A stretch of 64,000 nucleotides of DNA, taken from positions 310,001 to 374,000 of the forward strand of contig NZ_JAPDDR010000007.1 in assembly GCF_025950095.1 (NCBI RefSeq). Direction: 5' to 3'. Each line of letters starts with the position of its first letter. The first letter of the stretch is position 1. A program made the position numbers and the translations under genes. The notes under the pieces were generated by a model. The model did no database searches. It had not been told where the DNA came from and was given only the letters and a program-made list of their open reading frames with translations. Shown piece after piece: positions 1-64,000 of this stretch. Source of the DNA: Luteolibacter rhizosphaerae (GTDB taxonomy: Bacteria; Verrucomicrobiota; Verrucomicrobiia; Verrucomicrobiales; Akkermansiaceae).

Positions 1-2478
1 AACGTCTTCAACATTGAGGCCGATGGCGACGGCTATGCCAATCGCTCAACCCTCGAGGATCTCCACAACGCGCCGGGAGCGCCACACAATGGCAACAACC
101 GCTGGGATCTCGACTACCTCACCAGTCTCGGCTGCAGCTGGCTGTGGTTCCAGCCGATCCATCCGAACGGCATCGACGGTCGCGAGATCAATCCCGGCAC
201 CGGTAGCCCCTACGATCCGGGCAGCCCTTATGCGGTGAAGAATTTCTTCGAGGTGAATGCGCTGATGAGCGCGGCCCACAATGGCAGCCAGCCGGAGGCG
301 GTGAACCGAGCGGCGGCGATGACCGCATGGCAGAACTTCGTGAGCGCCGCCGATGCCAAGCAGGTCGGCATCATGCTTGATGCGCCCTTCAACCATACCG
401 CCTTCGATGTCGAACTGGCGCAGAAGGGCGTGGACCTCTTCCAGCGCGACGGCGAACCCGCATGGGCGGCGACCGACCAGATCCGCAACAAGGATGCGCG
501 CTTCTTCTCGCGTGCGGGCAACTATGCCCAGCGAGCCTTCGATGCCAGCTCGATCGCGGCGGGCCCCGACCGCTTCGACTTCGGCAAGTGGAACGATGTA
601 AAGGATGTCTTCTTCGGCCGCTATGACGCGCTGGTCGAGGTGGATGTCGAGCCGGAGCGCTCCAGCCACACGGCGGAGGGCGATTGGTTCGACACCTCTC
701 AGTTCGAATGGACCAACGGCGACTTCACCCAAGGCGGACAGTCATGGAACGTAACCCGCCGCGTCTGGCAGTACTTCGCCCACTACGCGGTGCACTGGCT
801 GGAGAAGACCCGGCCCGCCGGGCAGAACAGGAACTCGACGGCAGCCGACGGGGATACCGCCACCCGCTATGCCTGGGATGCCCGTGGCTTCGATGGCCTG
901 CGCTGCGACTTCGGCCAAGGCCTGCCGCCACAGGCATGGGAATACATCATCAACACCGCGCGCTCGAAGAAGTGGAGCTTCGTCATGATGTCCGAGTCGC
1001 TCGATGGAGGCAACGTGACCTACCGCAGCGCGCGACAGTTCGACATCTTGAACGAGAACATCGTCTTCCCGCTCAAGTCCGCCGCGAACAAGCAGGACTA
1101 CCGCAACATCTACGAGGGACGTCGTACTGCGTACGGTCAGGCCCTCGTGCTCGCGAACACCACCTCCCATGACGAGGAGGTGATGTCCGACCCGTGGCAA
1201 TCGATGGTTCGCTATCTGGTCACCAACACTCTCGACGGCGTGCCGCTGGTCTTCCCCGGACAGGAGCTGGGGATCTCCACCACCTACGGCTACAACCACT
1301 ACGAGACGAACTTCGGCAAGCAGATCCCACACTTCAAGCGCTGGAACTCGATGATGCCGATGTGGAACGACGCCGACTACGGAAACGACCAGCTCTATCC
1401 CGTCTTCGCCGCAGCCAATCGAGCCCGCGCGGCCAGCCCGGCCCTGCGCTCTTCCAACCGCTGGTTCCTCGATGGCGACGGGAACAACGCGCAGATCCAT
1501 GCCGTCGCGAAATACGCCACGCCGAATGCCTCTCCGGCCTTCTCCGATGTGATGCTCGCCTTCGCGAACTTGGACCGGAACAACGTCCAGAGCGACACCT
1601 TCAAGATCCCCGCGACGCTGGCCCCGCTGCTTGGCGTGAAGGATACGCGTACCTATAACACCCGGAACCCCGCCGCCTACACCTCCCAGGATGCCAGCCG
1701 CGACGACACTTGGCTCTGGGGGGCAGGCATCACCGGTGCCAATCTCAAATCCTCCGGCTTCTTCGTCTCGCTGAACAAGGTGCCCTCATCCGCGGCGGGC
1801 TGGACCAGCGCCCCCTTCGAAGGACAGTATCTGAAGCTCTACGATGTCACCCCGCCGCCCTCGCCAGCGCCGCTGGCGAACTACTATGAAATTGGTACCA
1901 GCGGGACCTTCTCTTGGGTCCCGAATGGCGGTCCGGACGATAACATCGCCTCTTGGGAGCTGCTGATCGTGGACAACTCCAGCACCGTGGTGGCATCCGT
2001 CACCCTGCCCGCCACGACGACTTCCTACACCTTCACGGGCGCACCCGGCGGAATCTACCGCGCCACGATCACCGCGGTCAGCGCCGCAGGCATCGCCTCC
2101 ACGGCTCCCGGCCAGAGCAATCCCGGCGGACCGGACCCCGCCTCCTCCACCAGCCCGCTGGCACTTCTGGCAGCAAGCGCCGATCCGGATGGCGATGGCG
2201 AGACCAACGCCGACGAACAAGCCGCAGGCACGAACCCCTTTCTCGCCACTTCCGTATTCCGGGTCGGTGGGATCTCGCGCAGCGGCGGAACGGTGGAGGT
2301 GCATTTCTCCAGCGTCCCCGGGCGTACCTATCAGCTTGAAACCAGCACGCAGTTGACCGGTGGAACCTGGTCGAATGCCGGAACGCCACTGGTGGCAGCA
2401 GGAAGCAGTAGCACCCTCACCCACGTCCCCGATTCCGGGGACACGAAACGATTCTATCGGGTACGGGTCGTGGAATGA
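1..2478 (+). CDS. Secreted alpha-amylase family glycosidase, 5' end outside window
   Basis: The reading frame is open from base 1, so the start lies upstream; 825 residues are visible. It hydrolyses or transfers alpha-glucosidic bonds, probably outside the cell. The visible GH13 landmarks, numbered from the window edge, are a strand-like segment with WLWFQPIHP, the nucleophile Asp303 in DGLRCDFG, the acid/base Glu332 in MMSESLDG and the transition-state Asp391 in TSHDEE, so the catalytic triad is complete. After the barrel come a fibronectin III-like segment (about residues 620-710), a calcium-binding DPDGDGETNADEQ motif (about 728-740), and a tail with PGRTYQLE and RFYRVRVVE that resembles the C-terminal domain of many verrucomicrobial secreted proteins. 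The family is clear; the exact substrate (starch, maltodextrin or other alpha-glucan) cannot be told. Confidence 0.9.
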   Translation, partial: NVFNIEADGDGYANRSTLEDLHNAPGAPHNGNNRWDLDYLTSLGCSWLWFQPIHPNGIDGREINPGTGSPYDPGSPYAVKNFFEVNALMSAAHNGSQPEAVNRAAAMTAWQNFVSAADAKQVGIMLDAPFNHTAFDVELAQKGVDLFQRDGEPAWAATDQIRNKDARFFSRAGNYAQRAFDASSIAAGPDRFDFGKWNDVKDVFFGRYDALVEVDVEPERSSHTAEGDWFDTSQFEWTNGDFTQGGQSWNVTRRVWQYFAHYAVHWLEKTRPAGQNRNSTAADGDTATRYAWDARGFDGLRCDFGQGLPPQAWEYIINTARSKKWSFVMMSESLDGGNVTYRSARQFDILNENIVFPLKSAANKQDYRNIYEGRRTAYGQALVLANTTSHDEEVMSDPWQSMVRYLVTNTLDGVPLVFPGQELGISTTYGYNHYETNFGKQIPHFKRWNSMMPMWNDADYGNDQLYPVFAAANRARAASPALRSSNRWFLDGDGNNAQIHAVAKYATPNASPAFSDVMLAFANLDRNNVQSDTFKIPATLAPLLGVKDTRTYNTRNPAAYTSQDASRDDTWLWGAGITGANLKSSGFFVSLNKVPSSAAGWTSAPFEGQYLKLYDVTPPPSPAPLANYYEIGTSGTFSWVPNGGPDDNIASWELLIVDNSSTVVASVTLPATTTSYTFTGAPGGIYRATITAVSAAGIASTAPGQSNPGGPDPASSTSPLALLAASADPDGDGETNADEQAAGTNPFLATSVFRVGGISRSGGTVEVHFSSVPGRTYQLETSTQLTGGTWSNAGTPLVAAGSSSTLTHVPDSGDTKRFYRVRVVE

Positions 2479-2539
2479 CCCGTCATGCCGCGGGTTTTGA
2501 TAACAGGCGGGCCATCTTCCGCGTAGGATGGCCCCACTC

Positions 2540-4693
2540 ATGCGAACCGCCATCTTCCTCGCCCTGCTCGCCGCCGCGAATGCCGCGGAGCTCGAAAGCA
2601 CCTTCTTCGCCGAGACCCTGAAGGATCCGATCGAGCTCGCTCCGGCTCCGGATGGCGACATCTACATCGTCGAGCGCGAGGGCCGCGTGCTGCGTCTGCG
2701 GCCATCCACCGGCGGGCTCTTCGTGATCGGCGAGCTGGAGGTGACGGCACTCCGTAGCAAGGACCGCGAGAGCAATTGGGCACGCGAGGATGGCATCCTG
2801 GGTCTCACCCTCGATCCGGACTTCGCCAAGAATCAACGCCTTTACATCTACTACAGCCACCCGAAGGAGATCCTGAACCGCTTGTCCCGCTTCACGCTGA
2901 AGGACGGCAAGCTGGACCTCGCCTCGGAGCAAGTATTGCTGGATGTGAAGACAGATCGCCGCGACCGCGTCTGCCATCACGGCGGCTCGCTGGCCTTTGG
3001 TCCTGATGGATTGCTCTACCTGAGCACCGGCGACAATACCAACCCCTTCGAGAGCGACGGCTTCGCGCCGATCGACGACCGCGAAGGCCACGATCACGCC
3101 AACGCCATGCGCAGCGCGGGCAACACCAACGACCTGCGCGGCAAGGTACTGCGGATCAAGCCCACCGAGGACGGCTACAAGATCCCGCCGGGCAACCTCT
3201 TCCCGCCCGGGAAAGAAAAGACCCGCCCGGAGATCTACACCATGGGCCTGCGGAATCCCTACCGCATCTCGATCGATGCCAAGACCAACGTGCTCTATTG
3301 GGGCGAAGTGGGCCCGGATGCCGGCAAGGAAGGCCCGAAGGGTCCACGCGGCCACGACGAGGTGAACCAAGCCAAGAAGGCCGGCAACTTCGGCTGGCCC
3401 TTCGTGATCGCGGACAACAAGCCCTACGCCATCGTCGATTTCTCCAACGGACAGGTCGGAGCAATGACCGATCCGAAGGCTCCGAAGAACCCGAGCAAGC
3501 ACAATACCGGACTTGTCGATCTGCCGCCCGCGAACCCGGCCTTCATCTGGTATCCCTACGGGAAGAGCGAAGAGTTCCCCACCGTGGGGGAGGGCGGCCG
3601 CAACGCCATGGCCGGACCGGTCTTCTACTACGATGCCCGTAAGAAATACAACCTGCTCGACCGCAAGGACGACCATACGCTGCTGACCTACGACTGGATC
3701 CGCAACAAGATGTGGAAGGCCAAGCTGGGCCGTGGCGAGAAACTCGAATCCCTGGAGCCCTTGATGGAGGGCCTCAAGCACCCGATGGATCTGGAGATGG
3801 CCGCCGACGGGACTCTATGGCTGCTGGAATACGGCACCGAATGGTACTTCAACACCGACGGCCGGGTCCGCCGCATCCGCCCCGCCGATGGCAACAAGCC
3901 TCCCATGGTCGAAGCGAAGCGCGAAGGAGAAACCTTCGCCGCCAGCACCAGCGATCCGGATGGAGACACGCCCCACATTGATTGGTGGCTCACGGAAGGC
4001 AGCAGCGAGCGCAAAATCGGTAGCGGCCCCGCCCTGGCGGTTTCTACCAGCGGCGGCTCCGAGCTTCGCGCGGTCGCGACCGATGCAAAAGGTGCCGTTG
4101 CGGTGGCCCGCATCCCGCTCGTCGAGGAGAAGGCAGCACCCTCCCTTGAACTGGAGTTTACCTCCACACCCGAGAAGCTCGGCTTCAGCGAAGACCTCGG
4201 CTTCAAGGTGAGCGGCTTGGAAGATGCCGCGAAGCTTGTCGTGCGCGCCCGTTACATCCCGCCCACCGGGCACGATGCGGGCGGCCCGCAGCTCCCCGTG
4301 GATATCGAGAAGCTCGTCGTGGCCCGCCAGTGCTTCGCCTGCCACCAGATCGAGAAGACCTCGGTGGGTCCCGCTTATCTCGACGTGGCGATGAAGTATC
4401 GCGGTGACGCGGCGGCGCTCGGGACACTTCAGGCAAAACTCAAGAATGGCGGCGGCGGCGTCTGGGGCGAGATCCCGATGCCTCCGCAGGTCGCCGTCTC
4501 GGATGGCGAAGCTCCGGAGATCCTCAAGGCGATTCTCGGTCTATCCAGCGGCATGGCAGAGGCTCGCGGAAACGCCAGCGGCTCCCTGAAGCTGAGCGAT
4601 AAGCCTGCTGGCGCGGATGCCGGTGGTGCATGGGAAATCACCGCGGAAGCCCCCGGCTATCTCCCGGCCCGCAAGCGCCTGCTCGCGAAGTGA
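2540..4693 (+). CDS. PQQ-dependent sugar dehydrogenase (glucose/sorbosone type) with C-terminal cytochrome c domain
   Basis: This 717-residue exported oxidoreductase has a six-bladed glucose/sorbosone-dehydrogenase propeller (about residues 20-450; segments VCHHGGSLAFGPDGLLYLS and GLRNPYRIS are typical). A linker with a DPDGDTP motif follows, then a class I cytochrome c domain with the heme site C598-F-A-C601-H602 and a likely axial Met in EIPMPP. It would oxidise a sugar or aldehyde in the periplasm and pass electrons to its own heme. I chose the ATG at 2540 because it starts directly with a signal peptide (MRTAIFLALLAAANA); an in-frame ATG at 2528 adds four residues. It begins 61 bases after the amylase stop on the same strand, so the two may be co-transcribed. 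The quinone cofactor is inferred from the family. Confidence 0.9.
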   Translation: MRTAIFLALLAAANAAELESTFFAETLKDPIELAPAPDGDIYIVEREGRVLRLRPSTGGLFVIGELEVTALRSKDRESNWAREDGILGLTLDPDFAKNQRLYIYYSHPKEILNRLSRFTLKDGKLDLASEQVLLDVKTDRRDRVCHHGGSLAFGPDGLLYLSTGDNTNPFESDGFAPIDDREGHDHANAMRSAGNTNDLRGKVLRIKPTEDGYKIPPGNLFPPGKEKTRPEIYTMGLRNPYRISIDAKTNVLYWGEVGPDAGKEGPKGPRGHDEVNQAKKAGNFGWPFVIADNKPYAIVDFSNGQVGAMTDPKAPKNPSKHNTGLVDLPPANPAFIWYPYGKSEEFPTVGEGGRNAMAGPVFYYDARKKYNLLDRKDDHTLLTYDWIRNKMWKAKLGRGEKLESLEPLMEGLKHPMDLEMAADGTLWLLEYGTEWYFNTDGRVRRIRPADGNKPPMVEAKREGETFAASTSDPDGDTPHIDWWLTEGSSERKIGSGPALAVSTSGGSELRAVATDAKGAVAVARIPLVEEKAAPSLELEFTSTPEKLGFSEDLGFKVSGLEDAAKLVVRARYIPPTGHDAGGPQLPVDIEKLVVARQCFACHQIEKTSVGPAYLDVAMKYRGDAAALGTLQAKLKNGGGGVWGEIPMPPQVAVSDGEAPEILKAILGLSSGMAEARGNASGSLKLSDKPAGADAGGAWEITAEAPGYLPARKRLLAK

Positions 4694-4694
4694 C

Positions 4695-5174
4695 TCAGAT
4701 GCTCTCGAAACGCCCCGCCTCACGGTTCTTCCGAACCTGACCGGCGGGGAAGACGGTGCCGTTCATGGCGAGGAAGACCCCTTCCGGCAGGGATTGCACC
4801 GCACCGAGAGCGAGGCCGAGATTGAAGACCGCATCCGTCACGCGGAAACGGGCCGGAGCCAGCGCCCCCGTCAGCACGATCGTCTTGCCCGGAATCCCGC
4901 GGAGCGCTTCCGCAGTCAACGCCATGGTATCGGTGCCGTGCGTGATCAGAATCCGTGACTCAGGCGCCTCTTCACACGCGGCACGGATCGCCTGCCGGTC
5001 TGCCGACTGCATCTCCAAACTGTCTTTGCGAAAGAGAGGGAGCAAGCGCCACTCAAGCGTCACGCCCGACTCGCGGAAAACATGCGGCACGGTGGGCTCT
5101 CCGACTTCATATTCGGATGAAGCGTCGAAGTAGACCTTGTCGATCGTACCGCCGGTGGTGAGGACGAGAAGCAT
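4695..5174 (-). CDS. Short asparaginase-like protein (N-terminal asparaginase domain only)
   Basis: This is a 159-residue protein. It opens with VLTTGGTID, the first catalytic-threonine motif of bacterial L-asparaginases, and carries a second motif THGTDTM with the Thr-Asp pair. It ends with MNGTVFPAGQVRKN, which matches the end of the N-terminal asparaginase domain. Full-length type I/II enzymes are about 330 residues, so the whole C-terminal domain is absent. Short stand-alone members are known, so this may be a functional small family rather than a truncation, but amidohydrolase activity is unproven. The longest open frame begins at 5366, inside the neighbouring glycosylase gene; the ATG at 5174 is preferred because the domain starts there. 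It lies 14 bases downstream of the glycosylase stop, so the two are probably one transcript. Confidence 0.8.
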   Translation of the reverse strand: MLLVLTTGGTIDKVYFDASSEYEVGEPTVPHVFRESGVTLEWRLLPLFRKDSLEMQSADRQAIRAACEEAPESRILITHGTDTMALTAEALRGIPGKTIVLTGALAPARFRVTDAVFNLGLALGAVQSLPEGVFLAMNGTVFPAGQVRKNREAGRFESI

Positions 5175-5188
5175 GGGGTAAAACCGGA

Positions 5189-6067
5189 TCAGGCCCGTGG
5201 CAGGAAGAAGGAGCGCTGCTTGTCGGAAATCGGCAGACCGAGCTTCTCCATCACCTCCAGCATGTCCTCCCACACCCGGCGCTTGTCCTGCGCGCCCGAG
5301 TTGTTGTGGAGCAGGTAGGCCGGGTGATAGGTCACGCGCACCGGGATGCCGGCGAACTCGTGCCACTTGCCGCGCATGCCGGCCACCGCCCCGGTGAGAC
5401 CCAGCAAGCCCTCCGCCGCCGTGCCACCGAGAGCCACGATGCAGCGCGGCTTCACGATCTCCACCTCCGCCTTCACGAAAGAGATGCAGGAGGCCATCTC
5501 CTCGACCGTCGGCTTCCGGTTATTCGTCGTCTGGCCCTGCATCGCGGGGCGGAACTTCACGATGTTCGAGATGTAGACGGCGGGGCGATCAAGACCCATC
5601 GCCTTGAGAATGTCGTTCAGCTTCTGCCCTGCGGCACCCACGAAGGGCTCGCGCTGCAGCTCCTCTTGGTAGCCGGGTGCCTCACCGACGAACATCAGGT
5701 CCGCCTCGGGATTCCCGGTCGAGAAGACCATGGTGCCCCGCAAGCTGCCGAGACGGCGCGCGGGATCCCAATTCTCCGCCTGCCGCGCCAGCGCCGCGAT
5801 CCGCTGGGCCGCGTCTCCCGTCGAGGGCGCGGTCACGGCGGGCACGCTCGGTGGCGGTGCGGCGGCCACCGGCTCCGGACGTGGTGCAGACTCTGCCACC
5901 CGGGCAGGTGCGGCCTGCCTTTCGGCGGGGCGGACAGCGGTAGCCCGGCCGCGGCGATGAAGCTCCCGCAGCAGTTCCTTGGCCTCGTCATCCAAATGGA
6001 TGGTCTTCACCCCGCGGGCTTCTTCCCCGCGCAGGAAATCGATCAGGGCATCCACCGGAAGGCTCAC
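5189..6067 (-). CDS. Uracil-DNA glycosylase, family 4-like
   Basis: This 292-residue protein would remove uracil from DNA at the start of base-excision repair. Residues 1-100 are a helical segment and a Pro/Ala-rich linker. Residues 112-285 form the glycosylase domain, with motif A GEAPG (128-132), REPFVGAAGQKL (139-150), SNIVKFRP (167-174) and motif B HPAYLL (248-253). Family 4 enzymes bind a 4Fe-4S cluster through four cysteines. Here only Cys194 and Cys209 exist in the whole protein, spaced as the second pair; the first CxxC, expected just before residue 112, reads QAENWDPARRLG and has no cysteine. The cluster may therefore be absent or built differently. The gene appears to lead a two-gene transcript with the asparaginase-like gene. 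Confidence 0.88.
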   Translation of the reverse strand: MSLPVDALIDFLRGEEARGVKTIHLDDEAKELLRELHRRGRATAVRPAERQAAPARVAESAPRPEPVAAAPPPSVPAVTAPSTGDAAQRIAALARQAENWDPARRLGSLRGTMVFSTGNPEADLMFVGEAPGYQEELQREPFVGAAGQKLNDILKAMGLDRPAVYISNIVKFRPAMQGQTTNNRKPTVEEMASCISFVKAEVEIVKPRCIVALGGTAAEGLLGLTGAVAGMRGKWHEFAGIPVRVTYHPAYLLHNNSGAQDKRRVWEDMLEVMEKLGLPISDKQRSFFLPRA

Positions 6068-6202
6068 GCGGGCGATGCTAGCGTCCCGGCCCGGACGCGC
6101 AACCCCGCCCTTCGGTCGATTCCGAAAGCGCGGGCCGCTTGTACTTGCCGGGCCGGGTCAATTTGACCCATGGTGACAGCGCGACTAACGCTTTTCCCAC
6201 CC

Positions 6203-6946
6203 ATGTTCCGCCGTATCTCCAATCTCATCAAAGGGTTCCTCGGCCTCTTCATCGGAGGAATCGAAAAGAAGAACCCCGAAGCCCTGCTCGAGGTCGAAAA
6301 GGAGAACCTGCGCAAGCAGATCGGTGAATTCAACCAAGGCCTCGCCGCCCACGCCGGCTTGGTCGAGCGCCTGATGTCGCAGGTCAAGAAGCTCAACGCA
6401 CAGGAGAACGAACTGAAGGCCAAAACCAAGGCGCTACTGCAAGCCGGTCAGCGCGAAGCCGCCGCCGAGACCGCTCTGCAATACAAGAGCACCGACCAGC
6501 AGCACGCGGAACTCAACGCCCAGCTCGAAAGCGCCGAAGCCCGCTACAAGGAACTGGTCCGCGCCCGCGATGTGGCCATCAAGGCCGCCCGTGACAAAAT
6601 CGAGCAGCTCCGCCGCGGCATCGACGACATGAAGGTGCAGCGCGCGATGGCCGAGCTCAACGAGATGGCGGCCGGCATGGTCAGCACCATCGGCGGCTCC
6701 GGTGACACGCTAAATCGCCTCGAGGAAATGGTGGAAGAAGAGCGCACGAAGGCCGCAGGCCGCGCTCGCGTGGCCCGCGACAGCGTGGACCTGAGCGGCA
6801 CGGTGGTGAAGGAAGCCGAGCAAAAGGCTCTGGCCGACATGGCGCTCGCCGACTTCGCCGCCGCGGAAGGCATCGACCTGAAGCCGACCGAGTCCGCGCA
6901 GGAGACGCCTCCGGCACAGGGCACCATGGGTCCTGTGAGCCAATGA
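6203..6946 (+). CDS. PspA/IM30 family protein
   Basis: This 247-residue, almost fully helical protein starts with an amphipathic helix (MFRRISNLIKGFLGLFIGG). It continues with long coiled-coil segments rich in Glu, Lys, Gln and Ala from about residue 25 to 200. This matches the phage-shock-protein A / Vipp1 membrane-stabilising family, ESCRT-III relatives that polymerise on damaged inner membranes. The ATG at 6203 was chosen because it starts exactly at the amphipathic helix; the longer frame from 6170 adds an unrelated leader. No pspF, pspB or pspC gene is nearby. The next gene, a YkvA-like membrane protein, follows after 46 bases on the same strand, so a two-gene envelope-related operon is likely. 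The C-terminal 30 residues are Pro/Thr/Ala-rich and probably disordered. Confidence 0.8.
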   Translation: MFRRISNLIKGFLGLFIGGIEKKNPEALLEVEKENLRKQIGEFNQGLAAHAGLVERLMSQVKKLNAQENELKAKTKALLQAGQREAAAETALQYKSTDQQHAELNAQLESAEARYKELVRARDVAIKAARDKIEQLRRGIDDMKVQRAMAELNEMAAGMVSTIGGSGDTLNRLEEMVEEERTKAAGRARVARDSVDLSGTVVKEAEQKALADMALADFAAAEGIDLKPTESAQETPPAQGTMGPVSQ

Positions 6947-6992
6947 CAAGTTCGGGTGGCGGGCTCCGCTTTCCACTTTAGCTTCTCCACGC

Positions 6993-7358
6993 ATGGATCC
7001 CGAACTACCGTCCCGCTTCCGCGCCGAACGCTGGTACTCCGCCCCGAACCTGTGGCGGAAGATTTCCCGCTATGGCTTGGTGGCCGGGCGCAAGACGGTG
7101 CTCACCAGCATCACGCTCTACCATTGCCTGCGCGACAAGGACACGCCGGCTTGGGCGAAGGGTGTGATCGTAGGTGCTCTCGGCTACCTCGTCCTCCCTG
7201 TGGACATGGTGCCGGACATCATTCCGGGCGCAGGCTATGGCGACGACTGGGCGGCGCTGGTCGCGGCGCTCGGTACCGTGGCCATCTACGTGAAGGATGT
7301 CCACAAGGTGAAGGCTGCAGCGCAGACCGAGAAGATTTTCGGATTGAAGGCGCACTGA
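6993..7358 (+). CDS. YkvA family (DUF1232) membrane protein
   Basis: This is a 121-residue protein. Its core, from WAKGVIVGALGYLVLPVDMVPD to about residue 100, is the DUF1232 signature: a hydrophobic segment followed by a short P-x-D-x-x-P-D loop, then a second hydrophobic helix (WAALVAALGTVAIYV). The family is widespread and its molecular role is unknown; members are often inner-membrane proteins. It follows the PspA-like gene by 46 bases, which hints at a shared membrane-related job. An overlapping open frame on the same strand that runs to 7522 is not this gene; its end is a sulfatase remnant described separately. Confidence 0.82.
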   Translation: MDPELPSRFRAERWYSAPNLWRKISRYGLVAGRKTVLTSITLYHCLRDKDTPAWAKGVIVGALGYLVLPVDMVPDIIPGAGYGDDWAALVAALGTVAIYVKDVHKVKAAAQTEKIFGLKAH

Positions 7359-7426
7359 GGGAGCATCGGAACACCGGCCTTCTCCCCGCAGGTCACCACG
7401 CCTCGCCTGCCCTCGCCTCCAGACAA

Positions 7427-7522
7427 GACAACCTTGCCAAGCAGATGCCTGACAAGGTTGCCGAGATGTCCGGGAAATGGGACGCGTGGTCGAAGGAGGC
7501 TTCGGTCTATCCGAAACCTTGA
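7427..7522 (+). pseudogene. Stump of an arylsulfatase C-terminus
   Basis: In the frame ending at the TGA of 7520-7522 the last 31 residues include NLAKQMPDKVAEM and KWDAWSKEASVYP. This is the usual C-terminal helix of arylsulfatases, where a run of Asp/Asn-Leu-Ala, P-x-K-V/A-x-E and W-x-x-W-A-x-x-A precedes the stop. Nothing upstream in the frame (before about 7427) resembles a sulfatase; there the frame is the shadow of the YkvA gene. I therefore read it as the leftover 3' end of a deleted sulfatase gene. It sits between two convergent genes and has no start or ribosome binding site of its own. Confidence 0.6.
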
Positions 7523-7531
7523 TGCCGCAGC

Positions 7532-10500
7532 TTACTTCGCCTCCGGATTCGCCTGGAGATAAGCGTCCACGTCCTTCGTCACCACCAGCTTGCCCTGCAT
7601 GATCGCCCAGTGGCCGGGGAAGGTGCAGACGAATTCGTAGATGCCTTCCTTACCCGGAGCCGTCAGGCTCAGCGTCTCCTTCTGACCGGCATCGATCAGC
7701 TTGGAAGCGCCCAGCACCCGCGAGTCCTTGTCCGGCACATAGGCCCGGCCCTGGCTATCGAGCTTGTCGGGCGGGCTGGCTTGCACCGCCTCCGCCACCG
7801 CTTGCAGGGTCCCCGGCTGCACGAAGACGATGTTGTGCGGCATCGCATCCGGGTTCTCGAAGATGACCTGGAAGGGCTTGCCGGCCTCCACCACCATGCG
7901 CGTGGTATCGAAGCGCAGTTGCTCGCGGACCGCCTTCACCACGAAAACATTCACGCGCAGATCCTTCAGCACCTTGCGGGCAACCGCGCCACGATCCGCC
8001 GGCATCAGACCGGCCAGATCGTTCGCCACCTGCACCACCTCGATGTAGTCCTGCGAGGTGCGGTCTTCCGCCGGGACCTTGCGGGCCCAGTTCACCAGTC
8101 CGCCGGCAGCCGGATCGGCCAAGTCCGCGGACCACGAGGCACGCGGCAGCAGGGCCATGCCTTTCGCCGCCGGGATCACCTGCTCGCCCTTCTTGATCAA
8201 CTCGACCAGACCGGCGAAGACCTTCTCCGGCTCCTTGCCCATGCTCACGAGCGCGCGCACCGCGGCGCCGCGCAGGCCACCGAGCGGATCGCTGGTCACC
8301 GCGATCTTGCTGCTCAGCTTCGGCGCGGGATTGGCCGGCTTCTTGAAGATCTCGCGCCGCTGCGAATCGAGCACCGTGACCGTGAAACGATCGAGACGGT
8401 CCTCGAAGCCCGCCCGGTTCCACACCGTCACCGCTTCCACCGGCTGATCGGTCTTGAGATCGAGCTCCCACCACGGGTTGTTCTCGCCCTCGTTGGTATG
8501 GGTCTGGGTGCCGCTGTCGTATTCGGCATCCGTTTTTCCATCGATCGCCCGCTGCGGAACCCCGCCATGGGATGTGCTCGATTGCTTGGCGATACCGTTG
8601 CCCGCCACGTTCACCCCACCGGCGAAAACCTGCACCTCGGCCAAGGTCAGCGTGCCTCGACGCGGCAGCTCGATGCGGACATAGCGCGCCTTGCCACCCT
8701 TCGCTTTCTCCATCTCGGAAGCCACCGGCCCCGGGAGTTGCGAGAGCAGCGGCAATACCTTGTCGAATGCCGAGCCACGCAAGGCCGGATCCGGCACCAG
8801 CGGCAGCGCTTCGAGGAAGTCGGTCAGGGCATCCGCAGACTTCGCGGCATTGCTCCATGAAGCATCGACATTGCCATCCACCACGATCAGCGCGGCCAAG
8901 GCACTGCGACGCACCAGCTCCGCATTCGTCGCGGCGGTGAGAGACTGCAAGCCGTCCCGCGCATCCTTCAAGTCGGAGGCGGGCTGCGTGAGCAGCAGTC
9001 GGCAGAGATCCGTGGTCGCTGCGCCGTTATTCTTCGCCAAGGGGCCCAATGTCGCCAGCAGCGCCTCCATCGCGCTGCTCTTCCTGAGCTTCGCCAACTC
9101 GCCCAAGGCTTCCGCGCGCTGCGCCAGCGAAACATCGGAACGCGTCAGCAACGCCGTCAGCGTGACCGGGGACTTCGGCAGCTTCGCGAGTTCCGCACCG
9201 CTCACCGAGCCCATGATGAATTCCACCCCGGCGGGATTGTCCGCCGCCAGCGCCTTGCCCTGCGCGATGGCATCCTTCCACCACGGCGTGAGCTGCCGCA
9301 TGGTTTCCTTCAGGCAGTAGCTGATGTAGTAGTCCGCCGGATGCTTCAGCGCGGTGAGCGCCGCATCGGCCGCCTCCCATTCGCGGAAATAGCTGGCCAC
9401 ACGGACCGCCTCCAAGCGCACGCGCGGTGCCTCGTCATCGGCCGCCAGCTTCACCAGTTCCAGCGCACCGGGAACACGGTCACGCCAATAGCCGAGCACG
9501 CGCACGCCTTGCGCACGGGCCCGCGGCTCCGGCGACTTCAGCACCCGTTTGAGCAGATCGAGATCCACCACGTTGTGCCATTGGTGCACCCACAGCGCTT
9601 CGAGCATGTGGTGCTCATAGTCCTTCTCCTTCGGATCCAGCACCTTGATCCAGTCGTTCACCCCGCGGATGACTTCCTTCGCGTCGTGCTTGCCGAGTTC
9701 GATCTTTGCCCGCATCCGCACGTCGTTCTCCGGCTCCTTCAGCAGCTCCAGCAGCTTGGCCACCGGTTCGCCGTCGACTTTCTTCGGCACCATCAAGGGA
9801 CGGCCCTCATAGGTGATGCGATACAGGCGCCCGTGCTGGTGATCCCGGTTCGGATCCCGCAGATGGTGCTGCAAGTGGCCGATCAGCATCTGTGACCAGT
9901 CCATGAAATACAGCGATCCATCCGGAGCCACCGTGATGCCGGAAGGACGGAAGTTCGGGTTCTTCGCGATGTCCGTGGTGATCAGGTGATCGAGCGTCTC
10001 GCCCTTGATTCCCGAGCCTTCATCCGTGAGCTTGGCGCGGAAGATCCCTTGGATGCTGATGACGTTCGTGTTCAGGAAAAGGCCCTGCCAGTCATCCGGG
10101 AAGTGCCGGCTTGTTAGAATGGCCGTGCCGGGACAGGGCCGCGAAGGACGATCCCAGAAGCGCTGCATGCCGGGATGCGCACCACTATCGAGGTGACCGC
10201 TCATCGCGGGGCCGAAGTAGTTGTCGTTGCCCGTCGCGTCGGTGATCAGGTCGTTACCCCAGTAATCGAACACACGACCGTGCGGGTTCGCGAAGCCGTA
10301 GGGCGCGTGGCGCATGAACTTGCCGGTGTTCGGCTCGTAGCGGTAGATCGCACCGTCGCTGTTGCGGATGGGTCCGTTGAAAGTCTCCACATTGCTGCGG
10401 TGGAAGACCCCGTCGCTCAGGTAGACCGCACCGCCCGGCTCTAGGCACATCGAGTTCGTCTCGTGGTGCGAGTCCGCCGCATCCAGTCCATGCAGCACAC

Positions 10501-11947
10501 GCTCCTTCAGGTCCGCTTTGCCATCGCCATCGGTGTCCCTGACATACCACAGATCGGGCGATTGCATCAGCAATACGCCGTCCTTGTAGAACTGGAAGCC
10601 GGTCGGACAATTCAGCCCGTCCAGGAAGGTGGTGCACTTCAGCGCCTTGCCCGTCTTCGGATCAAGGTCGAAGACCAATAGCTTGTCGAAGTTCGTCGTG
10701 GTCGGCGAGGTCTCCGGATAGTTCGGCCACGCCGCGATCCACAGCCGCCCCTTCGTATCGAAGTTCATCTGCACCGGATTGATCAGATCCGGGAAGCTCT
10801 TCTCCGAGGCCACCAGCTCCACCTTGCAATTCGGCGGCAGCTTCAGGTGCTGGATCGCTTCCTCGGGGTCGAGGTAGGGTGTCTCGTCTTTCCGGTTCGG
10901 CGGCACCAAGTTCACCTTCGGCAGGTTGTCGTCGCTGACCTTGAGGTCGCCGCCCTTCGCCACCGCCCACACTCGCTTGTCGCGGTTCGCGGTCTTCACA
11001 TCGCGCTGCGCCAGCTCTTCCCCCAGCGTGCTCGCGTTGGTCACGCCTTCATAGGCGATGCGCGAGCGATCGCCGAAGATGTTGTACTGATCGACGGTGC
11101 GGTAGCGGTGGTGCCACTCCTTGTTCTTATCCAGCACCGCGCTGCGGATCTTGCCGAGCAGAGGGTCCTCGAAGGCCGGCGGCTCCTTGCCGAAGATCGC
11201 CTTGAACTGCACCGGCGCGAGCTGGCGGTCGCCCTCTTCCGTCAGGTGAATTCCGTTGATCGTGAGCGGCGAGCCGGCTTTCGCAAAGATATCCTTGGAA
11301 GGCGTGTAGAGATCCACGAAGGGCACCCCCTTTGCCTGCGCCACCTCGGCCATCGCCTTGGTGTAGAGCTCCAAATTGGCATTGTTCTCCGAGCCATCGC
11401 TGAAGTCAGGGCTCTTCAAGTTCTCCTGCGCGATCGGCGAGAAGAGCACCAGCTTCGGCGCCGCCTGGCCATTGTACTTCGCCGCCTTCTGTGCATCCAG
11501 ATAACTCCCGAGCGCCGCCTTGAAGCCCTCAAGCCCTTCCGGACCGCGGAAGGACTCGTTGAAACCCCAGTAAGCGAAGACCACGTCCGCACCGAAATCC
11601 GTGCCCGCCTTGTAGACCACGTTCGGCTCGCCCGGCTTGGTCGTGTCTCCCTTCTTCATCGAGAGGAACCACTCGGTCGTCGGCACATCGGCGGAGCGCG
11701 GCTTCACATTCACCTCGTCCGCGGCGAAGCCCAGGTTCCGCACCGTGAGGTCCAGATCCGGGTAGGCGCGGTGGATGAAAGTCTCCAGCCAAGCGTGATG
11801 CTGCTGCCGGTCGGCCAAGCCGCTGCCGACGATGGCGATGTGATCGCCTTTCTGAAGCTGCACGAGCGGCTCCGCCGCCACCGCGTGAAACGCGCAGGCG
11901 ATGAGGGCCGCGCTGGTGCAGCGGGTTTGCCATCGGTGGGAAGTCAT
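7532..11947 (-). CDS. Giant exported SGNH / membrane-bound-dehydrogenase propeller / HEAT / F5-8C-like / cupredoxin protein
   Basis: This 1471-residue exported protein has several parts in order: a signal peptide (1-25); an SGNH hydrolase-like domain (about 28-260) with the His motif NGIHLTEEGD but a serine motif degraded to IVGSGLADR; a PQQ-like beta-propeller of the membrane-bound dehydrogenase type (about 365-720); HEAT-like repeats (about 730-1100); an F5/8C-like segment (about 1105-1220); and a C-terminal cupredoxin (about 1330-1460). The cupredoxin has ligand candidates His in MPHNIVF and Cys/His/Met in CTFPGHWAIMQG, a complete type-1 copper set. No CxxCH heme site was seen, so electrons probably leave through copper. 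The ATG at 11947 is chosen: it follows an AAAGAAG ribosome site and begins the signal peptide. Substrate unknown; this architecture is typical of Verrucomicrobia and Planctomycetes. Confidence 0.88.
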   Translation of the reverse strand: MTSHRWQTRCTSAALIACAFHAVAAEPLVQLQKGDHIAIVGSGLADRQQHHAWLETFIHRAYPDLDLTVRNLGFAADEVNVKPRSADVPTTEWFLSMKKGDTTKPGEPNVVYKAGTDFGADVVFAYWGFNESFRGPEGLEGFKAALGSYLDAQKAAKYNGQAAPKLVLFSPIAQENLKSPDFSDGSENNANLELYTKAMAEVAQAKGVPFVDLYTPSKDIFAKAGSPLTINGIHLTEEGDRQLAPVQFKAIFGKEPPAFEDPLLGKIRSAVLDKNKEWHHRYRTVDQYNIFGDRSRIAYEGVTNASTLGEELAQRDVKTANRDKRVWAVAKGGDLKVSDDNLPKVNLVPPNRKDETPYLDPEEAIQHLKLPPNCKVELVASEKSFPDLINPVQMNFDTKGRLWIAAWPNYPETSPTTTNFDKLLVFDLDPKTGKALKCTTFLDGLNCPTGFQFYKDGVLLMQSPDLWYVRDTDGDGKADLKERVLHGLDAADSHHETNSMCLEPGGAVYLSDGVFHRSNVETFNGPIRNSDGAIYRYEPNTGKFMRHAPYGFANPHGRVFDYWGNDLITDATGNDNYFGPAMSGHLDSGAHPGMQRFWDRPSRPCPGTAILTSRHFPDDWQGLFLNTNVISIQGIFRAKLTDEGSGIKGETLDHLITTDIAKNPNFRPSGITVAPDGSLYFMDWSQMLIGHLQHHLRDPNRDHQHGRLYRITYEGRPLMVPKKVDGEPVAKLLELLKEPENDVRMRAKIELGKHDAKEVIRGVNDWIKVLDPKEKDYEHHMLEALWVHQWHNVVDLDLLKRVLKSPEPRARAQGVRVLGYWRDRVPGALELVKLAADDEAPRVRLEAVRVASYFREWEAADAALTALKHPADYYISYCLKETMRQLTPWWKDAIAQGKALAADNPAGVEFIMGSVSGAELAKLPKSPVTLTALLTRSDVSLAQRAEALGELAKLRKSSAMEALLATLGPLAKNNGAATTDLCRLLLTQPASDLKDARDGLQSLTAATNAELVRRSALAALIVVDGNVDASWSNAAKSADALTDFLEALPLVPDPALRGSAFDKVLPLLSQLPGPVASEMEKAKGGKARYVRIELPRRGTLTLAEVQVFAGGVNVAGNGIAKQSSTSHGGVPQRAIDGKTDAEYDSGTQTHTNEGENNPWWELDLKTDQPVEAVTVWNRAGFEDRLDRFTVTVLDSQRREIFKKPANPAPKLSSKIAVTSDPLGGLRGAAVRALVSMGKEPEKVFAGLVELIKKGEQVIPAAKGMALLPRASWSADLADPAAGGLVNWARKVPAEDRTSQDYIEVVQVANDLAGLMPADRGAVARKVLKDLRVNVFVVKAVREQLRFDTTRMVVEAGKPFQVIFENPDAMPHNIVFVQPGTLQAVAEAVQASPPDKLDSQGRAYVPDKDSRVLGASKLIDAGQKETLSLTAPGKEGIYEFVCTFPGHWAIMQGKLVVTKDVDAYLQANPEAK

Positions 11948-12156
11948 AGTCTTCTTTAAACAGGTTCTACGGGACAAAATGAGGCTTGGGATCGGGCTCC
12001 CAGAACTTCACCGGGGCGCGCTACGCCCGCTCCATCTGCGTTTCTTTCGGATTTTGTGGGATTGCGTGCAAGTTCGGACCTAGGGGGTCGCATGAATTTT
12101 TCACTGAAGGTTTCCTTCTGCCGGGTGGTATTCTCGCCGCGCACCCGCAATCTCTC

Positions 12157-12801
12157 ATGATCCGCCTCGCCCTTGTGCTTTCACTGGTTACCACGCTCCA
12201 CGCGAACGTAGGGATCGATATCGAGGCCTTCGGCAAGAGCCTGGGCGGCTGGTCCGCCAAGGGCAAAACCGCCTGCGATTACGAGCTCTCCGGCTCCAGC
12301 TACCGCACCTACAAGCCGGAGATCACTCCGACCCCGGATGGCGGCGTCTTCGCCTCGATCCGCATCGACCACCAGCGCGGCTGGCTTGCCAGCGACGATC
12401 ACGCGGTGCTGGAAATCACGATCGGCAAGGACGGCTCGATCGTTTCCGCCCAATCGAATCTGGCCCTGCAGGGTAAAACGATCTCCAGCGACGTGATCCG
12501 CACCGGCGGCACCGTGGCCAGCGGCACCCCGGTCGTGGGTGGTGCCGTGAAAGTCGGCGCCGATCTGACCGCCGATCTTTCCTCCAAGTTGCTCCGCGAG
12601 AAGGTGGTGGAGCCTGGACGGGTAAATTTCCCCGCCGCCGTCCGCCACAATTATAACCTGCTCTTCCAATCCATCCGCAATGACAGCCCGGCCCCGCCGG
12701 CGACCGCGGTGATCGAGCCCCAAGGTCCACCCAAGCCGGGTCCGACCGCTTCCGCCCTTGAAATGAAGGGCGTGGGACAAGCCCAGGACATCAAAAAGTA
12801 A
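12157..12801 (+). CDS. Exported protein of unknown function
   Basis: This 214-residue protein starts with a clear signal peptide (MIRLALVLSLVTTLHA). I do not recognise the mature part. It has alternating short strands (AVLEITIGKDGSIVSAQSNL) and ends in a Pro/Ala-rich segment (APPATAVIEPQGPPKPGP) that is probably disordered. The longest frame begins at 11986, but the signal peptide makes the ATG at 12157 the likely start. It is divergent from the giant dehydrogenase gene, with 209 bases between the two starts, and it converges on the surface-protein gene at 12863, from which a strong hairpin separates it. Confidence 0.7.
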   Translation: MIRLALVLSLVTTLHANVGIDIEAFGKSLGGWSAKGKTACDYELSGSSYRTYKPEITPTPDGGVFASIRIDHQRGWLASDDHAVLEITIGKDGSIVSAQSNLALQGKTISSDVIRTGGTVASGTPVVGGAVKVGADLTADLSSKLLREKVVEPGRVNFPAAVRHNYNLLFQSIRNDSPAPPATAVIEPQGPPKPGPTASALEMKGVGQAQDIKK

Positions 12802-12821
12802 GAGTCCTGCCGGAAATGAAA

Positions 12822-12847
12822 ACGGACGGGTGTCTCCACCCGTCCGT
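12822..12847 (-). terminator. Hairpin terminator between convergent genes
   Basis: A perfect 11-bp stem, ACGGACGGGTG (12822-12832) with its complement (12837-12847), closes a 4-base loop. Read on the minus strand the stem is followed by TTTTCATTTCC, so it should stop transcription leaving the gene at 12863-16975. It lies 21 bases after the stop of the plus-strand gene and may work in both directions, although the plus-strand side has no T run. Confidence 0.8.
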
Positions 12848-12862
12848 CGTGATCCGGAGCTG

Positions 12863-15800
12863 TCAGGGCTTGATTCGATAGAAACGCCTCGGCACCGCAT
12901 TCGCGTCGATCACCAAGGGACTTCCGCCATTCACCGTGGTCCATGGCGGCTGCAGGTTATCCGAATACTCCAGCTTGCCTACCGGCCAAGCCAGAGACAG
13001 CAGGTTGGCCCGCGATCCCGAAACAGTGACCGAGTCGATCTCCCAGCCTTGGGGCGAGAGATTCCCCGAAGTGTTGTTGTCGGAGGACGAGACAAAGCGC
13101 AGTTGCACCCGATCTCCTGCGGACAGGTTACCCAAGCTGCATACGCTGGTGATGAAACCCGGATGGCCCGGGGAATTCTCCACGAAGGCCTGTTGGCCTT
13201 GGATCGTGGTGCCCGAGTTCGGGAGAATCGTACCGTTGTATCCGTTCTGACTGAAGGAAGCCAAGTCCACCCTTGTGAAGGCGCCGCCGTTCACGCTGAC
13301 ATCCACCACTCCACCGTCAAAGAGCCCTTGCTCGTAACTGTAGCGGTGAGAGAAGCTCAGGGTGACCGGTCCCGACGGTCCGACGATGTACACCGGGCTG
13401 GACAGATTCGAAGTGTTGTCGGTCCCGAAGCCCGAAGCCTGACCGTTGCTGCGCCACGAACCGGTCGTGTAGATCCAGTCCGTCTCCGGCGAAACCGCAG
13501 CACCGATCGCGAAGCCGCCACCGCTGCTGTTGAAGTCTTCGGTGCCGCCGCTGGTGGTCGCGAGGGTCGATAGCGTGGTGTTGAACACCACTCCCGCCTT
13601 TACCAGCACCAGCGAGGCATTCGAGACCTTGGTCAGTGTGTAACCGGCGGGAACGCCGGACACGCTCGGCAGCGCGCCGATCACATCACCGCTGCATCTG
13701 CACACTTCGTAGAAGGGTGCTGTCGCCCCACCTCCCAGAACGCTGAAGGCGATCTGCGCCCCCGCTTGCACGGTCAGGTTGCCGTTAACCCGCAGTTGGT
13801 CGGACGTCGCTCCGTCGATCTCGCAGTAGTAGGTCCCCGCAAGGGTCGTCGCTCCGGCCGTGAAGGTTCCGGCGGAAGCACCCGGACGGAAGCTGGTGCC
13901 GGAAGCCAAAGTCAGCGCCCCGGCATGCGAGCCCGTTGCTTCCAATGTCCCCTCGGAGATATTCAGGGTTCCCAGGTAGCTATGATCGATCCCTCCTGCC
14001 AGCCGCAGCGTGCCTGCTCCGGTCTTCAGGATCGAACTCGCGGCGGAGTCGGCATTGGCCGCGTCGGAGTTCTCCAACTCGGTGGTGACAATGAGGTCCG
14101 CTGCCACGCCGGTAACCACATCCGGGACATGGAAGGTGTGGACCGCCGGGCCAGCCGGGCTAGCACTCACCGCGAGCATGGCGATACCCGAGTTCCCTTG
14201 GGTGGCTCCAACACCGTTACCGATGGTCGAAGCGGTCGAACCGCCGACGGTGACATTGCCATTCAGTTGGAAGCTCTCCCCATTGTAGGAGCTGCCTCCG
14301 CCCGAGTAGCTCAGGGTCACCTGCCCACCGTTCAGGGTGAGGTTCCGGATATGAGCGTGACTTTGTCCGCCCGGTCCCGTCCCGGCGCTTTCACCGGAGA
14401 CGATCCCCAGCGTGGCCGAGTTCAAGGTCACATCCGGTGAGTTCACCGGTCCTGCAGGGATCGCATTGACGCCCTGGACTTCCATCGTGGCTCCCGCGTT
14501 TACGGTGACGGCCGCGCTCGCCGCGAGACGGTTGTTGTTCTGGTTCCCGTCAAAGACCACGGTGCCGGCATTGATCGTCACCGTCTTGCCCGCGGAGTTC
14601 GCGCCGCGGATGCCCACGGTTCCGTTGCGCGAGAAGACTTGGCTGACTGGCGATCCCGTGATGCCGCCTTCCAGCCCGAGATTCCCGCTTCCGGTAACGG
14701 AAAGGGTCGATCCAACAGCCATCACCGTGGGGCTCTGGTAATTCACCCCGGCCGCCTGGTTGAGCTGCAGCTGCCCGCCGAGCACGTTGACGGTCGTGAT
14801 GGGAGCGATGTCGCCAGAGGTGCCATTCCCCACCCGCAGCGTTCCCTCGTTGATCACCACGCTGCCGGTCACCAGGCCGAAGTTTCCGATCTCCACGGTG
14901 CCACTCCCGCTCTTGGAGAAGATCGCATCCTGGGCGCCGCCGATCAGCCAATCGGCACCGGTGATCGTGTAGTTGGTGTCGTTGTCGAAGCTCACGCCGG
15001 CAGGCGTGACGTCCGCCATCACCTCCACGGTTTTGAGCGCGGCGCTGTCGTCGAAGAACACCGCATATTCATCCGTGTAGACCGATGCCGTTCCGCCGGT
15101 GTAGGTCTTCCAGTTCTGCGAGATCCCGGAATCCCAATCGCCCGGATTGGTCGGATCGCTACCGGTCCATCGCAGGGTCGGAATGACGGTGACATCCGTG
15201 ATCTCGCTGCTCTTTGTTCCGACGGCGTTGGTCACAACCACCGAGTAGGAGAACGGAGCGGAGGACGGCGTGTTGATCACTGCCGGATTCACCGTGTAGG
15301 TGGTGGCGGTCGCGCCGGGAATGTCCACGCCATTGAGCTTCCACTGATAGGTGAAAGGCGGAGAACCCGTGGCATCGACAGCCAAGGTGTAGGAGCCTCC
15401 TTCCATGATGGAACCGGACGGCGTCACTGTGGGAAAGTCGTTCACCAGCCCCGGGCCGGTATTGCTCAACGCTGCAGCGTAGAGTTGCTGCACACGGCCG
15501 GGCGTGACCGCGTGGCCGAAGATCGCGACCTCGTCGATCTCCCCGCGGAAGAAGTCGCCGGTTGTATTGAAGATCCCGCCCCCACCGACGTTGAAGTTGA
15601 ATGCCGAGCTCCCGTAGTCGGCCACAACCTGATCGCGGTTGCCCACTTGGGTGCCGTTTACGAACAGGCGGTTGGAGGTCCCGTCGCCGGTCAGGCAGAT
15701 GAAGATCCACTGGTCATCCACCATGCCGTGCGGCTGTACGATGTTGCCGTTGGTGGCATTGATCCAAGCCTCCACATTCACGTCATTTCCGGCATCGCCG

Positions 15801-16975
15801 AACTCGAGCAGGTCGTTCTGCCCGAAGTAGCCGCCGCGCGTGGTATGAGTCGCACCGCGTTTGATCCAGCCCATGACGGTGAATGCCGCACGTCCGTTCA
15901 AGAGTGCTTGCTTGCTCGTCATGAAGCCATCGGCATTCGGAAGGCTCAGGCAGGGGTTATTCGCCCCCAAGCCTCCGAAGCCCGACGCGGGCGAAGGGCC
16001 GCTGGTGGCATTGTGGGCTTGCGAGCTGTAAGCACCATCCGCCCCGCTGCCCAAGGTCCCCAGGTTATCCGCCGCCGGACGGGCCGCTTCATCCAAACGC
16101 CAGTAACCGACCGGAGCATCGGCAATCACATGCGCTGAATACCCTGCCGGATTGCTGCTACGCTGCGCCACGCGCGCCTGAATGCGCGCTTGGGAAAGCA
16201 GCGAGGGGAAGAAAGCCACCTCGTCCACCGAGCCGTCGAAGGTCCGGTTCGGAGCCGCGGTCGCACCGATCACGAAGGGGGCGTTGTCATTCGCCTCGTA
16301 GCCGTTGGTGACTGCACCTGTGACGGCTTGGACGCCGTTCACATAGAGCGTCATCGTGCCATTGATGCCGCCGGTGTAGGTCATGGCCAGATGTTGCCAC
16401 TGCCCGGGCGTTACAGTTCCCCCGGTGAGGAAGGTGACATTGTTGGCCGCGGCCTTGTTTCCCATCCGGATTTCCCAGGTGGCGGAGTTTTGATAGATCA
16501 GGAACCCCGCACGCCCGGTGGTGAAGCTCATCGAGTTCACCGGCGAAAGGAGGGTCGAGGTATTGCGGCTGGGCAGCACCCAACATTCCACCGTGAAGGC
16601 ATTGGTCCCGGTATGGGAGGGATTCAGTGCCGCATTGTTAGGGATGGTGATCGATCCGGTGTGATCGATTGCGGTGGGACTCGCGTTGTCGACGAAGGCG
16701 ACGGCGGTGTTTCCTGCCACCGCGCCGGGAACCCCGCGCGTATTGAGCAGCTGGTAGGTTCCGTTTCCGGCGGCCCCCAAGCTTCCCGAGTTAATCGCGA
16801 GATCGATAGCCGCGACGCCATCGCTAAAACGATAGTAGGCGAGGGGGTTTTCACTCAGGATCTCCGATTGGTAATCCGCGCGGACGACCGGTATCAGAAG
16901 CGGCGATAGGAGGGAGGCAAGAAGCATCGGAGAGATGCTTCGCCACCCGGAGGAGGCGGGAGTTCGAGGTTTCAT
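12863..16975 (-). CDS. Large LamG / autotransporter beta-strand repeat surface protein
   Basis: This 1370-residue secreted protein has a signal peptide (about 1-33), two LamG/concanavalin A-like domains (about 40-265 and 285-505; YYRF and GYWRLDE mark their starts), and an Ig-like segment (about 515-600; PPFTYQWKLNG). A long stretch of autotransporter-associated beta-strand repeats follows (about 605-1120), with motifs such as SGSGTVEIGN, GTLRVGNGT and KTGAGTLRLAGG. After that comes a jelly-roll-like region (about 1180-1320) and a short tail with LEYSDNLQPPW and RFYRIKP. The passenger region suggests a right-handed beta-helix; carbohydrate binding or adhesion is the usual guess for this architecture. 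There is no autotransporter barrel or PEP-CTERM signal. An A8 run precedes the start. It ends at the hairpin at 12822. Confidence 0.85.
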   Translation of the reverse strand: MKPRTPASSGWRSISPMLLASLLSPLLIPVVRADYQSEILSENPLAYYRFSDGVAAIDLAINSGSLGAAGNGTYQLLNTRGVPGAVAGNTAVAFVDNASPTAIDHTGSITIPNNAALNPSHTGTNAFTVECWVLPSRNTSTLLSPVNSMSFTTGRAGFLIYQNSATWEIRMGNKAAANNVTFLTGGTVTPGQWQHLAMTYTGGINGTMTLYVNGVQAVTGAVTNGYEANDNAPFVIGATAAPNRTFDGSVDEVAFFPSLLSQARIQARVAQRSSNPAGYSAHVIADAPVGYWRLDEAARPAADNLGTLGSGADGAYSSQAHNATSGPSPASGFGGLGANNPCLSLPNADGFMTSKQALLNGRAAFTVMGWIKRGATHTTRGGYFGQNDLLEFGDAGNDVNVEAWINATNGNIVQPHGMVDDQWIFICLTGDGTSNRLFVNGTQVGNRDQVVADYGSSAFNFNVGGGGIFNTTGDFFRGEIDEVAIFGHAVTPGRVQQLYAAALSNTGPGLVNDFPTVTPSGSIMEGGSYTLAVDATGSPPFTYQWKLNGVDIPGATATTYTVNPAVINTPSSAPFSYSVVVTNAVGTKSSEITDVTVIPTLRWTGSDPTNPGDWDSGISQNWKTYTGGTASVYTDEYAVFFDDSAALKTVEVMADVTPAGVSFDNDTNYTITGADWLIGGAQDAIFSKSGSGTVEIGNFGLVTGSVVINEGTLRVGNGTSGDIAPITTVNVLGGQLQLNQAAGVNYQSPTVMAVGSTLSVTGSGNLGLEGGITGSPVSQVFSRNGTVGIRGANSAGKTVTINAGTVVFDGNQNNNRLAASAAVTVNAGATMEVQGVNAIPAGPVNSPDVTLNSATLGIVSGESAGTGPGGQSHAHIRNLTLNGGQVTLSYSGGGSSYNGESFQLNGNVTVGGSTASTIGNGVGATQGNSGIAMLAVSASPAGPAVHTFHVPDVVTGVAADLIVTTELENSDAANADSAASSILKTGAGTLRLAGGIDHSYLGTLNISEGTLEATGSHAGALTLASGTSFRPGASAGTFTAGATTLAGTYYCEIDGATSDQLRVNGNLTVQAGAQIAFSVLGGGATAPFYEVCRCSGDVIGALPSVSGVPAGYTLTKVSNASLVLVKAGVVFNTTLSTLATTSGGTEDFNSSGGGFAIGAAVSPETDWIYTTGSWRSNGQASGFGTDNTSNLSSPVYIVGPSGPVTLSFSHRYSYEQGLFDGGVVDVSVNGGAFTRVDLASFSQNGYNGTILPNSGTTIQGQQAFVENSPGHPGFITSVCSLGNLSAGDRVQLRFVSSSDNNTSGNLSPQGWEIDSVTVSGSRANLLSLAWPVGKLEYSDNLQPPWTTVNGGSPLVIDANAVPRRFYRIKP

Positions 16976-17205
16976 CGGGTTTTTTTTGGCACTTGGTTTG
17001 CCCGCCCCCCGACGCTTTCACTTATGGCACTTAACCATCGTGAATATGGATTTGAATGGCAGCCGAGGGCACGCAACCAATCGCTCGCATATTGGATATC
17101 ATTTTTTATTTCAAGATCTGAGTTTATGTGCCTGTCAGACAAATCGTCAGCGAATCGCCTGTTTGCGGGAAATCCCTTGGCAGCACCCTCCCCATTTGAG
17201 GTGCG
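16976..17205. other. AT-richer intergenic region upstream of the surface-protein gene
   Basis: These 230 bases between two minus-strand genes contain no convincing gene. The middle part (about 17085-17150, with ATTGGATATCATTTTTTATT) is markedly AT-richer than its surroundings and is the natural place for the promoter of the gene starting at 16975. I could not settle on definite -35 and -10 boxes. Confidence 0.4.
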
Positions 17206-19362
17206 CTAGCGGGACGCAAGTTGCTTCCGAATATCGGCCACGAGAACTTGGAGCTCGCCGGTGAGCGCGGGGCTGTTTTCACCGGGATCGAAACGTAGCC
17301 GATGGTGAAGGGCCAAGGCCTGTGAAAGGACTTCGGGTTGGCGAAGGCGGGTAGCCAAGGGCATCAGCCAAGGCCCCAGCGGTTTCCCGGCCGGGCGCTC
17401 GCCCAAGATCTTGCGGGCGGGCTTCTCCAGCGAGGCCAAGGCGGTTTGCGGTGCCTTGGAGGGAGCGTGCTTCTTCCGCTCGTCTTCAAGGACTTTCCGG
17501 GAACGCCAGAGACTGCGGCCCACAAACGCGAGGCCAATGCCGATCGGGGCGATCAGGATAATCGTGATGATCAGCATGTGGCCCGGTTTGTCGCGCCAGA
17601 TGAGGAGGTCCTCCTTCAAGAGCTGAGCCCAGTCCTGAAACCCTTGGAAGGCCCCTTTCCGCGGGGTCTCAAGGCCGGTCCAGTCCGCCGGGGTCAGGTC
17701 GACATCGAGCCAGCGCCGGTTCTCCTCGTCCCAAGCCCGGCACCAAGCGTGTGCATGGACACCGCGGATGATCATCTCACCGCTCTTGGGATTGCGCTCG
17801 GCGACCGCAAACCCCGAAACATAACGGGTGGGCACCCCGGCCTCGCGGAGCAAGAGAGCCGCCGCGGTGGCGAAGAATTCGCAGTGTCCCGCTTTGGTTT
17901 CTTCCAAGAATACACCGAGATAGGTGGCGCGCCTGGTTTCACCGATATACCCGCTCACCTTCTTATCGCGCTCCATCCATTTGTGCAGCGAGCCGGGGAT
18001 CGAGTTATAGCGGGTGTAGCGGAAGTTATTATAAAAGTAATGAGCCAGCTTGGTTATCTTATCCTCCACGCTGCCTTCGTAGAGGTTGAGCTCGCCGGCG
18101 ATCTGGCGGATCACCCGCAATTCCCGCTCCGGGACTTCGGTGTCGGGCTTGATCTCCAAGGGTCCGGTCTGCCTCCGGATCACCGACACCCAGGGAGGTT
18201 TCTCGGTGGCGAAGGACTCGTGCCACAGAACCCGGGCGTCGCAGACCGGCTGGGAAGGCTCAACCCGGAAGGTGCCGAAGGAATTGCGCTCAAATTCGGC
18301 TGCGAGGAATTCCTGGAGGCTCGCCGTATCCGCAGGCAGGGGCAGTAGACCGAATTGCCCCGCGGTTTCGATCTCACCGCGGAGACGGAAGCGCGGCAGG
18401 TCCGGGGAAATAGCGGCTTCCGGCGAGATGAGATCGGGCGGGCAGAGATGATAGCCGGCCAGGTCATCGCCGGGCTTGAGCGGGTCATCTTGGAAGTTCG
18501 GCGATTGGAAATCCGCGGTCTCGTTCCCGGCGTCCTTCGGAAGAACCGCCCGCCATGTCGGTGAATCCCAGCGATTGTAGGACGCCACCCGCAGCAAGCG
18601 CGGCAGCGGGCCTTTTTCCGGGAGGATCCGCCACAGGATCTCCTGCGACTGCTTGATCTCCCCGAGATTCCCGAAGGAGGTCGTCCGCTCGCCCACACTG
18701 CTCCCCGAGCCCGGGCTGGAGCGGCCGATGGTGAGGTAGTGATAAAGTGCGGTGAGCCCTTTCTGCCCCCCGATCCCTGCAGCGGCCGCCGCCAGAAGCG
18801 CGAAGGAAGTCGCCATCGTGGCACCTTGCCAGCCTCTGCCCACATGAGCGATGATCGCCCACGCCACAAGGATCACCAGACCCGGGTAGAACCAAAGGGT
18901 ATCCGCATTCTGCCCCAGCGCGGAGGCCAGCAGCGTGGCGCAGAGGTAGACCTTATCGAAGCCGAAGCGCACGTCGCGGTACGGCAGGCCGAATTTCTCC
19001 GAATGCTCGCGCCGCCGCCGGACCATCATCGAAAAGGTGCCGAGCGAGAGCGAGGCGGAGGTGCCGTAGATCTGCACGAAGAGAAGCGGCAACAGCACCA
19101 CCGGCAGCCAGGTGAAGACCCGCGACATGGTCGTGATCCGCGGGCCCGGCTGCATCATCACCAGCACCATCGCGATGACGAGGAACAGCACCGAAAGCCG
19201 CCATGCAATCAGCGAAGCCCGCTCGCCGAAATCCCAGCGCAGCCGTGACCATGCCGCCGCTTGAACCAGGAAAGCGCAGGCAATCCCCGGCCACCAACGG
19301 TCCGTGATCGCGCCCCAGAAAAGCAGGGCGGCGGTGATCAGGAGCGTGGGCAGGCGGTTCAT
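17206..19362 (-). CDS. TgpA-type transglutaminase-like membrane protein (DUF3488)
   Basis: This is a 718-residue inner-membrane protein. The N-terminal 240 residues hold about six hydrophobic helices. A large periplasmic part (about 250-580) follows, with a transglutaminase-like domain whose catalytic cysteine lies in GHCEFFATAAALLLREAG, histidine in GVHAHAWCRAW and aspartate in WLDVDLTPADW. A last membrane helix (HMLIITIILIAPIGIGLAFV) and a cytoplasmic tail end the protein. TgpA-family proteins are usually encoded with a DUF58 protein and a MoxR AAA ATPase. Here the DUF58 gene lies 50 bases upstream, but a sulfatase takes the place of MoxR. The function is unknown in most species; the Pseudomonas protein is essential. 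Family assignment is firm. Confidence 0.9.
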   Translation of the reverse strand: MNRLPTLLITAALLFWGAITDRWWPGIACAFLVQAAAWSRLRWDFGERASLIAWRLSVLFLVIAMVLVMMQPGPRITTMSRVFTWLPVVLLPLLFVQIYGTSASLSLGTFSMMVRRRREHSEKFGLPYRDVRFGFDKVYLCATLLASALGQNADTLWFYPGLVILVAWAIIAHVGRGWQGATMATSFALLAAAAAGIGGQKGLTALYHYLTIGRSSPGSGSSVGERTTSFGNLGEIKQSQEILWRILPEKGPLPRLLRVASYNRWDSPTWRAVLPKDAGNETADFQSPNFQDDPLKPGDDLAGYHLCPPDLISPEAAISPDLPRFRLRGEIETAGQFGLLPLPADTASLQEFLAAEFERNSFGTFRVEPSQPVCDARVLWHESFATEKPPWVSVIRRQTGPLEIKPDTEVPERELRVIRQIAGELNLYEGSVEDKITKLAHYFYNNFRYTRYNSIPGSLHKWMERDKKVSGYIGETRRATYLGVFLEETKAGHCEFFATAAALLLREAGVPTRYVSGFAVAERNPKSGEMIIRGVHAHAWCRAWDEENRRWLDVDLTPADWTGLETPRKGAFQGFQDWAQLLKEDLLIWRDKPGHMLIITIILIAPIGIGLAFVGRSLWRSRKVLEDERKKHAPSKAPQTALASLEKPARKILGERPAGKPLGPWLMPLATRLRQPEVLSQALALHHRLRFDPGENSPALTGELQVLVADIRKQLASR

Positions 19363-19412
19363 CGGAACTTGTGGACTCTAGCTTCCAAATGCCAGGAAGT
19401 GCAAACCGGAGA

Positions 19413-20804
19413 TCAAAGCTGGCGAGGAAGCTTCATCAATTCATTGGCGAGATCCCCCGTGCGGACAAAGTGACAGCGCGGAATCGCCCCCGGCTTGTCA
19501 CGGCAGAGGATCACGGCGGAGGTTTCGATACCGGCGCGGTTCAGACGCTGGAGCAGGCGGGCGCGGTTGGGCGACCAGCCGGAAAAAACACAGAGGCATC
19601 CGGCGAGGTCGTCCGCATGACGCTGCACCAGCTTGGCCAGCGAATCGAAGTCTTCGCGCGGGGAACTCTCCACCCCGGCAAGCACCTCCAGCAAGGTCTC
19701 CGCCCGCGCGATCCCCTGCCCCGCCGTCACCACCCGCTCATGCCCGGCGATGAACATCAGGTCGATCAGCGATTCGCGCGCATCCACCGCCACCACGAAG
19801 GACGCGGCCACCGAGACCGCTTCCTCAAAGAGCGTATCATCCCCGACCGCCGGGAAGGTATCGAGGATCAGCCCGTGACGCGGAAAAAAGGTGTCCTCCA
19901 GTTCCTTCACCACCGGCTTCCCCGTGCGGGCCCAGGTCGCCCAATGGATCAGACGCAGCGGATCGCCCGGCTGATAGTCGCGCAAGCCGGTGAACTCGCC
20001 GGTGGCTCCGGCATGGCGGGCGGTCGCCTCGCCGCCCGGCTGGAAGCGCGCACTCCCCGGAAGCTCGAAGCGCGGCAGCGGATAGCGCTTGGGCAGCACT
20101 GCCAGACTCGACGCCGGCGCTGGCACCTTGCGGCAACGCTGGAAGAGCCCGAGCGGGTCGGGCAGGAGAATCCGCAAATCGTTCAGACGGATCAGCCCGC
20201 GTCGTCGCGGAGTCATCGACACCGGCACCTTCAGCACGGCATTCGCCTTCACCCGGTCGACCGTCTCGCTCCTCCCGCCTTCAAAGAGCCGCCGCATCTC
20301 GCAGAGCCAGTTCCAGCGGTAGTAGGCCAGCCAGCGGTCGTAGAGATTGCGCTTCTCCTCCCCGGGCTCGCGGCTGTGAAGGAAGAGTTCCTCGCTCGGA
20401 CGGGGATCGGAGGGCGTTTCACTGAGCTCGATCCGCCTCAGATCCTTGCCCCGCAAATTGCGCAGGGTGACGTGATAGGTGAAGGGCTGGCCCGCGGTGG
20501 CGTGGGCGGGCATCTCACGATGCGCCTCTACCTTCGCCCGCCGGAACAGCACCGCGATCAAGGAAACCAGCGACAGACCGCAGGCGAGCGAGAAGGTCTG
20601 GAACACCGGCGGCTCCGCACTGCCCGCGGCCGCCCCGGTGGCGACGACGATCACGATCAGCAGGCCGATCCCCGCCGGTCGGATCCGGCGGCGGAGGAAG
20701 TAGTTCAAGGCCGTGCCGCGGGAGTAGAACCAGTACTGGTGCCCGCGGAAATATTGGCTGAGCCAACTGGGCTGCGGGGCGGATGGTGGCGGCTCGGCGG
20801 GCAT
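19413..20804 (-). CDS. DUF58 domain-containing protein
   Basis: This 463-residue protein begins with a proline-rich cytoplasmic leader (MPAEPPPSAPQPSW). Two close hydrophobic helices (about 43-85) follow, then a long domain whose hallmark is GLRDYQPGDPLRLIHW, the DUF58 signature. The region after it (LEDTFFPRHGLILDTF and the following 150 residues) is von Willebrand A-like. These proteins pair with TgpA transglutaminase-like partners and with MoxR ATPases, and probably act as a chaperone-like membrane module. The frame is open back to 21020, but that would overlap the sulfatase gene by 143 bases with low-complexity sequence, so the ATG at 20804 is preferred. It leads into the TgpA-like gene after 50 bases. 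Confidence 0.88.
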   Translation of the reverse strand: MPAEPPPSAPQPSWLSQYFRGHQYWFYSRGTALNYFLRRRIRPAGIGLLIVIVVATGAAAGSAEPPVFQTFSLACGLSLVSLIAVLFRRAKVEAHREMPAHATAGQPFTYHVTLRNLRGKDLRRIELSETPSDPRPSEELFLHSREPGEEKRNLYDRWLAYYRWNWLCEMRRLFEGGRSETVDRVKANAVLKVPVSMTPRRRGLIRLNDLRILLPDPLGLFQRCRKVPAPASSLAVLPKRYPLPRFELPGSARFQPGGEATARHAGATGEFTGLRDYQPGDPLRLIHWATWARTGKPVVKELEDTFFPRHGLILDTFPAVGDDTLFEEAVSVAASFVVAVDARESLIDLMFIAGHERVVTAGQGIARAETLLEVLAGVESSPREDFDSLAKLVQRHADDLAGCLCVFSGWSPNRARLLQRLNRAGIETSAVILCRDKPGAIPRCHFVRTGDLANELMKLPRQL

Positions 20805-20877
20805 TCGTGGTCCGTCGGAAAGCTCGGATGCGAAGCGCCTTTCGCCAAGGGGAAAGGTGAGCCAAACCAGCCCTCGC

Positions 20878-22707
20878 TCAATCCGGCGCGCCCTGCTCGA
20901 AACGCTTGAGGAAACGCCGCACGTAGCCGGATGAATTCTCGTCGGCGATCGCTCGCTTGCGCAGACCCTCGATCGCTCCGGGCGGTAGCCCGTCCACGAT
21001 CTGCAATCGCTCGAGGACATTCACGAGATTGAGTAACGAATAGTCATCGATCTCTCGCGTCAGCTCCTTCGCCAGCGCGGCCTTCGCCTGCTCCTGCTTG
21101 CCGGTCACCCACAGGATCTCCGCCGCCAGGACACGGTTCGCCGAATGCTCGTCCTCCAGACGGCTCTCCGCCTTCCCGGCCACCTTGGCGATGCGCAAGC
21201 CCAGCAAACTCCAATAACGCTCTACCGGATCCTTCGAACCCAAGCCGGCGTTGAAGCGCTCCAAGTCCTTCCCCTCCCCGGCACGGAAGGCCAGATCCAC
21301 GTTCTTGCCGTAGTCGAAGGATTCGGCCCGGACATAGGGCACGATCCCCTGCTCTCGCCCCAGCGCCGCAAACATCGGCTCGGGTACGATGCCGGTATCG
21401 CGCACGGCGATCATCGTCTGCTTCAGCGCTTCCCTCATCCCGGTCAAACGCGCCGCGTGATCCGGATCAGCCGCCAGATTCTTCACCTCCCAAGGATCCG
21501 CTTCGGTGTCGAAGAGTTCCTCGACCGGCTGCGGCGACTCCCAGAGACGCGCATGCTCCGGCTTCAAGGAACCCTTCCGGTAAGCCTCCCGCCATGCCTG
21601 CCACGCGGGTTGCCCGAAGGAGTAATTGCTATAGGGCGCCGCGGGCTGCTGCGGCATGAAACGGCGGATGTACTTCCACCTCCCCTCCGTCCAGCCACGG
21701 CGCATGCCGTACAGTTCATCGAAGCGATCCGCGAAGAGGAAGACACCGGCACCTTTCTCCAGTGCTTTCCGGTGTTCACCGAGGAAAGCCCGCCCCTGCA
21801 TCTGCGGTGCCTTCTCAAGGCCCGCAAGCGAAAGCAGCGTCGGCGCGAAGTCCACGAAGGACACCGGTTCCGACACCGGCTCGGCCTCCTTGAAAGGACT
21901 GAGCTTCCGCCATTTCCCGGGAACTCTAACCAACAATGGAACGCGCACGCCGCTATCCTCCAGATAGCGCTTCCCGCGAGGAATCGCGCCACCATGGTCG
22001 GAGAAGTAGAACACGATGGTGTCCTCCGCGAGACCTGCATTCTCCAACTCATCCAGAATCTCGCCGACACGGTCATCGAGCTGTGTCACGCGCTCATGAT
22101 AGCGCGCGATATCCGACCGCACCTCGGGAAGGTCCGGCAGATAGGGCGGCACGAAGACCTCGGCGGGTTTCAACCTCGTCACCGGCTCCTTCTTCTGCCG
22201 GAAGAGCGAGCTCTCATGGGTCATCCCCAGATTGAAGATCGCGAAGAAGGGCTGACCTTCCTTGCGATTGCGGTAGTGCGCCTTGTTAGAACTCTCGTCC
22301 CAGATCGCCGCGTCCTTGCCCTTGAAGTTGTAGTCCGTCTTCGCCGCGTTCGTGCAGTAGTAGCCCTGCCCGCGCAAGTAGAAGACGTAGGGCCTGAACT
22401 CCGCGGGAATGGGATGGCGGCTGCGCATGTGCTGCGTCCCCTGGCTCGGCGCGTAGATGCCATTGAGCAGCGTGGATCTCGCCACCGCGCACACCGCGGC
22501 ATTCGAATACGCATGCGTGAAGCGACTACCCTCCGATGCAAGCCTATCCAACCGTGGCGTCCTCGCCTCGCCATTTCCATAGCAGCCAAGCCAGAACGCC
22601 GAAGTGTCCTCGCTGACGATCCAGAGGATGTTCGGTCGTTCCGCCGCGGGCGATGTACCGAGACAGCAGGCGGAAAGGAGAAGCAGGCTCAGGAGCTTGG
22701 AGAGCAT
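20878..22707 (-). CDS. Exported sulfatase with HEAT-like C-terminus
   Basis: This 609-residue secreted sulfatase has a signal peptide (1-23) and an N-terminal metal-site segment WIVSEDTSAFWLGCYG. The modification site is C73-A-V-A-R77, within AAVCAVARSTLL, where the cysteine would become formylglycine; the usual proline at the third position is valine. Another active-site segment is FYFSDHGGAIPRGK. The last 130 residues (about 480-609) look like HEAT/TPR-type helices and are an addition to the usual sulfatase fold. The substrate is probably a sulfated glycan. The frame opens with TTG at 22713; the ATG at 22707 starts the signal peptide properly. It lies 73 bases upstream of the DUF58 gene on the same strand. 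Confidence 0.9.
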   Translation of the reverse strand: MLSKLLSLLLLSACCLGTSPAAERPNILWIVSEDTSAFWLGCYGNGEARTPRLDRLASEGSRFTHAYSNAAVCAVARSTLLNGIYAPSQGTQHMRSRHPIPAEFRPYVFYLRGQGYYCTNAAKTDYNFKGKDAAIWDESSNKAHYRNRKEGQPFFAIFNLGMTHESSLFRQKKEPVTRLKPAEVFVPPYLPDLPEVRSDIARYHERVTQLDDRVGEILDELENAGLAEDTIVFYFSDHGGAIPRGKRYLEDSGVRVPLLVRVPGKWRKLSPFKEAEPVSEPVSFVDFAPTLLSLAGLEKAPQMQGRAFLGEHRKALEKGAGVFLFADRFDELYGMRRGWTEGRWKYIRRFMPQQPAAPYSNYSFGQPAWQAWREAYRKGSLKPEHARLWESPQPVEELFDTEADPWEVKNLAADPDHAARLTGMREALKQTMIAVRDTGIVPEPMFAALGREQGIVPYVRAESFDYGKNVDLAFRAGEGKDLERFNAGLGSKDPVERYWSLLGLRIAKVAGKAESRLEDEHSANRVLAAEILWVTGKQEQAKAALAKELTREIDDYSLLNLVNVLERLQIVDGLPPGAIEGLRKRAIADENSSGYVRRFLKRFEQGAPD

Positions 22708-22772
22708 GAGCAAGCATAGAGCCGCACCAGCCAGCGGATGACAAGCGCCGGACCTAGCAGAGCCACGGAAAT

Positions 22773-22800
22773 AAAAAAGGGGCGCGAGATGCGCCCCCTC
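22773..22800 (-). terminator. Intrinsic terminator of carB
   Basis: GGGGCGC (22779-22785) and GCGCCCC (22791-22797) form a 7-bp GC stem with the 5-base loop GAGAT. Read on the minus strand the stem is followed by TTTTTTAT. It lies 30 bases past the carB stop codon and is a textbook rho-independent terminator. Confidence 0.92.
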
Positions 22801-22826
22801 CTTGAGAGGCTATCGCCGCCTGAGGA

Positions 22827-26135
<3,309 letters not shown>

Positions 26136-26330
26136 GGCGGGACGGAGGCTGGCTGGCGGGCGGGCGGAGGCTAAATTTCGGGGTGTTTCGCAGGGTCCGC
26201 CGGGGATGTAAAGGGTTGGATTGACGTGATTTCGCCAGCACGCCCCAAGCCCCGGAATTCGGGGCATTTCCCGAAGTCTCCCAACGCCTGCTGCCACCAT
26301 GCAGCTTGCCCGCCTGCCGGGAAATGGGCC

Positions 26331-26897
26331 TCAGGTCCCCTTTTTCTCCATCCCGGGCGGCATCCAATCCTTTTTCATCGGCTGAATCGCGGGCTCGGCA
26401 GGGGTCGGCGTCCCCTCGGGGCTGTCGGCGCCACCTGCAGGCGCACTCGCCGGCGCATGCTTGGCGAATTTCTCCCGGACCTGCCCGGCATCGATGTAGC
26501 CGACGAATTGGTCGACCCGCTTGCCATCGCGGTAGAAACGGACATCGGGAATACCCCCAACTCCTTCTTTTTGAGCGAGCGACTTGGCGTGATCCACGTT
26601 GATTTTGGCAACAAGGGTCCGGCCTGAATACTCCCCGGCGACCTCCTTGAGCACGGGGCTCAGCATCTTGCAGGGGCCGCACCAGTCGGCGTGGTAGTCC
26701 ACGATGACTAGTTTCCCCGGGGTCTTGATGATCTCATCGAATTGGCCCTCGGTGATGTCCCGCACATCGGCAGCCCCCGGCGAAACGGCGGAGGCGGCGG
26801 TCTGGGGTTTGATCTGCTTGGCCTTCGACACGAGGTCTTTGGCCTGATCGCACGAGGCCAAGGCAAGCAGGGGCAGTAGCAGCAAGGGGGTGCGCAT
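26331..26897 (-). CDS. Thioredoxin-domain lipoprotein
   Basis: This 188-residue protein starts with a lipoprotein signal peptide (MRTPLLLLPLLALASC; lipobox LASC with the lipidated Cys at residue 16). A thioredoxin fold follows at about residues 45-145, with the redox motif W-C73-G-P-C76-K and the cis-proline loop GGIPDVRFY. The C-terminal 40 residues are Pro/Ala/Gly-rich and probably disordered. It would reduce or exchange disulfides outside the inner membrane. The frame opens five codons earlier (26912), but the ATG at 26897 places the signal peptide correctly. It is divergent from sppA. The partner that recharges it is not in the window. Confidence 0.88.
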   Translation of the reverse strand: MRTPLLLLPLLALASCDQAKDLVSKAKQIKPQTAASAVSPGAADVRDITEGQFDEIIKTPGKLVIVDYHADWCGPCKMLSPVLKEVAGEYSGRTLVAKINVDHAKSLAQKEGVGGIPDVRFYRDGKRVDQFVGYIDAGQVREKFAKHAPASAPAGGADSPEGTPTPAEPAIQPMKKDWMPPGMEKKGT

Positions 26898-27008
26898 GCC
26901 GGAGGATACCACGCGGATTTCGAATTTACAGCAGCTTTAATCACTTGGCCCGCTCATCCCCCGCGAGGCCGGTTGCCATCAGGCGCAAGCGGTGCTAGGC
27001 ATGGCGGC

Positions 27009-28787
27009 ATGTATCGCGCCCTGATCCCCGTGCTGCTAGCGGGCAGCCTCTTCGCAGAAGACGAGAAGAAGACCGTCGCCATCTATGATCTGGAGGGAGT
27101 GCTCTCGGAGTCGGGGCGTCCCGAGGCCTCGCTCTTCGGCAGCCTGGGGATGGAATCAAACCGGCCCCTGACCCTCTTCGACCTGACCCGCAGCCTGGAG
27201 AAAGCCGCCGCTGACCCGAACGTGTCCGCCGTGGTGCTCGATGCGGATGATGCCGGGCTGGGGCTCGCGCAGATCGAGGAGATCCACCGCCGGCTCGGCG
27301 CGATCCGCAAGGCGGGCAAGGATGTCTGGCTCTACAGCGACTCGCTCAGCAATGCCACCGCCCTGCTCGGCTCGGCTGCGAATCACTTCACGCTGATGCC
27401 CGAGGGCGACGTGTCCTTCAGCGGCCTTTACGCGGAGTCGATGTATTACAAGGGCCTGCTCGACAAGGCGGGCATCGTGGCGGACGTAATCCACATCGGC
27501 GACTTCAAGAGTTTCGGCGAGGAATACTACCGCACCGGCCCGAGCGACTTCGCGAAGCAGCAGCAGGAGGAACTCATCGGCGGGATTTTCGACCAGATCG
27601 TCGGCAAGGTGGCGGAAGGCCGCAAGGTGCCGGTAGAGAAGGTAAAGGAATTGGTCGACCTCGGCACCTTCAGCCCCCAGCAGGCGAAGGAGGCCGGGCT
27701 GGTGGATGACTTGAAGCACCGCACCGACTTCTCCGCCGCCGTGCGCGAGGCCTACAAGGACGCGGACTTCGATCACGAATACTCCCTGCCGGACCTCGAT
27801 GGGCCGGAAATCACCGGAATGTTCGACGTCTTCAAGCTGATGTTCCAGGCCGACAAGTCGAAGGCCGGGAAGAGCGATTACGTCGCGGTGGTCTCGCTCG
27901 ATAGCGACATCTCCAATGAGACGATCGCGCCGGTCCGCGCGGAGATCCTCAAGCTGATCAAGGATGAGAACGCGAAGGCGCTCGTCTTCCGCGTCGATTC
28001 CCCCGGCGGCTCCGCCCTTGCCAGCGAGGTGCTCTGGGAGGCCACCGACGAGTGGAAGGCCACCAAACGTCCCTTCATCGTCTCCATGGGCGGGGTCGCT
28101 GCCAGCGGTGGCTATTACGTCTCCGCCGGTGCCGACCGCATCTTCGCGGAGGAAGGCACGATCACCGGATCGATCGGCGTGGTCGGCATGAAGCTGGTCC
28201 TCGGCGGTGCCATGGAAAAGGTCGGCATCACCACCCATGCCACCCAGCGCGGTGCTCGTGCCGGGGCCATGTCGATGAGCAAGCCTTACAACGAGGAAGA
28301 GACCAAGATGGTCCGCGACTCGATGCTCGGCGTTTACGGGACTTTCAAGAAGCGGATCGAGGGTGGCCGTGGGCCGCGCCTGAAGGGCGATCTGGAAGGC
28401 ATGGCCGGCGGCCGGGTCTACACCGGCAAGCGCGCGTTTGAACTGGGCCTCGTCGATGAACTCGGCGGCCTCGGCGAAGCCATCGCCTACGCTGCCGAGA
28501 AAGCGGGCGTGGATGCGAACTCCGCGAAGCTCTCGCCCGAACCGAAGAGCGCCCTCGAAGGCCTCTTCGCCAAGCCCGAGAAACCCTCCGACGATGAGAT
28601 CGTCCGCATGGGCGTCCGCACCTCGCCGGTGCAGGAAGCCGTGATGGCCAGCCTCGGTGAAGCCAAGCTCTCCACCCTGCCCAAGCCTGTGCGCGAAGCG
28701 GTGAAGAACGTCCTGGATCGCATCGACTCCTGCTCCGATTCTGCCATCCAGCTCATCGGCCCCGAGATCTCGATCCCGATGAAGTAA
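27009..28787 (+). CDS. sppA: Signal peptide peptidase SppA, 67K type
   Basis: This 592-residue membrane-associated serine protease degrades cleaved signal peptides. It has an N-terminal export signal (MYRALIPVLLAGSLFA) and two tandem ClpP-like peptidase S49 domains. The general-base lysine is expected at Lys167 in GDFKSFGEE of the first domain, and the nucleophile at Ser366 in SMGGVAASGGYYVS of the second. This split Lys/Ser arrangement is that of the E. coli 67K SppA (618 residues). The ATG at 27009 was chosen over one at 26973 because it starts the signal sequence. A strong terminator follows the stop codon, so it is probably monocistronic. Confidence 0.93.
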   Translation: MYRALIPVLLAGSLFAEDEKKTVAIYDLEGVLSESGRPEASLFGSLGMESNRPLTLFDLTRSLEKAAADPNVSAVVLDADDAGLGLAQIEEIHRRLGAIRKAGKDVWLYSDSLSNATALLGSAANHFTLMPEGDVSFSGLYAESMYYKGLLDKAGIVADVIHIGDFKSFGEEYYRTGPSDFAKQQQEELIGGIFDQIVGKVAEGRKVPVEKVKELVDLGTFSPQQAKEAGLVDDLKHRTDFSAAVREAYKDADFDHEYSLPDLDGPEITGMFDVFKLMFQADKSKAGKSDYVAVVSLDSDISNETIAPVRAEILKLIKDENAKALVFRVDSPGGSALASEVLWEATDEWKATKRPFIVSMGGVAASGGYYVSAGADRIFAEEGTITGSIGVVGMKLVLGGAMEKVGITTHATQRGARAGAMSMSKPYNEEETKMVRDSMLGVYGTFKKRIEGGRGPRLKGDLEGMAGGRVYTGKRAFELGLVDELGGLGEAIAYAAEKAGVDANSAKLSPEPKSALEGLFAKPEKPSDDEIVRMGVRTSPVQEAVMASLGEAKLSTLPKPVREAVKNVLDRIDSCSDSAIQLIGPEISIPMK

Positions 28788-28836
28788 GCCCGCCATTCAG
28801 TCTGGGCCGCGGCACCGCCTGGCCAGCCTACTCTTC

Positions 28837-28869
28837 GCACCCCTTCCCTCACGGAAGGGGTGCTTTTTT
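28837..28869 (+). terminator. Intrinsic terminator after sppA
   Basis: GCACCCCTTCC (28837-28847) pairs perfectly with GGAAGGGGTGC (28853-28863) around a 5-base loop. The run TTTTTT (28864-28869) follows directly. It lies 50 bases downstream of the sppA stop codon on the plus strand. Confidence 0.92.
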
Positions 28870-28941
28870 ATCCTCAATCCCCAAGGAGGGGGTGCGTCTC
28901 GCGCCCCTTCCATCTGTGCAATCCGTCCCGAACGGCGCCAC

Positions 28942-29673
28942 CTATCTCCCGAACCGCCACCATTTCTTCCGGGGGATGTCGATGAGCGAGGAAGGACGGA
29001 AAGGGTTAAGGACTTCGGAAACCCCGTGGCGGTCGAAGCCCGTGAACAAGGCTTCTCCTCCCACCTTGAGCTTCAGCTCCATCTCGTCTGCGTGCAGGGG
29101 AATGACTGAATGAAAAAGGATGGTCCTGTCCGGCGCTTCAAGCCGGTGAAAGCCCGGCGGAACCGTCACCCCGGGCAGCAGGATGGCACCACACAGCTTG
29201 GTGTTGTTCGCGAAGGGTGCGGGCGGATTCCCGTTCGGGACCGTGTGCATCGGCCCGAGCCAAGTGTCATACTCATGCGGGAATCGCGCCAGGATCTTCA
29301 GCATCCGGACCGGCCAGTAGTAGGCCTCATCCTTCCACGCTTCCTCCCCCATCGGCCAATCCGGCGGCAGGGAGATCATCAGCTCGGCGAAGCGGTAGGG
29401 CTCGCAGCCTTCCGGCACGACCATCGCCCGGTCGCTCATCCCGGAGGTCACCAGCGTGTAACAATTGCGCTGGGGAGTCGGCTCCACCATGTGCACGTCG
29501 ATGTGCACGAGGTCCGAAATCAGCTCGTGATACACCGTCTTGATCGGCCCGAGGTGAGTCTCGATGTGATCCGAGATGCGGTCGATGTTCTCCGAATCGC
29601 CCGTGGCGAACTCGAAGTCCTTCTTGCGCTCGCCGTAACGGTAGATCGGTTGGCCGGATTCGGATTCTTCCAT
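28942..29673 (-). CDS. Suppressor-of-fused (SUFU) domain protein
   Basis: This 243-residue cytoplasmic protein has no signal peptide. The segments HLGPIKTVYHELISDLVHIDVHMVEPTP, SGMSDRAMVVP and FAELMISLPPDWP are characteristic of bacterial suppressor-of-fused domain proteins, where they form the conserved core. The later WPVRMLKILARFPHEYDTWLG continues the same domain. In bacteria these proteins are frequent in toxin-immunity neighbourhoods, but no toxin gene is recognisable next to it here, so no role can be assigned. It is divergent from the HAD phosphatase gene (126 bases between the starts). The ends of the protein (about residues 1-15 and 225-243) look like ordinary polar extensions. Confidence 0.85.
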   Translation of the reverse strand: MEESESGQPIYRYGERKKDFEFATGDSENIDRISDHIETHLGPIKTVYHELISDLVHIDVHMVEPTPQRNCYTLVTSGMSDRAMVVPEGCEPYRFAELMISLPPDWPMGEEAWKDEAYYWPVRMLKILARFPHEYDTWLGPMHTVPNGNPPAPFANNTKLCGAILLPGVTVPPGFHRLEAPDRTILFHSVIPLHADEMELKLKVGGEALFTGFDRHGVSEVLNPFRPSSLIDIPRKKWWRFGR

Positions 29674-29799
29674 GCTTTCCTATCTTCTCCGCTTCCCGCG
29701 CGGCGTCCAGCTTGAGCGCACGCTTCACCGGCTTTTCACCGGACGGATCCGCCATGCATTCAGCCTTGCCCGCCGTCTCCTCCCGCTCCATCCCTGCGC

Positions 29800-30435
29800 A
29801 TGCGTTTCTCCGCGGTGCTCTTTGATTTCGATGGCGTGCTGGTCGATACCGAATGGGCGATCTACGAGGCGTGGCACCGCACCTTCCAAGGCAACGGCCA
29901 CCCGCTCCCGCTGGAGACCTACACGCAATGCATCGGTTCGGACTTCGATACCTGGTCGCCCAAAACCCACCTCGAACAACTCACCGGCCGTAGCTTCGAT
30001 TGGCACCAGCTCGATGAAGCCCGCCAGATCGAGATCCGCCGCGATCTCGAACAAGCCGGCCCCATGCCCGGCGTGGTGGCTCTCCTCGAAAAACTGAAAG
30101 CCGCCGGCACCCCTCTCGCCGTCGTCTCCAGTTCCTCCCACTTCTGGGTCGATGGCTGGCTGGAGAAACTACGGCTCATGCCGTACTTCGATACCGTGGT
30201 CTGTCGCGGTGATGCCCCGCGTATCAAGCCCGCCCCCGACCTCTGGCTGGAGGCCATCCGCCGCCTCGGCCTTCCCGCCGGCGAATGCCTCGCCATCGAG
30301 GATTCGCTCAACGGCGTGAAGTCCGCCAAGGCCGCCGGGTTGAACGTCTGGGCCGTGCCGAACCGGACCACCGCCTGCCTCGATTTCTCGCTGGCAGATT
30401 CGGTGATCCCTTCGCTGGAAGCCGTCACGCTCTGA
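29800..30435 (+). CDS. HAD-superfamily phosphatase (beta-phosphoglucomutase-like)
   Basis: This 211-residue soluble enzyme carries all HAD landmarks: motif I FDFDGVLVDTE with nucleophile Asp9 and acid Asp11, motif II VVSSSSHFW, motif III lysine in RIKPAPDLW, and motif IV in CLAIEDSLNGVKSAKAAG. A helical cap lies between motifs I and II. This layout (subfamily I, DGVLVDTE and EDSxxGVxAA) is that of beta-phosphoglucomutase and phosphoglycolate- or sugar-phosphate phosphatases. The precise substrate cannot be told. It converges with the DUF3472 gene, leaving only 4 bases between the two stop codons. Confidence 0.9.
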   Translation: MRFSAVLFDFDGVLVDTEWAIYEAWHRTFQGNGHPLPLETYTQCIGSDFDTWSPKTHLEQLTGRSFDWHQLDEARQIEIRRDLEQAGPMPGVVALLEKLKAAGTPLAVVSSSSHFWVDGWLEKLRLMPYFDTVVCRGDAPRIKPAPDLWLEAIRRLGLPAGECLAIEDSLNGVKSAKAAGLNVWAVPNRTTACLDFSLADSVIPSLEAVTL

Positions 30436-30439
30436 GCGC

Positions 30440-31744
30440 TCACAGCTCAGCCCCGTCCAGCTTCTTGAAGTCGATCGACGGTTTCTTCCCTGCCGTGGAC
30501 TCGCGCGTGAACTTGCTCCCGAGCTTCACGCTCTCTGCGAAGAAGCCGCCGTTTCGCATGAAGAACTCCTTCCCCTTCGATCCCCCCGCGAAATCGAGGC
30601 GGTAGCCGCGCTGCGCGATGTCATCCCCGGTGAAGCGGGCCTCGGTGATCTCCTGCCACTTGCCCGTCACGTCGCAGGCCCACTGGTTCCCGTAGAGCGC
30701 GCCGCGGCTCACATAGCCTTGGCGATCCGCGAAGTTTTCGAGGAAGGAATGTGCGCCTGTTAGATGCTTGTCGGTCTTCGGCCGCTTGAAGCTCGCGATG
30801 AGTTTCCACTCCCGCTTGTCCGGCAGGTAGAACCACGCGCTGTAGTCGGTCGAGCCCTTGCCATCCGGCTTCACCCGGTTCAGGAAGCGATAAGTCTCTC
30901 CCGTTTTCCAAGGATAGTTCCAGTAGCTCTGGCCGCCCGAGCCCTCGCCACCGAACTCTCCGCCATGCACGCCATCACCCTTCTTCAGAAGGGTGATGCG
31001 CTGGTCCTCCGGAATCTCCTGCGGATTATCCGTCGAGAAGGGACTCCACACCGAGAACAACACCCGGCGCTCGGTGGGTGAGTTCACCTGGAACCCGAAG
31101 TAACCTTCGCCGAAGCCGTTCGACATGAAGTAGGAGCCGATCGGATCCTGCCCCTCCGGCACCGTCACCTCGTTGTAAAACCATTCCGTGGGCTCGCCGT
31201 GGGGCAGCGGATATCCAAGGTGCACCGATGGCCCGCGCCGCCCCCAGTAAAAGCGGTTCCCCTCGTTGTCCTTCACGTAGTTCAGCACCGCCTCATCCGG
31301 AGCCTCGACCGTGATCGCTTCCAGATCCCCGAAAACCTCCCCGCTCTTCTTGAGCCCTTGAAGGTCGATCCGCACATAGCCCGCCTCCTTCACCGGAAAG
31401 CTCCCGATCTCCAGCGACCCGGCTTCCCCACCCTTCAACTCCAGCTCCCGGGATTTCCCATCGATCGAAACCCGGATCCGCGACTCCCCTTCGGCTAGCT
31501 TCGCCTTCAGACCGAGCTTCAGCTCCGCCGCCCGGTCCACCCGGAAATACACCGAGCGCACCGTTTCCGGACTCGTCCAGCGAGGCCTTCCCCGCCCGCC
31601 ATCCTCACCCTTGGTGACATAAGAATTGCCCCCCAGCGGCACCTCCCAAGTCCGCACGGCCGCTTCACCGCAGAGCGGGGACAAACCCAGCACACCTGCA
31701 AACCACAAGCCCACCCATCCGCGGCAATCTCCAAGCATCAGCAT
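30440..31744 (-). CDS. Exported DUF3472 domain protein
   Basis: This is a 434-residue protein. A signal peptide (about 1-29) is followed by a beta-rich domain at about residues 30-160 that resembles DUF5077 (TWEVPLGGNSYV, VYFRVDRAAELKLGLKA). A DUF3472 domain follows at about 180-420 (SVHLGYPLPHGEPTEWFYNEV, GYFGFQVNSPTERRVLFSVW, YSAWFYLPDKREWKLIASF). The family is secreted and common in Bacteroidota and Verrucomicrobiota; its function is not established, though carbohydrate contact is often assumed. ATGs at 31744 and 31738 are both possible starts. Confidence 0.82.
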   Translation of the reverse strand: MLMLGDCRGWVGLWFAGVLGLSPLCGEAAVRTWEVPLGGNSYVTKGEDGGRGRPRWTSPETVRSVYFRVDRAAELKLGLKAKLAEGESRIRVSIDGKSRELELKGGEAGSLEIGSFPVKEAGYVRIDLQGLKKSGEVFGDLEAITVEAPDEAVLNYVKDNEGNRFYWGRRGPSVHLGYPLPHGEPTEWFYNEVTVPEGQDPIGSYFMSNGFGEGYFGFQVNSPTERRVLFSVWSPFSTDNPQEIPEDQRITLLKKGDGVHGGEFGGEGSGGQSYWNYPWKTGETYRFLNRVKPDGKGSTDYSAWFYLPDKREWKLIASFKRPKTDKHLTGAHSFLENFADRQGYVSRGALYGNQWACDVTGKWQEITEARFTGDDIAQRGYRLDFAGGSKGKEFFMRNGGFFAESVKLGSKFTRESTAGKKPSIDFKKLDGAEL

Positions 31745-31809
31745 GCCCGGAGAAACGAAACCAATTCGCTCTTTTTTGCATTAAAAATGACCCACTATGC
31801 AGATTCACT

Positions 31810-32652
31810 CTAGTTCCGCTCGCTGGAGTGAATCACCGGGTAGTGATCCGAAACGCTATCCAGCACCTCATCCTGGCTCACATACACGGTCCGGACTGAC
31901 GCCGCCGTGGCCGGATCGGTCAGGATCAGGTCGATCCGTTGCATGAACTTCGCCTGCTCCACCGGGGTATCCGCATGCGGCTTCATCCGCGTCGGCACGG
32001 AGAAATTCGCCGGCAGCGGTGCCGCCGAGTCCACCAGCCCCACATCCATGAAGCCGGCCACCACCCCGGCATCGAACACCCCGTTCAGCAGGTTCGTCGG
32101 CTTCGCCCGCTTGATCAGGATTCTCTGCGCATTCGCGTACCGGATGTCACGCGGCGACTTGTCGTTGAAGTCTCCCAGTGAATAGAGCCGCCGCTTCTCG
32201 CTCAGGAGCTTCGCCGCCAGCGGTGCCAGGATCTTCATCTCCTGCTCCCGCGTCGCCCGCGTGTGCGGACACAGGTGGATCACCATGAAGTCCGTATCCG
32301 CCGTCCGTGCATGCAGGCAGCCATGCCACAGCCCCTCCCGGATCTTTGCCACCACCTCGATCGGCGTCTTTGAAGTCAGTCCCACCGGGAAACCATCCTT
32401 CTTCAAAATCGCGCTATACGGATGCCCCCACGCCTTCGCCGCCTCCGCGAGCTTCACCTCGTCGAAGCCGTTCAGCTCCTGCAGCGCCACCACATCCGGC
32501 GCCTGCTTCCACAGCCACTCGCTCCCCGCTGCGATCTCCTTCCCGTGGTTGAAGCCATACAGGACATTCCACGAGATCACCTTGAACTCCTTCCCCTCCG
32601 CAGAACACAGGAAAAGCCAAGCTAGGATAACGGAAAAGAGAAGGCGGCGCAT
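31810..32652 (-). CDS. Exported endonuclease/exonuclease/phosphatase family protein
   Basis: This is a 280-residue protein. It starts with a signal peptide (MRRLLFSVILAWLFLCSAEG) and carries the landmarks of the EEP fold: VISWNVLYGFN, the metal-binding Glu in DVVALQELNGF, HLCPHTRATREQE, the SLGDFND motif, and the final DSVSDHYPVI with the catalytic Asp-His pair. Secreted relatives act on nucleic acids, phospholipids or sugar phosphates; the substrate here is unknown. The frame opens at 32742, but this would overlap the neighbouring gene and lacks a sensible leader, so the ATG at 32652 is used. The next gene upstream on the same strand ends 79 bases away. Confidence 0.88.
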   Translation of the reverse strand: MRRLLFSVILAWLFLCSAEGKEFKVISWNVLYGFNHGKEIAAGSEWLWKQAPDVVALQELNGFDEVKLAEAAKAWGHPYSAILKKDGFPVGLTSKTPIEVVAKIREGLWHGCLHARTADTDFMVIHLCPHTRATREQEMKILAPLAAKLLSEKRRLYSLGDFNDKSPRDIRYANAQRILIKRAKPTNLLNGVFDAGVVAGFMDVGLVDSAAPLPANFSVPTRMKPHADTPVEQAKFMQRIDLILTDPATAASVRTVYVSQDEVLDSVSDHYPVIHSSERN

Positions 32653-32731
32653 GGATCGGATCGCCGATCCAAGATCCCTCCAAGGCCCCGCCCGAGCCTC
32701 CCGATGTGACGATCCCGTCGCGCCCGTCCGC

Positions 32732-33742
32732 TCAGTTCCCAATCTCCGGGTGGTGCTTCGCCATGCACACGTCGCACACCCCGTGGCTGAACTTCGCCTC
32801 GCTATGCCGCTGGATGTAGGCCTCCAGCTGGTGCCAGCTCCCGTCTTTGTCCCGGATGTTCTTGCAGTAGGAACAGGTCGGCAGAATCCCCCGCAGGCTC
32901 TTCACCTCCGCCAGCGCTTGGTGCAGCGACCCGATCAACTTCATGTTCTCCCGCTCCACCTCCTTCCGCCGCTCGATCTCACGCTGCGCGATGCTCAGCT
33001 CCAGCCGCACCTTGGTCACCTCCTTCAGGATCGCCAGCACCGGCCGGTTCTCGATCTCCATCCCGTTCTTCCCGTTCTGCCACGCCAGATACCAGTAGAG
33101 GAAGGGGAACGCGAAGACCCCGATCACCAGCCGGCTGGTGAAGGTCCCCGCCATGATGTGGAGGTAGTCCGGCGTCCCGGCAAATGCCCCGGTCGCGAAG
33201 AGCACCACATCCAACCACAGCACCCCCAGCAGCGTCAGGAAGGACCGCAGCCACAGCCGCACATTGAGCTGCGGCTTGCCCAGAAACTCCCACGCGATCG
33301 CCAGGAAGATCAGGTCCGCAAACGCCGCGAAGATCGACGCCGAGTAAATCCTCAGGCTCTGCGGGGGGAAGTAGTTCGTCGTGTCCGGACTCGAAAGCTT
33401 GAGCTGCCAGTGCAGCACCATCGTGATCACCGGCACCATGATCGAGACCCCGATGATCGTGGAGATCGCGATCCGCGTCGCCCGCGGCCCGTCGAAGACA
33501 TAGACGACGAACACGCCTAACAGTAGTGCGGTATAGAATACCGTGGAGCCCACCATGAAGGACACCCCGGGGATCTCCACCTTCACGCCCGCATCCGTCA
33601 CCCACACCATCACCGCGGTCAGGCTGCCGATCAGCGCGTAGAAGTGCGCCAAGCCCAGCTTGGTCCGGAGCGAGTGCGCCCACAACACGAGGAAGTAGAC
33701 GGCGATCGCCTCCGTGATCAGAATCAGCAGTTCATTCGTCAT
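32732..33742 (-). CDS. Seven-helix membrane protein with coiled coil and tetracysteine tail
   Basis: This 336-residue protein has about seven hydrophobic helices in the first 235 residues (for example LLILITEAIAVYFLVLWAHS and SFLTLLGVLWLDVVLFATGA). A coiled coil follows (about 240-285; LELSIAQREIERRKEVEREN), then a small tail with CSYC and CDVC pairs around WHQLEAYIQRHSEAKFSHG. This tail is well known at the end of many PAS- or receiver-containing signalling proteins and is thought to be a zinc-binding or dimerisation element. There is no kinase, GGDEF or methyl-accepting domain, so it probably acts as a sensor that signals through partners. Confidence 0.75.
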   Translation of the reverse strand: MTNELLILITEAIAVYFLVLWAHSLRTKLGLAHFYALIGSLTAVMVWVTDAGVKVEIPGVSFMVGSTVFYTALLLGVFVVYVFDGPRATRIAISTIIGVSIMVPVITMVLHWQLKLSSPDTTNYFPPQSLRIYSASIFAAFADLIFLAIAWEFLGKPQLNVRLWLRSFLTLLGVLWLDVVLFATGAFAGTPDYLHIMAGTFTSRLVIGVFAFPFLYWYLAWQNGKNGMEIENRPVLAILKEVTKVRLELSIAQREIERRKEVERENMKLIGSLHQALAEVKSLRGILPTCSYCKNIRDKDGSWHQLEAYIQRHSEAKFSHGVCDVCMAKHHPEIGN

Positions 33743-33941
33743 TCGCCGGCGCTATCATCCGGCCCTTCCGCACTCGCTCCGATTCCCCCGCGATATGTCC
33801 ACTCTCGGGACATTCATCCGCAGAAGATGAAACGGGCTAAAGGACCGCGCACCGCGGTAGCAACCCGGCCACCGGAAGACAAGAGGCGAGCACCTAACAG
33901 ACCGCAAAATCGGTCATATCTCCCGCTTTCGGGTAGCGCCG

Positions 33942-33959
33942 GGGGAGCCGCCGCTCCCC
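33942..33959 (-). terminator. Short GC hairpin downstream of the pilin-tailed lipoprotein gene
   Basis: GGGGAGC (33942-33948) pairs with GCTCCCC (33953-33959) around the loop CGCC, six bases past the stop codon of the minus-strand gene. No T run follows, so termination is uncertain. Confidence 0.35.
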
Positions 33960-33965
33960 GCACTC

Positions 33966-35525
33966 TCACCAATCCTTCGTCTTTCCCGGCTCCGCGTGAT
34001 GCTCCTTGTTATCGCACTCGCAGGCGAGCGATCCCACCTTCGGAATCGTCTTCGCGAAGGTGTAGCGGCCTCCGGTGCACACCGGCTTCTTCACGTATTC
34101 GCGGTGAATCTTCTCCCAAGGAATCGGATCGCCGGGCTTCAGTTTGTGTATGTTCTGATAGCCCCGCACCGCCTGCTGCATGTTGCGGGTATTCATGATG
34201 CAGGCCGCCCGGTCCGAACCCTTCTTCCAAGCCCGCGCTCCGATGAAAAGGATACTGGTGCCGGTCAGCACCGGCAGGCTCGAAGCCATGTCCACATCCG
34301 CCGCGATCGGCATCTCGGAAGTCGTGGAGATCCCGTCCGCCTCATTGGCCACACACAGCGACCACGGCTTCGCCTCCAGCATCTCCGCAGCCTTGATGAT
34401 CATCGGCGCGCCTTCCTCGTTGATCTGCTTCGCGGACTTGCTCAGCACCCAGCGGATCGCCGTCGGAATCTGGGGAGAAGCGTAGACCAGCAAATTGCCC
34501 TTCGCCGGGAAATGATCGGTCGCCGCGGTATACTCCTTCCACTGGCCCAGCTTCATTGCCGCCGTTTCCACATACTTCAGATACTCCTCGCGGCTGGCCA
34601 AGGTCAGCACTCCATCCTCCCCATAGAGAAACACCGCGCGCGGCTGTTGCAGCGGCGGCACGGGCATCTCCCAACCCTGACGCCCGGCGATCGGCTTCGG
34701 CTTGCCCATCCCCTGCTCAAGCATCGGCAGCAGCAGCGGGAGCAGATCCTTGCCTCCCGTGATCTGCACGAAGAAATCCACCGGCTGCGGCGAAAGCGGC
34801 GTCGCCTGCCAGGACGAGATGTCCACACCCAGCATCAGGTGCAGGTCCGTCATCGACAGCAGCGCCTCCAGGTTCGCCCCGATCGGCAAGGGCTCGCTCA
34901 GGAATTTCGAGGCCGCCGCCTGCTGCCCGCAGGCCCCCGCGATCCGCTGGATCAGCCCCGGCAACGTCGTCCCGTCGATCCGCGTCTCCACCACCAGATC
35001 CGTCGCCGCCGGGATGAACGAGGGGCTCCGGAACTCGAAAGCTTCCTTCCCCATCAGGTTCGAGAAGCCCTTCCGACCCTCCGGAAAATAGCTGTAGCGC
35101 CGAGCCAGCCATGAGTCGCCATCTTTGCGCAGGCTCCGTGCGGAGGCCGCCGCATCCGCAATTCCGATCGAGTCGACGATCTCCTCCGCATTGAGCGGCC
35201 CCAAGGCCTTTGCCTCCGGCACTCCGTCTAGGACCGACTTCACCGCATTCACCACCCACTCGCGGGTGCCTTGATGATCCTCGAAATGCAGCACCTTTCC
35301 ACCCACATCCACCTTGCCCATCAGATGCTGGAAATGCGGCGACCCCTCGCTCACCGCGGCGGGCAGGCTGGCGGATGTCCCGCTCGCCGGAGCACCCGGT
35401 GCCGGCGGACGGACCTCCGGCGAGGCATTCGTGGCGGAAGAGGAACGGGCACGATCACAACCCGGGAGCAAAAATCCCATCGGCAGGAGGAGGGCCACGG
35501 CGACCGCGGCTGATCTGAATGTCAT
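33966..35525 (-). CDS. Lipoprotein with type IV pilin-like C-terminal segment
   Basis: This 519-residue protein begins with a lipoprotein signal (MTFRSAAVAVALLLPMGFLLPGC; lipobox LPGC). A Ser/Ala/Pro-rich linker is followed by a large region of unknown type (about residues 65-430). The last 80 residues (AACIMNTRNMQQAVRGYQ, then PVCTGGRYTF and VGSLACEC) closely resemble the variable C-terminal part of verrucomicrobial type II/IV pseudopilins, with the ACxxNxRxxxxAxxxY helix, a CxxGGxY turn and a terminal Cys. The usual pilin N-terminal methylation helix is missing. The middle domain may be a periplasmic substrate-binding or chaperone-like unit; I do not recognise it. Confidence 0.6.
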   Translation of the reverse strand: MTFRSAAVAVALLLPMGFLLPGCDRARSSSATNASPEVRPPAPGAPASGTSASLPAAVSEGSPHFQHLMGKVDVGGKVLHFEDHQGTREWVVNAVKSVLDGVPEAKALGPLNAEEIVDSIGIADAAASARSLRKDGDSWLARRYSYFPEGRKGFSNLMGKEAFEFRSPSFIPAATDLVVETRIDGTTLPGLIQRIAGACGQQAAASKFLSEPLPIGANLEALLSMTDLHLMLGVDISSWQATPLSPQPVDFFVQITGGKDLLPLLLPMLEQGMGKPKPIAGRQGWEMPVPPLQQPRAVFLYGEDGVLTLASREEYLKYVETAAMKLGQWKEYTAATDHFPAKGNLLVYASPQIPTAIRWVLSKSAKQINEEGAPMIIKAAEMLEAKPWSLCVANEADGISTTSEMPIAADVDMASSLPVLTGTSILFIGARAWKKGSDRAACIMNTRNMQQAVRGYQNIHKLKPGDPIPWEKIHREYVKKPVCTGGRYTFAKTIPKVGSLACECDNKEHHAEPGKTKDW

Positions 35526-35701
35526 GAAATCCTGATATTTTTAAAAGACAAGCCAGTCAAGCCATCCCAGTTAGAGAAAAGTTTAGTTATCCGTAACAAT
35601 TTCGCCCCCATTTTGCAGCAAACTCTAAACTCATTGCGCAGCCCCGCAGAAACTTCCGGTGTTGCCCGCTTGCAGCCCGCTTGGGAAGCTCCCGCCGCCC
35701 G

Positions 35702-36439
35702 ATGAAGTTCAAGCTGACCCTAGCCTACGACGGCAGCGCCTATCAGGGCTGGCAATCGCAGCGATCCGGGCGCGGCGTGCAGGATCAGGTCGAGCAAGCT
35801 CTGGCCCGGCTCTTCCCGGAGAGCCCGAAACTCACCGGCTCCAGCCGCACGGATGCCGGGGTGCACGCCCTCGGGCTCGTCGCCCACTTCGAGGCTGCGG
35901 AGTTGCGCATGCCACTCCATCACCTCTCCCTCGCCATCAACTCCCTGCTCCCGGAGGACATCCGCGTGATGCGCGCCGGCCGGGCGCCCGCGGACTTCCA
36001 TGCCCGCTTCGGCGCGGTCTCGAAGCAGTACCGCTACCGCATCTGGAATCATCCCGCGATGAATCCCCTCCTCCGCACCCAGGCCTGGCATGTCCCGCGG
36101 AAGCTCGATCTCCCCGCCATGCGTCAGGCCGCGGCCCTCTTCACCGGTCGCCACGACTTCAGCGCCTTCACCGCCAACCGGCCGGGCGAACTCGGCGACC
36201 CCGTCCGCACCTTGGACCGCTGTGAAGTCCGCAAGCGCGGCAGCGAAATCACCCTCATCTTCGAGGCCAGCGGCTTTCTCTACAAGATGTGCCGCGGCAT
36301 CGCCGGCACCCTCGTCCAAGTCGGCGAAGGCAAGTTCCCGCCCGGAGCCATCGAAGGGATCTTCAAAACCCGCGACCGCCGCGCCGCAGGCGTGAATGCC
36401 CCCGCGCATGGCCTCACCCTGTGGAAGGTGAACTACTAG
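35702..36439 (+). CDS. truA: tRNA pseudouridine synthase A
   Basis: This 245-residue enzyme isomerises uridines 38-40 of the tRNA anticodon stem to pseudouridine. The catalytic Asp51 lies in SSRTDAGVHA, the family hallmark. Other conserved segments are the opening KLTLAYDGSAYQGWQ, RYRIWN near residue 115, and HDFSAFTANRPG near 155. Length matches the family. The ATG at 35702 was chosen because it starts the conserved first strand; a longer frame from 35681 adds seven unrelated residues. It is divergent from the lipoprotein gene, and the AT-rich spacer (35526-35701) should hold both promoters. Confidence 0.95.
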   Translation: MKFKLTLAYDGSAYQGWQSQRSGRGVQDQVEQALARLFPESPKLTGSSRTDAGVHALGLVAHFEAAELRMPLHHLSLAINSLLPEDIRVMRAGRAPADFHARFGAVSKQYRYRIWNHPAMNPLLRTQAWHVPRKLDLPAMRQAAALFTGRHDFSAFTANRPGELGDPVRTLDRCEVRKRGSEITLIFEASGFLYKMCRGIAGTLVQVGEGKFPPGAIEGIFKTRDRRAAGVNAPAHGLTLWKVNY

Positions 36440-36509
36440 GGAGCGCCAAGGCTCGGAGGGCGGACAGATTTCCTTGTCCCAACTCCGGAGGGATTCCCAA
36501 TCCCAAATC

Positions 36510-36998
36510 ATGGCCCTCCACATCCTCACCATCGTCCATGTGATCATCAGCCTGCTGGCCATTGCATCCGGCTTCGTCGTGATGGCCGCCATGGTCCGCG
36601 GTGAAGCCCGGCATCCTTGGACCGCCTTCTTCCTCGCCATGACGGTCGCCACCAGCGCCACCGGCTTCCTCTTCCCCATCAAAGGCTTCACCCCCGCACT
36701 GGCCTTCGGGGTGATCTCCCTGATCGTCCTCGCGCTGGCCATCCATGCGCTCCGCTCCAAGCAACTGGCAGGAGACTGGAAGAAAACCTATATCATCAGC
36801 GCCCTCTTCGCCCAGTATCTGAATGTCTTTGTTCTCGTCGTTCAGATGTTCCAGAAGATCCCTCCGCTCAAAGCCCTTGCCCCCACCCAAAGCGAACCAC
36901 CCTTCGGCATCGCCCAAGGAATCGTCCTGATCGTCTTCCTGTGGACCGGCTTCCGCGCGCTCAAACGTCCGAAGCCCGATCTGACCCCCGCAAGCTGA
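36510..36998 (+). CDS. Small four-helix membrane protein of unknown function
   Basis: This is a 162-residue protein with about four hydrophobic helices (ILTIVHVIISLLAIASGFVVM, FFLAMTVATSATGF, FGVISLIVLALAIHAL and IVLIVFLWTGFRAL). The fold resembles small DUF2306/cytochrome b561-like membrane proteins, but I see no conserved heme histidines and do not assign a function. The ATG at 36510 starts the first helix directly; an earlier in-frame ATG at 36474 adds a polar leader. The gene follows truA by 70 bases on the same strand. Confidence 0.65.
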   Translation: MALHILTIVHVIISLLAIASGFVVMAAMVRGEARHPWTAFFLAMTVATSATGFLFPIKGFTPALAFGVISLIVLALAIHALRSKQLAGDWKKTYIISALFAQYLNVFVLVVQMFQKIPPLKALAPTQSEPPFGIAQGIVLIVFLWTGFRALKRPKPDLTPAS

Positions 36999-37013
36999 TC
37001 ACAGCACGCTCTC

Positions 37014-37286
37014 TCACTCCACCGCATCCGCATATTCCGGATGCCGCTGCAGCCATGCCACGGCATACCCGCACACTGGCTGCACCTTGAGTCCCCGCTC
37101 CCGCACGATCTGCATCGTGCCTTCCATCAAGCGACCCGCTGTCCCCCGCCCCCGTAGCGCCGGATCCGCCTCCACATGAGGGAGGATGAGAACATCGCCA
37201 TGCTGGCGATAGTCTGAAAAGGCCACCTTCCCCTCTTCCACCAGCTCGAAGCGCTGGCGGGCCACATTGTCGGTCACCGGATTCAT
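37014..37286 (-). CDS. Small GNAT-type N-acetyltransferase
   Basis: This is a 90-residue protein of the short GNAT subfamily (YjdJ-like, about 90-100 residues). The acetyl-CoA-binding motif A is visible as LPHVEADPALRGRGTAGRLMEG, with the R/Q-x-x-G-x-G/A signature RGRGTAG. It is followed by QPVCGYAVAWLQRHPEYAD, the usual end of the family. Short GNATs of this type acetylate unknown small molecules or proteins. It is convergent with the membrane protein gene (15 bases between stops). Confidence 0.85.
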   Translation of the reverse strand: MNPVTDNVARQRFELVEEGKVAFSDYRQHGDVLILPHVEADPALRGRGTAGRLMEGTMQIVRERGLKVQPVCGYAVAWLQRHPEYADAVE

Positions 37287-37330
37287 GGCGGCAGCATCAC
37301 CTCGCAGGTCCGCAGCGCAAGGCGGCTCCT

Positions 37331-37795
37331 TCAGAGCCTACCCTCTTCCAGATCGTAGACGTCGAACCAGTGATACACGACCCGGCCCTCCGGCACGTTC
37401 TCCTCGATGTATTCCTCCAAGTACACCTGCAGCTCGATATCCAAGTCGCTGATCCGCTTGTCGCGTAGCTCGTTGCTCCAGCGGATCACTTCTTCCTTCG
37501 ACCCGTTCTTCGCGTGCTCGCGGATCCAGCGATCCATCTCCTCGTCATTTCTTCCCTCTGCTACCGCCTTCTTGAAGTCCTTCGGATCGATCCCCGCAAA
37601 GTCCAGGAACATGCGGTCCATCGGACAAGCGTAGTGATATTCCCCCTGGGTCTTGGCCAGCTCCGCCCGGCACTTGTCCAAGGCTCGGGCTGCCAGCACG
37701 TAGCCTCCGAGCTTCTGGCGCGGACCGCGGGGAAACTCCTTGCCCAGATCAGGTGCCTGGGCCTTCACGTTTTCATGAACCTTTGTCGCACTCAT
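37331..37795 (-). CDS. DUF5069 family protein
   Basis: This 154-residue soluble protein is highly charged. It opens with KAQAPDLGKEFPRGPRQKLG, followed by GYVLAARALDKCRAELA and FLDFAGIDPKDFKKAVAEG. This is the pattern of DUF5069, a family found mostly in Verrucomicrobiota, Planctomycetota and Acidobacteriota; its function is unknown. It lies 45 bases upstream of the GNAT gene on the same strand and is divergent from the DEAD-box helicase. Confidence 0.85.
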   Translation of the reverse strand: MSATKVHENVKAQAPDLGKEFPRGPRQKLGGYVLAARALDKCRAELAKTQGEYHYACPMDRMFLDFAGIDPKDFKKAVAEGRNDEEMDRWIREHAKNGSKEEVIRWSNELRDKRISDLDIELQVYLEEYIEENVPEGRVVYHWFDVYDLEEGRL

Positions 37796-37982
37796 AGCGA
37801 CGGGGTTTTTCGCAAGCGATATGCCAAGGCGGGCGCGGCTCCTTGATCAAGACACCGCAAGGGTTTCACGCCCGCCCACCCGGCCCGGGCCGGATTCCGC
37901 GGCATGTCTTCTGCACCCGCCTGATTGCATCGGGCCATTCGCCGCTGGCCACCCGGCCCCCCGCCCCGCAGACTCACCGCAC

Positions 37983-39095
37983 GTGAGCACCTTCCAAGAA
38001 CTCGGCATTCCCGCGGACCTGATTCAGGGCCTCGACGAACTCGGCATCGTCACCCCTACCGAGGTGCAGGAGAAAGCCATCCCCTTCCTGCTCTCGAATG
38101 GTGGCGACCTCGTCGCCCAGGCCCAGACCGGCACCGGCAAGACCGCCGCCTTCGGCCTGCCCCTGCTCACCAAGATCGATCCCAAACTCAAGGAGATCCA
38201 AGGTCTCGTGATCGCCCCCACGCGCGAGCTCGCCAAGCAGATCGGCAAGCAACTCTTCCGCTACACCAAGTATCATGCCTCCAAAATCTTCGTGGAGGTG
38301 GTGAGCGGCGGCGACAAGATGGACCGCCAGATCGCCGCTCTCCAGCGGCCCACCCATATCGTCGTCGCCACGCCGGGACGCTTGATCGAATTGCTCCACC
38401 AAAAGGCCCTCAGCATCGCCGGGGTAAAGCACCTCGTGCTCGATGAGGCGGATGAGATGCTTAGCATGGGCTTCAAGAAGGAGCTCACCCGCATCATCAC
38501 CGAAACCAAGCAACGCCGCAGCACCTGGCTCTTCTCCGCCACCTTCCCGGATGCCATCCAGCTCCTCATCAAGGACTGCATGTCAGGCAAGCCTCACACG
38601 CTCACGATCGATCGCAGCCATGTGGTCAATCGCGATATCGACCACCGCTTCACCGTCTGCGCACGCGATGAGAAGATGGAGTTCATCGCCGGCTTCCTGC
38701 GCCGCCGTGGCGAGGAGCGCGGACTCATCTTCTGCCGCACCAAGGCGGGTGCCATCACTCTCGGCAAGCTGCTCGCAAAGGAAGGCATCCCCGTGGATGT
38801 CCTTCAGGGCGACCTCACCCAGCCCGAGCGCGACAAGGTCATGCGCTCCTTCAAGAAAGGCCGCTTCCGCATCCTCGTCGCCACCGATGTCGTCGCGCGC
38901 GGCATCGATGTCGACAATCTCGCCTTCGTCATCCATCACCAGCCGCCGGAGCAGCTCGAGTACTACACTCATCGTAGCGGCCGCACCGCCCGCGCAGGCA
39001 AGAAGGGCGTCTCCGTCACCCTCATCGAACCGCGCGAACGCGCCAAGATCGAGCGCATCGGCCGCGAACTCGGCGTCCACTTCACCGAGATCTAG
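37983..39095 (+). CDS. DEAD-box ATP-dependent RNA helicase
   Basis: This 370-residue enzyme unwinds RNA, probably in ribosome assembly or mRNA decay. The Q motif (ELGIVTPTEVQEKAIP), motif I AQTGTGKT (47-54), Ia PTREL, II DEAD (154-157), III SAT, and the helicase C motifs RGIDVDNL and HRSGRTARAG are all present. It ends 15 residues after the last motif, so it is a minimal core without the basic tail of RhlE or CsdA. The conserved N-terminus begins at a GTG codon at 37983. The frame is open upstream to 37821, but that sequence is an unrelated Pro/Arg-rich leader, so GTG is preferred. Confidence 0.93.
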   Translation: MSTFQELGIPADLIQGLDELGIVTPTEVQEKAIPFLLSNGGDLVAQAQTGTGKTAAFGLPLLTKIDPKLKEIQGLVIAPTRELAKQIGKQLFRYTKYHASKIFVEVVSGGDKMDRQIAALQRPTHIVVATPGRLIELLHQKALSIAGVKHLVLDEADEMLSMGFKKELTRIITETKQRRSTWLFSATFPDAIQLLIKDCMSGKPHTLTIDRSHVVNRDIDHRFTVCARDEKMEFIAGFLRRRGEERGLIFCRTKAGAITLGKLLAKEGIPVDVLQGDLTQPERDKVMRSFKKGRFRILVATDVVARGIDVDNLAFVIHHQPPEQLEYYTHRSGRTARAGKKGVSVTLIEPRERAKIERIGRELGVHFTEI

Positions 39096-39149
39096 GCACT
39101 GCCATAGCCGGGACCCTCCCGAACTGCCCGCCATCAAGGGTAAGTAGTC

Positions 39150-39397
39150 CCGCCTTCAGGGCAATGCCCTTAAGGACTCGTTCTTGAATCGGAGCCCGCA
39201 TCGAGGCTCCTGCAGATCGACCACGGATTGTACGGATTTAACGGATTACACGGATGAAGCTGTGTTGGGTTCACGAGAAGAGATGCCCGTTTGAAATCCT
39301 TCTGATCCTGTCTTTGAATCCGTCCAATCCCTTGAATCCGTATAATCCGTAGTAAACCGGGTCTCCCCAGTCCTTAACGGCATTGGCCTGAAGGCGG
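39150..39397. repeat. Nested imperfect palindrome (MITE-like intergenic element)
   Basis: This lies in the 349-base gap between the helicase and TPR genes. The outer arms 39150-39178 and 39369-39397 are 29 bases each and match as inverted repeats at 27 positions; their core is GCCTTCAGG..CAATGCC. Inside them, 39220-39256 and 39317-39353 are a second pair of 37-base inverted arms matching at 30 positions, built from repeats of the word ACGGATT. No gene or transposase was seen. The structure could fold into a long hairpin as DNA or RNA. The rest of the gap holds nothing recognisable. Confidence 0.75.
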
Positions 39398-39444
39398 ACG
39401 AAGCCGTTCTCGCGTTCCATCCACACCTATCGCAGCCGCGGGAC

Positions 39445-40092
39445 TCAGTGTCCATCCTCCCTCAAACGCCCCGCGCACCTCCAATCCTCATCCGCCAGCG
39501 CTTTCTCCCCCATCGTCTCCAGCAGACGCGCCCGCTGCTCCAGCGCCGCTGGATTCAGCGGTCGCAGCGCCACCACCATATCCAGATCCTCCAGCGCTGC
39601 CGGATACTGCTTCATCGCCTGCAGCAAGCTCGCCCTCTTCTCGCGATACCCGGCATTCCGCGGCTGCTTCACCACCACCACATCGAAGTCCGCCAGCGCT
39701 TCGGCATGCTTCTTCAGATTCCACAGCGCCAGCGCCCGATAGTAGTAGGCGTCCACCATGTCGGGCCGCTCCGCGATCGCCTGCGAAAGGTCCTCCACCG
39801 CCGCCTCATGGAAAGCCATTTCATATCGCACCCTACCCCGCGCGAAGCGCGCATCGGTGAAGCGGTTGATCAGGCCCAGTGCGTCCGTGAACTTGTCCGT
39901 CGCCTCCTCGCCCTCCCCTCGGGCGAAGGCTTCCAAGCCCTCCTTGTAGGCGGTATTCGCCTTCGACCACTCCGCGATCTTCTCCGCTTTCTTCGGATCG
40001 ATCGTCCAGTTCTTGGGCGCTTCCGGCGTCTTCGTCTGAGCCTGCAAGACCGCGCCCGTCGCCAGCAAGCAGTAGACAAAGCACGCCTTCAT
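39445..40092 (-). CDS. Exported tetratricopeptide-repeat protein
   Basis: This 215-residue protein begins with a signal peptide (MKACFVYCLLATGAVLQA) followed by about four TPR units (about residues 45-200; for example NTAYKEGLEAFARGEGEEA, DAYYYRALALWNLKKHAEA, GYREKRASLLQAMKQYPAA). TPRs mediate protein-protein contact; here this would be in the periplasm or outside. It is the last gene of an apparent three-gene operon: calcium-repeat protein, exported Hcp-like protein, then this one, with gaps of 30 and 29 bases. Confidence 0.85.
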   Translation of the reverse strand: MKACFVYCLLATGAVLQAQTKTPEAPKNWTIDPKKAEKIAEWSKANTAYKEGLEAFARGEGEEATDKFTDALGLINRFTDARFARGRVRYEMAFHEAAVEDLSQAIAERPDMVDAYYYRALALWNLKKHAEALADFDVVVVKQPRNAGYREKRASLLQAMKQYPAALEDLDMVVALRPLNPAALEQRARLLETMGEKALADEDWRCAGRLREDGH

Positions 40093-40121
40093 ACAGCCGC
40101 ACGAAATTGAAGCCGTCGAGC

Positions 40122-40661
40122 TCAGGCGCTATCCTGCGACCAGGTGTCTTCAGTCGTCGTTCCACCTTCTCCTTCGGTCGTCCAACGGATCTCCCTGTAG
40201 TAGAACGAAACCTCTTCCAGATCTCCGGCACGATCCGCCGAAAGGTCCCGCGTGTTCGGCTTCCAACCGCGGACGCTGGTGACGAACGCGTCCACCAGTT
40301 GAATCGTGTAGTAGTGGGTCATCGCTCCCGTCTTGGGATCCTTGCGATAGAACTTGAGGATCACATCGTCGATCTTCCGGTTCTTCGCGAGTGCCTCGTA
40401 AAGATGAGGAGTCGCACGGTCGATCGGCTTCACCAAGGTCAGCGGCTTGTGCTGGCGCCGACCGGTTGCCAAACCGGAGGCCGGATCTCGCGGGGTAACG
40501 ATCTCGTGCTGATAGGCCAGCCCTTCGATCGAGCCGTCCGCCAGCTCGCCCGCGATGTTTCCATTGGGTCCGCTGATGGTGACGTGGATCGGCTCGGCAG
40601 CAAAGATGGACGCCGACACCAGCAAGCAGGTGCCGATCAGGAGAGAGAAGAGGCGCTTCAT
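40122..40661 (-). CDS. Exported Hcp-like (type VI secretion tube-type) protein
   Basis: This is a 179-residue protein. After a signal peptide (MKRLFSLLIGTCLLVSASIFA) the mature part follows the Hcp1 fold: HKPLTLVKPIDRATPHLYEALA, VILKFYRKDP, YTIQLVDAFVTSVRGW and EEVSFYYREIRW, ending in a Thr-rich DTW segment. Hcp forms the hexameric inner tube of type VI secretion systems and normally has no signal peptide, being cytoplasmic. This copy appears to be exported by Sec, and no other T6SS gene (sheath, baseplate, VgrG, TssM) is in the window. It may have another, extracellular role. It is the middle gene of a three-gene operon. Confidence 0.85.
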   Translation of the reverse strand: MKRLFSLLIGTCLLVSASIFAAEPIHVTISGPNGNIAGELADGSIEGLAYQHEIVTPRDPASGLATGRRQHKPLTLVKPIDRATPHLYEALAKNRKIDDVILKFYRKDPKTGAMTHYYTIQLVDAFVTSVRGWKPNTRDLSADRAGDLEEVSFYYREIRWTTEGEGGTTTEDTWSQDSA

Positions 40662-40691
40662 GAAGGAAGGGATAACAGGTTGGTGTGGGAG

Positions 40692-41582
40692 TCAGGGAGC
40701 GGGAGCAATCTCGGCTTTCAGAAAGTAGAAACACTTGCCGCCGCTCAGCGGGAAATCTTGGGACATCATCGCAGAGCTGCTACCTGCGCGAAGATTCAGG
40801 ATCGCGGGCTCGGGCGTGAGCGAAAGCGTCGGCAGTCTCCAGATCGAGTAGCTGCGGCCCGGCCTGCCCATCCATGTTAGCCGCACGCTCCCGGGCGTGG
40901 GCTTGCTGATGTTCACCTTCAGCAGGGAACTGCCATTGCGTGGATTCGTGTCCGCCTCGTACTCCTGGAAGTTGGTGAACCCGTCGAAGTCCGCATCGCG
41001 ATCCCCATCGGCAAGCAAGGGATTCAATCCATATTGCAGCTCCCACACATCCGGCATGCTGTCGTTGTCGTCGTCCGGATCGGCATGGTTGCCGATCCCG
41101 TCGCCATCGCTATCGACACTCTCCGCCGGATCCCCGGGGAAGGCGTCCACCTCATCCGGCACCCCGTCTTGATCGTAGTCCGGCGGTCCGCCTGGTGTCA
41201 CTCCCAGCGGATCGGCCGTGTTCTCGAAGGGATTCATCGCGTTGCTCGCACCGGCAAACCGCGCCGGGGACATTTCATCCCCCGCTGGCCAAGCATAGTC
41301 TGCGGGCGCTGTGCCCAAGGCCCTCGCGAGCGGCACGCCCGCCGCATTCATACCTCCCGTGAGTTCCACCTCCCAGCGCACCCGACCCGGCGGCACGAAA
41401 TAACGGTCCAGCGGCGGAGACGCCAAGGCCAGCACCGGATCCGAAACCGGGTTCAATCCCACCACCACACCACCGCTTACCTGCTTCGCATACCCGTTCA
41501 CGATGAAGCGCTCACCGGCATGCAGCGGTGAGACGCAGCTCAGGAGAAGCAGGAACAATGAAGAGCGGGGTGGCAGCTTCAT
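40692..41582 (-). CDS. Exported protein with thrombospondin type 3-like calcium repeats
   Basis: This 296-residue protein has a signal peptide (about 1-22; SSLFLLLLSCVSPLHA). A unique N-terminal part of about 110 residues follows, then acidic calcium-binding repeats of the thrombospondin type 3 kind (DYDQDGVPDEVDAFPGD, DSDGDGIGNHADPDDDNDS, DRDADFDGFTNFQEY). The C-terminal 90 residues have the verrucomicrobial secreted-protein tail pattern (PGRSYSIWRL). It probably needs Ca2+ for folding outside the cell. It is the first gene of an operon with the exported Hcp-like gene and the TPR gene, which suggests the three work together. Confidence 0.8.
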   Translation of the reverse strand: MKLPPRSSLFLLLLSCVSPLHAGERFIVNGYAKQVSGGVVVGLNPVSDPVLALASPPLDRYFVPPGRVRWEVELTGGMNAAGVPLARALGTAPADYAWPAGDEMSPARFAGASNAMNPFENTADPLGVTPGGPPDYDQDGVPDEVDAFPGDPAESVDSDGDGIGNHADPDDDNDSMPDVWELQYGLNPLLADGDRDADFDGFTNFQEYEADTNPRNGSSLLKVNISKPTPGSVRLTWMGRPGRSYSIWRLPTLSLTPEPAILNLRAGSSSAMMSQDFPLSGGKCFYFLKAEIAPAP

Positions 41583-41675
41583 GACGGGAGAGAGCCATCC
41601 CGTTATCTGTAAGACGCCGCGGAATCAAGGCGATTGAAGCATCCGGGCATGATGCACGGTATCACCTGTTAGTTT

Positions 41676-42434
41676 CTAACCAATCGCGCGTCGCGCCACA
41701 TACACCGTGCTGGCCGATTCATTCTCCCGGAGCGGATTGTAGAAGCTCACGATGTGCGACTCGCAGGTTTCGAAAACCGCCCGCAGCGATTCCATGAAGC
41801 CCTCGTCCGGCGCGTCGTCCGACCACAACGCGAAGATCCCGCCCGGGTGAAGCTTCTCCGCCAGACGACTCAAGCCCTCCGTGGAATAGAAGAACCGGTT
41901 GCTCTCGCTCAGGAGATTCGATGGGGAATGATCGATATCCAATAGCACGGCATGATAGCGGCGATCCCGCGCATCGGGATCGAAGGAGGCCTCCCCCTGC
42001 TTGGCCACCGCGAGCCCGAAGAAATCCCCGTGCACGAATCGGCAGCGCTCATCCGCGGTCAGTCCCGCACCGAGCGGCACCAGACCTTGCTCATGCCACT
42101 CGATCACCGGCAGCAGATAGTCCACCACGATAAGCGACGCCACGCTCTCATGTTCCAGCGCCGCTCGCGCCGTATATCCCAGCCCCAAGCCGCCCACCAC
42201 CACGTCAAGTCGCGCGCCCGCACCGGGGAATGCCTCTTCGGTCGAAGCCAGCCCCAGCCGTGACAACGCCTGCTCCACCTCCGTGAACAGGCTCGTCATC
42301 AGATAAGCATCGCCCAGGATGATCTCGTGGACCTCGAGGTTATCGAGCGAAAGGATCGTCCGCTTGCGCAGGATCAGATCACCGATGTCGGTCTTCCGGT
42401 AGTCGAGCTCTTCAAAGCGGGGTGTCGCAGGCAC
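41676..42434 (-). CDS. Spermidine synthase-like methyltransferase-fold protein
   Basis: This 252-residue protein contains LDVVVGGLGLGYTARAALEH, the nucleotide-binding motif of the Rossmann-like methyltransferase/spermidine-synthase fold. VVDYLLPVIEWHEQGLVP follows, then LLDIDHSPSN in the catalytic region and a late EKLHPGGIFALW strand. Bacterial relatives are annotated as spermidine synthases, but the polyamine-site residues cannot be confirmed and it may act on something else. The conserved region starts at a GTG at 42434; the frame is open to 42623, where it overlaps the kinase gene with unrelated sequence. No strong ribosome site was seen at the GTG, so the start is provisional. Confidence 0.75.
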   Translation of the reverse strand: MPATPRFEELDYRKTDIGDLILRKRTILSLDNLEVHEIILGDAYLMTSLFTEVEQALSRLGLASTEEAFPGAGARLDVVVGGLGLGYTARAALEHESVASLIVVDYLLPVIEWHEQGLVPLGAGLTADERCRFVHGDFFGLAVAKQGEASFDPDARDRRYHAVLLDIDHSPSNLLSESNRFFYSTEGLSRLAEKLHPGGIFALWSDDAPDEGFMESLRAVFETCESHIVSFYNPLRENESASTVYVARRAIG

Positions 42435-42532
42435 GCGGTAACTTAGTCGGCGCAAGCGTCCACCGGCAGAACCAAATCGGGCGGCAGCCTCTTTTCTTGA
42501 AACTCCCGCGCAGCGCCTCAGATCGCTGCTAC

Positions 42533-43432
42533 CTAGACACCCCCGGTCTCCAGCCACTCCAAGCGGCGCTTCAGCCTCTCGCGCCGCTCCTCGCTGAGAT
42601 CCGGGTAGAGGATCGGATACCACGCGGTCATCACCACGGCGCGGGCGATCATCGCATGCTTCATCGCCTCCTCATCGAGGCTGCCGCCTGCGTCCCGATA
42701 GGCGGCGAGCACCGCATCGGCGCTTTCATGGTCCTCCTCCAGCACCCGCGCATTCCAGATCACCGAGGCCAGATCCCACTCGACCGGCCCGCTGAAGGTA
42801 TCCTCCCAGTCCGTCCATAGCAGACCGATCGTCGTGTTCATCAGGTTCCCCATGTGCGCATCGCCATGCAGCGGCTGATGCGGGAAATGCTCCAGCGCTG
42901 CCGAAGACGAACGCAGCCGTTCCCGCAGCAGGGCAACCGTATCACTCGGAAACAGCTTCCGCTGCTCCACCGAATCCAAGACACCGGAAGTCTCGTTCAA
43001 GAGTTCCAGATGCGTGAGCTTCCCGGGGAAACTCCGCAGCACCTCGTGGCAGCTGAACATCGCCCTGCCTGCCTCTGCCGCATCCGGCTCCGCTTCCACC
43101 CGCTGCACATACTGCCAGAAATTGATCGGATATCCCGAGTGCTCGTGCGGACCCGGCGGCATCTCCGCATGCATCGGGATCACCGGCGCGCCTTTCGCCG
43201 CCAGGTGTTGCGCCACCGCATTCTCCCGCGCGAACCACTCCATCCCCTGCCGCGGCCCGTCCAGATCCTGCACCACCCGCGCCACCAGACTTTCTGTTAG
43301 ACGCAGCACCAGCGTGCTCCCGTTCTGCAAAACCTCGCAGCGGTCCGGCACGATCCCATGCGCCATCGCGGTCTCAATGGCGGCGCGCGTTGCTGCATCA
43401 ACATCCGTCCTCACCCCGCGAACCGATGCCAT
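42533..43432 (-). CDS. Aminoglycoside phosphotransferase-family kinase
   Basis: This 299-residue protein of the protein-kinase-like fold carries the catalytic loop PLHGDAHMGNLM (HGDxHxxN) and the metal-binding Asp in LLWTDWEDTFSGP. The usual N-lobe lysine region lies near the N-terminus, and no membrane segment was seen. Such proteins phosphorylate small hydroxylated substrates (choline, fructosamine, homoserine, antibiotics); the target here is unknown and resistance should not be assumed. The ATG at 43432 is used because upstream sequence (to 43486) is repetitive. It precedes the spermidine synthase-like gene on the same strand by 98 bases. Confidence 0.85.
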   Translation of the reverse strand: MASVRGVRTDVDAATRAAIETAMAHGIVPDRCEVLQNGSTLVLRLTESLVARVVQDLDGPRQGMEWFARENAVAQHLAAKGAPVIPMHAEMPPGPHEHSGYPINFWQYVQRVEAEPDAAEAGRAMFSCHEVLRSFPGKLTHLELLNETSGVLDSVEQRKLFPSDTVALLRERLRSSSAALEHFPHQPLHGDAHMGNLMNTTIGLLWTDWEDTFSGPVEWDLASVIWNARVLEEDHESADAVLAAYRDAGGSLDEEAMKHAMIARAVVMTAWYPILYPDLSEERRERLKRRLEWLETGGV

Positions 43433-43490
43433 TCCCGCCCCTGAATCAACCCCATAAGAAGAACGGGCCCCATCAGCCCCAGCCAATCAC

Positions 43491-43565
43491 TCCCATCCTA
43501 TTCATCCAATCCATCCCGGTCCCAATCTTCTTCATCTGCGTGCATCCTGTTAATCTGCGGTTGAA
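43491..43565. repeat. Dispersed intergenic repeat, family A copy 1
   Basis: This holds the words CATCCAATCCATCCCGGTCC (core 43503-43528) and then CATCTGCGTGCATCCTGTTA. The same core occurs almost unchanged at 50740-50765 and 50951-50976. It lies between the kinase and aldehyde dehydrogenase genes, with no coding potential of its own. Confidence 0.6.
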
Positions 43566-43614
43566 CGGCTGCTTAACGAACTCACCGCAAATCCGACAAA
43601 GAACCGGAGCAAGA

Positions 43615-43633
43615 CGACGGCACCTTGCCGTCG
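43615..43633 (-). terminator. Hairpin downstream of the aldehyde dehydrogenase gene
   Basis: CGACGGCA (43615-43622) and TGCCGTCG (43626-43633) form an 8-bp stem with loop CCT, 20 bases past the aldehyde dehydrogenase stop on the minus strand. Only a weak T tail (TCTTG) follows. Confidence 0.45.
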
Positions 43634-43652
43634 CCGCATCCACATCATCCGG

Positions 43653-45170
43653 TCACAGCGCCACGCACACCGCCTTCGTCTCGGTGTAGAGCTCCAGCGC
43701 CTCGCGTCCCATCTCACGGCCCCAGCCCGATTGCTTGTAGCCGCCGAAGGGCATGGAAGCATCGAAGATGTTGTGGCAGTTCACCCACACCGTGCCGGCT
43801 CGCAGCAACGCCGCCGTCCGGTGCGCTTTGCTGATGTCCCGCGTCCACACGCTGGCCGCCAAACCATAGGTGCTGTTGTTCGCCTGCTGCACCACCTTCT
43901 CCACGTCGTCGAAGGGCTCCGCCACCACCACCGGCCCGAAGATCTCCTCCTTCACGATCCGCATCTCAGAATTCGCGTTCGTGAACACGGTCGGCGCCAC
44001 GAAGTAGCCGCGATCTCCCACACGCTTGCCACCGGCCATCGCCTTTGCCCCTTCCTTCTGTCCGGACTCCAGGTAGCCGGTGACCCGATTCAGCTGCTCT
44101 TCCGATACCAGCGGACCCATCTCGGTGTCCGGATCCACTCCGGCACCCAGCTTGATCTTGCTCGCGCGCTCGGCCACCCCCTCCACCACGCGGTCGTAGA
44201 TGTCCTTGTGCACATACAACCGCGAGCCCGCACAGCAGCACTGCCCGTGGTTGAAGAAGATCGCGTTCGCCGCACCTTGGATCGCCGCATCCACGTCGGT
44301 CACATCCTTGAACACGATCGTCGGCGATTTCCCGCCCAGCTCCAGCGTGACCTTCTTCAGGTTCCCCGCCGCCGCCTTCACGATGATCTTCCCGACCTCG
44401 GTCGAACCCGTGAACGCGATCTTGTCCACACCCTCATGCGCCGCCAAAGCTGCACCCGCTGTTTCCCCGTAGCCGGTCACCACGTTCAACACGCCTTCCG
44501 GCAAACCTGCTTCCAGCGCCAGCTCCGCCAGGCGGATCGCCGAGAGCGGCGTCTGCTCCGCCGGCTTGAGCACGATCGTGTTTCCCGTCGCCAATGCTGG
44601 CCCCAGCTTCCATGCCGCCATCAGCAGCGGGAAATTCCACGGGATCACCTGCCCCACCACGCCGATCGGCTCGCGCAGCGTGTAGGCATGGAACTGCGCT
44701 CCCGCCGCATACGGCACGCTGATCGGAATTGTCTGCCCCTCCACTTTCGTTGCCCACCCCGCCATGTAGTGGAAGAGGTCCGCGGCCAGCGGCACATCCG
44801 CCGCCCTCGCCACCGCCAGTGGCTTCCCGTTGTCCAGCGACTCCAGTTCCGCCAGCTCCTCCAAGTTCTCCAGGATCAGATCACCCAGCTTCCAGATGAT
44901 TCTGCCGCGCTCCGATGTCGTCATCTTCCGCCACGGCCCCTGATCAAATGCCCGGCGCGCTGCCGCCACCGCCAGGTTGATGTCCTCCGCTTCCCCCTCC
45001 GCCGCCTTGGCCAGCACATCCCCCGTCGCGGGATCGTAAGTTTCGAAGTTCTTGCCGTTCGCGGCCTTCAGCCAATCGCCGCCGATCAGCAGCTTCTTCG
45101 GCTTCGCGATGAAATCACGGGTCTTCTTCGACACCCGGCTGACCGGCGCGTCCTTGAGTTTGTGTGACAT
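43653..45170 (-). CDS. NAD(P)+-dependent aldehyde dehydrogenase
   Basis: This 505-residue enzyme oxidises aldehydes to acids. The Rossmann signature FTGSTEVG (about 253-260) and the catalytic glutamate Glu277 in LELGGKS are present. The nucleophile Cys312 is the middle Cys of NHGQCCCAGSR. The closing GGYKQSGWGREMG is typical of the ALDH2/betaine aldehyde dehydrogenase branch. Substrate cannot be read from sequence alone. The ATG at 45170 fits the family start. The frame is open 21 codons further, into low-complexity intergenic DNA. Confidence 0.95.
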   Translation of the reverse strand: MSHKLKDAPVSRVSKKTRDFIAKPKKLLIGGDWLKAANGKNFETYDPATGDVLAKAAEGEAEDINLAVAAARRAFDQGPWRKMTTSERGRIIWKLGDLILENLEELAELESLDNGKPLAVARAADVPLAADLFHYMAGWATKVEGQTIPISVPYAAGAQFHAYTLREPIGVVGQVIPWNFPLLMAAWKLGPALATGNTIVLKPAEQTPLSAIRLAELALEAGLPEGVLNVVTGYGETAGAALAAHEGVDKIAFTGSTEVGKIIVKAAAGNLKKVTLELGGKSPTIVFKDVTDVDAAIQGAANAIFFNHGQCCCAGSRLYVHKDIYDRVVEGVAERASKIKLGAGVDPDTEMGPLVSEEQLNRVTGYLESGQKEGAKAMAGGKRVGDRGYFVAPTVFTNANSEMRIVKEEIFGPVVVAEPFDDVEKVVQQANNSTYGLAASVWTRDISKAHRTAALLRAGTVWVNCHNIFDASMPFGGYKQSGWGREMGREALELYTETKAVCVAL

Positions 45171-45324
45171 GGTCTTGGTAGGTTGGTGTTCGTCATCATG
45201 CGGGTGGAAAACGGGAGGATCCCCATCACACACGCCCTACCGCCGATCCCGCCAAACTCCACCGGAATCTGCGCCTAATTCCACCCCGCCCGGCTTCAAA
45301 CACCCTCTGCCAACCGCCTCAAAC

Positions 45325-45357
45325 TTTTGCGCCGTTCTGCGCCTCTTCGCGGCAAAC
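45325..45357. repeat. Dispersed intergenic repeat, family B copy 1
   Basis: The stretch TTTTGCGCCGTTCTGCGCCT and the following TTCGCGGC form a variant of the word pair CTCTGCGCCTCCGCGGT found at 48709-48745 and 50876-50910. It lies between the stop of the hypothetical gene at 45376 and the aldehyde dehydrogenase start. The 205-base gap holds nothing else recognisable. Confidence 0.4.
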
Positions 45358-45375
45358 GATTCACCATCCTCCCGT

Positions 45376-45849
45376 TCAAAAAAGCTCCCCCTGCGCCGGA
45401 GCGGCGGCCGGCGGCGGCTTCAGCGCCGGAACCGCCCGCACCTTCCCCGCCTCATCCAGCGTCCCCAGCAGGGCAAACCTCGTATCGCGGAAATACGCCA
45501 GCTGCTCCGGTGTCGCCTCCACCGTCACCATCTTCGCCAGCCGGTAGGTGTGGCCCGCCTTCGAAACCGTCGGCGGCTCCACTACCCAGATCAAATGCAC
45601 CCCTTCCGGCGCATCACCCCAGATGAATTCCTTCGTATCCTCCGCCTCGATCGCGATCGCCGACACTTCCTGCGCCGACTCCCCGATCTCGTGCTCCGGC
45701 TTCTTCAGCCACCAGCCCAGCTTTTCATTCTGCGCACAGCCGCCCCAGATCACGATCGTCTCGCTGCCGTCCACCAGCCTCACCGGAAACGGCGTCTTCC
45801 CTCCCGGCCCGTAAACGGTCCCGTCCTTGGTGCGAAATCGGTGCGGCAT
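45376..45849 (-). CDS. Hypothetical protein
   Basis: This 157-residue soluble protein has no signal peptide. It contains TIVIWGGCAQNEKLGWWLKK, HLIWVVEPPTVSKAGHTYRL and VTVEATPEQLAYFRDTRFAL, all of which look like a mixed alpha/beta domain; I do not recognise the family. The Pro/Ala-rich tail (ALKPPPAAAPAQGELF) is probably disordered. Codon use matches the high-GC neighbours. It lies between the aldehyde dehydrogenase gene and the beta-lactamase-type hydrolase, 50 bases from the latter, on the same strand. Confidence 0.65.
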   Translation of the reverse strand: MPHRFRTKDGTVYGPGGKTPFPVRLVDGSETIVIWGGCAQNEKLGWWLKKPEHEIGESAQEVSAIAIEAEDTKEFIWGDAPEGVHLIWVVEPPTVSKAGHTYRLAKMVTVEATPEQLAYFRDTRFALLGTLDEAGKVRAVPALKPPPAAAPAQGELF

Positions 45850-45899
45850 CCGCGAAGCCTAGCGCGCATCGGCGGTCCTTCAAGACACACCCCGCGTCC

Positions 45900-46997
45900 T
45901 CATTTGCCCGCGGGATTCTTCACCGTCAGCTTCCCCGCCAGCTCCTTCAGCGCCGCCTGAGCCACCGCATCTTCCGGCAAGGCTCCTCCCTTGAACGCCG
46001 GCAAGAGCTTCGCCCAAATCACATCCAGCTGCGCCTGCATGTTCGCCCCGCCCGCTGTCATCGCCACCACTGCATCCTGATGCGGCAGCACCACGCAGAA
46101 TTGCCCGCCCGCACCATCTCCCCGATACGCCCCGTGCTGGCACCTCCAGAACTGATACCCGTAGCCTTGCTTCCAATCGCCACCCATCTGCGTGTGCGAT
46201 CCCGGATCATTCGCCACCTGCTTCTTCGTCGCCTCCGCCACCCAGCTTTCCGCCAGCAGTTGCTTGCCCTCCCACTTCCCCTTCTGCAGATACAGCTGAC
46301 CCAGCTTCGCCACATCCTCCGTCTTCAGATACAGCCCGTAGCCGCCCAGCGAGTAGCCTTCCTTGCTCTCGTCCCACTTCGCCCCCTCGATCCCCAGCGG
46401 CGCGAACAAACGCGGCCCTAGGTAATCCACGACCTTCTCTCCCGTCACCTTCGTCACGATCGCGGACAGCACATAGGTGCCCATCGTGTTGTATTGGAAA
46501 TGCGTCCCCGGTGCATGCACCACCGGCGCCGCCAGGAATTGCTTCACCGTCGGCCCTTCGCCGCCTGCCGCCTTCGGCTCCGGATCATGGCCGCTGCTCA
46601 TCGTCAGCAGATCCTTCACCCTCATCGCCTTCAGATTCTCGCTCGGCTCCGCGGGCGCATCCTCCGGGAAGAACTTCAGCACCTTGTCCTCCACGCTCAG
46701 CTTCCCCTCCGCCATTGCAAGACCCACCGCCGTCGAGCAGAAGCTTTTGCTCACCGAATTCAGGATGTGCGCCTTCTCCGCCGCCTCCGGCTGCCACCAT
46801 GCCTCCGCGATCACCTTGCCGTGACGCAGCACCATCACGCTGTGCACCGCCGGCACCCCGTCCAAGCTCTCCACGAATTCCCGCACCGCTCCGCTCGCCA
46901 CCCCCTGCGACTCCGGCGTGCTCCGCGGCAAGGGCCCCGCCCCCGCCGCTCCCATCGTCAAAGCCAGCATCCCCACCGCCCGAAGCTTTTTCATCAT
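45900..46997 (-). CDS. Exported beta-lactamase-type serine hydrolase
   Basis: This 365-residue secreted protein of the class C beta-lactamase/DD-peptidase fold has a signal peptide (about 1-20) and the nucleophile Ser81 with Lys84 in NSVSKSF (SxxK). The YxN-type tyrosine lies in FQYNTMGTYV, and the third motif region is GDGAGGQFCVV. The same fold serves esterases, D-aminopeptidases and penicillin-binding proteins. Substrate is unknown and antibiotic resistance should not be inferred. It is 50 bases upstream of the hypothetical gene at 45376 on the same strand, with a frequently used ATGATG start at 46997. Confidence 0.88.
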   Translation of the reverse strand: MMKKLRAVGMLALTMGAAGAGPLPRSTPESQGVASGAVREFVESLDGVPAVHSVMVLRHGKVIAEAWWQPEAAEKAHILNSVSKSFCSTAVGLAMAEGKLSVEDKVLKFFPEDAPAEPSENLKAMRVKDLLTMSSGHDPEPKAAGGEGPTVKQFLAAPVVHAPGTHFQYNTMGTYVLSAIVTKVTGEKVVDYLGPRLFAPLGIEGAKWDESKEGYSLGGYGLYLKTEDVAKLGQLYLQKGKWEGKQLLAESWVAEATKKQVANDPGSHTQMGGDWKQGYGYQFWRCQHGAYRGDGAGGQFCVVLPHQDAVVAMTAGGANMQAQLDVIWAKLLPAFKGGALPEDAVAQAALKELAGKLTVKNPAGK

Positions 46998-47109
46998 CCC
47001 CGCATCCTCTCCTCCCCCGCCCCCCTGTCAAACCGACACCCCGCCAGCCACGGCAGCCCTCACGGCACCGCCACCCGCGGCCCGATCAGCCCCGGCAAGA
47101 ATCCTCTAA

Positions 47110-48600
47110 CTAGTAACTCGTAAACTCCACCTCGTCCCACCACAGCGTCGGCAACACCGCCCCCGACATCCCGAACAAACTCAGCCCCCAGATTACCTCC
47201 GGCGCCCCGCTCGCCACCAGCGGCACCTCGATCACCTGCCAGCCCGTCCCCAGCCCCGGCAGCAACACCGCCGGCGAACTCACCGCGGTCCCCGCACCGT
47301 TCCGTCCGTTGATCGTCATCCCCACCCCGCCCGCCGACACCGCACTCCCCGCTCGTACCGCCAGCCGTAGCACTCCCTCATCCGGCCGCTTGAATCCCGG
47401 ATACAGCGAAAAACTCACCCCGCCGAATCCCGACCCGCCCACGCCCGCGAATCTCACACTCGCCTCCCCCGCGTATTTCACCACCGTATCCCGCTCCGTC
47501 ACCGTCGCTCCCCCGTAACCTCCCGCCGACCAGAACTCTCCCGGCACGCTCGAGAACCGGTCCACATACACCGGCCGCAGCCGATACTCCGGCACCGGCG
47601 CCAGCTCGCTCTCCGGGAATTGCACGAACTGTCCTGCACCCGTCACCCGCTGCCCGTCCGGCAGCGACCCCACTGGCCCGAAGCTCACCAGCTCCCCGAA
47701 CCGGCTCGTCACCCGCAGCTCCACCGGATACGTCACCGGCGGCATGCTCCCCGTCGGCTGATAGATGAACGCGTTGAAGCTCGCCCGCGGCAGCTCCCAC
47801 CACGTCGCACTCCCGCTGTTCTTCAGCTCCACCTTAGCCACCCCCGCCCGGTAGTTATAGAAGCGCAGCGCCATGTAGTAGATGTTCGATCCCCCCAGCA
47901 CCTGGAACTTCACGTTCCCCGTCACCGGCGCCGGCACCAGCCGCACCCCCGCCGTCAATCCTCCCGGCGGCTCCCCACCGCTCAGCACCGCAAAGGGCAC
48001 CGGCCCCAGGTCATAAAAACTCCGCCCCACCTCCACCGTCCCCGCAGGCGGATCCGGCGACAAATCCGTGATCATCACCGTCGTCCGCCCATACGGACCC
48101 GCCAGCTCGTAGCACTCCCCCGCCGCCGCCAAAGGCCCCCGCAGCCCCCGCACGAATTCCCCGTCCAGCCGTCCGTAGACCAGCCCCTCCACCTCCCAAG
48201 CCGCCAAATTCCCCGATCGCTCGAGCAGCACCTGCCCCGGCCGCCAACCGACCCCGCTCCCCACCGGTGCCACCCTTCCCTTCACGTGCCAACCGCTGCT
48301 CCGCGTCGGCACCACCACGGTCCCCGCCCCACCCACCTGCCGGAACCGATAAGCCGATCCGCCATCCCGGCCCTCCATCCGCACGCTCACCGCGCTCCCC
48401 CTACCCGCCACCAGCACCCCCGTCCCCGACCAACTCCCGCCCGCCTGCTGCTGCTCCACCTGCCAGGTTGTCGAAGCCGGCAGAGTCCCACCCAAAACCG
48501 CCGTCCTCCCGATCTCCAACTTCTGCCCCAAAATCACACCAATCCCTCCCATCATCACCACCAGCACCCCCCAAACTCCCATCATAAGGTTCCGGGACAT
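47110..48600 (-). CDS. Exported protein of unknown function
   Basis: This is a 496-residue protein with a signal peptide (MSRNLMMGVWGVLVVMMGGIG). The mature part is beta-rich (VRMEGRDGGSAYRFRQVG, ITDLSPDPPAGTVEVGRSFY, TYPVELRVTSRFGELVSFGP). The last 120 residues (SLYPGFKRPDEGVLRLAVRA, WQVIEVPLVASGAPEVIWG) resemble a jelly-roll carbohydrate-binding module of the CBM4/9 kind, but I do not assign a family. The frame is open to 48648; the ATG at 48600 places the signal peptide correctly. Confidence 0.6.
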   Translation of the reverse strand: MSRNLMMGVWGVLVVMMGGIGVILGQKLEIGRTAVLGGTLPASTTWQVEQQQAGGSWSGTGVLVAGRGSAVSVRMEGRDGGSAYRFRQVGGAGTVVVPTRSSGWHVKGRVAPVGSGVGWRPGQVLLERSGNLAAWEVEGLVYGRLDGEFVRGLRGPLAAAGECYELAGPYGRTTVMITDLSPDPPAGTVEVGRSFYDLGPVPFAVLSGGEPPGGLTAGVRLVPAPVTGNVKFQVLGGSNIYYMALRFYNYRAGVAKVELKNSGSATWWELPRASFNAFIYQPTGSMPPVTYPVELRVTSRFGELVSFGPVGSLPDGQRVTGAGQFVQFPESELAPVPEYRLRPVYVDRFSSVPGEFWSAGGYGGATVTERDTVVKYAGEASVRFAGVGGSGFGGVSFSLYPGFKRPDEGVLRLAVRAGSAVSAGGVGMTINGRNGAGTAVSSPAVLLPGLGTGWQVIEVPLVASGAPEVIWGLSLFGMSGAVLPTLWWDEVEFTSY

Positions 48601-48708
48601 AAGACCCGCAGGATAACACACCGGAACAGCCCCCACAAAACCCAACAATCCGTCCTAATCCAACCCTCCCCGGCTCGTTCCTCTCCCTCACCCCATCCCC
48701 AGAAAAAA

Positions 48709-48745
48709 CCTCCGCGCCCCTCCGCGACCTCTGCGCCTCCGCGGT
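48709..48745. repeat. Dispersed intergenic repeat, family B copy 2
   Basis: CCTCCGCGCCCCTCCGCGAC, followed by CTCTGCGCCTCCGCGGT. The second half recurs with few changes at 50876-50910 and more loosely at 45325-45357. It lies in a 170-base gap that has no other visible content. Confidence 0.55.
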
Positions 48746-48770
48746 CACCTGCTCCCCCCCCACGGCCCCC

Positions 48771-49169
48771 TCACCCCAGCTCCTCCTCCACGAACCCCTG
48801 CAACGCATCCACCAGCTCGTCCATTCCCTCGAAGAGCTCCTCCTCGATCCCCGCCAGATACTCCTCCTCCGTCTCGCTGTAATCATTCCGGTCCTCCGAC
48901 CGCGTCTCGCACCACTGGCTCGCCTTCAACGGATCCACCATCCCCAGCGCCCCCACCATCTCGAACGACGCGATCACCCGCTGGTGATTCACCCCGCTCT
49001 GCCAAAACCCGTGCAGACCCTCCTCGCTCTCCAGCACCGGCACCGTCTCGTAAACGTCCATCACCGCCCGCTCCTCGCGGCTCAACTTCCGCTTCCCCGC
49101 CTCGCCCTCCAGGCGATCGACAAGCTCCTCCACCTCTTCCGGCCATTCAATCGGGTCGTGCGAAAACAT
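48771..49169 (-). CDS. Acidic protein of unknown function (DMP19/DUF4375-like)
   Basis: This 132-residue cytoplasmic protein has a very acidic second half (DRNDYSETEEEYLAGIEEEL). The pattern of short helices (ERAVMDVYETVPVLESEEG, FWQSGVNHQRVIASFEMVG) is reminiscent of DMP19/DUF4375 proteins, which regulate partner proteins or mimic DNA, but I am not certain of the family. Start ATG at 49169 has no alternative. It is on the minus strand between the SGNH hydrolase gene and the large exported orphan. Confidence 0.6.
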   Translation of the reverse strand: MFSHDPIEWPEEVEELVDRLEGEAGKRKLSREERAVMDVYETVPVLESEEGLHGFWQSGVNHQRVIASFEMVGALGMVDPLKASQWCETRSEDRNDYSETEEEYLAGIEEELFEGMDELVDALQGFVEEELG

Positions 49170-49259
49170 CGGGCGCGGGCTTAGACCACCCGCCCGACCC
49201 TTGCCAAGCGAAACGATGCAACGGCTGCCACGGCTCCGAATACCCGCGGCCGGGCCACC

Positions 49260-50624
49260 TCACCCCTCCGCCCGTTTCACCTCATAGCGATGCTCCCGCG
49301 GCGGGTTGATCTTGAAAATCTCGTCCTCCATCGCCCGCGCCTCCGCCTCCGCCGCCTTCACCCGGTCTTCCATCCCCGGCATCTTCTTCTCCGCCTCCGC
49401 CAGACGCTGCTTCTCCGCCTCATCCGCCGGATTCTTCGCCACCTGCGCCTCCAGGAACTTCCACATCTGGAAATTCACCCACTCGTTGCGCAGCGCCTTC
49501 ACCGGACCCTCGTTCCGCCGCTTGTTCAGCGCCGCCACCTGCGCCGCCTGCTGATACTGCGGAGCCTTCGCCAGAGCATGCAGCGCCAGCCCGGCCTGAA
49601 ATTCCTCCCCGCTCGCACGCGCCACCTCCACCCCGTCGATCGACAAAACATACGTCCCCGCCGCCAAGCCCGACACCCTCAAGCTCTGCCGGCCGAACTT
49701 CTCCCCCAGCTCCGTCAAGCGCACCCCGGCCTCGGCCTCCTCCGGCAACACCCACGGCAAGGCCTCCTCCAAGCACGTGAACGCCAGCCGCTCCGCCGTC
49801 CCCTCCACCCCGCGGATCTCCGCCGATACCGCACTCGAGGACCACTCCTCCCCCTGCCGGCTGAACCTCATCTCCGACACCACCCGCGGGAACCCCAGAT
49901 CCTCGATCATCGCCGCCGCCATCACCACCTGCCCCGGCGCATCCGGGTGCACCGAATCCTTGATCATCGTGAATGCCGGATCCCTCCGCCGCTCGCGCAG
50001 CGTCGTCTCGTTCAGCGGCCCCCACATGTCCACGAATCCCAGGCCCCGCTCGCACGCCGTATCCCGCAGCCACGCCCCGTAGTAGGCCAGCGTCGAATTG
50101 TAGAAGGTCACCGCCTTCGGCCCCATGAAGCCCCCCGGCGGCTGCATCCGCTTCGCCCGCGCGTCATACATCGTCGGCGTCATCAGGATCGCCGTCGCCC
50201 CGCAGCCCTCGATCTTCTCCAGCAGCCGGTTCATCTCCGCGCTGTAGCTCGTGAAAACGTCGTCCAGATACTCCGCATATTTCCCGTCGTTCATCCCCAG
50301 CAGCACCGTCACATACTTCGGCTTGTAGGCCGCCACATCCCGGTCGAAGCGCAGCAGCGCATCCCAGGCCCGCGAACCGCCCACCCCCGCATTGTGCAGC
50401 CGCAGCCTCATCTTCGGGAACCGTGTATACAGGTAGTCCTCCACATACTGCGTGTACAAGCACTGATGCGTAATGCTGTCCCCCAGGAACACGATCGCAT
50501 CCCCATCGCTCAGATCCAGTTTCGCCAACGGAGCCCGCGGCACATAAGCCACCTCCTCCGCCCCCGCGGAAATCCCGGCCAGCGAGAGGCCAAAAGCAAA
50601 CGTCCAAGCTTTCAAGGAATGCAT
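49260..50624 (-). CDS. Exported SGNH/GDSL hydrolase with a long C-terminal extension
   Basis: This 454-residue secreted hydrolase has a signal peptide (MHSLKAWTFAFGLSLAGISA) and an SGNH domain (about 30-260): block I IVFLGDSITHQ with the catalytic Ser, block II Gly in HNAGVGGSRA, block III Asn in LLGMNDGKYA, and block V DSVHPDAPG with Asp and His. All four are intact, unlike the SGNH-like domain of the giant protein at 7532. The 190-residue C-terminal part is beta-rich and then helical (KAAEAEARAMEDEIF) and is not recognised. Carbohydrate deacetylation is a common role. Two ATGs (50627 and 50624) lie behind a GAGGGGAG ribosome site; the second has the better spacing. Confidence 0.88.
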   Translation of the reverse strand: MHSLKAWTFAFGLSLAGISAGAEEVAYVPRAPLAKLDLSDGDAIVFLGDSITHQCLYTQYVEDYLYTRFPKMRLRLHNAGVGGSRAWDALLRFDRDVAAYKPKYVTVLLGMNDGKYAEYLDDVFTSYSAEMNRLLEKIEGCGATAILMTPTMYDARAKRMQPPGGFMGPKAVTFYNSTLAYYGAWLRDTACERGLGFVDMWGPLNETTLRERRRDPAFTMIKDSVHPDAPGQVVMAAAMIEDLGFPRVVSEMRFSRQGEEWSSSAVSAEIRGVEGTAERLAFTCLEEALPWVLPEEAEAGVRLTELGEKFGRQSLRVSGLAAGTYVLSIDGVEVARASGEEFQAGLALHALAKAPQYQQAAQVAALNKRRNEGPVKALRNEWVNFQMWKFLEAQVAKNPADEAEKQRLAEAEKKMPGMEDRVKAAEAEARAMEDEIFKINPPREHRYEVKRAEG

Positions 50625-50739
50625 CATCGAACTCCCCTCAACGCTCCCACACCCCCGAACCTTGCGCCAATGCCACACCCCGAACGTCCGCCCTCCCACC
50701 CCTTCCCAACTTCCGTGTATTCTGTGGTTCTCCCCTCCT

Positions 50740-50765
50740 CATCCCATCCATCCCGTTCCAAATCC
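50740..50765. repeat. Dispersed intergenic repeat, family A copy 2
   Basis: The core CATCCCATCCATCCCGTTCC and following AAATCC match 50951-50976 at 25 of 26 bases and 43503-43528 more loosely. The flanks continue with CATTCGCG words that have no match at the other copies. Confidence 0.6.
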
Positions 50766-50875
50766 TTCCCCATTCGCGTCCATTCGCGCCCATTCGCGGT
50801 TAAAACCAAAACCCCAACCAAGATTCGTCCCATTCGCCAGATTCGTGGTGCCTACCTCTCCCCCTCCAAAACCCC

Positions 50876-50910
50876 CGCGATCTCTCCGCGACCCCTGCGT
50901 CTCCGCGTTT
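50876..50910. repeat. Dispersed intergenic repeat, family B copy 3
   Basis: The stretch CTCCGCGACCCCTGCGTCTC, followed by CGCG, matches the family B word of 48719-48743 at nearly every base. It lies in the same repeat-rich gap as two copies of family A. Confidence 0.55.
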
Positions 50911-50950
50911 CGTTCCACACCATCCACAATCAAAACCTCTTCATCTCATC

Positions 50951-50976
50951 CATCCCATCCATCCCGGTCCAAATCC
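50951..50976. repeat. Dispersed intergenic repeat, family A copy 3
   Basis: CATCCCATCCATCCCGGTCC and AAATCC match the copy at 50740-50765 at 25 of 26 bases. It is preceded by TCATCTCATC, which extends the resemblance to 43501-43510 (TTCATCCAAT). Confidence 0.6.
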
Positions 50977-51056
50977 TCATCCCCTAAAAAATCCCCCCAC
51001 CCCCGTCACGCCACCCGCCCACCCGCGATGTAGGGAGTGTCACACCCGCACTCCCC

Positions 51057-52256
51057 ATGAAATCACCCGCCTCCCTCCCCCTCCTCCTCGCCGCCCTCCT
51101 CCCCACCCTCGCCCCCGCTGGTGAACTCGCCGGCCTCGCCCGCGTCTTCAGCTGGCCCGATGGCACCAACAACTTCTCCACCTACACCAAATCCTCCGCC
51201 GGCTCCGCCGCCCAATCCGCCGCTGGCGAAGGCTGGAAGTCCTACGGCAATGCCAGCCCCGGATCTCTCGCCGCCGGCGGCAGCGCCACCAGCCCGAACA
51301 ACGGCCGCTTCCAGAACGGCCACGTCGGCGGCTCCGCCTACTGGTTTGAGCAGGTCACCATCTCCTCCCCCACCGTCCCCCCCGGCACCGTCGGCCGCGC
51401 CGAGTTCACCCTCTACTTCGATGGCCACCTCAGCACCGGCTCCCTCCCCCCGCACGGCCGCGAATACAATGCCTCCATCGCCTACCGCTGGAGCGCCCAT
51501 GTCGATGGCGCCGACAACCTCCCCGATCCCGATACCGGCGAATCCTACCAGGAAAGGATCACCGTCTTCCCCGGCGCCTACATGGAGACCACCGGCGGCA
51601 ACTTCCGCGGCCAACCCCGCCACCACTCCCTCCTCTTCCGCTTCGGCCAACCCTTCGATTTCACCCTCGCCCTCCACACCTCCGGCTACGTCCCCTTCGA
51701 TACCAATGCCAAGATCCGCATGGATCTCCGCTGCAATGGCTGGAATGGCTTCCGGAACCTCCACATCCCCTTCGATGTCCATGCCCCCGGCGGCACCCCC
51801 GTCACGGATGCCACCATCAGCTCCCAGACCGGCTTCAATTACGCCCAACCCAGCACCGCCACCTACACCCGCTGGGCCCAGCTCTACCAGGTCGATACCG
51901 CCTCCCCCGCCATCGACTCGAATGGCAATGGCCTCAGCAACCTCATGGAATACGCCCTCGGCCGCGATCCCCTCGGCACCGACTCCTCCGCCCCCATCCG
52001 CCCCACGGTGACGGAGGTGGCCGGCCAGAGCTACCCCTCCTTCTCCTTCACCCGCCCCCGCCTCGGCGGCAAGCCCGGCGACATCACCTACCTCCCCCAA
52101 CAGAGCAGCACCCTCGCCAATTGGAGCGGCAACGGCATGGTCACCACCGTCGAACCGAACGCCGACCAAACCGAAACCGTCACCGTCCGCTCCAGCACTC
52201 CGGTAGGACAGGCGTCTAGCTTTCTCCGGCTTGAGGTCGAGCAACCCTCAAACTGA
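51057..52256 (+). CDS. Exported protein with verrucomicrobial-type calcium repeat and C-terminal tail
   Basis: This 399-residue protein has a signal peptide (MKSPASLPLLLAALLPTLAPA). It has a beta-rich domain of about 250 residues (GRAEFTLYFDGHLSTG, HSLLFRFGQPFDFTLALHTS) of unknown family, then DSNGNGLSNLMEYALGRDPL, a calcium-binding repeat that begins the tail shared by several secreted proteins in this window. Extreme GC at third positions creates long open frames on the opposite strand and in another plus frame; those are not genes. It ends 46 bases before the AT-rich cassette and is the last high-GC gene on this side. Confidence 0.7.
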   Translation: MKSPASLPLLLAALLPTLAPAGELAGLARVFSWPDGTNNFSTYTKSSAGSAAQSAAGEGWKSYGNASPGSLAAGGSATSPNNGRFQNGHVGGSAYWFEQVTISSPTVPPGTVGRAEFTLYFDGHLSTGSLPPHGREYNASIAYRWSAHVDGADNLPDPDTGESYQERITVFPGAYMETTGGNFRGQPRHHSLLFRFGQPFDFTLALHTSGYVPFDTNAKIRMDLRCNGWNGFRNLHIPFDVHAPGGTPVTDATISSQTGFNYAQPSTATYTRWAQLYQVDTASPAIDSNGNGLSNLMEYALGRDPLGTDSSAPIRPTVTEVAGQSYPSFSFTRPRLGGKPGDITYLPQQSSTLANWSGNGMVTTVEPNADQTETVTVRSSTPVGQASSFLRLEVEQPSN

Positions 52257-52301
52257 AGCTATCGATTCCTGAGACAAATCCGTACCGTCCAGAATCGTTG
52301 A

Positions 52302-53363
52302 TTAAGCCAATGCAAAAACCTTTTCTAAATCGGTTTCAGATCGACTCCTCTGTGTTTCAAATGATGGTCTGATTGACGTGGGAGCTGAATCAGCACCAGC
52401 GAATAGCCCCCGCATCAAATAGCATCTATCAGAAGGTTTGGAGTAGCTCTTATAATTGTATATATAAGCTTGGGCGTAAACAACTTGGAATACTGGAAAA
52501 TTACAGAAGGCCCATGCAATCCCAAGCGTCGATATCTTCGTGTTCATAGGAACGACCACCAAATTACCAACACCATTGATCATCTCGGCGAAGCGAGTTA
52601 CCATGCGAGCAACTGTTGCAGGATCATTGCAAGGAAATTCAAAGTCTCGAATTCGATCGTTAGGCATAGTTCTTACGCTGTCCCTGATCAGCTTGTGAAA
52701 ATGTCTGTTCACCAAGTGCATCTCTTCCGACTCCGAATTGGCGCTGGTCCCTTTTCCGAGCAACAGAAAATGCGGCTCCAAGCAGTCCACTACGCCGCAT
52801 GCACGCTCCGCTTCAAAGCCTACAAGCAATAGAAGCGCTGTGGGTAGTTCTGGAGAAATGCGCCCCGAATAACCCAAAACTGAGCGAATATCGAAGACCC
52901 CTCTACTAAGCCATTTATGTTCCGCTCTCTCTCCCACGGAATACTCCTCGACCCTGCAATAGATCCAAACAATTTCCTCTAGATTCACACCTGCTGTCTC
53001 AAGGCACTTCACCAGTATTAACAGATGCTCATGAGTGAAAGTTGAGAAGTCGACGACCAACTTCGATCCAACCACTTCTGCCTCCTCAATAACATCATAA
53101 AATCTATCGGCAGTTTCCAAAGGTGAACCAACTGAGGTTTTCTGCACAGATGCGCAGCCTCCCATCGCCTCCAAGATCTTCGCTGAATTTGCATCACCAC
53201 CGTCGACATCCGAATTAAAGAACACCGATACCTGAGTCCAGGGGTGGTCTGCCAAAGCGATTGGCAGCTTGGTACTTCGTTCTTCGAAGCTCGCGCAACA
53301 AAAGAAGAGCGTTCGGTCAGGATCAAGCTCCCCCAGCAATTCGTGGTGGCCTAAATCTTTCAT
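52302..53363 (-). CDS. Uncharacterised alpha/beta protein, last gene of the methyltransferase cassette
   Basis: This is a 353-residue protein with no signal peptide or membrane segment. It looks like a Rossmann-type alternation of strands and helices: RTLFFCCASFEERSTKLPIA near the start, SKLVVDFSTFTHEHLLILVK, PTALLLLVGFEAERACGVV, and NLVVVPMNTKISTLGIAWAF. The conserved-looking polar residues (Glu-Glu-Arg, Asn-Thr-Lys) sit at strand ends, as in nucleotide- or ligand-binding folds. I do not recognise the family; a CARF- or TIR-like sensor/effector is a guess. ATG 53363 follows the ATPase stop by one base (TGAAATG); an ATG at 53396 and a GTG at 53402 are in frame. Base composition is AT-rich like its three partners. 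Confidence 0.75.
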   Translation of the reverse strand: MKDLGHHELLGELDPDRTLFFCCASFEERSTKLPIALADHPWTQVSVFFNSDVDGGDANSAKILEAMGGCASVQKTSVGSPLETADRFYDVIEEAEVVGSKLVVDFSTFTHEHLLILVKCLETAGVNLEEIVWIYCRVEEYSVGERAEHKWLSRGVFDIRSVLGYSGRISPELPTALLLLVGFEAERACGVVDCLEPHFLLLGKGTSANSESEEMHLVNRHFHKLIRDSVRTMPNDRIRDFEFPCNDPATVARMVTRFAEMINGVGNLVVVPMNTKISTLGIAWAFCNFPVFQVVYAQAYIYNYKSYSKPSDRCYLMRGLFAGADSAPTSIRPSFETQRSRSETDLEKVFALA

Positions 53364-53364
53364 T

Positions 53365-55113
53365 TCAAAAGAGTTCAAGTTGCTCAACGGAACCATCACC
53401 ACCGAGTTTATCTAGATCGAATTTCCTAAGAAATCCGTCAGGATCGGTGAGAGCTGGCTCAAGCTTCCTAGCACTCAAGAAGAGATACCCTGCAAAACCG
53501 GTCGGATCAAGCGTCCAATGAGGGGCCAATCTTCGCGTGAGGACGTAGAGCTTTGTTCTACCACCGGTTCGACTCCCCTTTTTGCCAATGGAGCTCTCGT
53601 GGAGAAACCCTAACGAAACGGCCCTTTTGAGGGCGGTGCGCAAGTTCGCCGAAGGCTCATCACTAAACGCGATGGAGTATACTCTGCGTTCACTCCGATC
53701 AGACAGGAGGATCAACCTAAATAGGCCCCCCAAAGCATCTATTAGGTTGCAAACCTTCTGCGCGTCTACCTCCGGCAAAGAATGTCCGTCTTCATCATCC
53801 ATCTCTCTGCCGAAAAAGCGGAAGCGGAGTTCATCGGCCTCCTCCCGAACGACCTCATCTTGGACGCTTGGTGGAATCGAAAAAATATTCTCTCCCTCTT
53901 GCGCTAAAACACGATCATACATCTTTGATGCGCAGTCCAAAAAATGGCGAGTAATACCAGACGAGACGTGTACCAACTGCTCGAATCCCGCGTATGAGTA
54001 TTTTGAACTAGATTTTCGGGACCCAGCTAGATCTCTGATAAAGTCAGGTCTGGAGTATCGGCTAGCGTCATCGGAAGGTCTAGCCCCCCTTCCTTTTCCC
54101 TCACGGTTGAGCTCTCGCAATTCTTCGGCTCTTCGCTCGATCTCTGATTCTTGTTCTAAATCTGGCGGAAAGAAACGTCCTGGGTCAGTTTCAAGCCCCG
54201 CTTTATGAAGCCTTCGTTCGATTATACCTACTATTCTCGAAAAATACCTTCCCTTGAATTTCGTAGTGTATAATTCGGCCGTCCTCGTCTCAGTATAATC
54301 GTGGGGAGTTTCTATTCGATCCCCCGTAACAGTATAATATGTCTTGTAGTTTGGCTGACTCGATATTTTAATGGATACAAAGTTGGTCGTTCGAGATGCA
54401 ACCCATCCATTAAGAACCTGTGTCTGAGTATGCGATAAGTTATGAGCATCGTCTAGCAGCAGAAAAACTGGTATTCCCCCCTCACGCAGAAGCTCAGAGA
54501 TTAGCGATATAGTAGGAAGCAAATGCTCGAGATAACTAATTAATTTACCCGTATAAGGTAGAGGACCACAAAATGCGATCGATTGGAGATAGGAAACCGC
54601 CTCATCGAACAAAGCTATCCACCTTTCACGCAGAGCGTCCAGATGCCTTGAAATACTTTCTACGGGATCAAGACTTACTCCACCAACCAAACTTAGACAT
54701 TTACTCAAATTCTGAATGATATTAGCCTCCGAAACGATACTTTCGGACAGGGATCCGGAAACTTGCTCGAAAAATCGCCGGGCGACATGCGAGGTTAGAA
54801 GATGCTCATTAATCAGGACGCTAGCATGCGCGTTATCCAAGCGCCCTAGTTCTGCTAGATTAAAATTTTGCCTTTTGAATGGAATGTATATGGAGAAAAA
54901 TTGAAGCTCTTGCAAAGTGCAGTTCTTAGCAATCTTCTGACAGTCAGGGAGCATGAACCGAAACATCATACTTTTCCCGGTTCCCCGTGGCCCCACCATG
55001 AACATATGCGATGGGTCCAACAGCATCGGATAGTCTGAGAAAGAGTCCACGAATAAGCTGCACGCATCTTGAGCCGAGAGGCCCTCTGGACTTCTTACAT
55101 AGAAAGGGTTCAT
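53365..55113 (-). CDS. P-loop ATPase (AAA/ORC-Cdc6-like) of the methyltransferase cassette
   Basis: This is a 582-residue protein. Walker A is G41-PRGTGK-S48 within HMFMVGPRGTGKSMMFRFML, and Walker B is FLLLDDAHNLS (217-227). A large helical region follows, and near residues 480-560 come segments typical of a winged helix (NLRTALKRAVSLGFLHESSI, GGRTKLYVLTRRLAPHW). ATPase plus winged helix is the ORC/Cdc6 and STAND-like layout, suggesting DNA- or partner-loading or signalling. It overlaps or abuts its neighbours: the HD gene ends 3 bases upstream and the next gene starts at its stop. The exact ATPase subfamily needs profile search. Confidence 0.8.
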   Translation of the reverse strand: MNPFYVRSPEGLSAQDACSLFVDSFSDYPMLLDPSHMFMVGPRGTGKSMMFRFMLPDCQKIAKNCTLQELQFFSIYIPFKRQNFNLAELGRLDNAHASVLINEHLLTSHVARRFFEQVSGSLSESIVSEANIIQNLSKCLSLVGGVSLDPVESISRHLDALRERWIALFDEAVSYLQSIAFCGPLPYTGKLISYLEHLLPTISLISELLREGGIPVFLLLDDAHNLSHTQTQVLNGWVASRTTNFVSIKISSQPNYKTYYTVTGDRIETPHDYTETRTAELYTTKFKGRYFSRIVGIIERRLHKAGLETDPGRFFPPDLEQESEIERRAEELRELNREGKGRGARPSDDASRYSRPDFIRDLAGSRKSSSKYSYAGFEQLVHVSSGITRHFLDCASKMYDRVLAQEGENIFSIPPSVQDEVVREEADELRFRFFGREMDDEDGHSLPEVDAQKVCNLIDALGGLFRLILLSDRSERRVYSIAFSDEPSANLRTALKRAVSLGFLHESSIGKKGSRTGGRTKLYVLTRRLAPHWTLDPTGFAGYLFLSARKLEPALTDPDGFLRKFDLDKLGGDGSVEQLELF

Positions 55114-55116
55114 AAG

Positions 55117-56184
55117 CTAGGCGTTGGCAGATTTAATTTCGTCAATTATATCATGTATTTCTTTTCCATTCTTTACCCCCAACGATCTGCAGACGCCGTG
55201 AATTCCTTTACCCGGAGCGTCTGGGAATCCCACCTCCTCAAGAACATCATCAATCTGAAAAGCGTGAGACAGAGGATCCGATGGGTGATCCACAACTATT
55301 CTAAATTCAATCTTGGGGATCTCCAACCTTATCCTCATATGACGCATGCAATAGACTCGCTCTCGGTGCATCTTTAAGAGCCGCGAATATATTTCATCTA
55401 TCAGGTAGCTTTCCCCCGTAGAACTTTTAAACTTACCGCTTGCTGTCTCTGAATCAATCTCGAATCGCAAGCGGACGCATTCTTTGCGGACAGTCACCGA
55501 AGTAAGACTTTCGCTATAACGATGATAAATCCTAGACTCTTCCGGAAGAATACCACTTATCATCCCGTATCGCGCCGCTCGAGTAGTATCATCAGCTAAC
55601 TCATCAGCAAACCGGAGAAGAGCCGCAAGAAATCTAGGATAAACGGTTTTACCCAAAATATGATCCTCGACGAGGATCTGACGCAAAGTGTCTTTATCTT
55701 TGGTTCCTGCAACTGTTCCACCATGAACAGCAGCTATCCGACCGATCAGTTTCTTTTCGGCCGAATCAGAACCCATTGCAGCTCCTAAAGAATCGATTTG
55801 ATCGAAAACTCGCTTTTCGTGGTCTTTTCGCCCTCCAATGTTCCCGATATCATGTAGATTAATCGCAACAAGAAGAATATAAGCCTCATATGCACCAATA
55901 TTACACTTGTGCGACTTAAGGATATCAGAACATCTGCTAATTACGCAAGCTATATGGTCTGGACCGTGATCATTCAAGTAAATCAGCTCCTCAGGATTTA
56001 TTGCATCCTTCTGGTCGAATTTTTTTCGGACCTCTGCAAGTAGCGCGCCAGCCGTAGCGTTTGTTTGTATAGGGGCAAGAATCCTCGTGATACTTTCATA
56101 ACGATTAATATACTCCTGCTTTCCTCCTCGTGTGGGGAAGTCTGCGTCTTTACCTTTTCGAAGAATCTCTTCCAAATGCATCAT
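55117..56184 (-). CDS. HD-domain phosphohydrolase of the methyltransferase cassette
   Basis: This 355-residue soluble protein has HD-superfamily metal-ligand candidates in order: His73/His77 in LNDHGPDHIA, the His111-Asp112 pair in INLHDIGN, His154 in IAAVHGGTVAG, and Asp194 in RFADELADDTTRAA. About residues 65-205 form the HD domain. The C-terminal 150 residues (VRKECVRLRFEIDSETASGK, MRIRLEIPKIEFRIVV) look beta-rich. HD enzymes hydrolyse phosphoesters such as nucleotides or nucleic acids; this could be the effector or an immune nucleotide regulator. Its ATG overlaps the methyltransferase stop as ATGA, a sign of translational coupling. Confidence 0.82.
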   Translation of the reverse strand: MMHLEEILRKGKDADFPTRGGKQEYINRYESITRILAPIQTNATAGALLAEVRKKFDQKDAINPEELIYLNDHGPDHIACVISRCSDILKSHKCNIGAYEAYILLVAINLHDIGNIGGRKDHEKRVFDQIDSLGAAMGSDSAEKKLIGRIAAVHGGTVAGTKDKDTLRQILVEDHILGKTVYPRFLAALLRFADELADDTTRAARYGMISGILPEESRIYHRYSESLTSVTVRKECVRLRFEIDSETASGKFKSSTGESYLIDEIYSRLLKMHRERVYCMRHMRIRLEIPKIEFRIVVDHPSDPLSHAFQIDDVLEEVGFPDAPGKGIHGVCRSLGVKNGKEIHDIIDEIKSANA

Positions 56185-57230
56185 GGCAGCAACAACTTGT
56201 AAATATGAGAGATTACCTCTTTAGCTAAAGCAGGAGGGACAGCATTTGCGACTTGCTGCTGTTGAAATCCAATACTACCAGAAAATTCAAACCAGTCAGG
56301 AAAAGATTGGAGGCGAGCAGCTTCTCTTACCGACAACCCTCTATTTTGGGTGGGGTGAAGCAGAACATTTTTTCTGTAGTTTCCCACTACTATCGACGGC
56401 ACGCCGGCTTTAAGGCGATGATAGAGACCCGTGTGTCGCTCTTTTGCTCGAGATTCAGCCGGCCAAAGACTATCGGGAATGCTTTCCCAATTACCTCCTT
56501 GAGGAACCCATTTAAATCGATTCACTAAGTCAGATTTATTACGCGTAACCAAGTGTCCAGCGCATTTTTTCCGCTTACCTCTTAATTTCTTTGCGTAACT
56601 ACTTGCTGCGTCTCGCCGATAAGCAAGCTCAGCATGCTGTGCACCATTTTCCAGCTTTGGAAGATCTGAGATCGCTTCCCAAACACTCACTCTTTGAGCA
56701 TGTGGTTTTGGAGGAGTTAGGTTCACAGGAACTTTCGTTCCGATCATGAACATCCGTCTACGTCTTTGGGGAACACCATAGTCGCTGGCATCTACAATCA
56801 AAGTAGAAGGGTGGTATCCCAGCTCCCGAAATGCTATCTCGATTTGTTTGTAAAAACTGCCATTTTCAGTCTGCAGGATTCCCGGTACGTTCTCTAAAAT
56901 AAGGCCGAGAGGGCGAATAAGCTCTACGAATCTAAAGTATTCTTTAAAGAGCAAAGAGTCTGGGTGTTTGGAACCTCGATTTCTTTGATTGGAGGTGGAA
57001 AATGCGCGACAAGGCGGCCCGCCTATTACAAGATCTATTTTTTGACGGGCAAATTTCTTGGCGTCTATATTTCGGATGTCAGAATTGTGAACGTCAACAT
57101 CAGGGAAGTTTGACTCGTAGGTCGTAGCCGCCCACTTGTCACTTTCCACGGCGGCAACCAACTTGCAGCCAGCTTGTTGAGCGCCAAGTGAGAGTCCACC
57201 CGCACCGGAGAATAAATCTATGACTCTCAC
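56181..57230 (-). CDS. DNA (cytosine-5) methyltransferase
   Basis: This is a complete 349-residue C5 methyltransferase. Motif I is DLFSGAGGLSLGAQQAGC and motif IV is GGPPCRAFSTS, with the nucleophile Cys74 (Arg replaces the usual Gln after it). Motif VI is LILENVPG and motif VIII is QRRRRMFMIG. A target-recognition region is followed by motif IX (GLSVREAARLQSFPDWFEF) and X (QVANAVPPALAKEV). It methylates a cytosine in an unknown DNA sequence. The start codon is GTG at 57230, just before the conserved first strand. It leads the four-gene AT-rich cassette; no restriction endonuclease gene is present. Confidence 0.93.
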   Translation of the reverse strand: MRVIDLFSGAGGLSLGAQQAGCKLVAAVESDKWAATTYESNFPDVDVHNSDIRNIDAKKFARQKIDLVIGGPPCRAFSTSNQRNRGSKHPDSLLFKEYFRFVELIRPLGLILENVPGILQTENGSFYKQIEIAFRELGYHPSTLIVDASDYGVPQRRRRMFMIGTKVPVNLTPPKPHAQRVSVWEAISDLPKLENGAQHAELAYRRDAASSYAKKLRGKRKKCAGHLVTRNKSDLVNRFKWVPQGGNWESIPDSLWPAESRAKERHTGLYHRLKAGVPSIVVGNYRKNVLLHPTQNRGLSVREAARLQSFPDWFEFSGSIGFQQQQVANAVPPALAKEVISHIYKLLLP

Positions 57231-57364
57231 GCTTGCTGCATTTTGCGGTAGAGAACTAACTTTTCCACCGAACAGCGCAAGTCACATTCTTTCATCACAC
57301 GGCTTGAAATTTGGTGCCGCTGAATACGGACGGCAGACGGCTTGTTTGTCGCACGGAATCTTGA

Positions 57365-57392
57365 GGAGCGGCGAGCCTCCGTTCGCCGCTCC
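57365..57392 (-). terminator. Hairpin just after nrdA
   Basis: GGAGCGGCGA (57365-57374) pairs perfectly with TCGCCGCTCC (57383-57392) around an 8-base loop, 8 bases past the nrdA stop on the minus strand. No T run follows, so it may slow but not fully stop transcription. It marks the edge of the AT-rich cassette. Confidence 0.5.
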
Positions 57393-57400
57393 AGCTTAGC

Positions 57401-60400
57401 TCACTGACACGCCTCGCACGTCCCGCCATTCATCATGGCGTCGATCGAGCAGGCCATCTTCTCCTCGGCGCTGTAGGTTGGTTTCTCGGGGCTCACGCCG
57501 CCGTCCCGTGCCATCAGGCCGCGGATCTCCTTGGTCACCTTGCCGGTGAAGGACTCGCTGTCGTTCGCCTGCAGCGTGCGCAGGTAGTAGGTCGTCTTCA
57601 GACCCTTGTCCCAGGCCCGGCGATACATGTGGCTCAGCGTCTTCATGTCCGGCGTCGCCAGGAACAGGTTCACGCTCTGGCTCTGGTCGATCCACTTCTG
57701 GCGCCGTGCCGCCGCATCCACGATGTACTCGTGGCCGATGCTGAACACCGTCTTGTGCTTGTTCTTGATCGCCGTCGGGATCGACTCGATGTCCTCTAGC
57801 TCGCCCTTGAAGTACTTCAGCTCGTCCACCATCTCCTGGTTCCACAGCCCGGCCTTCTTCAGGTCGCGCACCAGCTCGGAGTTCAGGATGATGAACTCGC
57901 CGCCCAGGTTGCTCTTCACATACAGGTTCTTGTAGTTCGGCTCGATGCACGGCGTGGTGCCCATGATGTTGGAAATCGTCGCCGTCGGCGCGATCGCCAG
58001 CACGTTCGAGTTCCGCATCCCGTGCTTCGCGATCTTCTCGCGCACCACGGACCAGTCCATCTTGCCGCCGCGCGGCACGTCGATCTTCCGGCCGCGCTCG
58101 TCTTCCAGCAGGTCCACCGTGTCCTGCGGCAGGATCCCGCGCGACCACTTGGAGCCCTGGTAGCTGGAGTAGGTCCCCACTTCCGCCGCCAGGTCGCTCG
58201 AGGCACTATAGGCATAGTAGGCGATCGCCTCCATGAACTCGTCATTGAACTCCACCGCCGCATCCGAGGCGAAGGCCAGCCCGCGCTTGTAGAGCGCGTT
58301 CTGTAGGCCCATCACGCCCAGGCCGATCGGCCGGTGGCGCATGTTCGCCGTCTTCGCCGCCGTCGTCGGGTAGAAGTTGATGTCGATCACGTTGTCCAGC
58401 GCCCGGATCGCCACCGTGATGGTCTCCTTCAGCATCTCGTGGTCCAGCGCGCCGTCGCGGGTGATGTGCGTGTCCAGGATCACCGAGCCCAGGTTGCACA
58501 CCGCCGTCTCCTCGTCGGAGGTGTTCAGCGTGATCTCCGTGCACAGGTTGCTGGAGTGGATCACGCCGGCATGGTCCTGCGGGGAGCGCACGTTGCAGGG
58601 ATCCTTGAAGGTGATCCACGGGTGCCCCGTCTCGAACAGCATCTTCAGCATCCCCTTCCACAGCTCGATCGCCGGGAATTGGCGGGACCAGATCTTCCCT
58701 TCCGCCGCCATCGCCTCGTACTCCGTGTAGCGTTGCTCGAAGGCCTTTCCATACAGGTCGTGCAGGTCCGGCACTTCGTTCGAGCGGAATAGGGTCCACT
58801 GCGCGCGGTCTTCCATCCGCTTCATGAACAGGTCCGGAATCCAGTTCGCGGTGTTCATGTCGTGGCAGCGGCGGCGCTCGTCGCCCGTGTTCTTGCGCAG
58901 CTCCAGGAAGTCCTCGATGTCGTTGTGCCAGGTCTCCAGATAGGCGCAGCCGGAACCGCGGCGCTTGCCGCCCTGGTTCACCGCCACCAGCTGGTCGTTG
59001 TGCAGCTTCAGGAAGGGGATGATCCCCTGCGATTCGCCGTTCGTGCCTTGGATGTAGCCGCCGGTGCCGCGCACCGCCGTCCACGAACCGCCCAGGCCGC
59101 CCGCCCACTTCGAGAGGAAGGCGTTCTCCGCGATCCCGCGGATCATGATGCTCTCGATCGAGTCATCCACCTTGTACAGGTAGCAGGAGGAAAGCTGGCT
59201 GTGCAGCGTGCCGGAGTTGAAGAGCGTCGGCGTGGAGGAGCAGAAGCGCCGTCCCTTGTAGAGATTGTAGAGGCGGATCACCCAGCTCTCGCGGTCCTTC
59301 TCCTCGCGCTTGAACAGGCCCATCGCCACGCGCATCCAGAAGAACTGTGGCGTCTCGATCCGGCGCGGCTTGTTGCCCGTCTTGTCGACCACCAAATAGC
59401 GGTCGTACATCGTCTGGATCCCGAGGTAGTCGAAGTCCAGGTCCGCCGTCGGGTCGAAGGCCTCCGCCAGCTTGTCCAGGTCATAGACATCCAGCAGGTC
59501 CGGGCTCAGGCGTTTGATCGCCACGCCGTGCTTCAGGTAGCTCTTGAAGGCCGCCTTGTGCGCCGCCTTCAGCTTGTCGATCCCGTCGCGCGAGATGCTC
59601 CAGTCCAGCACTTCCTCGTAGATGTAGGAGAGCAGGATCCGGCCGGCGAATTTCGCGAAGTCCGCGTCCTTCTCGATCAGCGCCTTCGCATTCAGGATGA
59701 TCGTGTTCTTGAGGTCCTTCTCGGAGATCTCCGTGCCCACGGAGCGGCGCAGCTCACGCTCGATCTCCAGCTCGCTGATGCACAGGTCGAGGCCGATCGA
59801 GGCATACGCGATCCGCTTCTTCAGCTCGCTGCCGTCCCACATGATGGACTTGCCATCATCCGGCGTCACGGTGACGAAGAATTCCTGGTTCGGATCCTCC
59901 GCCTTCTCCTCCTGCTCCTGGCGCAGGCGCGCGCGCTGCGCACGATACAGGATGTAGTGCTCCGCCGCCTTGAAGCGGCCCTGGCGCATCAGCTCCTCCT
60001 GCACCATGTCCTGCACGTCCTCGATGTGCACGAAGGACTGGTCCCCGCGGCGGATCCGGTCCGTCACCGCCTTCGCGATGTCCACCGCCGCTTCCGGGTT
60101 CTCCTTGATCGTCAGGAAGGCCTTGCGCACCGCGATCTCGATCTTCGTCTCCGACCACGGCACGACATTGCCGCTGCGGCGGATCAGGCGCACCGGCAGT
60201 GCATGCGGGCCGGCGTGGACGTCGACGGTCCCGGTCTTCTCCATCGAGCGACGGAAGGCCAGCGACTTCGCCACGTCATACGCTTCGTTCTCAAGCAGTG
60301 CCTTTTCGATCAGCAAGTATAGGTCGGACTCCGACAGGCGCAAACGGCCGCCCTCATCCAGCGACTTCGTCAGCGAGTTCGCCACCGCGTGCGCCACGTC

Positions 60401-60685
60401 CGACACGAACTTGCGGTTCACGTCCGAGAAGATCGACTTCTCGTCCGCCTGGCGGGAAATCAGCAGGTCCGCCAGCGAATCACCGATCGCATCGGCGACG
60501 TCTTCCAGCGAGAAGTGGGTATCCGTGTCACCACGGGTCACGATGATATCGGTGATCGGCTTGCGCCGCTCATGCGACAGCACCTCGCGCCAGGAAAAAG
60601 CGCGGTCGGAAGCCGGAAGGGAGAAACGGTCGGTGATGACCTGCTTCAGCAGGTAGTCTTCGTCAGGATTAACGGCACGATACAT
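57401..60685 (-). CDS. nrdA: Ribonucleoside-diphosphate reductase alpha subunit with several ATP-cone domains
   Basis: This 1094-residue catalytic subunit of class I ribonucleotide reductase reduces NDPs to dNDPs. The first 360 residues contain about three ATP-cone-like regulatory units: about 30-145; 160-255 with RSGNVVPWSETKIEIAVRKA; and 265-360 with DGSELKKRIAYASIGL. The catalytic barrel shows SSCYLYKVDDS and NLCTEITLNT (redox and active-site cysteines). The C-terminal tail CEACQ carries the cysteine pair that exchanges electrons with thioredoxin or glutaredoxin. Chlamydial NrdA (about 1040 residues) also has several ATP cones, which fits the class Ic partner nrdB upstream. A small four-helix gene separates the two. 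Confidence 0.95.
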   Translation of the reverse strand: MYRAVNPDEDYLLKQVITDRFSLPASDRAFSWREVLSHERRKPITDIIVTRGDTDTHFSLEDVADAIGDSLADLLISRQADEKSIFSDVNRKFVSDVAHAVANSLTKSLDEGGRLRLSESDLYLLIEKALLENEAYDVAKSLAFRRSMEKTGTVDVHAGPHALPVRLIRRSGNVVPWSETKIEIAVRKAFLTIKENPEAAVDIAKAVTDRIRRGDQSFVHIEDVQDMVQEELMRQGRFKAAEHYILYRAQRARLRQEQEEKAEDPNQEFFVTVTPDDGKSIMWDGSELKKRIAYASIGLDLCISELEIERELRRSVGTEISEKDLKNTIILNAKALIEKDADFAKFAGRILLSYIYEEVLDWSISRDGIDKLKAAHKAAFKSYLKHGVAIKRLSPDLLDVYDLDKLAEAFDPTADLDFDYLGIQTMYDRYLVVDKTGNKPRRIETPQFFWMRVAMGLFKREEKDRESWVIRLYNLYKGRRFCSSTPTLFNSGTLHSQLSSCYLYKVDDSIESIMIRGIAENAFLSKWAGGLGGSWTAVRGTGGYIQGTNGESQGIIPFLKLHNDQLVAVNQGGKRRGSGCAYLETWHNDIEDFLELRKNTGDERRRCHDMNTANWIPDLFMKRMEDRAQWTLFRSNEVPDLHDLYGKAFEQRYTEYEAMAAEGKIWSRQFPAIELWKGMLKMLFETGHPWITFKDPCNVRSPQDHAGVIHSSNLCTEITLNTSDEETAVCNLGSVILDTHITRDGALDHEMLKETITVAIRALDNVIDINFYPTTAAKTANMRHRPIGLGVMGLQNALYKRGLAFASDAAVEFNDEFMEAIAYYAYSASSDLAAEVGTYSSYQGSKWSRGILPQDTVDLLEDERGRKIDVPRGGKMDWSVVREKIAKHGMRNSNVLAIAPTATISNIMGTTPCIEPNYKNLYVKSNLGGEFIILNSELVRDLKKAGLWNQEMVDELKYFKGELEDIESIPTAIKNKHKTVFSIGHEYIVDAAARRQKWIDQSQSVNLFLATPDMKTLSHMYRRAWDKGLKTTYYLRTLQANDSESFTGKVTKEIRGLMARDGGVSPEKPTYSAEEKMACSIDAMMNGGTCEACQ

Positions 60686-60771
60686 GGCGAGGAAGTGTGT
60701 GCGGGTGAGGGAGGATTTGCGGAACTTGGGACAGTGTGTGTGGGAAACGGGAACTGAAGTTTGCGAGTTCG

Positions 60772-60791
60772 CAGTATTCAGTTTTCAGGAA
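60772..60791. repeat. Left inverted repeat of the four-helix element
   Basis: CAGTATTCAGTTTTCAGGAA matches the reverse complement of 61181-61200 at 19 of 20 bases (15 of 15 at the inner end). It overlaps the stop codon of the small gene at 60785. Confidence 0.85.
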
Positions 60792-61159
60792 GAGCGGCGG
60801 GAATCGATGCTGCGGATGAGCCCTTGGAGCATCGCGGAGATTTCTTTGGTCTCCTGGATCATGGGACGAGAGCCTGCGAGCGGAGCTTGCCCAACCTTCT
60901 GTCGGACTCGCTCGGAGATATAGAGTTGGGTGCGGAGTTCACCACAGGAGCCTTTGCTGATGCGGAGGAAACGAATGAAGTCTCCATCGCTGTCGCGTTC
61001 AGCTCCTTCGGCAATGTTGGAGGGCACTGAAATGGCCGAGCGCTGCATTTGATCCTTCAGCGCGTAATCGCGTGAATCATGCAACGCCACGCACACATCG
61101 ACCGCAAGCTGGCAGCTGCGCTTCCAGACTTCCAAATCTTCAAATGTGGTAACCGCCAT
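60785..61159 (-). CDS. Four-helix-bundle protein (23S rRNA intervening-sequence / S23 family)
   Basis: This 124-residue all-helical protein has the family signatures EDLEVWKRSCQLAVDVC, DQMQRSAISVPSNIAEGAER, FIRFLRISKGSCGELRTQLY and ISAMLQGLIRSI. The family forms pentameric barrels and is related to Avd of diversity-generating retroelements; its own function is unknown. The ATG at 61159 is preferred; the frame is open to 61198, into the flanking repeat. The TGA stop lies inside the left inverted repeat. Confidence 0.9.
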   Translation of the reverse strand: MAVTTFEDLEVWKRSCQLAVDVCVALHDSRDYALKDQMQRSAISVPSNIAEGAERDSDGDFIRFLRISKGSCGELRTQLYISERVRQKVGQAPLAGSRPMIQETKEISAMLQGLIRSIDSRRSS

Positions 61160-61180
61160 AATGCCTTCTGCTTTTTGCCT

Positions 61181-61200
61181 TTCCTGAAAACTGAACACTG
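61181..61200. repeat. Right inverted repeat of the four-helix element
   Basis: TTCCTGAAAACTGAACACTG is the partner of 60772-60791. The flanking base run continues with AAAACT, giving a short direct echo (ACTGAACACTGAAAACT) inside the right arm. Confidence 0.85.
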
Positions 61201-61225
61201 AAAACTAGCAAACCCGGGCCAAGGA

Positions 61226-62314
<1,089 letters not shown>

Positions 62315-62779
62315 GGAGAGGTGGGCGACGGGAGAAAGCTTCAGGATGGTTTTGCCGCCTCCCGGTCGAACCGGTCGCGGCGGGCACAGCGGGAGAGATA
62401 CTGAGCGGAAACGGGGCCAATCCTCAAGTCCATTTCGTTCATATGGTATCCACAAATTATTAACAATACTACCGGTGGTGTACTCCTCCACCCGCTGCAA
62501 ACTTGACAATTTCGCCCCATCCCCTAAATGCCTGAAAAATGTGGGCTCAATGAAAGGCCCGCCGATTTCCCTCCGGCCCCCCTAGGTGTCGAAAAGTTTT
62601 CCGACCCGGCCACCCCTCATCACCTCTCCCCGACCCACCCGCGGAATTCTAAAATGTTAGAGCAGAGTTCTGTTAGAAATCCCCGCAATCCCCTCTCCCC
62701 GAGCGGATTAAAATTAACAAAACAATTGCTTAACGCCCTCTACCTCACCCGCAAACCCTTGATTTTACAAGGAATTGCA
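62315..62779. other. 465-base intergenic region upstream of nrdB
   Basis: There is no gene. It contains the candidate nrdB promoter (62438-62466) and a DnaA-box-like word. The AT-rich part 62650-62780 includes a small hairpin (CCTTG-ATTTTA-CAAGG, 62757-62772) behind the response regulator stop. The frame is open through part of it, but the region has non-coding composition. Confidence 0.6.
62438..62466 (-). promoter_or_regulatory. Candidate nrdB promoter with DnaA-box-like site
   Basis: Read on the minus strand: TTGTTA (62466-62461), a 17-base spacer, then TATGAA (62443-62438), giving 4 of 6 matches to each sigma-70 box. The plus-strand word GTATCCACA (62446-62454) within the spacer matches the DnaA box TTATCCACA at 8 of 9 bases. 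DnaA regulates nrd genes in E. coli. No convincing NrdR box was found. Confidence 0.35.
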
Positions 62780-63391
62780 TCAAGCCGCCCGGAAGGCCAA
62801 GGCCGACAGCCCCTCCTTCTCCAGCCGCCCGAACGCCGCCGCCTCCCCCTCCAGGCTCCCCATCCGGATCGCCCGCAAAATCCCCAGCCAGGCCTGCACC
62901 CGCTCGCTCTCCTCCCCCAAATCCTGCAAGGCCCGGACCGCCTCGTCATGCCGCCCCGCCCGCGCCTGCGCCATCGCCAGCGCAAACCCGTCCCCCCCCG
63001 GCGCCATCACATGCTTCACCACCCCGCGCAACTCCTTGGGATGCACTGGCTTAAGTAAAAAGTCCACCACCTGCCCCGTAATCGCCCTCAACGCCGCCGA
63101 CGGCGTGATCACCGCACTGCACAACACCACCGGTAGGGAATTCCCATGCCGCCTCAACGACTCGATCACCCGCAACCCGTCGATATCCGGCATCCGCAGA
63201 TCCAGGATCACCAGGTCGTAGCTCTCATTCTCCAGCTTCGACAAAGCCTCCACGCCCCCCGCCGCCGTGTCCGTGTCGTGATCCGAAAGCGCATACGAAA
63301 ACCCGAGCCGCAGCGTCGGCTCATCATCCACCACCAGAACCCGGTATCGAACGGCAGCCCCCGCCGCCTTGGTGTCAGGCAATTGGGACAT
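62780..63391 (-). CDS. Response regulator, single receiver with helical tail
   Basis: This is a 203-residue protein. The receiver domain (about 16-130) has the acidic pair VVDDEPTL, the phospho-acceptor Asp64 in VILDLRMPD, Ser92 in VLCSAV and Lys114 in LLKPVHP. Beyond it lies a helical tail of about 70 residues (EAVRALQDLGEESERVQAWLG) without a DNA-binding domain, so it probably works through protein contact. It overlaps the upstream kinase gene by 17 bases on the same strand, so the two form a two-component pair. Confidence 0.9.
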   Translation of the reverse strand: MSQLPDTKAAGAAVRYRVLVVDDEPTLRLGFSYALSDHDTDTAAGGVEALSKLENESYDLVILDLRMPDIDGLRVIESLRRHGNSLPVVLCSAVITPSAALRAITGQVVDFLLKPVHPKELRGVVKHVMAPGGDGFALAMAQARAGRHDEAVRALQDLGEESERVQAWLGILRAIRMGSLEGEAAAFGRLEKEGLSALAFRAA

Positions 63392-64000
63392 CGATATAGA
63401 ATTCCGTTTGGTTGTCCTTCCGCTCCCTCAGACCGATCCGGCCCTCGTGAGCCCGCATGATCTCCCGGCAAATGAATAGCCCCAGCCCCACCCCGTCCGA
63501 ATCCTGTCCCGGTGCTCTGAAGAACCGCTCGAAAATCCGGCTCTGCGCCTCCTCCGGCACTCCAGGACCCTCGTCGATCACCGAAACGCGGACATGATCC
63601 GCATCCGGCTGGCTGGTCCGCAGCGTCACCATCCCCCCCGCCGGGCTGTGCTTGATCGCGTTAGATACAAGGTTGTTCAGTACCTCGTCCAACCGCAAGG
63701 GGTCGGCGCTGACGTCTGGCAAATCGTTGTGGGTTTCGACCTGGATCGAGATGCCCTTCTCGCCGGCCTTTGGGGCGAAGAGTCGCTCCGAACGCTGCAG
63801 CGCCCCCGGGAGCCCCACCGGCACGCGGTCCAGATGCGTCGTCCCGCTCTCCGCTCGGGAAAGATCTAGCAGGGTGTTGAGCGTGGCCAACAGCCTCTCG
63901 CAATCGTCGTTCGCCGAAGACACCATCGTCCTCTGAATTGGCGAAAGCACACCGGAGCGCTCCTCCAAGAGGAGGTGAAGAACCATCCGGATCCCCGTGA
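63375..64000 (-). CDS. Sensor histidine kinase, N-terminal part outside window
   Basis: The visible 208 residues are the C-terminal part of a histidine kinase. The frame runs past base 64000; just upstream of the Met at 63986 it reads T-G-I-R, so the phosphorylated His box lies immediately outside the window. Present are the end of the dimerisation helix pair (GVLSPIQRTMVSSANDD), the N box NLVSNAIKHS, G1 DEGPGVPEEA and G2 GVGLGLFICREIMRAH. The first half resembles KinB/NtrY-type kinases. Its partner is the response regulator that it overlaps by 17 bases. Confidence 0.92.
   Translation of the reverse strand, partial: TGIRMVLHLLLEERSGVLSPIQRTMVSSANDDCERLLATLNTLLDLSRAESGTTHLDRVPVGLPGALQRSERLFAPKAGEKGISIQVETHNDLPDVSADPLRLDEVLNNLVSNAIKHSPAGGMVTLRTSQPDADHVRVSVIDEGPGVPEEAQSRIFERFFRAPGQDSDGVGLGLFICREIMRAHEGRIGLRERKDNQTEFYIDVPIA

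What the first reader, a model, noticed from the sequence alone, without database searches (positions are those of the whole stretch)
60772..61200. Four-helix-bundle gene framed by a 20-base inverted repeat inside the nrd operon
The gene stop codon lies within the left repeat and the right repeat lies just upstream of the start, so the unit looks like a cassette of 429 bases inserted between nrdB and nrdA. Genes of this family occur as rRNA intervening sequences and as free-standing copies; how they move is not known. The arms match at 19 of 20 bases.
Basis: partly seen in the sequence, partly recalled or inferred. Interest (0 to 1): 0.6.

Follow-up and report, generated by a model that had tools for sequence, protein, structure and literature searches.

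The report
Gene framed by paired heptad repeats
A small gene of unknown function in a DNA-synthesis operon is bracketed by mirrored arrays of seven-letter repeats, and the same arrangement, with different seven-letter words, surrounds most of the related genes examined from many kinds of bacteria, while the repeats alone are scattered through genomes.

Summary
Such arms frame 52 of 60 related genes examined in the order and 65 of 78 from many phyla, against 12 of 520 and 9 of 250 control ORFs. Words differ between loci but share an RG(T)NNNN pattern. At the nrd site 9 of 14 same-genus genomes carry the gene, 5 do not; arm words differ between species, yet the two arms of an element resemble each other more than swapped arms do. 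Arms also occur alone (in frame inside a gene that is empty there in six of nine relatives) and as gene-less convergent hairpins (38 convergent, 0 divergent neighbours). The gene mostly keeps its site within the genus, so it is not a freely jumping cassette. It resembles REPIN-RAYT (resident gene plus dispersed repeat) without a transposase. How the repeat spreads is not shown; a wobble test does not support mRNA-stem selection. Nine literature searches listed no paper joining this gene family to heptad repeats.

The parts
60785..61159 (-). four-helix-bundle gene (PF05635 23S_rRNA_IVP / TIGR02436), 124 aa
   Evidence: predicted fold matches 2gsc at TM 0.84
61181..61213 (-). upstream heptad arm: GTTTGCT AGTTTTC AGTGTTC AGTTTTC AGGAA on the coding strand
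60759..60791 (+). downstream heptad arm, inverted copy of the upstream arm (88%); holds the gene's stop codon
61226..62314 (-). nrdB (ribonucleotide reductase beta), upstream neighbour
   Evidence: ORF (ATG start at 62314 chosen by me), homologues; gene name recalled from the sequence
57401..60685 (-). nrdA (ribonucleotide reductase alpha), downstream neighbour
   Evidence: ORF, homologues; gene name recalled from the sequence

Best explanation
Shown: the window holds one copy of a widespread class of element, a PF05635 gene bracketed by two convergent arms of tandem RG(T)NNNN heptads, strand-polar (G-rich, C-poor strand pointing inward). In the own order the arms also occur as dispersed repeats, alone or as gene-less convergent hairpins. 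Within the genus the gene mostly stays at its site, while its two arms change word together at the nrd site and at some others. Inferred: the protein, a small bundle of the Avd/S23 fold in which I recognise no catalytic motif, is a resident partner that binds heptads of its own word in paired arms (as duplex or extruded hairpin) and helps them to be copied, spread or homogenised by host replication and repair. It works like REPIN-RAYT with an unrelated protein and repeat.
For: Arms at 52/60 genes in the order vs 12/520 control ORFs, lag-7 self-match 0.658 vs 0.24-0.31 at lags 4-6 and 8-12. 65/78 loci from many phyla vs 9/250 controls. 11 of 12 plasmid copies beat 100 shuffles, one of them barely. 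RG(T)NNNN: information 3.97 bits vs letter-shuffled maximum 3.34, 86 loci. Arms of one element match better than arms exchanged between orthologous sites: 43.3 vs 33.5, maximum of 20,000 permutations 39.7. Convergent:divergent neighbours 38:0 among listed places. Solo arms in frame in an amidohydrolase-like gene; six of nine relatives aligned are empty at both sites. Gene-less hairpin between thrB and purE is of AGAC word in G000, G007, G005, G009, G011 and of GTGATCA word in G008 and G015. Synteny of most subclade pairs. Fold: 2gsc TM 0.84, Avd 4dwl_C TM 0.71.
Against: No binding, copying or movement was observed; the protein's role is inference. Arrays also occur in genomes without a PF05635 match: TTTTCAG word in G004 (24 hits, 16 of them registers of one tandem array), G006 (19) and G033 (12), and 138 hits in G019 to the reversed control, itself a heptad pattern. 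AGAC hits are not limited to genomes where I saw an AGAC-framed gene (G000 11, G008 18, G007 11). A scan of 444 kb (19 stretches of the own genome plus the window) for 7-nt periodicity found 4 places at the 0.8 threshold, no more than at lag 6 (6) or lag 12 (4), and 1 against 0 at 0.86. The arm co-change test fails in one site group (GATG, p 0.96), is not significant in three small ones, and at the nrd site an element's own partner is the best match in 6 of 10 rows. Gene-less hairpins differ in word between species at one site too, so this does not need the gene in the loop. 8 of 60 and 13 of 78 genes score below the arm threshold.
Confidence: 0.45

Rival explanations
1. IVS-type RNA element: the arms are kept because they form an mRNA stem that RNase III cuts, freeing the gene's message and leaving nrdB and nrdA expression undisturbed, as in 23S rRNA intervening sequences.
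For: Same protein family and an inverted-repeat stem of similar length (28 bp) in the Coxiella rRNA element (passages of PMC4990558). The window element folds with z -4.3 and the arms close the loop. 8 of 12 plasmid copies are co-directional with the annotated neighbours on each side shown.
Against: If the coding-strand RNA stem were selected, arm mismatches should favour G:U; they do not (35 vs 51 and 54 vs 84). A gene-less hairpin sits between divergent genes (thrB-purE) and arrays sit in coding sequence. A PF05635 copy lies antisense between nrd genes in Nostoc edaphicum. None of 80 genome-contig loci matches a ribosomal RNA family.
Confidence: 0.2
2. The protein is a passenger: heptad arrays grow by replication slippage and are mirrored by fold-back template switching of the host, and a gene caught between two arms is only sheltered there.
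For: The 20 gene-less pairs looked at, of 34, have loops without evident resemblance and no target duplication that I could see by eye. Arrays persist in genomes without a PF05635 match. The word differs between species at a gene-less hairpin.
Against: Does not explain why this one family is framed in 65 of 78 loci across phyla against 9 of 250 control ORFs, nor a shared RG anchor, nor 38:0 polarity.
Confidence: 0.25
3. Ordinary cassette mobilised in trans by another enzyme (Y1/RAYT transposase or a reverse transcriptase).
For: Y1 transposases are present in 35 of 38 genomes. Two related copies (67% identity) sit at different places of G028.
Against: No RVT_1 match in the own genome; G013 has 14 PF05635 matches and no RVT_1; G016 has 4 RVT_1 and no PF05635. 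G025 has 44 TTTTCAG hits but neither Y1 nor RVT_1. Most subclades keep their site.
Confidence: 0.1

Closest known systems
23S rRNA intervening sequence (IVS) with S23/IVP gene
   Same: same gene family; gene framed by inverted repeats that can form a stem
   Different: lies in a protein operon, arms are heptad arrays, arms dispersed in the genome without the gene; wobble test does not support RNA-stem selection
REPIN-RAYT
   Same: resident gene flanked by the repeat, repeat dispersed as singlets and inverted doublets with differing loops, words specific to a locus or clade
   Different: partner gene has no Y1 transposase match; repeat is a tandem heptad array rather than a palindromic REP
Heptamer repeats: STRR of cyanobacteria (name recalled), TAACTGA of Beggiatoaceae, GGACCGG elements of Geobacter metallireducens
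   Same: tandem 7-mers dispersed between and within genes
   Different: in the passages I saw of the last two they were read as possibly regulatory and not linked to a partner gene of this family; arms here are paired and frame PF05635 genes
DGR accessory protein Avd
   Same: similar fold (4dwl_C TM 0.71)
   Different: no reverse transcriptase match in the own genome; template and variable repeats were not sought

Membership tests
PF05635 / TIGR02436 four-helix-bundle (S23/IVP) | profile match over curated cut-off | tested here: met
   100.9 vs 33.8 bits and 103.5 vs 24 bits
23S rRNA intervening sequence | located inside a 23S rRNA gene | tested here: not met
   window copy lies between nrdB and nrdA
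23S rRNA intervening sequence | RNA cut out by RNase III | not testable with these tools
   stem is predicted; wobble test does not support it
REPIN-RAYT | partner gene encodes a Y1 HUH transposase | tested here: not met
   PF05635 is the only Pfam match at E 0.01
REPIN-RAYT | repeat found as dispersed singlets and inverted doublets | tested here: met
REPIN-RAYT | partner gene stays at its site and is vertically inherited | tested here: inconclusive
   holds for most subclade pairs within the genus, with exceptions
Insertion sequence / MITE | target-site duplication | tested here: inconclusive
   none seen by eye around 20 hairpins, but exact empty sites of hairpins were not aligned
Diversity-generating retroelement | reverse transcriptase in the genome | tested here: not met
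   0 RVT_1 matches in G000, completeness 98%

The most novel reading that the evidence does not exclude
PF05635 genes and RG-anchored heptad arrays together are a bacteria-wide class of selfish or commensal repeat system: a non-transposase four-helix-bundle protein recognises a locus-specific seven-letter word and drives copying and concerted change of paired arms. It would unite IVS genes, free-standing S23 genes, copies sitting in cas and nrd operons, and long-known heptamer repeats of bacteria.
Probability: 0.4. Interest if true: 0.92.

Novelty: new variant of a known kind. Interest (0 to 1): 0.78.

Why it matters
How S23/IVP genes spread, and what the dispersed heptamer repeats of bacteria are, have been separate puzzles. 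If one is the partner of the other, both become testable with one protein and its word. It also warns that PF05635 genes in cas loci, reported as CRISPR-associated (PMC3936711, passages), may be elements that landed in an operon gap.

Tried and rejected
Reverse transcriptase dependence: rejected for the own genome. Y1 transposase as a general need: G025 speaks against it. mRNA-stem selection by G:U excess: the test went the other way. Strict link between a word and a gene framed by that word in the same genome: not upheld for AGAC and TTTTCAG; for GTAGCRA the 10 genomes without a PF05635 match hold 1 hit in all, in G033. De novo scan for 7-nt periodicity in 444 kb: no clear excess over other lags. 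Phages: no match at 1e-5. Search of the window for GTGATCA arrays: 6 hits, no more than chance. rRNA-embedded copies among the 80 genome-contig loci: none. Solved relatives found by sequence, 2gsc and 2rld, carry no function.

Selection of material: the table sums to 115 PF05635 matches; 60 loci were scored (64 ORF hits, 3 duplicates and one with short flanks dropped), mostly the stronger ones. One search used 78 of 80 loci (L168, L226 too short); one search kept 80 of 581 confirmed relatives, itself a capped scan. 12 of 20 plasmid records were fetched; two of these (L141, L142) are near-copies. Control ORFs were not cleared of ORFs overlapping the element; those were. Hit numbers count overlapping registers of one array separately. 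The listings were cut, and I left overlapping registers out by hand, so one search counts listed places only. G035's nrd contig falls inside the own genus on the tree and may be a contaminant. G001 and G004 had no nrdB match; G005 and G010 only contig-edge pieces.

Full report
WHAT IS THERE. The gene at complement 60785-61159 codes for 124 aa and matches PF05635 and TIGR02436 well above cut-off. It lies between nrdB (61226-62314) and nrdA (57401-60685), all on the minus strand (the nrd names are recalled from the sequences). On the coding strand the upstream arm reads GTTTGCT AGTTTTC AGTGTTC AGTTTTC AGGAA: tandem heptads. The stop codon lies in the downstream arm.

HEPTAD ARMS FRAME THE FAMILY. 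The own genome has 4 PF05635 genes, and 28 of 38 genomes searched have some. I scored the best inverted match between 200 nt upstream and 250 nt downstream for 60 loci: 52 reach 28, against 12 of 520 control ORFs of the same loci; 53 of 60 beat all 100 shuffles. Arm self-match is 0.658 at lag 7 and 0.24-0.31 at lags 4-6 and 8-12. Words differ between loci; 29 of 60 elements match their own partner arm better than any other locus's arm, the rest share a word with some other locus or score low.

The same holds far away. In 78 usable loci of genome contigs, from many phyla, 65 reach 28, against 9 of 250 control ORFs, with lag 7 at 0.674 and lag 14 at 0.67. Of 12 plasmid copies fetched (11 from cyanobacteria, two of them near-copies, and one from Riemerella), 11 beat 100 shuffles, L139 barely (32 vs 31), and L145 does not. 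In Nostoc edaphicum pNe_5 the gene again lies between the nrd beta and alpha genes, this time antisense; in two cyanobacterial plasmids it lies between cas6 and cas4.

A COMMON PATTERN IN THE WORDS. Aligning the consensus heptads of 86 loci gives A/G at position 1 (95%), G at 2 (96%), T at 3 (57%) and almost never G at 6; information 3.97 bits against a letter-shuffled maximum of 3.34 in 200 trials. The strand pointing toward the gene is G-rich and C-poor (G 0.35-0.38, C 0.12-0.14).

THE NRD SITE. The junction was read in 30 genomes: 10 carry the gene, 20 do not; in the same genus 9 of 14 carry it (G000, G015, G011, G009, G008, G012, G014, G017, G013) and G006, G007, G003, G002, G016 do not. 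Nine of the ten nrd genes form one clade; the window's gene sits just outside it, and a test does not reject all ten as one clade (p-AU 0.43). On an NrdB+NrdA tree presence needs 5 changes (at least 3 forced by well supported branches), for example one gain and four losses. Arm words differ between species: GTTTTCA in the window, GTGATCA in G015, G011, G008, G009, G017 and G035, AGTAGAA/AGTAAAA in G012 and G013, AGGAAAA in G014. Permuting partners within orthologous sites lowers the mean match from 43.3 to 33.5 (20,000 permutations, maximum 39.7); nrd p below 1e-4 though the own partner is the row maximum in only 6 of 10, GGGG 0.005, AGAC 0.037, GATG 0.96, three small groups not significant. 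G002's junction holds a paired-arm hairpin of yet another word and no gene (read by eye).

THE ARM IS DISPERSED. TTTTCAGTGTTCAGTTTTCAG with up to 2 mismatches has 11 hits in the own genome and occurs in 20 of 38 genomes; the reversed control finds 2 hits, both in G036. GTAGCRA (the word framing the gene of L004) has 36 hits in the own genome, overlapping registers included, with 0 control hits there; over the 38 genomes that control is not clean, with 138 hits in G019 and 12 in G036. An unbiased scan of 444 kb shows only a few arrays and no clear excess of lag 7 over lags 6 and 12. Among listed neighbours within 600 nt, 38 are convergent, 0 divergent, 6 on the same strand; 4 of the 38 are gene-sized (434-465 nt) and lie at PF05635 genes. 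Twenty of the 34 others looked at have loops of 9-102 nt with no evident common sequence and no target duplication that I could see by eye.

In an allantoate-amidohydrolase-like gene of the own genome (name recalled from the sequence) two in-frame insertions each hold a TTTTCAG and a GTGATCA array. Of nine relatives aligned, G012, G008, G006, G001, G013 and G016 lack both; G010 lacks the second and holds a hairpin of a GGCAGAT-like word at the first; G009 and G015 hold related arrays. Between thrB and purE (names read from the translations) a gene-less hairpin is of AGAC word in G000, G007, G005, G009 and G011 and decayed in G003, of GTGATCA word in G008 and G015, and only a scrap in G006 and G012.

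THE GENE MOSTLY STAYS. Most pairs of PF05635 genes of one subclade (60% identity or more) share flanks on both sides; pairs of an nrd-site gene with a gene of another site share none. Exceptions: L070-L077 and L068-L074 share none, and a few pairs with G031 or G036 share one side only. L068 and L074 are both in G028, so some duplication or movement of the gene does occur.

MECHANISM. Not by a reverse transcriptase of the own genome: none matched in G000. G025 has arrays and a PF05635 gene but neither Y1_Tnp nor RVT_1. An mRNA stem would form (z -4.3), but arm mismatches do not favour G:U on the coding strand (35 vs 51; 54 vs 84). The confident model (pLDDT 97.4) matches 2gsc (TM 0.84), 2rld (up to 0.83) and the DGR protein Avd (4dwl_C, 0.71; E 0.88), a protein that in DGRs is needed for retrohoming (passages of PMC10053308). 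I therefore favour a resident partner that binds its word and helps copying or homogenising of paired arms; this step is inference. Against it stand arrays in genomes without a PF05635 match (G004, G006, G033, and the control-pattern hits in G019).

LITERATURE. PMC4990558 (abstract start in a listing and passages) calls the Coxiella IVS selfish, with a 28-bp stem cut by RNase III, and lists mobility as a hypothesis. PMC3936711 (passages) reports 18 IVP genes in cas loci. PMC10910872 (one legend passage) lists IVP in a figure of CRISPR-linked genes. PMC2700814 (passages) describes 49 elements of four GGACCGG heptads within and between genes as predicted regulatory elements. PMC4679880 (passages) suggests translational roles for TAACTGA repeats. 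PMC3116915 (passages) defines REPINs. Nine searches listed no paper whose title or abstract start joins PF05635 genes to heptad repeats; several listings were cut, and most subscription papers are not held.

Noticed in passing
L129:797-2320 (G000:C2:361271-362791): Amidohydrolase-like gene with two in-frame double heptad arrays and a third array (GGATGGT word) at its stop codon; six of nine relatives are empty at the two inner sites.
   Followed up: yes
G006, contig C5: 12 listed TTTTCAG hits at about 10 places, all on the same strand; genome totals 18 forward and 1 reverse, in a genome with no PF05635 match.
   Followed up: no
G019, whole genome: 138 hits to the reversed control of the GTAGCRA pattern, itself a heptad array, in a genome without PF05635 match.
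   Followed up: no
L137 (Nostoc edaphicum pNe_5): PF05635 gene between nrd beta and alpha genes, antisense to them: the same gap used in another phylum.
   Followed up: partly
L140, L144: PF05635 genes framed by heptads between cas6 and cas4 in two cyanobacterial plasmids.
   Followed up: partly
L233 (G010:C173:1743-1901): Hairpin of GGCAGAT/GATGGTA-like arrays at the first insertion site of the amidohydrolase-like gene: a third word at the same spot.
   Followed up: partly
window 55117-57230: Downstream of nrdA a C5-cytosine-methyltransferase-like ORF followed by a second ORF that overlaps it by 4 bases; names from reading the sequence only.
   Followed up: no
G035:C410: nrd contig groups inside the window's genus although the genome is labelled another family; possibly a contaminant contig.
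   Followed up: partly
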